This document shows, in pieces, positions 1-33,873 of a stretch of DNA of 33,873 nucleotides. The notes beneath the pieces were generated by a model. That model saw only the letters and a program-made list of their open reading frames with translations, made no database searches and was not told the DNA's origin. The stretch spans positions 1 to 33,873 of the forward strand of contig JAISTE010000015.1 of the NCBI GenBank assembly GCA_031272825.1, written 5' to 3'. Numbering within the stretch: position 1 is the first letter of the stretch; each line of letters opens with the position of its first letter. Source of the DNA: Propionibacteriaceae bacterium (GTDB lineage Bacteria; Actinomycetota; Actinomycetes; Propionibacteriales; Propionibacteriaceae). Both the position numbers and the translations under genes were made by a program.

Positions 1-544
1 TGGCCGCAATCAGCGAAGATTTCCCCGCAGAAGGAAAGCCCACCAGGCCGATGTCAGCAACGACCTTGAGCTCCATGTTGATCTTGCGGCTCTCGCCCTC
101 TTCGCCCAGGAGTGCGAAGCCGGGGGCCTTACGTGTCGATGACGCCAGCGCGGCGTTGCCTAAGCCTCCGCGTCCGCCCTGGGCTACGACCAGCTCGGAA
201 TCGGCCCCGGTGAGGTCGGCGAGCAGCTCGCCGGTTTCGGCATCGGTGACCACCGTGCCGTCCGGCACCTTGAGCACGACGTCCTCGCCGTTTGCCCCGT
301 TGCGAAGATCGCCCCTGCCCTGATCGCCGTTTCCGGCCTTGCGCTCGGAGTAGCGGTGATATTCGACGAGCGTAGTCAGCCCCGGATCGACGCGCAGGAT
401 CACCGACCCGCCGTTTCCGCCGTTGCCGCCGTCAGGCCCGCCCAGGGGCTTGAACTTCTCGCGTTTCACGGACGCAACGCCGTTGCCGCCCTTACCAGCG
501 ACGACGGTCAGGGTTACTTTGTCAACAAAGCTCGGAATTGCCAC
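1..544 (-). CDS. obg: GTPase Obg/CgtA, partial (C-terminal part runs off the left window edge)
   Basis: Minus-strand translation from GTG at 544: [62 protein letters not shown]...[18 protein letters not shown]. Glycine-rich Obg fold plus G1 P-loop. Absent from the ORF track because it is truncated and starts with GTG. Confidence 0.95.
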
Positions 545-577
545 AGGCTGAAGCTTAGTGGCTCGGTGGTTGGCGCC

Positions 578-1654
578 CTACTGTGCAGTCGGGCCCCACG
601 GGTTCTGCGGCTGCTGCGGCGGATTGGGCGGCTGCTGGATCGGCGGCTGCTGGTTGGGCGGCATGGTGTACCGTCCGCCGGTTTGCTGCCCAGGTTGCCC
701 TTCCGGCTGCACTTGCCCAGGCTGTCCTTGCCCAGGTTGCGGCTGTCCTGGCTGACGAACCGGCGGCTGTCCCTGCTGCTGGATCGGCGGCTGCTGCACT
801 GGCTGCCCGCCGGGCTGCTGCGGATAGCCGTACTTGGGCGTCGAACCATATTGGCCCGGCTGCCCGTACTGCTGCTGACCGTACTGCCCCTGCCCGTAGG
901 CCCCCGGCTGGCCATACTGGCCGGGCTGCTGCGGATACTGCCCGTACGGCTGATACTGCGCCTGCTGCTGGGCTTGCTTGGCTTTCTTGTTGCGCGCCAG
1001 CACGATGACGAGCACGATCACCGCCACGACGACCACCAGCGCGATACCCAAGATGATCCAGGTCGTCGGGTTCAACCCTGCACCCGAGCTAAAGAGCCCG
1101 CCGGCGTCTTTCCCGGAGGCCAGCAGCCCCTCGCTGGAGAACAGCTCGCTGACCTGCGTCCAGGTGACGGTCGTTCCCGAGACCGTGCTGGTACCGCTGT
1201 GCTCGGTGACCTCGCCGGGGAACGTGACGGAAATCTTGAATGCGGAGAACATGGTATCGAGGCTGGTGCTCGCACCCGGATAACCGGAAAGCTCGGATTC
1301 GTCGACCTTCAGTTTGAAGGTGTACAGCCCGTCGGCGTGCGTGATGCCCTGATCCACAGAATCGCTGTTGAACCCGTCGATCGACTGGGTACCGGTGATT
1401 TCGCAGGAGATGTACTCACCGTCGTCGACGGCCTTGGTCTGGATATCGGTATCGGAGGAGAGGGAAGAGCCGAGCTTGTCGCACACGTTGTCCTCGGTGA
1501 CCTCGGCCATGGACGCGTAGTCTTTCTCGATACCGACGACCGCCTGAAGCTGGACGTCGTTGTCACCCTTGATATCGACATTCATCTCAAGTTTCACGCA
1601 GCCGGCAAGCACCAGCAGCAAGGGAACGAGAACCAGATATTTTTTCACTGCCAC
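578..1654 (-). CDS. LppM-like lipoprotein with C-terminal TM helix and long Q/P/G/Y-rich tail
   Basis: MAVKKYLVLVPLLLVLAGCVKLEMNVDIKGDNDVQL...: signal peptide with lipobox LAGC, late TM helix (TTWIILGIALVVVVAVIVLVIVLA), then QPYGQYPQQPGQYGQPG... low-complexity tail. Confidence 0.8.
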   Translation of the reverse strand: MAVKKYLVLVPLLLVLAGCVKLEMNVDIKGDNDVQLQAVVGIEKDYASMAEVTEDNVCDKLGSSLSSDTDIQTKAVDDGEYISCEITGTQSIDGFNSDSVDQGITHADGLYTFKLKVDESELSGYPGASTSLDTMFSAFKISVTFPGEVTEHSGTSTVSGTTVTWTQVSELFSSEGLLASGKDAGGLFSSGAGLNPTTWIILGIALVVVVAVIVLVIVLARNKKAKQAQQQAQYQPYGQYPQQPGQYGQPGAYGQGQYGQQQYGQPGQYGSTPKYGYPQQPGGQPVQQPPIQQQGQPPVRQPGQPQPGQGQPGQVQPEGQPGQQTGGRYTMPPNQQPPIQQPPNPPQQPQNPWGPTAQ

Positions 1655-1682
1655 TCCGATCTAGGACTAGGGCCAGAGTAGC

Positions 1683-1719
1683 AAAATGGGGATGCCCTGC
1701 GAGAGGACATCCCCATTTT
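1683..1719 (-). terminator. Rho-independent-type hairpin downstream of rpmA
   Basis: Perfect 12-bp inverted repeat AAAATGGGGATG (1683-1694) / CATCCCCATTTT (1708-1719) between the rpmA stop and the lipoprotein gene. Confidence 0.75.
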
Positions 1720-1734
1720 GGAAGTTTGTGAAAA

Positions 1735-1983
1735 TCAGGCCTGCACGTCTACAACCCTGCGGCCTCGGCGGGTGCCGAACGTCACTTTGCCCTCACGGAG
1801 AGCGAACAGGGTGTCGTCGCCGCCGCGGCCCACGCCCTCACCGGGGTGGAAGTGGGTGCCGTGCTGGCGAACGATAATTTCGCCGGTGCCGACGAGCTCG
1901 CCGCCGTAGCGCTTAACGCCGAGACGCTGTGCGTTGGAATCGCGGCCGTTCCTCGAGGAGGATGCGCCCTTCTTATGTGCCAT
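1735..1983 (-). CDS. rpmA: 50S ribosomal protein L27
   Basis: [62 protein letters not shown]: canonical L27. Confidence 0.98.
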
Positions 1984-1995
1984 TTCTTATCTCCT

Positions 1996-2304
1996 CTAGC
2001 TCTCGATAGCGGTGACTTTGACCTGCGTGTAGCGCTGGCGGTGGCCCTGGCGCTTCTTGTAGCCGGTCTTGTTCTTGTACTTGAGGATGTGGATCTTGGG
2101 GCCCTTGGTCTCGGCCAGCACTTCAGCGGAAACCTTGGCCTTGCCGAGCTTGCCCATGTCCGAGGTGACGACGTCGCCGTCAACCAGGAGGACAGGAGCG
2201 AGTTCGACCGAATCTCCGACTGCTGCATCGACCAGGTCGATATTCACAACGTCACCAACAGCCACCTTGTGCTGCCGCGACCCGCTGCGCACGATTGCGT
2301 ACAC
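1996..2304 (-). CDS. rplU: 50S ribosomal protein L21
   Basis: [44 protein letters not shown]...[22 protein letters not shown] start at 2304 chosen over the upstream ATG in the ORF track. Confidence 0.96.
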
Positions 2305-2518
2305 GTCTAACTCGCTCTCTTCGCTTTTTGCATACCTTCGGTGAAAACACCGACGGCCTACTGTACTCGCGAACGCCAAGCCGGTGCAAATACATGAGCC
2401 GGGGGACGACCCCCAGCCCCCCGGGCGAAGTGGGCACGTCCGGTTCGCGGCTTACCGCGCCAAAGAATCGTTGTCTGTTGGATGGAAGAGTTCTGGAAAG
2501 ACTCCCCGCTAGCCTCTC

Positions 2519-4486
2519 TCACCCGAGCTGGTTGCGCCGCAACAACGAGTCCACCTGCCCGCCGACGTGCCTGACGTGCCCCTCGTCCACAACCGTGAAC
2601 TGGCTGGCATACGCCTGGTGCGCCTGGAGCAGACGGCCAAAGTCACCACCGGCGTCGTAGCTAGAACCCACGCCGATTTGCAGGAACGGAATCCCCAGCT
2701 GGGCAGCGGCCTTGGCGGCGGCGTGGTGGCAGCGGACGTGGTCGGGGTGGCCGTAGCCGCCCTCTTCGTTGTACGAAACCAGGACGTCTGCCCGCCAGTT
2801 GACCGCAGCGGCTGCGACGTCTCCCACCACCTCGTCGAGATTGGCCTTCGACAGGGCCCCGGCGGGGGAATCGTCGGCCGGGCCCGCGACTCCGTCTGCG
2901 ACCCAGGCCATGCCCGAATCCGAGTATTCGCGCTCGGCCCGGCAATCGGCGCGGTTCGGCTGCGCCCCCAAGAACCCGGCGTCTTTCGCCCCGAGCGCCG
3001 CCAACGCGTTCCGGCGCTCGGCCAGCCGCAGCTCGACCAGCCCGGCCTCGTCCAACCTCTCAACGACGTCCGGGGTCGCCTCCCCCATCTCGCCGCGGGT
3101 CGCGGTGAGCACCAGGCATTCCTTCCCCTCGCGGGCAAGCGCCAAGATCGCCGCACCGGTGGAGAGAGTTTCGTCGTCGGGGTGGGCGTGGACGAACAAG
3201 AAGCGGCGGGCAGCGGAAACGTCCGCCGCATGCCGACGGTGAGCCGGCAGCGGGACTTGATCGTCGAGTTCGCCGCCGAGCAAGGCCTGGTACAGGTGTT
3301 CCATGGAGCGAACCATGCCAGACCAGGTAAAACGCCGCGCGTGAACCCGCGAGACCGTACCCATGCGCTCCAACAGCTTCGGGCGGGAAAGCAGCTTGGT
3401 GATGGCGACCGCCCAGTCCTCGGGCTGGCGCGAATCCATCAGCTGCCCCGTCTCCCCATGTACGACGGCCTCACGCAAGCCCCCCGCAGAAGATGCGATC
3501 ACCGGGGTACCGCAGGCGGCCGATTCCAGGGCCACCAGCCCGAACGTCTCGGAGTGGGAGGTAACCAGCGACAGCTCGGCATTTCTAAACAGCCAGGCTA
3601 TGTCCTCTCGCGAGAGCGCCCCGACAAAGTGCACCATGTCCTGCAAGCCAAGCTCGGCCACCAATTGGTTCAGCATCTGCTGATACTCGGCGAAGTCGGG
3701 CGAGTCCGCCCCGGCTATCACCAGGTGCGGGCGGATCGGCTCGGCGACCTCGGCCAGCGCCCGGATCGCGAGATCGGGCGCCTTGAGCGGCTGGAGCCTG
3801 GCGGCCATGGCGATGTACTTTGCCGAAGGAATGCCCTTGAATCGCCCGGGTATTGGATCGGCAGGGCATTCGCGCCTGGGACGGAAGAGGTTCAGATCCA
3901 CCCCGGGGTGCACGATGGCTACCCGATCGGGATTGGCGCCGCAGCGCTCGATGACCGTGCGCGCCTCGGCTGCCGAGATGGCGATCACGAGGTCGGATTC
4001 TTGGGCGAGCATCGCCTCGCCGGGCACGCGCTGGGGTGATTCGGCCGGCTCGCCCTCGGCCAGCACCGAGCCGGGCTTGGCGGCGACGGAGTGGAAGGAT
4101 TGCACGTGCGGGACGCCCCTGGCCCTGGCCAGCGGCAGGGCCGCAACCCCCGACATCCAGTGCTGGGAGTGGAAGATGTCGTAGTCGGCGTCGATTCCGG
4201 CCAGCGCCTCGGTGAACTGTGGGATGTACTGGTCGATTTCAGACTTCGCAAGCGGTGCCGTCGGGCCGGCGGTGAGATGAAGCAAGCGCAGGTTTTCGGC
4301 CAACTCCAGGACGTCGGGCTGGGAAGGGTCGGATCGGCGGGTGATGAGATCGACGCGATGGCCGAGCCTGGCCAATTCTTCGGCGGCGTGCAGCTCGACG
4401 ACGTTCATCCCCCCGGCATCACCCGAACCCGGGGCGTCGGCGGGGGATGTGTGCATGGAAACCATCGCGATACGCAGCTGGGGCAT
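2519..4486 (-). CDS. Fusion protein: GT4 glycosyltransferase (MshA-like) + PIG-L deacetylase (MshB/Mca-like)
   Basis: N-terminus MPQLRIAMVSMHTSPADAPGSGDAGGMNVVELHAAEELARLGH...VHPGVDLNLFRP is MshA-like; C-terminus RRFLFVHAHPDDETLSTGAAI...EEGGYGHPDHVRCHHA has PIG-L HPDDE and GHPDH motifs. Single uninterrupted 655-aa frame. Confidence 0.88.
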   Translation of the reverse strand: MPQLRIAMVSMHTSPADAPGSGDAGGMNVVELHAAEELARLGHRVDLITRRSDPSQPDVLELAENLRLLHLTAGPTAPLAKSEIDQYIPQFTEALAGIDADYDIFHSQHWMSGVAALPLARARGVPHVQSFHSVAAKPGSVLAEGEPAESPQRVPGEAMLAQESDLVIAISAAEARTVIERCGANPDRVAIVHPGVDLNLFRPRRECPADPIPGRFKGIPSAKYIAMAARLQPLKAPDLAIRALAEVAEPIRPHLVIAGADSPDFAEYQQMLNQLVAELGLQDMVHFVGALSREDIAWLFRNAELSLVTSHSETFGLVALESAACGTPVIASSAGGLREAVVHGETGQLMDSRQPEDWAVAITKLLSRPKLLERMGTVSRVHARRFTWSGMVRSMEHLYQALLGGELDDQVPLPAHRRHAADVSAARRFLFVHAHPDDETLSTGAAILALAREGKECLVLTATRGEMGEATPDVVERLDEAGLVELRLAERRNALAALGAKDAGFLGAQPNRADCRAEREYSDSGMAWVADGVAGPADDSPAGALSKANLDEVVGDVAAAAVNWRADVLVSYNEEGGYGHPDHVRCHHAAAKAAAQLGIPFLQIGVGSSYDAGGDFGRLLQAHQAYASQFTVVDEGHVRHVGGQVDSLLRRNQLG

Positions 4487-4495
4487 GCCGGAAGT

Positions 4496-5230
4496 CTACT
4501 GAAACAGAGCCATCTCGTTGCGTCTGGCGAAGCGAGGCGGCGTCTCCAGCCTGACGTCGATGAAGCGCCTTACCGTGCGCACCAGGGCGCGGGATGCGGC
4601 GGGAAGCCGGGCCATGTCTTGTTCCGTTCGCGCGGCCAGCCCGTGCCCCTGACCCTCCATGGCTTCGAGTTTTGCCAGCTTCTGGCCTTCGGTCTCCAGG
4701 GCTGACTCGATCTCCTTGGGCGTTCCCATCGGATCTTCTGTGCCTTGAACCAGCAGCGAGTCTCCGGCAACCCGGGCCAGTTCATGTACGGAAATCCGCC
4801 ACGGATAGCCGACGGGATGCAGCGGGAAACCGAGCAGCACCAGCCCCCGCTGGGGTTGGGCGTAGCAGCGGCAGGCGACGCGCGCACCCGCAGAACGCCC
4901 GCCGGCGACCATCGGCAGCCCGGGGAAGAGCACCGGCATCTCCGCCAGCGCGGCTTTCCAAGCGGTATCGAGGGTTTGGGCCGGGCCCGCGGCGTCGCGG
5001 CCCAAGACCCGCCAGGGCTGCTCGAAGCGCACGACCGCGATCCCTACGGGCGGCAACCCGCTTGCCAGCGCCTCCAGGTCGGGAGCGTCGACGCCTGCGC
5101 GGGCCCCGTGACCGAGCAGCAGCACCGCGCGCGCATCGAACGCCGGGTCAATGTACAGACGCCCGAGACCAGCCGGAGTGGCCACCTCCATAACGGCCTG
5201 GTCTGTAATCGCGTAGCGCATGACCTCCAT
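4496..5230 (-). CDS. Small alpha/beta hydrolase (KANL3/Tex30-like family)
   Basis: LLLGHGARAGVDAPDLEALASGL...PMVAGGRSAGARVACRCYA...GLVLLGFPLHPVG...LLVQGTEDPMG: GHG oxyanion loop, GRSAGA nucleophile elbow. Confidence 0.75.
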   Translation of the reverse strand: MEVMRYAITDQAVMEVATPAGLGRLYIDPAFDARAVLLLGHGARAGVDAPDLEALASGLPPVGIAVVRFEQPWRVLGRDAAGPAQTLDTAWKAALAEMPVLFPGLPMVAGGRSAGARVACRCYAQPQRGLVLLGFPLHPVGYPWRISVHELARVAGDSLLVQGTEDPMGTPKEIESALETEGQKLAKLEAMEGQGHGLAARTEQDMARLPAASRALVRTVRRFIDVRLETPPRFARRNEMALFQ

Positions 5231-5407
5231 ACAACAAGAGTCGGTTTTCAGCGCGGTTACAGATTACTTTCCCGTACGTTTCATTTGTCCTTGCTTGCCA
5301 ATGCTTTGGGCTTAAGCCCTTCGGCCCCGCATTCGCTGTGGGGCGGAAGAACTCACAAAACCAAGACAACTGCGATCACCGACTCTTGACTTCCCGAGTT
5401 TTCTGGC

Positions 5408-5567
5408 CGTCATCCCGCGCGTGAGCGAAGCGAGGTCATGCTGCGCGTAGTCGCAGTACGCGGGATCTCTCCCTATAACGCGGCGAGATGCTATTCGTCG
5501 CTTCGCTCCTTGAGACCGGGGCGGGGACTGCGTCCCGCTGCAGTCTGCGACTGCGCGCAGCATGACG
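5408..5567 (+). repeat. Palindromic interspersed element copy A (nested/composite)
   Basis: cgtcatcccgcgcgtgagcgaagcgaggtcatgctgcgcgtagtcgcag...tattcgtcgcttcgctccttgagaccggggcggggactgcgtcccgctgcagtctgcgactgcgcgcagcatgacg; shares its long core with 26070-26309 and 26953-27092. Confidence 0.85.
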
Positions 5568-5668
5568 GGGTAGTGTGCATCCAGTCGCACTTGTCCCGCC
5601 CACGCCGCCCCAATGCCCGCAAATGCGGACATACCCATCCCCCTTCTGGCCCGTGAGAGAATTCCCAC

Positions 5669-7681
<2,013 letters not shown>

Positions 7682-7709
7682 CGCCCGTCATCGGGCGCAA
7701 CCAAACCTC

Positions 7710-7797
7710 GTCATCGGGCGCGAAGTCGCAGGATCCCAACGCACGATGATGCACCGAAGCAAGTTAGATCCTGCGACTTCGCGCAGGATGACGGGTG
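7710..7797. repeat. Palindromic element copy B between convergent nadE and rne
   Basis: Perfect 18-bp inverted repeat GCGCGAAGTCGCAGGATC (7718-7735) / GATCCTGCGACTTCGCGC (7767-7784) with outer cgtcat.../...gatgacgg ends. Confidence 0.85.
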
Positions 7798-7838
7798 GGT
7801 TATTCCCTAACCCCTAGGGTAGGGAACAACCCTAACCT

Positions 7839-10409
7839 CTACTTCCTGCCGCCCTTGCGGCCGCTCTTCTTGCCGCCCTTGTGCTTGCGGTCGCCGCCGT
7901 CGGCGGGGGCCTGCGTCGCAACCGGGGCATCGTGAATGTGGTAGCCGCGGCCATTACATGTCTCGCAGGGCACGGTGAACGCCTCAGCCAACCCGGTGCC
8001 GATCTTCTTGCGGGTCATCTGCACCAGGCCAAGCGACGAAACCTCGGCGACCTGGTGACGCGTGCGGTCGCGGCCCAGAGCCTCGACCAGCCTGCGCAGC
8101 AGCAACTCGCGGTTGGCGGGCAGCACCATGTCGATGAAGTCGATGACGATGATTCCGCCGATGTCGCGAAGCCTGAGCTGGCGCACGATCTCCTCGGCGG
8201 CCTCCAGGTTGTTGGCGGTGACCGTCGCCTCCAGGTTTCCGGCGCTGCCGGTAAACCTGCCGGTGTTGACGTCGATGACGGTCATAGCCTCCGTGCGGTC
8301 AATCACCAGCGAGCCGCCCGACGGCAGGTAGACCTTGCGCTCCAGGGCCTTCATCACCTGCTCTTGGACGCGGTGGAAGTCGAACAGGTCACCGTTCTTC
8401 TCCCGATCCCAGCGCACCAGGCGGTCGGCGAGCTGCGGGGCGACGTGCTGGATGTAGGCGGAGATCGTCTCGTAGGCGTCGTCGATCTCGCCGTTGCCGT
8501 CGATCACGAGCTTCGAGAAATCCTCGGAGAACAGGTCGCGCACAATGCGGATGGTGAGGTCAGGCTCGGAGTAGAGCAGCTGCGGGGCTCCCCCGGCGGC
8601 GGCTTTCTTTTCGATGACCTCCCACTGGGCCTTCACTCGGTTGACGTCGCGGATCAGCTCTTCCTCGGAAGCCCCCTCGGCGGCGGTTCGGATGATGACC
8701 GACGCCTTGGATGGTATCAGCGAATCCAGGATGGACTTCAGGCGGTGACGCTCGTTCTCGGGCAGCTTGCGCGAGACGCCAGAGAGGTGGCCGCCCGGCG
8801 AATAGACGATATAGCGCCCTGGCAAGGACATATGTGCCGTCAGGCGCGCACCCTTGGTACCGACCGGATCTTTGGTGACCTGAACGACGACCGTCTGGCC
8901 GGGCTTGAAAGCCTGCTCGATCTTCTTGTTCTGGCCGGTCAGATCGAAGGCCTCCCAGTCCACCTCACCCGCGTACAGCACGGCGTTGCGGTGGCGGCCG
9001 ATGTCGATGAACGCGGCCTCCATCGAAGGCAGCACGTTCTGAACCTTGCCCAGGTAGATGTTGCCGATCATTCCCGCAGATGACGGACGGTCGACGTAGT
9101 GTTCGACCAGAACCCCGTCTTCCATGACGGCCAACTGCGCGTAGTCCTCCGTCTGGCGGATGAGCATCATCCGGTCTACGGATTCGCGGCGGGCCAAGAA
9201 CTCGGACTCGCTCAGGATCGGGGCGCGGCGGCGCGAGGCCGTGCGGCCCTCCCTGCGGCGCTGGCGCTTGGCCTCGACGCGGGTGGAGCCTTCGATTCCG
9301 GAAACCTCGTCCTTCACCGGCTTGTTGTTGCGCTTGGGATCGCGCACGCGCACGACCACGTTCTCCGGGTCGTCGTCGGCCTCGCCTAGGGCCTCTCCCC
9401 TGCGGCGGCGGCGACGGCGGCGGCGGCCCGTGCCGTCTTCCTCGCCTTCGGCGCCGGTCTCGGTCTGCTCGTTAGTCTCGGCCTGTTCTTGGGCTTCGGG
9501 CTGTTCTTGGGTTTCGGCGACCGCCTCAGAATCGCCGTTCTCCATCAGCTCTTCGCCGTCCTCGGAGCGGCGGCGGCGCCGGCCTCCTCTGCGGCGACGG
9601 CGGCGGTGAACCTCGCCGTCCTCGCTCTCATCCCCTGAAATGGCCGCCACCAGGGCATCGAGCGCCTCGGCGGCGTGCGGATCGACGGTCTTCTCGGCCT
9701 TGCGGTCGGCCACTTTGGACTTGAGCTGGGCCAGCTCGGCCTCCAGCGGATCGGTCGGGGTATCGGCTTTGGCTTCTTGCGCCTTTTGGGGTTCGGCGGC
9801 TTTCGCGGACTCGGGGGCCGGGGTCGCCTCGGGAGCGGCGTTCACCCACTTGGATTTCTTGGGGGCGGGAGCCTTGCGCGCTTCGGCCGCAGGGGTTTCT
9901 ATCGCCGGGGTTTGGGCAGCCGGGATTTGGGCAGCTGCAGGAACTTCAGTCCCGGCGTCGGCCGCATTCTCGGCGCTCTTGGTGGTGCGCTTGCGGGTGC
10001 GGCGAACCGGGGCGGGCTTTTCCTCGCTGGTCGCGGTGTCAGCCGGTGCGCTGGCCGCGGCTTCTTCTTTGGGAGCCTCGGACTTCGCGGTTTCGGCGTT
10101 CTCGGCCTTCGGCTCAACCTTCTTGCGGGTGCGCTTGGGCTTGGGAGCCTCCTCGGCGGCAACGGGTGCAGCGTCCTCGGCAGAGCTATCTGCTGCAGCT
10201 TCCGTCTTGGGTGCGGCCTTCTTGCGCGTACGCTTGGGCTTGTCTTCAGCCGTCGTTTCCGCAGTTTCAACGGCGGACGGAGCTTCGGCGGCCTTCGCCG
10301 CTTCGGCTGCTTTGTCTGCTTCTATCTGTGCTTTGGTGCGCCGACGCCTCGGGGCCTTCGGCGCTTCAGCTTCCGGCGTGGCGGTAGGTTGAACTTCGTC
10401 TTCGAGCAT
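7839..10409 (-). CDS. rne: Ribonuclease E/G family protein with long disordered N-terminal extension
   Basis: VEHYVDRPSSAGMIGNIYLGKVQNVLPSMEAAFIDIGRHRNAVLYAGE (S1-like), VIDVNTGRFTG, GGIIVIDFIDM, VQMTRKKIG, CETCNGRGY Zn-link motif; N-terminal Ala/Lys/Arg-rich region. Confidence 0.95.
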   Translation of the reverse strand: MLEDEVQPTATPEAEAPKAPRRRRTKAQIEADKAAEAAKAAEAPSAVETAETTAEDKPKRTRKKAAPKTEAAADSSAEDAAPVAAEEAPKPKRTRKKVEPKAENAETAKSEAPKEEAAASAPADTATSEEKPAPVRRTRKRTTKSAENAADAGTEVPAAAQIPAAQTPAIETPAAEARKAPAPKKSKWVNAAPEATPAPESAKAAEPQKAQEAKADTPTDPLEAELAQLKSKVADRKAEKTVDPHAAEALDALVAAISGDESEDGEVHRRRRRRGGRRRRRSEDGEELMENGDSEAVAETQEQPEAQEQAETNEQTETGAEGEEDGTGRRRRRRRRRGEALGEADDDPENVVVRVRDPKRNNKPVKDEVSGIEGSTRVEAKRQRRREGRTASRRRAPILSESEFLARRESVDRMMLIRQTEDYAQLAVMEDGVLVEHYVDRPSSAGMIGNIYLGKVQNVLPSMEAAFIDIGRHRNAVLYAGEVDWEAFDLTGQNKKIEQAFKPGQTVVVQVTKDPVGTKGARLTAHMSLPGRYIVYSPGGHLSGVSRKLPENERHRLKSILDSLIPSKASVIIRTAAEGASEEELIRDVNRVKAQWEVIEKKAAAGGAPQLLYSEPDLTIRIVRDLFSEDFSKLVIDGNGEIDDAYETISAYIQHVAPQLADRLVRWDREKNGDLFDFHRVQEQVMKALERKVYLPSGGSLVIDRTEAMTVIDVNTGRFTGSAGNLEATVTANNLEAAEEIVRQLRLRDIGGIIVIDFIDMVLPANRELLLRRLVEALGRDRTRHQVAEVSSLGLVQMTRKKIGTGLAEAFTVPCETCNGRGYHIHDAPVATQAPADGGDRKHKGGKKSGRKGGRK

Positions 10410-10790
10410 ATGCGCTCCTCAATGTCACTTGTCGCGGTGACCAGGTCTCAGGGTGCGCCTGGTTCGCGAGCAATAAAGCCTTTCGTGAGGGCCGCCAGCC
10501 TCCGCGGTCGTTTCCGTCGCGGTGAAGCTCCCCATGCGCCTGGGTGGCAACCCTGATGATCTTGTGATCGGCCTCTATTCTTCCACAAGATAACAATCTG
10601 GTCACAAAACCAAGCGTTTGCGCTTGTGAAAGCAGTGTGGCGACGGACGAACGCGTGTTTGCCGTCTGCCGTCAAAATCCCAACTTCCCTACCCCGTAAC
10701 ACTTGCCATCTGCCCTGCACGCGGGCAATATATTTTCACGAACCGGTTCAGGTTCGTCCCCCGGCTTCGGCCACAAATGCAGGAGAGACG

Positions 10791-13355
10791 ATGAAGTTCC
10801 CGAAACGCGCTGCCCTTGCCAGAACTGCGGCACTGGCCCTGGTGATGCTGGTGATGACGACGACATGTGCGCTGGCCGTCCCGCCGAGTGAAATACACTC
10901 CGATTCCACCGAGCTGCTGCACATCTCTAACCCCGATCTCCAGGGGGTCGCCCAGCGCTGGCTGGAGCGGGTGAACGGGGGAAGCGACGTCGATTGGAAG
11001 GATCCCGATTTCGATTCCTACCGCGACGCCGCCGACAAGCAGGGCAAGGATCTTTGGAAGGCGATGGACAAGTCTTCTAACCCGGCGCGCCTGTGGCCGA
11101 AGGAGCAGTCGGATTTCGCGGTGAAAGACCGAATCTCGCGCGATATGACCCACCAATTCCAGAACCTGCGGGCGCTCGCGTTGGCCTACCGGCTGCCCGG
11201 CGGCGAGCTTTCCGGGGAGACGGACGTGCGCGATGCCGTAATAAGGGGAATGGATTTCGTGCGCCGAGCCTACGAGTACGACGGGAAAACCACCCACAAG
11301 GGCCGGGAGACCAACGGCAACGATAACTGGTACGACTACATGATTTCGTCCCCGGCGGCCATCGAGGACACGCTGTTGCTGCTCGCCAACGAGCTGGAGC
11401 CCGAATATCTACGTTCTTGGGCCGACGCCATCATGGGTTACCTGAGCCTGACCGACGTGCGCGACGTCACCTACACCGAGGACGATCAAACCGGCTCGAA
11501 CCTGACCGACGTCCAGCTCACCCGGATCGGCGCGGCCTTGCTCGGCGACAGGCCGGACTGGATGGTGAAACCGGCCCAGGTCGTCGGCAAAACGATGGAA
11601 ACCGTTCCCAGGGGAGATGGGCTGTATGCCGACGGTTCGATGCTGTTCCATGACGGTCTGCCGTACACCGCTGGCTACGGCGAATCCTTGCTCGACGGCA
11701 TCGCCCGGCTGACCTCGCTGCTTTCCGGTACCCCGTGGCAGCTGCGCGCAGAAGACCGCCAGGCCGCCGTTTCCTGGATCAAGGAGGGTATCTTGCCGCT
11801 GCTGCAGTTCGGGCGTCTGCCAGCTGCGGTTTCGGGTCGGGCCATTTCCCGCCAGATCAAGGGAGGATACGAGGCTCAGGCGGCAGCCGACATGATGGCG
11901 CACATCTTGGAATTCGCCGGTTCGGAGGACATCTCGGCGGCCGACCGCGAGGTGCTGCTTTCCGCCGTGCGTGCCAATACCAAGACCGGCTTCGACTACA
12001 TCGGCAGGGCCCGCGACCTCAAGGCGATTTCGGATTACAGGGCACTGTTCGCCGCAGGCGGTACCGAGCAGGCATGGCGGGGAACCAAGTTCTACGCCGG
12101 GATGGAACGCGCGATCCAGGCCACGGACCGGGCCACGGCCGTCGCGGCGTTTCATTCGTGGCGGGTGCTGGCCTACGAATACCTGAACACCGAAAACCGC
12201 AAGGGCTGGAACACCTCGGACGCGGCCCTGTACGTCTATACCGACGACCCCAACCAGTTCGGCGAGGCCTGGTGGCCGACGGCCGATCCCACCCATATCC
12301 CCGGAACCACCGCCGACCGGGCCGAACCCGAGCCGGGCGCGGGGGCGAACGTCTCGGGAGGAAACTACTTCTCCGGCGGGGTCTCCGATGGCGAGGCGAC
12401 GGTGGCGGGCATGGCCGTCAACAAATCCGAGCAGGGCACGAGCGACGTCAAGGCCAACAAGTCCTACTTCTTCGCGCCCGACGGAACCATCGTCGCGCTG
12501 GGATCGGGGATTTCGGGGCACTCGCGCGCCGACGGAATCGACACAACCGTAGCCCAGCGCATCACCGACGGCACGCACGCGCTCACCGTCAACGGTGAGG
12601 CCGTGGAGGGCGAGCGCAGGTTCTCGCTGCCCGCGGGTTCCTGGATTCACCTGGAGGGGACGACTCCAGGCTCGGGCATGGGCTACTTCTTCCCGCTTGG
12701 CGGGGAGGTGACCGTCGCCAAGACGCAGAAACAGGGCTCCTACAAGGACATAAACCCTGGGGCCGTCGATCCTGAGCTGCCCGATTCGTACTCCTCGTGG
12801 TACTACGACGTGACGCTGAACCACGGCAAAACCCCAAAGAACGAGCGCTACGCGTACGTGGTGCTGCCCGGTTTCACGCTGGCCCAAACGCAGGAGTACG
12901 CGGCGAACAGCGATCTGCAGGTGCTGCGCAACGATAACGAGGCCAGCGCCGCGCGTTACGCCGGGCGGGTCTACGCGAACGTGTGGTCGAACCAAGGGGC
13001 GGCGGTCGCCGGGATTACCACCTCCTCGGAGGCGACCTTCATGCTGGTAGAGGGTTCTGCGCCGAAGCTGCACCTGGCATCGCCGCTGACCGACCACGCC
13101 CAGACGCTGATCGTCCAGGGATTTGCGCCGAACACGCAGATCACCGCGGGCGGAAGTACCTCGGCGGCCCCGGCAGATGGCCGCTACGTCTTGCAGCACG
13201 ACGGCGTGTGGTGGTCCTACCTGCCGGTGAAAGACTGGCCAGCGTTGGTGGTGTGGGTGGCCGCGGTGGTGGGTATCGCGATCGCAACGCTGGTGTTCCG
13301 GGCGCTGACCTCGAAGAAGTCAAAGAAGGCTAGGGCGGCCAAGCGTGCGGCGTAA
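10791..13355 (+). CDS. Secreted, C-terminally membrane-anchored polysaccharide lyase family 8 (hyaluronate lyase-like)
   Basis: Signal peptide MKFPKRAALARTAALALVMLVMTTTCALA; NDNWYDYMISSPAAIEDTLLLL, SMLFHDGLPYTAGYGESLL, NTENRKGWNTSDAALYVY and WWPTADPTHIPGTTAD, which are PL8-typical; C-terminal TM plus KKSKKARAAKRAA. ATG 10791 follows AGGAGAG. Confidence 0.9.
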   Translation: MKFPKRAALARTAALALVMLVMTTTCALAVPPSEIHSDSTELLHISNPDLQGVAQRWLERVNGGSDVDWKDPDFDSYRDAADKQGKDLWKAMDKSSNPARLWPKEQSDFAVKDRISRDMTHQFQNLRALALAYRLPGGELSGETDVRDAVIRGMDFVRRAYEYDGKTTHKGRETNGNDNWYDYMISSPAAIEDTLLLLANELEPEYLRSWADAIMGYLSLTDVRDVTYTEDDQTGSNLTDVQLTRIGAALLGDRPDWMVKPAQVVGKTMETVPRGDGLYADGSMLFHDGLPYTAGYGESLLDGIARLTSLLSGTPWQLRAEDRQAAVSWIKEGILPLLQFGRLPAAVSGRAISRQIKGGYEAQAAADMMAHILEFAGSEDISAADREVLLSAVRANTKTGFDYIGRARDLKAISDYRALFAAGGTEQAWRGTKFYAGMERAIQATDRATAVAAFHSWRVLAYEYLNTENRKGWNTSDAALYVYTDDPNQFGEAWWPTADPTHIPGTTADRAEPEPGAGANVSGGNYFSGGVSDGEATVAGMAVNKSEQGTSDVKANKSYFFAPDGTIVALGSGISGHSRADGIDTTVAQRITDGTHALTVNGEAVEGERRFSLPAGSWIHLEGTTPGSGMGYFFPLGGEVTVAKTQKQGSYKDINPGAVDPELPDSYSSWYYDVTLNHGKTPKNERYAYVVLPGFTLAQTQEYAANSDLQVLRNDNEASAARYAGRVYANVWSNQGAAVAGITTSSEATFMLVEGSAPKLHLASPLTDHAQTLIVQGFAPNTQITAGGSTSAAPADGRYVLQHDGVWWSYLPVKDWPALVVWVAAVVGIAIATLVFRALTSKKSKKARAAKRAA

Positions 13356-13530
13356 TTCCTTGTTAATCGCCGGAACGGAGCCGCTTTGGCGAACTCCGTT
13401 CTCGTGGTGCCCACGTTAGTAGCCGCTACCAACATTTCAACCTTTAGGCCCTGTGCAGTCCCTGTGAATATGGGCCTTTCGGCCCAGGATGCGGACGGTT
13501 CTCGCAGGTTGGGACGGGCTTGGCTCGCAG

Positions 13531-13555
13531 CGTCCCCGGGCTTGACCCGGGGCGC
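13531..13555. repeat. Second palindrome family (CCCCGG-N-CCGGGG) copy
   Basis: cgtccccgggcttgacccggggcgc; similar palindromes at 21626, 21941 and 27133. Confidence 0.6.
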
Positions 13556-13620
13556 GCCAACGAACCCCGCACTGACAAACTGAATAACCCACGTCCGCCC
13601 GCGCGAGTAGCATCCAACAC

Positions 13621-14262
13621 ATGCTCTTCCACACCGACGACGGAACCGGCCCAGCAGTAGTGCTCGTGCACGGCAACGGCGAAGATCACACCATCTTCGA
13701 CAAGCTCATTCCCGTACTTTCCACGAATCACAGGGTTGTGGCCGTCGATCTGCGCGGGCACGGGCAGTCCCGCCCGCTGGACAAGGGCGAAGCGCTGCAC
13801 TACCAGGACATGGCCGACGACGTCCTCGAGCTGATGGACGAACTGAACTTGGAGCGTCCGGCACTGGTCGGGTTTTCCGACGGCGGGATCGTCGGGCTGC
13901 TCATCGCCTCCCAGCACCCTGATCGGCTGGGCAAACTGGTGGCAATGGGCGCGAACTCCAACCCCGACGGGATTTCGGGCAACGTGCGTCGGGGAATGAA
14001 GATCGCATGGTTCTTCACCCGCTCCCCCAAGCTGCGGCTCATGCTGGACGAACCGCACCTCAGCGCCGATGATCTGGCCAAGATAACCGTGCCCACGCTG
14101 CTGCTGGCCGGTTCCAAGGATCTGATCCGCGAAACCGACACCCGCTTCCTCGCCCGCTCAATCCCAAACGCACAGCTCAAGATCGTGGACGGCGAAGACC
14201 ACATGTCCTACGTAGTGCACTCCGAGAAGCTCTATCCGCTGATCGCTGGCTTCTTGGGGTGA
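13621..14262 (+). CDS. Alpha/beta fold hydrolase
   Basis: VVLVHGNGEDHTIFDKLIPVLSTNHRVVAVDLRGHGQSRPLD...LVGFSDGGIVGLLIASQHPDRLGKLVAMG...PTLLLAGSKDLI: HG, GFSDGG nucleophile elbow, catalytic His region (GEDHMSYVVHS). Confidence 0.92.
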   Translation: MLFHTDDGTGPAVVLVHGNGEDHTIFDKLIPVLSTNHRVVAVDLRGHGQSRPLDKGEALHYQDMADDVLELMDELNLERPALVGFSDGGIVGLLIASQHPDRLGKLVAMGANSNPDGISGNVRRGMKIAWFFTRSPKLRLMLDEPHLSADDLAKITVPTLLLAGSKDLIRETDTRFLARSIPNAQLKIVDGEDHMSYVVHSEKLYPLIAGFLG

Positions 14263-14278
14263 GACGTCTTCTCAACCC

Positions 14279-14365
14279 CGTCATCTAGCGCGCAGTCGCA
14301 GCCCGCAGCGGGACGTAGTCCCCACCCCGGTCTCAAAGAGCGAGGCGACGAATAGGATCTTTGAT
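14279..14365 (-). repeat. Palindromic element copy C (truncated, minus orientation)
   Basis: cgtcatctagcgcgcagtcgcagcccgcagcgggacgtagtccccaccccggtctcaaagagcgaggcgacgaataggatc is the reverse complement of the shared core, keeping TTGAGACC. Confidence 0.8.
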
Positions 14366-14411
14366 GGACTTAGTACCAGCGTCTCCCCGTCATGTAATGC
14401 ACCTCTCTACC

Positions 14412-14505
14412 CGTCATCTAGCGAGCAGTCGCGGGGTCTCGGTGACACGCAGCCCACGAAAGACCCCGAGTACTATTCGTCGCTTCACTCGCGCGCTAGA
14501 TGACG
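14412..14505 (+). repeat. Palindromic element copy D, internally deleted, TIR variant CTAGCG/CGCTAG
   Basis: cgtcatctagcg (14412) ... ctattcgtcgcttcactcgcgcgctagatgacg (end 14505): perfect 12-bp terminal inverted repeat. Confidence 0.8.
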
Positions 14506-14563
14506 GTGGAGTGGTTGCGCTAGATGACGACGAGAGTGACACCCAGCACCCGTCAGACCGAAC

Positions 14564-15610
14564 TCAAAGCGTCGAGATGTCAATCACGTACCGGAAGTGG
14601 ACTTTCCCGGCCACGACTTTGTCGTAGGCGTCGGTCACTTCGTCGGCGTTGATTAGCTCGATCTTCGCCCCGATGCCGTGCTCGGCACAGAAATCCAGCA
14701 TGTCCTGAGTGGCCTGGATGCCGCCGATATTGGAGCCGGAGATGGAGGCGTGCGCACCCGCGAGATGCCCGCCGAGGTGGAAGCTCTGCGCGCCGGGCGG
14801 CATCCCGATGAAGCACAGTACCCCGCCCATATCCAGCATCTTGACGTAGGCGTCGACGTCGAGGTCATCGCTCACGGTAGAAATGATGATGTCGAAGGTA
14901 TCGCGCAAGTTCTTGAAAGTCTCCGGATCTTCGGTGGCGTAATAGTGATCGGCGCCCAGCTCCAGGCCGTCGGCTTTCTTGCGCAGCGAACGCGAAAGCA
15001 CGGTGACCTCGGCGCCCATCGCGTGCGCGAGCTGAACTCCCATGTGTCCAAGCCCGCCGAGCCCGACGATGGCGACCTTCTTGCCCGGCCCGGCCCCATA
15101 GCGCACGAGCGGAGAATATGGGGTGATCCCGGCGCACAACAGCGGCGCGGCTTGGTCTAGCGGGATCGATTCGGGGATGTGCAGCGCGTAGCCCTCGCGT
15201 ACCACGATCTTTTCCGAGTATCCCCCGGCGGTAGGCAGGCCGTCGCGGCCGGTGTCGTTGTACGTCCAGATGGTGCGATCCTTGCAGGCGTTCTCTTCGC
15301 CGTTGCGGCAGTTCTTGCACACGCCGCACGAGTCGACAAAGCATCCAACCCCGGCGCGGTCGCCCACCTTGAACTTGGTGACGCCCTCGCCCACCGCCGA
15401 GACGATGCCCGCGATCTCGTGGCCGGGCGTGATGGGATAGTCGACTTTGCCCCACTCTCCCCTGGCCGTGTGGATGTCCGAGTGGCAGATGCCCGCGAAC
15501 TTGATATCGATGACGATCTCATCAGGCCCTGGGTCGCGGCGGGTGATCGTCGTGCGTTCGTACGGCGCTTTGGCCGAGCGCATCTCCAGCGCTTTCACTT
15601 CGTATGGCAT
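14564..15610 (-). CDS. Zinc-dependent NAD(P)-dependent alcohol dehydrogenase (YahK/cinnamyl-alcohol-dehydrogenase-like)
   Basis: GICHSDIHTARGEWG, GHEIAGIVSAVGEGV, CGVCKNCRNGEENAC (structural Zn), GLGGLGHMGVQLAHAMGAEVTVLSRS. ATG at 15610 (MPYEVKALEM) preferred over the extended ORF. Confidence 0.95.
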   Translation of the reverse strand: MPYEVKALEMRSAKAPYERTTITRRDPGPDEIVIDIKFAGICHSDIHTARGEWGKVDYPITPGHEIAGIVSAVGEGVTKFKVGDRAGVGCFVDSCGVCKNCRNGEENACKDRTIWTYNDTGRDGLPTAGGYSEKIVVREGYALHIPESIPLDQAAPLLCAGITPYSPLVRYGAGPGKKVAIVGLGGLGHMGVQLAHAMGAEVTVLSRSLRKKADGLELGADHYYATEDPETFKNLRDTFDIIISTVSDDLDVDAYVKMLDMGGVLCFIGMPPGAQSFHLGGHLAGAHASISGSNIGGIQATQDMLDFCAEHGIGAKIELINADEVTDAYDKVVAGKVHFRYVIDISTL

Positions 15611-15720
15611 GTGGTGCTCCTTCGTCCTTGGAGCCACTCTATCGCCGACGGGCGTGGGCACTAACTCTTGTCCCGCCCACGCCACCACAGCACCCGCCAA
15701 GTACGGTTACCCACTCCACC

Positions 15721-15803
15721 CGTCATCGCGCGCACTATCGAGGGATTCTTAGGTTCAAGAAGTGGTGGAGTTGAGAGATCCCGCGACTGCGCGCGGGATG
15801 ACG
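15721..15803. repeat. Palindromic element copy E
   Basis: cgtcatcgcgcgc...gagatcccgcgactgcgcgcgggatgacg. Confidence 0.75.
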
Positions 15804-15890
15804 AGGCAGGAGAGAGAGATGGCGAGAGTTAGTGCCCGCACTTGCAAGCGCAGGGGCGGCCTCTTCCGGCTAGAAGACGCCCGACGCCCT

Positions 15891-15923
15891 CCAAAAGAAA
15901 AGGCCCGTCCGGTTGGACGGGCC
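15891..15923 (-). terminator. Rho-independent terminator for the 15929-16024 micro-ORF
   Basis: Minus strand GGCCCGTCC-AACC-GGACGGGCC followed by TTTTCTTTT. Confidence 0.85.
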
Positions 15924-15928
15924 AAGTG

Positions 15929-16024
15929 CTAAATCCGCTCGCCTGCGTGGCGCGGCCGGGCGAAGAGTCCGGCTAGGTACATGACGATGAGGATGATTCC
16001 GATGGCTGCCTCGATGCTTGGCAT
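15929..16024 (-). CDS. 31-aa single-TM micro-protein
   Basis: ATG at 16024 preceded by AAAGGGGGAACG; translation MPSIEAAIGIILIVMYLAGLFARPRHAGERI; own strong terminator directly downstream. Too short for the ORF track. Confidence 0.6.
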   Translation of the reverse strand: MPSIEAAIGIILIVMYLAGLFARPRHAGERI

Positions 16025-16285
16025 CGTTCCCCCTTTAGTGGTCGGTCGTGCTCTACTCTATGCAACGCTTTCGGCCTCGACAACGAACCCCCAGAATCTG
16101 CACAAAATTGCAAACGGCATTTTTGTCAAGGCGCCATTGTTGCAACTGGGTTACAAGTCTATTACGGGTTGCGCCGAACCAATCGGAGTGTCGGACGGAA
16201 GTCTGGGAGCCGATCCGGGGTAGGAATGAGATCTGGCTAACCGCATGACCAAGCCATATATGCATGTCGCCGCCCACCCTCATCT

Positions 16286-16312
16286 CGTCATCCCGCGCGC
16301 AGTCGCGGGATC
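16286..16312. repeat. Short hairpin-only copy F of the palindromic element
   Basis: cgtcatcccgcgcgcagtcgcgggatc: single terminal module. Confidence 0.75.
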
Positions 16313-16401
16313 TCTCTTGTCCCGATTCACAATGACCGGGAAACACCTGCTTTACCCGGACGTCCAACGAAGGATTCGCCCACCGCGTTTAGAATCTTCA
16401 C

Positions 16402-17196
16402 ATGTTGCGCACGCTCAAGGTCGCCGTTCTTTCCCTCGCACTGGCGGCGGGGATGCTGGCCGCCGGCCCCACTAACGCGCTCGGCGATTCAAGTAGTGCG
16501 CGCGTCGCATCCCCTGCCCGAACTGCTGGGGCTGAAGCCAAGCCGCTTACCGGAAAGCTGATCGTCGTCGATCCGGGGCATAACGGCAAGTACTCGGCAA
16601 AGTTCGCGACCAAACAAGTGCCCGCCGGCAACGGCAAGAAGAAGAACTGTCAGGCATCCGGAACCGCCACCAACGACGGCTACGCCGAGCACGCGTTCAA
16701 CTGGGACACCGCCAAACGCCTCAAGGCCCAGCTCGAAGCCCAGGGCGCGAAGGTCGTCCTCACCCGCTCCAACGACAGGGGCTACGGGCCGTGCGTTGAC
16801 GAGCGGGCCAAGATCGTCAACCGCAACAAGGCCGACCTATTGATCTCTATCCACGCCGACGGTGCCAGCGCGAAAGCCCGCGGATTCCACATCATCGTCT
16901 CCACGACGATGGCAGGCGGGAACAAGCTGGAGAAGAAGTCGCTGGCCCTCGCCAAGGCCGTCAGGGCGCGCATGGCAAAGACGAAGATGCCCAAGTCGAA
17001 CTACATCGGCTCCGGCACTGCCCTGTCCAAGCGCTCCGACATCGCCGGATTGAATCTGCTCAAGCAAACCCCGGGAATCATGCTGGAGACGGGAAACATG
17101 CGCAACAAGACCGACGCCAAACTTCTGAAATCCAAGACCTTCCGGCAGTCCGTGGCGGTAGCCCTGCGCAAGGCCGCGGTGGACTACCTAGGCTAG
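16402..17196 (+). CDS. N-acetylmuramoyl-L-alanine amidase (Amidase_3, secreted)
   Basis: Signal peptide; LIVVDPGHNGKYS, NDGYAEHAFNWDTAKRLKAQLEAQGAKVVLTRSND, LLISIHADGASAKARGFHI, LETGNMRNKTDAKLL. Confidence 0.93.
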   Translation: MLRTLKVAVLSLALAAGMLAAGPTNALGDSSSARVASPARTAGAEAKPLTGKLIVVDPGHNGKYSAKFATKQVPAGNGKKKNCQASGTATNDGYAEHAFNWDTAKRLKAQLEAQGAKVVLTRSNDRGYGPCVDERAKIVNRNKADLLISIHADGASAKARGFHIIVSTTMAGGNKLEKKSLALAKAVRARMAKTKMPKSNYIGSGTALSKRSDIAGLNLLKQTPGIMLETGNMRNKTDAKLLKSKTFRQSVAVALRKAAVDYLG

Positions 17197-17292
17197 AGGA
17201 AGGGGCGGAACCTACGGCTCGGGGTGCGGCTCTCACTCCTCCCGATTTGTCGAAGAAGGGCCTCCGTACTAATATTTCACTTCGTTGTCCGA

Positions 17293-17365
17293 GGGGCATT
17301 GGCGCAGTTGGTAGCGCGCTTCCATGGCATGGAAGAGGTCACGGGTTCGAATCCCGTATGCTCCA
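17293..17365 (+). tRNA. tRNA-Ala (anticodon GGC)
   Basis: Cloverleaf by eye: acceptor GGGGCAT/ATGCTCC, anticodon stem CTTCC-ATGGCAT-GGAAG (GGC), T arm ACGGG-TTCGAAT-CCCGT, discriminator A; CCA not encoded. Confidence 0.95.
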
Positions 17366-17371
17366 CAAGCA

Positions 17372-17405
17372 CCGTCAACCCGAAGGGTTGGCGGCATTTT
17401 TGGTT
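17372..17405 (+). terminator. Terminator after tRNA-Ala
   Basis: CCGTCAACCC-GAA-GGGTTGGCGG followed by CATTTTTGG. Confidence 0.8.
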
Positions 17406-17677
17406 AACGAGCGATACCACGTCCTCCCACCTTCCAAGCAGCCCGGCCGAGGCACACGCCGCATCAATGCGGGCGAATATCTCCTCAATCACCCCTTCGA
17501 ACGCTTTGCCCGCGGATCCGTGGAGGACGCCAGGACAGGGGGGCGACGCGCGGATCTAGGCACGGCAGGGCGCGTTTTGTCCCGGCACACTAACTAACAT
17601 ATGATGCCGTAGCGCACAAATAGTGCGTAATGGATATCGAGGCGCCGCGGGATCGCGCCGCCAGTGAGGAAAACAAC

Positions 17678-18469
17678 ATGTCGGAACAGCGCGATTATCC
17701 CGATCTAAGAGGGCGCCGAGTGGTTATTCCGGGCGGTACCGGATCGGTTGGCGAAGGCATTGTCCGGGCCTACCTCAGGTCCGGCGCCGAGGTCGTGGTG
17801 CCCAGCCGGTCAGAACGCCGGGCCGAAGGCTTCCGCGCCTTGCTCGAAGACGAACCGGGTCGGGATCGGCTGCATCTAGTGGTCGGCGACTACCTGACCT
17901 TGGACGGCGCGCAGCGCCTGGCCGACCGAGTAGTCGAGAGCCTTGGTGAGGTCAGCGACGCCGTAGCCACGATCGGCGGCTGGTGGGCCGGTCAGCCGCT
18001 CTGGGCGGCCAGCGCGCAGGCATGGGAGACCCACTTCGTCTCGCTCGCCACCGCCCACCTGGCGACCGCCCAGGCCTGGCTGCCGCGGATCGGCGCCGAA
18101 GGCGCTTACCAGGTGATCGGCGGGCTCTCGGCGGTCAAGCCGGTGCCCGGTTCAGGCATCGTGTCGATGCAGCAAGCCGCCCTGGTGATGCAATCCAAGG
18201 TGCTGGCGGCCGAAGCCGGCGGCCAGCGGCGCATCTTCCAGCATCTCTATGGCCCAGTGAACAATCGCAATCGGCCGTACGCCGACCCGTCTTGGAATTC
18301 AGCCGATGACGCCGGGCTGCTTTGCGCCACGCTGTCGGCCAACACCTGGGTGCCGTCAGACACCTTCGGTCTGAGCGACCGGACGCAAATGGCCGAGGTC
18401 ATGGCCCAGATTTCGGCCCCCGCCCGAGACGGCGAAACGGCCGCAGCGACCAGCGGCGACGCCAAATGA
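17678..18469 (+). CDS. Short-chain dehydrogenase/reductase (SDR)
   Basis: MSEQRDYPDLRGRRVVIPGGTGSVGEGIVRAYLRSGAEVVVPSRS: Rossmann GGTGSVGEG; ends in ATGA overlap with the next gene. Confidence 0.85.
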   Translation: MSEQRDYPDLRGRRVVIPGGTGSVGEGIVRAYLRSGAEVVVPSRSERRAEGFRALLEDEPGRDRLHLVVGDYLTLDGAQRLADRVVESLGEVSDAVATIGGWWAGQPLWAASAQAWETHFVSLATAHLATAQAWLPRIGAEGAYQVIGGLSAVKPVPGSGIVSMQQAALVMQSKVLAAEAGGQRRIFQHLYGPVNNRNRPYADPSWNSADDAGLLCATLSANTWVPSDTFGLSDRTQMAEVMAQISAPARDGETAAATSGDAK

Positions 18470-19875
18470 GCGCGGCATTCCGGACCGGCATCGTCGGCCA
18501 AGAACTGAACGAAATCGGCGAACCGGGCGAGGCGGCTTGGCCGGAGCTGCCGGTCGAGCTGCGGGACTGCGCCTACTCGCCGGATCGGACCGGCTATGAC
18601 GGAGTCAAGTCCAACTACCTGCGCGTCGGCAACCCCCGGCTGGTATTGATGGCCGCAAACGAGGATCAGGCCGGTGCGGCGGTGCGTTACGCAGAGACGG
18701 TGCGCCAAGCCACCGGGCAGGCGCCCCGGCTGTCCCTGCGCTCCGGCGGGCATGGGTTGAACGCCAGCTCAGTCAACGACGGCGGCATCGTGCTGGACGT
18801 TTCTCAGCTCAAGCGGCTGCGTTTCGAGGACGAGGCCGCCGGGCTGTTGTGGGTTCAGGCCGGCGCCACCTGGGGAGACGTGGCCGGTTTCCTGACCCCG
18901 CATGACATGGTGCTGACCAGCGGAAACTTTGGCGACACCGGGGTTGGCGGCTTGTCGAACGCCGGCGGCGTGGGCTACTTCGTGCGGGCCGACGGGCTGA
19001 CTATCGACCGGCTGCGGGCAGTTCGGCTGATCGGGGCTGACGGCCGGGTCAGGCTGGTCGACGCGGAGGCCGACCCGGAGCTGTTCTGGGGCGTGCGCGG
19101 CGGCGGCTCGCAGCTTGGACTGGTCACCGACTACCTGTTCCAGGCTTCGCGCCTGGGGACTCAGCGGGGCGACGCCTCGGTGGTGCTGCAACGCGCCAGC
19201 TATCAGGCGGCCGACCTGGGCGGTTTCATGGCGGCCTGGGGCGACCTGATGCGGTCGGCGCCCCGGGAGTTCACTTCGTTCTTGCGGGTGCAGGCCATCG
19301 GCGGCGGGCGGCATGTGGTTCAGGCGACCAACGTCTGGAAGGGCGACGACACCGAGCGCGCACTACCCGTCCTCGAAGCCGCCGCCGGGTTGGCACCACT
19401 AGCCGGGCACACCGCCCACCTGCTGTCTTACCCGGAGATGGTGCCCACGCCGCGTCAGGCCCACTACGGTCAACAACAATTGCGCATGCGCGACGGGCTG
19501 GTGGACGTCGTCGACGCCAACTTGGGCGCGGCTGTGGCCGAATCGCTCAGCAGGCCGTCAGCGGTGCTCTACGAGATCCGCTTCTTGGGCGGGGCTGTGG
19601 CCGATGTGCCGTCCGACGCCACGGCCTGGGCCGGCCGCTCGCAAGAGGCACTGGCCGTGCTCTGGACCGAGCCTTTGGGCGAGGCCGCTCAGGATGACGC
19701 CTTCGCGCCGGTGCGGGCCCTGTCCAGCGGGGCTTACGGGGCCTACGCCTCCGACCTGCGGCCTGAGTTCGCCGAGTTCGTCTGGCCGGGGCCGACGGGA
19801 GAGCGTCTGCGCCGCCTTGCCCAGCGCCAGGATCCGCACCAACTGTTCAACCAAGGGCTGCGCCTAGCCCGCTAG
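18466..19875 (+). CDS. FAD-binding oxidoreductase (PCMH-type, BBE-like C-terminus)
   Basis: RLSLRSGGHGLNASSVNDGGIVLDVSQLKRL...WVQAGATWGDVAGFLTPHDMVLTSGNFGDTGVGGLSNAGGVGYFVRADGLTIDRLRAVRLIGADG...DPHQLFNQGLRLAR. Confidence 0.9.
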   Translation: MSAAFRTGIVGQELNEIGEPGEAAWPELPVELRDCAYSPDRTGYDGVKSNYLRVGNPRLVLMAANEDQAGAAVRYAETVRQATGQAPRLSLRSGGHGLNASSVNDGGIVLDVSQLKRLRFEDEAAGLLWVQAGATWGDVAGFLTPHDMVLTSGNFGDTGVGGLSNAGGVGYFVRADGLTIDRLRAVRLIGADGRVRLVDAEADPELFWGVRGGGSQLGLVTDYLFQASRLGTQRGDASVVLQRASYQAADLGGFMAAWGDLMRSAPREFTSFLRVQAIGGGRHVVQATNVWKGDDTERALPVLEAAAGLAPLAGHTAHLLSYPEMVPTPRQAHYGQQQLRMRDGLVDVVDANLGAAVAESLSRPSAVLYEIRFLGGAVADVPSDATAWAGRSQEALAVLWTEPLGEAAQDDAFAPVRALSSGAYGAYASDLRPEFAEFVWPGPTGERLRRLAQRQDPHQLFNQGLRLAR

Positions 19876-19998
19876 CCGCCGAAGCTGGCGGTCGGCTGGC
19901 TGGCGGTGCAGGTTTGGCTAGGGCGGGTTTGACCGCAGACGGCGCCTTGAGCAACCATTGGGGCAACGGTTCCGCAAGAGCTGAGGGGGAGATTTACG

Positions 19999-20397
19999 AT
20001 GGCGGCTGACTCACAACCCGACTATGAACACCTTTGCCTGTCCTTCCCGCAAGACGGCAAGGGCATCCGCGAGGTCATGGATCGGGTGGCCGACAAATGG
20101 TCGCTGCTAGTCATAGTCACCCTGGAAAAAGGCCCGGCCCGCTACGGCGAACTGCAGCACAAAGTGGTGGGCGTGTCGCAGCGCATGTTGACGCTGACCC
20201 TGCGCCACTTGGAGCGCGATGGTCTGATTACCCGGACGGTTCATCCGCAGGTGCCTCCGCGCGTCGACTACGAGTTGACCGACCTGGGCCGCACGCTGAT
20301 CGCCCCGGCCCGGGCCATCGCCCACTGGGCCATGGTCAACTATCCGGCCATCGAACAGGCCCGCTGCGCCTACGACCAAGCGAACCCGGATCTCTAA
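19999..20397 (+). CDS. HxlR-family winged-helix transcriptional regulator
   Basis: GIREVMDRVADKWSLLVIVTLEKGPARYGELQHKVVGVSQRMLTLTLRHLERDGLITRTVHPQVPPRVDYELTDLGRTL: canonical HxlR. Confidence 0.95.
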   Translation: MAADSQPDYEHLCLSFPQDGKGIREVMDRVADKWSLLVIVTLEKGPARYGELQHKVVGVSQRMLTLTLRHLERDGLITRTVHPQVPPRVDYELTDLGRTLIAPARAIAHWAMVNYPAIEQARCAYDQANPDL

Positions 20398-20503
20398 CCC
20401 GTCGTTCATTGTCGGCAAATTGCTGTAAATCCAGCTGCGCAACGACAATTTCCCGACAACGAACGCACGGGCTGATCCGCCCCGACCACATCACCCCTTA
20501 ACA

Positions 20504-20532
20504 AGAAAACGCCGGGTACACCCGGCATTTTC
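20504..20532. terminator. Bidirectional-type terminator hairpin
   Basis: AAGAAAAC-GCCGGG-TACA-CCCGGC-ATTTTC between convergent HxlR and the DUF5679-like gene. Confidence 0.75.
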
Positions 20533-20540
20533 AAGTGGTT

Positions 20541-20705
20541 TCAGGCTGCCTTCGGCAGGAAGCGCGTGAGGTTGGTGCCGCAAACCGGGCACTTGGCTTT
20601 GGCGATGCGCGTGCCCTTGGCGTTGACCTCGATAGCGCCTTCAGCTTCGCGCTTGGCCTTGCACTTCACGCAGTAGAACTCACCCGAATAAGTCTGGTCA
20701 GCCAC
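20541..20705 (-). CDS. 54-aa DUF5679-like zinc-ribbon protein
   Basis: GTG start at 20705 after AAGGAGTAATT; VADQTYSGEFYCVKCKAKREAEGAIEVNAKGTRIAKAKCPVCGTNLTRFLPKAA with two CxxC knuckles. Absent from the ORF track. Confidence 0.85.
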   Translation of the reverse strand: MADQTYSGEFYCVKCKAKREAEGAIEVNAKGTRIAKAKCPVCGTNLTRFLPKAA

Positions 20706-21144
20706 AATTACTCCTTGACTAGTACGTATCCCTCTTGCGGGGACAATGACCCGCTCAGCTTACCCGTAATGGACGCTGCAAGCGACCGCGGCACACTAAA
20801 TGTACGACGCCCAGAGCTAGGAGGGAGTATCGGTCTGACGCCCAAGTGTGGTTCCCACTACCGGCAGCTGGGGCATACCGCGAGGTTTGTGGCGGCCCAG
20901 AAACAATCGCCCCACCCACTTCCGGACGTACAAAACCCGGCGGATTTTCTCCCCTTCCCCCAAGGAGCCCCTCACGCCGGGCATGCATTAAAAGCGTAGC
21001 CAACGGCATAGTTTCAGTCCTAGGGCCGAAAGTTGGCTATTGGAGCGGCTTCGGGCCCAACTTGCTCGGGCACCGCTTCCCTGTGGTTCCCGAGGGGGGC
21101 TCACTGCACCGAAACCTGGCCGCGCCCAAGAATAGATTTGGGGA

Positions 21145-21178
21145 CCGGGTTCGGCGGCACTAAGGCCGCCGAAACCGG
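21145..21178. other. Strong intergenic hairpin in an otherwise unassigned region
   Basis: CCGGGTTCGGCGGC-ACTAAG-GCCGCCGAAACCGG (13/14 paired). Confidence 0.6.
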
Positions 21179-21625
21179 CCCCCAGTTGCGAAGAGAAAGC
21201 CCCGTTCGGGCCGTACAGTCACCGCGCTGCCTCGCCGTGGGGGGAGGGGAACAACCCGCTCACGGTGAGGGAGGTGCCCAGCGCATTGGCGACAAGCCTG
21301 CGAACGTCCGCTTTCATAACGTCCTCTTCCCTCATGTCTCGCCCTAACTTCGGCCTCGTAGCTTCTTGAGCTTGACAATAGCTATCGTGCCATGCCTGCC
21401 TAACCGAAATCAAGATATTTGCGCAATTTCGCGTGTCTCTAGGGGGTTCATTGTGCGATTACCGAGCACGTCACTACGACAATGTAAGCATCAAACTTCG
21501 CGAGCGTAGCGATAGTGCAGCAGAACGAATACCACCGAATACTTTGACTGGGCTTGGGAGTGGCCCCTTGTCGGCCCATGAATCGGGAAATGGGCTGAAA
21601 TCGCGCAGACCGGGTCATTTTCGGA

Positions 21626-21699
21626 GCGCCCCGGATCAAGCCCGGAGACGCCCAGGAGCAAGTCTGGGGAAGCCCCGGAGCAAGTCTGGGGAAGCCGAG
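21626..21699. repeat. Second palindrome family copy with 2x22-nt tandem duplication
   Basis: gcgccccggatcaagcccggagacgcccaggagcaagtctggggaagccccggagcaagtctggggaagcc. Confidence 0.6.
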
Positions 21700-21737
21700 C
21701 TTCACCACCCACTTTCCCTCCCCCACCACAGCACAGA

Positions 21738-21767
21738 GATCCCGCGACTACGCGCGGGATGACGAGG
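21738..21767. repeat. Short copy G of the palindromic element
   Basis: gatcccgcgactacgcgcgggatgacgag. Confidence 0.75.
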
Positions 21768-21930
21768 GGGGGTGAGAACCGGGATGACGAGGGAGGTAAG
21801 AATCGTGACGACTAAAGAGTAAGAACCGGGATGACGAAAGGGTGAGAACCGGGATGACGAAAGGGTAAGAACCGGGATGACGAGAGAGTGAGAACCGGGA
21901 TGACGAAAGGGTAAGAATCGAGGCGACGAG
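21758..21930 (+). repeat. Tandem repeat array, predominant 23-nt unit GATGACGAAAGGGTRAGAACCGG
   Basis: Unit starts at 21758, 21783, 21804, 21830, 21853, 21876, 21899, 21922 (spacings 25, 21, 26, 23, 23, 23, 23); begins at the terminal GATGACGA of palindrome copy G. Confidence 0.88.
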
Positions 21931-21940
21931 AAGGGGCGAC

Positions 21941-21979
21941 GACGTCCGGGGACGCCCCGGATGTAGTCCGGGGACGCCC
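21941..21979. repeat. Second palindrome family copy
   Basis: gacgtccggggacgccccggatgtagtccggggacgccct. Confidence 0.6.
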
Positions 21980-22004
21980 TGACGACAGGACCCGACCCCA
22001 GCAG

Positions 22005-23087
22005 CTACACGATCCGGTGCATCCAGCCGTGGGCGTCTTCGGCGCGGCCGTACTGGATGTCTACCAGGCGCTCGCGCAGGGCCAGCGTTAGCTCCCCTGC
22101 GGGCTGCGGAACCTCGTACACGGCGTCCTTGGTGCGGAACGACTCGACCGGGGTGATGACCGCCGCGGTGCCGCAGGAGAATGCCTCCTGGATCTGACCG
22201 CTCTCAAGCCCGGAGTACAGCTCGTCGGGGGTGATCCGGCGTTCTTCCGTCTCGATGCCCATGTCCTTGGCCACCTGCAGCACGGACTTGCGGGTGATGC
22301 CGTCGAGGATGGTACCGGTCAGCGCCGGGGTGACGATGCGGCCGTTTTCGACGATCATGATGTTCATGCCGCCGAGCTCCTCCAGCCGGTCTTTGGAGGA
22401 GGGCTCGATGAAGAGCACCTGGTCGCAGTCGGCGTCGTAGGCCTCCTGGGTGGCCAGGTAGGAGGCGGCGTAGTTGCCGCCGCACTTGGCGTATCCGGTG
22501 CCGCCGATGCCGGCCCGGGCAGAATCCGCGGTGACGTAGATCTTCACCGGCTTCACGCCGTTTTCGAAGTACGGCTCAACCGGAGAGAGGATGACGGCGA
22601 ACTTGACCGTCTGCGCGGCGCGCACGCCCAGGTAGTTCTCGTCGGCGAACAGGAAAGGCCGAATGTAGAGGCTCTTCTCGCCCTCACCGTCGGGTACCCA
22701 GCGGGCATCCAGTGCGACGACCTCATCCACAGCGCGCAGAAAATCGGCCTCGTCCACAGCCGGGAGCATCAGGCGGGCGGCCGAGCGGTTGAGCCTGCGG
22801 GCGTTCTCGTCGGGGCGGAAAGACCAGATGGAGCCGTCGGCCCAGCGGTAGGCCTTCATGCCCTCGAAGACGGTCTGCGCGTAGTGCAGCACGGCGTTGC
22901 CAGGCTGAATCTGGAAGGGGGCGTAGGGCTCGATCTTTCCGTCCCTCCATCCGTCGGCCTTCGTCCATTGGGCAGTGGCCATGTGGTCGGTGAAGTTTAC
23001 GCCGAAGCCAGGCTTGGAATGGATTTCAGCGATGCGCTCATCGCTCGCGGGTTGGGGGTTGGGTGTAACCGGAAAATCAAGTGCCAT
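22005..23087 (-). CDS. ilvE: Branched-chain amino acid aminotransferase
   Basis: NFTDHMATAQWTKADGWRDGKIEPYAPFQIQPGNAVLHYAQTVFEGMKAYRWADGSIWSFRPDENARRLNRSAARL...YIRPFLFADENYLGVRAA. Confidence 0.96.
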   Translation of the reverse strand: MALDFPVTPNPQPASDERIAEIHSKPGFGVNFTDHMATAQWTKADGWRDGKIEPYAPFQIQPGNAVLHYAQTVFEGMKAYRWADGSIWSFRPDENARRLNRSAARLMLPAVDEADFLRAVDEVVALDARWVPDGEGEKSLYIRPFLFADENYLGVRAAQTVKFAVILSPVEPYFENGVKPVKIYVTADSARAGIGGTGYAKCGGNYAASYLATQEAYDADCDQVLFIEPSSKDRLEELGGMNIMIVENGRIVTPALTGTILDGITRKSVLQVAKDMGIETEERRITPDELYSGLESGQIQEAFSCGTAAVITPVESFRTKDAVYEVPQPAGELTLALRERLVDIQYGRAEDAHGWMHRIV

Positions 23088-23447
23088 GCGGTCATATTAG
23101 TATCTGGTTCGACGGACGAACTCCGGTTCTCAAGCTTGGATACAGGCAAATCGCCGCAGCGGACGCCAGCCCAGAGCGCTTCTTCCCGCCACAAACTCGC
23201 CCCCGCACAAGTGCCACCCGAGGAACAAGTATCAGGACGGACGGCAGGGAGCATCCGCACCCGCCGAAAAACTCACCCGCGGAACAGATATCAACTCACA
23301 TGAATGGCAAGGAGGAGAGCACAGAAGAGGAAGGAAGACAGGAGGGAAGGGAGGGAGACAGGAAGGGATAAGCAGCGGCACCCATGTCCGTCCCATAATC
23401 CACAACAGCAAACGGCACGCGCTTCTTCCGCTGGTAGCGTAGGAATC

Positions 23448-24536
23448 GTGACTGATAACACCCTCATTGCGCCAGCGTCCTCCCAGGGCAACCACCGCGA
23501 GACCATCAGCGTCATCCCCGGCGACGGGATCGGGCCCGAGGTCGTAGCCGAGGGGCTGAAGGTGCTCAAGGCCGTCGTCGGCGATGACTACGACTTCGAG
23601 TTCCACAAGCTCGGGGCCGACCGCTGGAAGGCGACCGGAGAGGTGCTGCCCGACTCCGAGCTAGAGGAGCTGCGGCAAACCCGGGCCATCATCTTGGGTG
23701 CGGTGGGTGCCGCCCCGGGAGACAAGACGATGCCGTCGGGTATTTTGGAACGCGGGCTGCTGCTGAAGATCCGCTTCGCGTTCGATCAGTACATCAACCT
23801 GCGCCCCTCGAAGCTCTACCCGGGCGTGCACACGCCGCTGGCCGACTGGGTGGTCGAGCGCGGGCCAGTGGATTTCGTCGTGGTGCGCGAGGGCACCGAG
23901 GGCCTATATGCGGGCAACGGCGGGCGTTTCCGCAAGGGAACCCATCACGAGGTCGCAACGGAGGTGTCGCTGAACACTGCCTACGGCGTCGAGCGCGTGG
24001 TGCGCGACGCCTTTGAGCGGGCCCAGCGACGTCGCAACAAGGTCACCTTGGTACACAAGCACAACGTCCTGGTGAACGCCGGCGGGCTGTGGAACGAAAC
24101 TTTCAACCGCATCGCCGCCGAGTTCCCGAACGTGGAAACCGACTATCTGCACATCGATGCGGCCACCATCATGCTCGTTCAAGATCCGCAGCGCTTCGAC
24201 GTCATCGTCACAGACAACCTGTTCGGCGACATTTTGACCGACGAGGCGGGGGCCGTCACCGGCGGCATCGGCCTTTCGGCTTCGGCCAATATCAACGGCA
24301 CCGGCGAGTTCCCCTCCATGTTCGAGCCGGTGCACGGCTCGGCGCCGGACATCGCGGGCAAGCACATCGCCGATCCGCGCGCGACCATCTTGTCTATGGC
24401 CATGCTGCTCGACCATCTGGGCCGCCCCGAGGACGCCAAGCGCATTGAGAAGGCCGTGGACGACGACATCGCCAAGCACGGCATGGAACAGCGTCACACC
24501 GAGCAGGTGGGCGACGCCATCGCCTCAGCGGTATAA
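23448..24536 (+). CDS. leuB: 3-isopropylmalate dehydrogenase
   Basis: From GTG 23448: [40 protein letters not shown]...[13 protein letters not shown]...[45 protein letters not shown]...[18 protein letters not shown]. Confidence 0.94.
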
Positions 24537-24556
24537 CCCGTAAGCCCTAGTTAAAC

Positions 24557-24587
24557 GGTTAGAGCGCCCTCGAAGGGCGCCCTAACC
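24557..24587. terminator. Hairpin between convergent leuB and sufT
   Basis: GGTTAG-A-GCGCCCT-CGA-AGGGCGC-C-CTAACC. Confidence 0.7.
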
Positions 24588-24598
24588 GCTGGCAATAC

Positions 24599-25015
24599 CT
24601 AAAGATTGAACCCGATGGCACGCAGCTGCTCGCGGCCGTCGTCGGTGATGCAATCGAGCGACCACGGCGGCAGCCAAACCCAGTTCACCGCAACCGACTT
24701 CACCAGGCCGTCGAGGGCGAAGTAGATGTCGTATTCCAGCGAATCCGTCAGCGGGCAGGTGGGGGTGGTGAGGGTCATGTTCAGCATGACGTTGCCCTCG
24801 TCGTCGATGAAGATGCCGTAGAGCAGCCCCAAGTCCACGATGTTGACGCCCAACTCCGGGTCGGTGACGTCCTTCAGCTTCTCGCGGATCTGATCTTCGG
24901 TCGGATGGAAGACCTTCTCCTCGGCGGGGGCCTGGGCACCGTCCGTCGATGCGGTCGGCGCAGTTTCAGGGGCGTAGCTCACGCTTCCGCCCTCGTGTTC
25001 TTCCATGTAGCTCAC
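24599..25015 (-). CDS. sufT: DUF59/MIP18-family Fe-S assembly protein (SufT-like)
   Basis: IREKLKDVTDPELGVNIVDLGLLYGIFIDDEGNVMLNMTLTTPTCPLTDSLEYDIYFAL...VNWVWLPPWSLDCITDDGREQLRAIGF; GTG start overlaps the sufU stop (ATG at 25006 also possible). Confidence 0.9.
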   Translation of the reverse strand: MSYMEEHEGGSVSYAPETAPTASTDGAQAPAEEKVFHPTEDQIREKLKDVTDPELGVNIVDLGLLYGIFIDDEGNVMLNMTLTTPTCPLTDSLEYDIYFALDGLVKSVAVNWVWLPPWSLDCITDDGREQLRAIGFNL

Positions 25016-25449
25016 TTTTCCTCCTCGGCTTGTGCCACCGCGTCCTTGAACGCGGACCAACCCAACATCGCGCACTTGACGCGGGCGGGGAACTGGGCGA
25101 CGCCGATAAAGGCGATCCCGTCCTCCAGCTTGTCCTCGTTGGGTTCCATCTTCCCTTGCGAGTGCATCATTTCCTTGAACTCGTCGAACAACTCCAGGGC
25201 CGTCGCCACCGGTTTTCCGATGACGAGATCCGTCATCACCGACGTCGAGGCTTGGGAGATCGAACAGCCGACGGCCTCGTAGCTCACGTCCTCGACGATG
25301 TCGCCGTCGAGCTTTACCCGAAGCGTCAGCTCGTCGCCGCACGACGGGTTGACGTGATGCACCTCGTCGTCGCCAGGCCTCAGGCCTGAGTGATGCTTCT
25401 CCCGGTAGTGGTCCAGGATGATTTCTTGGTACAGCTCCTCGGCGTCCAT
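25012..25449 (-). CDS. sufU: SufU-type Fe-S/sulfur-transfer protein
   Basis: MDAEELYQEIILDHYREKHHSGLRPGDDEVHHVNPSCGDELTLRVKLDGDIVEDVSYEAVGCSISQASTSVMTDLVIGK. Confidence 0.95.
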   Translation of the reverse strand: MDAEELYQEIILDHYREKHHSGLRPGDDEVHHVNPSCGDELTLRVKLDGDIVEDVSYEAVGCSISQASTSVMTDLVIGKPVATALELFDEFKEMMHSQGKMEPNEDKLEDGIAFIGVAQFPARVKCAMLGWSAFKDAVAQAEEEK

Positions 25450-26936
25450 TACTTCACCTTCTCGAAAAAGTCGCGCACATAATCTAACCCCTCGGCGAGC
25501 CGATCTATTTCCGCCTCGGTGTTGTACAGGTACAAGGAGGCGCGGTTCGACGACTGCACGCTAAAGCGCTCGTGCAGCGGGCGGGCGCAGTGGTGGCCGC
25601 CGCGGACGGCGATGCCCTTGCCGTCGAGCAGCTGCATGACGTCGTGTGGATGGACGTCCAGGCCGCTCGGCGTCTTCAACGTGAAGGAGAACGCTCCCGA
25701 GCGATCTTTGGCGTCCAGCGGGCCGAGGATGCGCAGTCCTTGGACTGCTCCCAGGCGCTCAAGCGCGTACTCGACCAGGCGGTGCTCGTAGGCGGCGATC
25801 TGATCCATGCCGATTGCACTGAGGTAGTCGATGGCCGCTCCCAGCCCGACCGCTTGCGCGATCGGTGGAGTCCCGGCCTCGAAGCGAGCGGGGGGCGGCG
25901 CGTAGGTCGAGCCCTCCATGCGCACGACCTCGATCATCTCTCCCCCGCCCAGGAACGGCGGCAGCGTCTCCAGCAGGTCGTAGCGGCCCCAGAGCACGCC
26001 GATTCCCGTCGGCCCCAGCATCTTGTGCCCGGTGAAGGCGAGCATGTCGATCTGGGACAACCGGGCCACGTCATCCTGCGCGCTAGACGCAGACCGCAGC
26101 GGGACACAGTCCCCGCCCCTGTCTCGAGGAGCGGAGCGACGAATAGGATCTCCAACGCAAGATGCTGCACCATTTTTAGTTAGATCCTGCGACTGCGCTT
26201 CGCTTGCGCAGGATGACGAAGAGAGAGAACCCCCAGATGACGAAGAGAGAGAACCCCCAGATGACGAAGAGAGAGAACCGCCAGATGACGAGTTGGGGAT
26301 AAGACCAACTACTGGCAGGTGGGGGACGCCCTGGCTGCCGTCGACGACCATGATTGCGCCGACCGAGTGGGCCCAGGCGCCGACTTCGGAGATCGGGTTG
26401 ACTACGCCGGTTACGTTGGAGACCCACGTCAGCGAGACGACCTTCGTGCGCTCGTTGATTAGCTTCGATTCCCGGGCGGCCTCAATGTCCAGCCGTCCCT
26501 CAGCGGTCACGTCGAACCAACGCAGGGTGAAGCCGCGGCGCTCGGCGGCCAGCTGCCACGGGACGATGTTCGAGTGGTGTTCCATGACGGAGATCACCAC
26601 CTCGTCGCCCGGGCCCAGCTTCGCTGTCAGCGTGTGAGCGGCCAGGTTGAGCGCCTCCGAGGCGTTCTTGGTGAAAACAATTTCCTCCGGGTTCGCTCCG
26701 ATGAATTCGGCGACCTTCAGCCGCGCACCCTCGTATGCCCCCGTCGCCTCGACGCCCAACTGGTGCATCGCCCGCGCCACATTCGCATTGTGCTCCAGAT
26801 AATGCTTGGAAACCGCCTCGACGACCGAACGCGGCTTTTGTGAGGTGTTGCCGGAATCTAAGTACGCCAGCTGGTACCCGTGCACCTCGCGCGCCAGGAT
26901 CGGAAAATCCTGGCGCATAGCCGTTACATCGAACAC
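25449..26936 (-). CDS. sufS: Cysteine desulfurase SufS containing a ~79-aa in-frame repeat-element insertion
   Basis: GTG start 26936 preceded by GAGGGGGAG; VFDVTAMRQDFPILAREVHGYQLAYLDSGNTSQKP...VDGSQGVPHLPV-[insert]-DVARLSQIDMLAFTGHKMLGPTGIGVLWG...VRGGHHCARPLHERF. PLP Lys and catalytic Cys motifs intact. The ATG at 26996 would start inside an upstream repeat copy and is not preferred. Confidence 0.95.
   Translation of the reverse strand: MFDVTAMRQDFPILAREVHGYQLAYLDSGNTSQKPRSVVEAVSKHYLEHNANVARAMHQLGVEATGAYEGARLKVAEFIGANPEEIVFTKNASEALNLAAHTLTAKLGPGDEVVISVMEHHSNIVPWQLAAERRGFTLRWFDVTAEGRLDIEAARESKLINERTKVVSLTWVSNVTGVVNPISEVGAWAHSVGAIMVVDGSQGVPHLPVVGLIPNSSSGGSLSSSSGGSLSSSSGGSLSSSSCASEAQSQDLTKNGAASCVGDPIRRSAPRDRGGDCVPLRSASSAQDDVARLSQIDMLAFTGHKMLGPTGIGVLWGRYDLLETLPPFLGGGEMIEVVRMEGSTYAPPPARFEAGTPPIAQAVGLGAAIDYLSAIGMDQIAAYEHRLVEYALERLGAVQGLRILGPLDAKDRSGAFSFTLKTPSGLDVHPHDVMQLLDGKGIAVRGGHHCARPLHERFSVQSSNRASLYLYNTEAEIDRLAEGLDYVRDFFEKVK
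26070..26309 (-). repeat. Palindromic element copy H plus 3x24-nt tandem repeats, inside sufS
   Basis: Plus strand cgtcatcctgcgcgctagacgcagaccgcagcgggacacagtccccgcccctgtctcgaggagcggagcgacgaataggatctccaacgcaagatgctgcaccatttttagttagatcctgcgactgcgcttcgcttgcgcaggatgacgaagagagagaaccccca...; tandem unit starts at 26212, 26236, 26260, 26284. Confidence 0.93.
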
Positions 26937-26952
26937 GTCACTCCCCCTCACA

Positions 26953-27092
26953 GTCATCCTGCGCGTAGTCGCAGGATCTAGATAAACACGATGCAAGGTC
27001 TTGCGTTGGAGGTCCTATTCGTCGCTCCGCTCCTTGAGACCGGGGCGGGGACTGTGTCCCGCTGCGGTCTGCGACTAGCGCGCAGGATGACG
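26953..27092 (+). repeat. Palindromic element copy I, between sufC and sufS
   Basis: gtcatcctgcgcgtagtcgcaggatctagataaacacgatgcaaggtcttgcgttggaggtcctattcgtcgctccgctccttgagaccggggcggggactgtgtcccgctgcggtctgcgactagcgcgcaggatgacg; inverted orientation relative to copy H. Confidence 0.92.
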
Positions 27093-27132
27093 AGACCCGG
27101 AATACACCCAACGACAAGTTGGACATGCGCGA

Positions 27133-27162
27133 CCGCCCCGGATCGAGTCCGGGGACGGTCAT
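27133..27162. repeat. Second palindrome family copy next to the sufC stop
   Basis: gaccgccccggatcgagtccggggacggtc. Confidence 0.65.
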
Positions 27163-27173
27163 GCATAACGTCA

Positions 27174-27944
<771 letters not shown>

Positions 27945-27948
27945 AATC

Positions 27949-29175
27949 TCAGCCCAGGACTAGGGCCAACTCCTTCTCTATCTCGGCGAGCAGCCGTTCT
28001 TCAACTTGTGGGATACCGATGCGGTGGATGATGTCGGCGAAGAAGCCGTGCACCACGAGCTTCCTGGCCTCCTTCTCCGGGATGCCGCGCGAGCGCAGGT
28101 AGAACAGCTGCTCGTCGTCGAACCTGCCGGTGGACGAAGAGTGCCCGGCGCCTTGAATCTCGCCGGTCTCAATCTCCAGGTTCGGGACGGAATCGGCCCG
28201 GCACCCGTCGGTGAGCAGCAGGTTCTTGTTGGACTCGTAGGTGTCGATGCCCTCGGCCACCTTGCGGATCAGGACGTCCCCAACCCAGACGGCGTGGGCC
28301 CCGTCGCCTTGCAGCGCACCGCGGTAGTCCACACGCGAGTAGGTCGACGGCTGGTTGTGGTCGACGAAGAGCCGGTGCTCGACGTGCTGGCCGGCGTCGG
28401 CGAAGTAGACGCCGTACTGTTCCAACTGCCCGCCCGGGCCCTTGTACTCGGCGACGGACGAGAGCCGCACCAGGGAACCGCCGAGGGTGGCGACCACGGT
28501 CTTGACGTGGGCGTCGCGGCCAACGGAAATGCCGAACTGCCCGGCCTGCACGGCGTCCTCGGCCCAGTCGGAGATGATAACGAAGTTGACCTTCGCCCCG
28601 TCCCCGGCCACCAAGGTGATGAAGTCCGAGTAGCGCGCCGAGCCGTTCATGCGCAGCATGATCGCGGCCTCGGCGTTGGCGCCCACCGTGAACAGGTACG
28701 AATCGTATGCCCTTGTAGCAGCCGATTCGCCGGTGATGTCAATGATCAACGGCTGCTCGAAGCGGGTGTTCGCGGCAAAGTCGAAGCGCATCACGTGCTC
28801 GGCCTTGTTAGCGGCGACGGCCGACGTGCGATCCTCGGGAGCGAGCGCGCCCAGCAGCCTGGCTTCGGCCAGGGAAAGCTCGGAGACGCTCACCCCGACG
28901 GGGGCGTCGATCTTGTAGTCGAGCTCGCCTTCGGCGTCTTCCCCGTCCAGCAGGTCTTGGAGGCGGCGCAGCGGGGTGAACCGCCAGATCTCCTCGTGGC
29001 CGTTGGGAACCGGGTGGTCGGCGAGGTTGAACGAGGGCGTGGGGTGAAGATGCGATTGAGGCTGGGGAGAGCGAGCTTGCTCGCTATCACCGGTCGATTG
29101 AGCATCTGAGCGAAGCGATCGATGCGATTCGACCGTCTCCACCGCCTCTTGGAGGTTATTCTCGATGGCGTTCAT
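27949..29175 (-). CDS. sufD: Fe-S assembly protein SufD
   Basis: Downstream of sufB with ATGA overlap; [38 protein letters not shown]-terminal SufBD motif. Confidence 0.95.
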
Positions 29176-30611
29176 CCAACCGCTCCTTCCATCTGCAGCT
29201 CGATCAATCGGTTCAGCTCAAGGGCGTATTCCATCGGCAGCTCCTTGGCGATCGGCTCGACGAACCCGCGCACGATCATCGCCATGGCTTCCTCTTCGCT
29301 CATGCCCCGGCTCATCAGGTAGAAGAGCTGGTCTTCGGAAACCTTGGAGACGGTGGCCTCGTGGGCCATGGAGACGTCGTCCTCGCGCACGTCCACATAC
29401 GGGTAGGTGTCGGAGCGGGAAATGGTGTCGACCAGCAGAGCGTCGCAGCGCACCGAGGAGGCCGAATGGTGGGCGCCGGGACGGACGCGCACCAGCCCGC
29501 GATACGACGAACGTCCGCCGCCGCGCGATACCGACTTCGACACGATCGTCGACGTCGTATAAGGCGCCAGGTGCACCATCTTGGAGCCGGTGTCCTGATG
29601 CTGGCCCTCACCGGCGAACGCAATCGACAAGGTCTCCCCGCGAGCGTGTTCGCCGTTCAAGTAGCAGGCCGGGTACTTCATCGTCGTCTTGGCGCCGATG
29701 TTGCCGTCGATCCACTCCATCGAGGCCCCCTCGTCGCAATACGCGCGCTTGGTGACCAGGTTGTAGACGTTGTTCGACCAGTTCTGGATCGTCGTATAGC
29801 GAACGTGGGCGTTGCGGCGCACGAAAATCTCGACGACGGCCGCGTGCAGCGAATCCGTCTTGTAGATCGGGGCGGTGCAGCCTTCGACGTAGTGGACGTC
29901 GGAGCCCTCGTCGGCGATGATCAGCGTGCGCTCGAACTGGCCCATGTTCTCCGTGTTGATGCGGAAGTAGGCCTGCAGCGGGATGGTGACGTGGACGCCC
30001 GGCGGAACGTAGATGAAGGAGCCGCCAGACCACACCGCGGTGTTCAGCGCAGAGAATTTGTTCTCGCCGATCGGAACCGAGCGGGTGAAGTACTGCTGGA
30101 ACAGCTCCGGGTACTCCTTCAGGCCGGTGTCGGTGTCGAGGAAGATGACGCCCTGGCGGGCGAGTTCCTCGTTGATCTTGTGGTAGACCACCTCAGACTC
30201 GTACTGGGCGGCGACGCCGGCAACCAGGCGGGCCTTCTCCGCTTCGGGGATGCCGAGCCGGTCGTAGGTGTTCTTGATGTCCTCAGGGAGGTCCTCCCAG
30301 GAAGCCGCAGGCTTCTCGGTGGAGCGCACGTAGTACTTGATCTCGTCGAAGTCGATATCGGACAGATCAGCACCCCAGGTGGGCATGGGCTTCTTCTCGA
30401 AAATCGACAGGGCCTTCAGACGCATCTGAAGCATCCAGTCGGGCTCGCCCTTCAACGCGGAGATGTCGCGAACGACGGCCTCGCTCAAGCCGCGCTTCGC
30501 ACTCGCCCCCGCGGAATCGGAGTCGTGCCATCCGTATTGGTAATTTCCGAGAGCTTGAAGATGCTCATCCTGGGTTGCTCCGAGGCCTGGGGCGGCGGGA
30601 GCTTGGGTCAT
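29172..30611 (-). CDS. sufB: Fe-S assembly scaffold SufB
   Basis: From ATG 30611: [35 protein letters not shown]...[48 protein letters not shown]...[54 protein letters not shown]. Confidence 0.97.
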
Positions 30612-31300
30612 TGCTTGCCTTTCTTGTTTACGCCCGTCCGTTTGACCGGTTTGGGCACATGTAGGTTGCACACTCCATCGCCGTGGGCGATGGAGGCAAT
30701 CCGCGTCACGTGCGTCCCCAGGAGTTTGGAGAACACGCGTGACTCGATCTCGCAGATCTCGGGGAATTCGCGCGCGACGTGTTCGACCGGGCAGTGGTAC
30801 TGGCAGATCTGCACACCAGATTCCCGGGTGTAGAGCGAGGCGAGGAAGCCCTCGTCGCTCATCGCGGCGGCCAGCGCAGCCACTGGCGTCGAGTAGTCAT
30901 CCTTGATTTCGCCGTAGCGTTCGACGACCTCGTCGGTCAGCTGGGCGGCGAAATCCTCCAGGGCTTTGTCGCCCCCGAGTTTGCGCACGTATTTGAGGGC
31001 CGAGATGGCCAATTTGTCGTAGGCCTGGTTAAACTCCGAACGACCTAGGTCAGTTAGGGAGAAGACGGACGCCGGACGGCCGCGCCCGCGTTGGCCGTAG
31101 ACGCGCTGGGGGCTGGACTCGAGACGTCCGTTTTCGATCAAGACGTTGAGGTGGCGGCGGACGGCTGCGGGGGTGAGGGAGAGGCGTTCGGCCAGCTCGG
31201 TGGCGGTTTGGGGGCCGTTTCTCAAGATGGTTCCCAGAACCTGGGCCCTGGTCGACGCGTCGGTGTCGACTCGGGTTTTGGTGTCCTGGCTGTTTTTCAC
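30608..31300 (-). CDS. sufR: SufR-like winged-helix regulator with C-terminal Cys motif
   Basis: [38 protein letters not shown]-terminal [23 protein letters not shown], a Cys cluster typical of SufR; ATGA overlap with sufB. GTG at 31300 preferred start. Confidence 0.9.
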
Positions 31301-31501
31301 AACACAATTCTTACCATATTTCTGAGCCGAGTCCAGCCCGGTGACAACGTTCATCAAATAGTCGCATCCGCTTGTGAGACCAAGGTGTCCGCATTTTGGA
31401 CGTCGGCGTCCAAAATTGTAAGCACAAAGTCGCAGGTGTATATGCTTCTCTCGGCGGACTCAGCGGACTGTGAGCCCGCCGCGAGAATGATAGGAACTAC
31501 T

Positions 31502-33873
<2,372 letters not shown>

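Follow-up and report, generated by a model that had tools for sequence, protein, structure and literature searches.

A single open reading frame (ORF) of 655 aa in the window (the whole stretch of 33,873 nucleotides analysed here, from a Propionibacteriaceae bacterium) joins an MshA-like glycosyltransferase to a short PIG-L deacetylase and, judging from its sequence, probably encodes a bifunctional enzyme that acts early in mycothiol synthesis, at the first and third steps of the pathway. In the literature searched, MshA and MshB are two distinct enzymes, and the phosphatase that acts between them is described as unidentified (PMC7278568, PMC4360819). The initial annotation had already read this 655-aa ORF as an MshA-like transferase joined to an MshB/Mca-like deacetylase, with which the best matches in both Pfam and NCBIfam agree, and the motifs that it quoted are all located in the ORF (GDAGGMN at residues 22-28, HAHPDDE at 433-439 and GGYGHPDH at 576-583). 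The position that it gave (2519-4486) was also right, but the strand had to be corrected, as the ORF lies on the minus strand (Table 1); a plus-strand reading of the same interval is ruled out by a stop in that frame.

Table 1. Coordinates of the fusion ORF, its parts and neighbouring genes (positions in the window unless a locus of another genome is named).
Feature	Position	Strand	Details
mshA–mshB' fusion ORF, 655 aa	2519..4486	(-)	ATG start at 4486, TGA stop 2521-2519; ORF list; relatives have 23 other single-frame fusions
MshA-like GT4 glycosyltransferase domain, residues 1-403	3278..4486	(-)	TIGR03449, 332 bits; CgMshA 3c48, E 2.1e-73
Interdomain linker, 24 aa, residues 404-427	3206..3277	(-)	GGELDDQVPLPAHRRHAADVSAAR; no in-frame ATG/GTG codon
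Short PIG-L deacetylase domain, residues 428-655	2522..3205	(-)	PF02585; AlphaFold pLDDT 92.8; best PDB match MshB 4ewl, TM 0.80
Alpha/beta hydrolase (PF20408), next gene upstream of the fusion	4496..5230	(-)	9-nt gap; ORF list, Pfam
Histidine phosphatase by g154 fusion	L186:4912-5514	(-)	PF00300
Histidine phosphatase by g154 fusion	L187:5367-5975	(-)	PF00300
Histidine phosphatase by g154 fusion	L206:5563-6165	(+)	PF00300
Histidine phosphatase by g154 fusion	L209:5636-6235	(+)	PF00300

Both halves of the protein exceed the Pfam gathering cut-offs. In the N-terminal half, PF13439 matches residues 25-199 (2.6e-26) and PF00534 residues 222-377 (4.4e-37), and in the C-terminal half PF02585 matches residues 430-593 (4.6e-24, 85.8 bits against a cut-off of 28.2). 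High third-position GC is maintained over the entire ORF. The alpha/beta hydrolase gene that precedes it is probably co-transcribed with the fusion.

MshA (TIGR03449; the Corynebacterium glutamicum enzyme, CgMshA, PDB 3c48/3c4q/3c4v) is by far the best family match of the first half, with a full-length alignment and most of the checked site residues kept, and 3c48 is its closest solved relative. However, the 332 bits obtained are below the equivalog cut-off (462.5), a deacetylase is attached and, in the tree, the transferase falls in a sister clade of canonical MshA. Among the positions of the UDP-GlcNAc and inositol-phosphate site, which we take to be those of the CgMshA annotation, H9, D20, N25, K78, R154, R231, K236, E316 and E324 are kept, and H109 and S133 of the fusion stand at the positions of Y110 and T134, residues that in CgMshA presumably bind inositol phosphate together with K78 and R154. 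These two changes (Y110H and T134S) are fixed in the clade (18 of 18 rows and, later, 88 of 88 rows with letters), whereas all 25 canonical rows carry Y and T, and they are the only exceptions to the invariance of the checked residues in the 24 fused proteins, one row of which is without the N-terminal part.

The altered pocket might be taken to mean that the pair leads not to mycothiol but to another GlcN-cyclitol or a variant thiol. We consider this very improbable, as K78 and R154 are kept and the downstream enzymes in the same genome all exceed their equivalog cut-offs: MshC with 548.9 bits (cut-off 485.1), MshD with 233.9 (163.1) and Mca with 349.3 (277.15). Additionally, the related structure 6kih likewise has Ser at the position of T134, so this change need not abolish phosphate binding. 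The absence of mshC and mshD had been named in the initial annotation as a reason to abandon its reading; both are present, and their scores speak for ordinary mycothiol.

The second half belongs to the PIG-L fold, being above the Pfam gathering cut-off and giving a model that matches MshB structures. Its best named family in NCBIfam is MshB (TIGR03445; Mycobacterium tuberculosis Rv1170, PDB 1q74/1q7t/4ewl), which is also its closest solved relative, although the score (110.6 bits, over model positions 1-156 of 284) is below the equivalog cut-off of 224.35. The AlphaFold model of the domain taken alone matches 4ewl best, at about 27% identity, and metal and catalytic residues are common to both: the equivalents of H13, D15, D16, R68, D95, Y142, H144 and H147 are kept in all 24 fused proteins and in 81 of 81 PIG-L rows. 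By equivalence with MshB, we take H435, D438 and H583 to be the predicted zinc ligands and D437 the general base; further equivalent residues are D523, Y578 and H580. Unlike MshB, this deacetylase is short, being without most of the C-terminal region, and it forms the C-terminal half of a larger protein. With Mca (TIGR03446) it has in common the fold and the HAHPDDE signature, but it scores 79.7 bits against a cut-off of 277.15, and the genome has a separate Mca elsewhere. In the tree, PIG-Ls fused to MshA or encoded beside it cluster together, separately from both MshB and Mca. Consequently, the domain identities first proposed hold as MshA-like and MshB/Mca-like, but the transferase belongs to a sister clade and the deacetylase lies outside both named clades; this position, together with the scores of both domains below the MshA and MshB equivalog cut-offs, counts against a bifunctional mycothiol enzyme. 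A model of the whole fusion, built with aligned sequences for just the MshA half, has a poor PIG-L half and low pLDDT around residues 407-422, and it carries no information on domain orientation.

The rest of the gene complement helps in weighing the role of the deacetylase. The fusion is the sole MshA-like protein found in its genome, and no canonical MshB above the cut-off was found in this genome, in 24 others of the same genus or in six fused genomes of other genera; likewise, no PIG-L exceeds the MshB cut-off in four genomes from other families with an MshA of the same clade. By contrast, the 16 other genomes of the order have a canonical MshB above it. With no other MshA and no canonical MshB, the genome is left with the fusion as its single MshA candidate and, in the PIG-L domain, with its likeliest candidate for MshB. 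A protein search of the genome contigs gave only two PIG-L loci, with 35-36% identity. All 15 fused genomes checked gave a match to MshC; 14 of these matches exceed the cut-off, and the remaining one is a fragment.

It could be argued that only the MshA half serves mycothiol, the MshB step being carried out by Mca or, in genus g154, by a full-length MshB homologue, and that the PIG-L half deacetylates some other GlcNAc conjugate. In fact, Mca is present and might carry out that step, the PIG-L half is in neither the MshB nor the Mca clade, and in g154 each of the eight fused genomes checked retains a diverged full-length homologue of MshB (227-249 bits, cut-off 224.35), placed next to the MshB clade on a long branch, so that in this genus MshB function may not be confined to the fused PIG-L. 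Nevertheless, we find this explanation rather unlikely, since the PIG-L gene is linked to mshA, in an operon or by fusion, across the family and also in a single genome outside it, the canonical MshB is missing as described, and the MshB-type residues R68, D95, Y142, H144 and H147 are all kept. At loci L174-L177 of g154, the full-length homologue was seen, besides the fusion, with a HAHPDDESSQ signature.

The fusion in this genome is neither chance nor artefact. Stops are absent from all three frames at the junction. Of the possible start codons ATG, GTG and TTG, only TTG occurs in frame nearby, twice, so the second domain has no ATG or GTG start there. None of 192 simulated single-base indels (codons 396-428) restores the short-overlap junction of the relatives; the first gene would run to codon 475 or 658 instead. 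The own assembly consists of 171 contigs and the majority of same-genus relatives have split genes, both of which would suit an assembly or sequencing error that joined two genes. Such an error is extremely improbable, as no single-base change recovers the relatives' arrangement, the second gene would be left without an ATG/GTG start codon, and 23 other single-frame fusions occur in other genera, several of them in single-contig genomes. The assembly join considered in the initial annotation thus fails as an explanation, on both the simulation and the recurrence. Lone fusions in draft genomes may include errors, but errors cannot explain every case in the fused clade and the single-contig genomes.

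At first, the fusion was viewed as unique to this genome, and no other was found in the first search of relatives or in 395 genomes of the class. A search of 198 genomes of the same family overturned that view and yielded the further GT4+PIG-L fusions for which the initial annotation had suggested looking. Among the 89 loci read, 24 have fused ORFs: the present one, 17 in g154, three in g161 and one each in g158, g160 and g168. The linkers vary from 6 to 68 aa and are unrelated in sequence between groups, and in one g154 clade all 15 species have the fusion. In nearly all same-genus relatives, mshA is a separate gene next to that of the PIG-L protein; at the 17 loci where both genes were found they lie in different frames, 13 overlapping by 1-14 nt and three gapped by 1-7 nt (L011 is ambiguous). 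A genome of another family with the same MshA clade (G266) also has the pair, with a 4-nt overlap. The MshA gene tree requires at least eight switches between split and fused states, with 23 of its 90 inner branches unresolved. The fusion probably arose from an operon in which ancestral mshA and PIG-L genes overlapped, as it did several times in the family. MshA-clade genes with no adjoining PIG-L were seen at L148 and L150-L153 (genus g152) and at L017 in genome G012, where a PIG-L was found on a different contig. At L103 (G396; same MshA clade), the PIG-L open frame runs for 521 aa from the motif and has a membrane-like C-terminal part.

From the homology to MshA and MshB, we infer the activities, substrates and order of steps of the bifunctional enzyme. 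The N-terminal GT4 domain would transfer GlcNAc from UDP-GlcNAc to inositol phosphate, a separate phosphatase would then take off the phosphate, and the C-terminal zinc PIG-L domain would deacetylate the product to GlcN-Ins, which would pass to MshC and MshD. That two non-consecutive steps have been fused repeatedly suggests selection for their coupling, and we infer as the likely benefit a fixed 1:1 co-production together with proximity, not direct hand-over. The substrate channelling suggested in the initial annotation found no support: under the textbook order it is not expected, because the phosphatase step intervenes, and the linkers share neither length nor sequence. Channelling could be rescued if the deacetylase took GlcNAc-Ins-P straight from the MshA site, with dephosphorylation following deacetylation. 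Such an order would account for the recurrent joining of steps that are not consecutive in the textbook, and would fit a deacetylase of a distinct clade beside an altered inositol-phosphate pocket. However, it appears unlikely given that the linkers are modelled with low confidence and so variable, and that separate proteins suffice in the majority of relatives.

The phosphatase between the MshA and MshB steps was still described as unidentified in a 2020 review (PMC7278568). In 12 of the 15 species of the fused g154 clade, a histidine phosphatase gene (PF00300, about 200 aa) lies directly downstream of the fusion on the same strand (four are listed in Table 1); in two of the other three species it is 8-10 kb off and in one on another contig. 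As all of these species inherit one arrangement, the linkage counts as one event, and the protein is a lead, a candidate for MshA2. A homologue with 41% identity is encoded on another contig of the own genome (G000:C5:350-910). The orthologues looked at in other genera have no linkage to mshA, some fused genomes (G448) have no match, and some g161 genomes have a match and no MshA match. CobC was rejected as an identity for this phosphatase (86 bits, below 162.9); in two other genera the phosphatase gene adjoins malate dehydrogenase, not cobalamin genes, according to ORF starts. It is a doubtful proposition that the whole front end has been rewired in this family, with the pocket-altered MshA and the short deacetylase as one unit, deacetylation preceding dephosphorylation and the g154 histidine phosphatase acting as MshA2. 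Another lead is found in G448, where a calcineurin-like phosphoesterase gene (PF00149, L188:7884-8738, minus strand) is directly upstream of the fusion. Around the same-genus loci, the neighbour survey found oxidoreductase, DUF3048 and other genes, and no phosphatase among the families sampled.

The same pair of activities, a GT4 transferase followed by a PIG-L deacetylase, is known from bacillithiol synthesis (BshA/BshB), where the acceptor is malate, there is no phosphatase step and the enzymes are separate proteins, not fused as here. The Bsh enzymes are homologous to MshA and MshB (PMC4360819). Two successive enzymes of thiol synthesis in one chain are exemplified by the bifunctional glutathione synthase GshF (GshAB) (PMC7278568), but its enzymes and thiol are unrelated to those discussed here, and it has no intervening step. 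The open-access literature searched, which is part of the whole, yielded no description of MshA fused to a deacetylase. What is new is the arrangement, with its divergent subtypes; the enzymes and the pathway were already known. The fusion offers a ready-made bifunctional protein for testing the order of steps, and the phosphatases adjoining fusions are a small set to test as MshA2.

Elsewhere in the window, a polysaccharide lyase family 8 protein of 909 aa is encoded near the fusion (10626-13355, plus strand). On the strand of the fusion, positions 581-1654 encode an LppM-domain protein with a long Q/P/G-rich C-terminal tail, and between this gene and the fusion lies one that reads like ribosomal protein L21.
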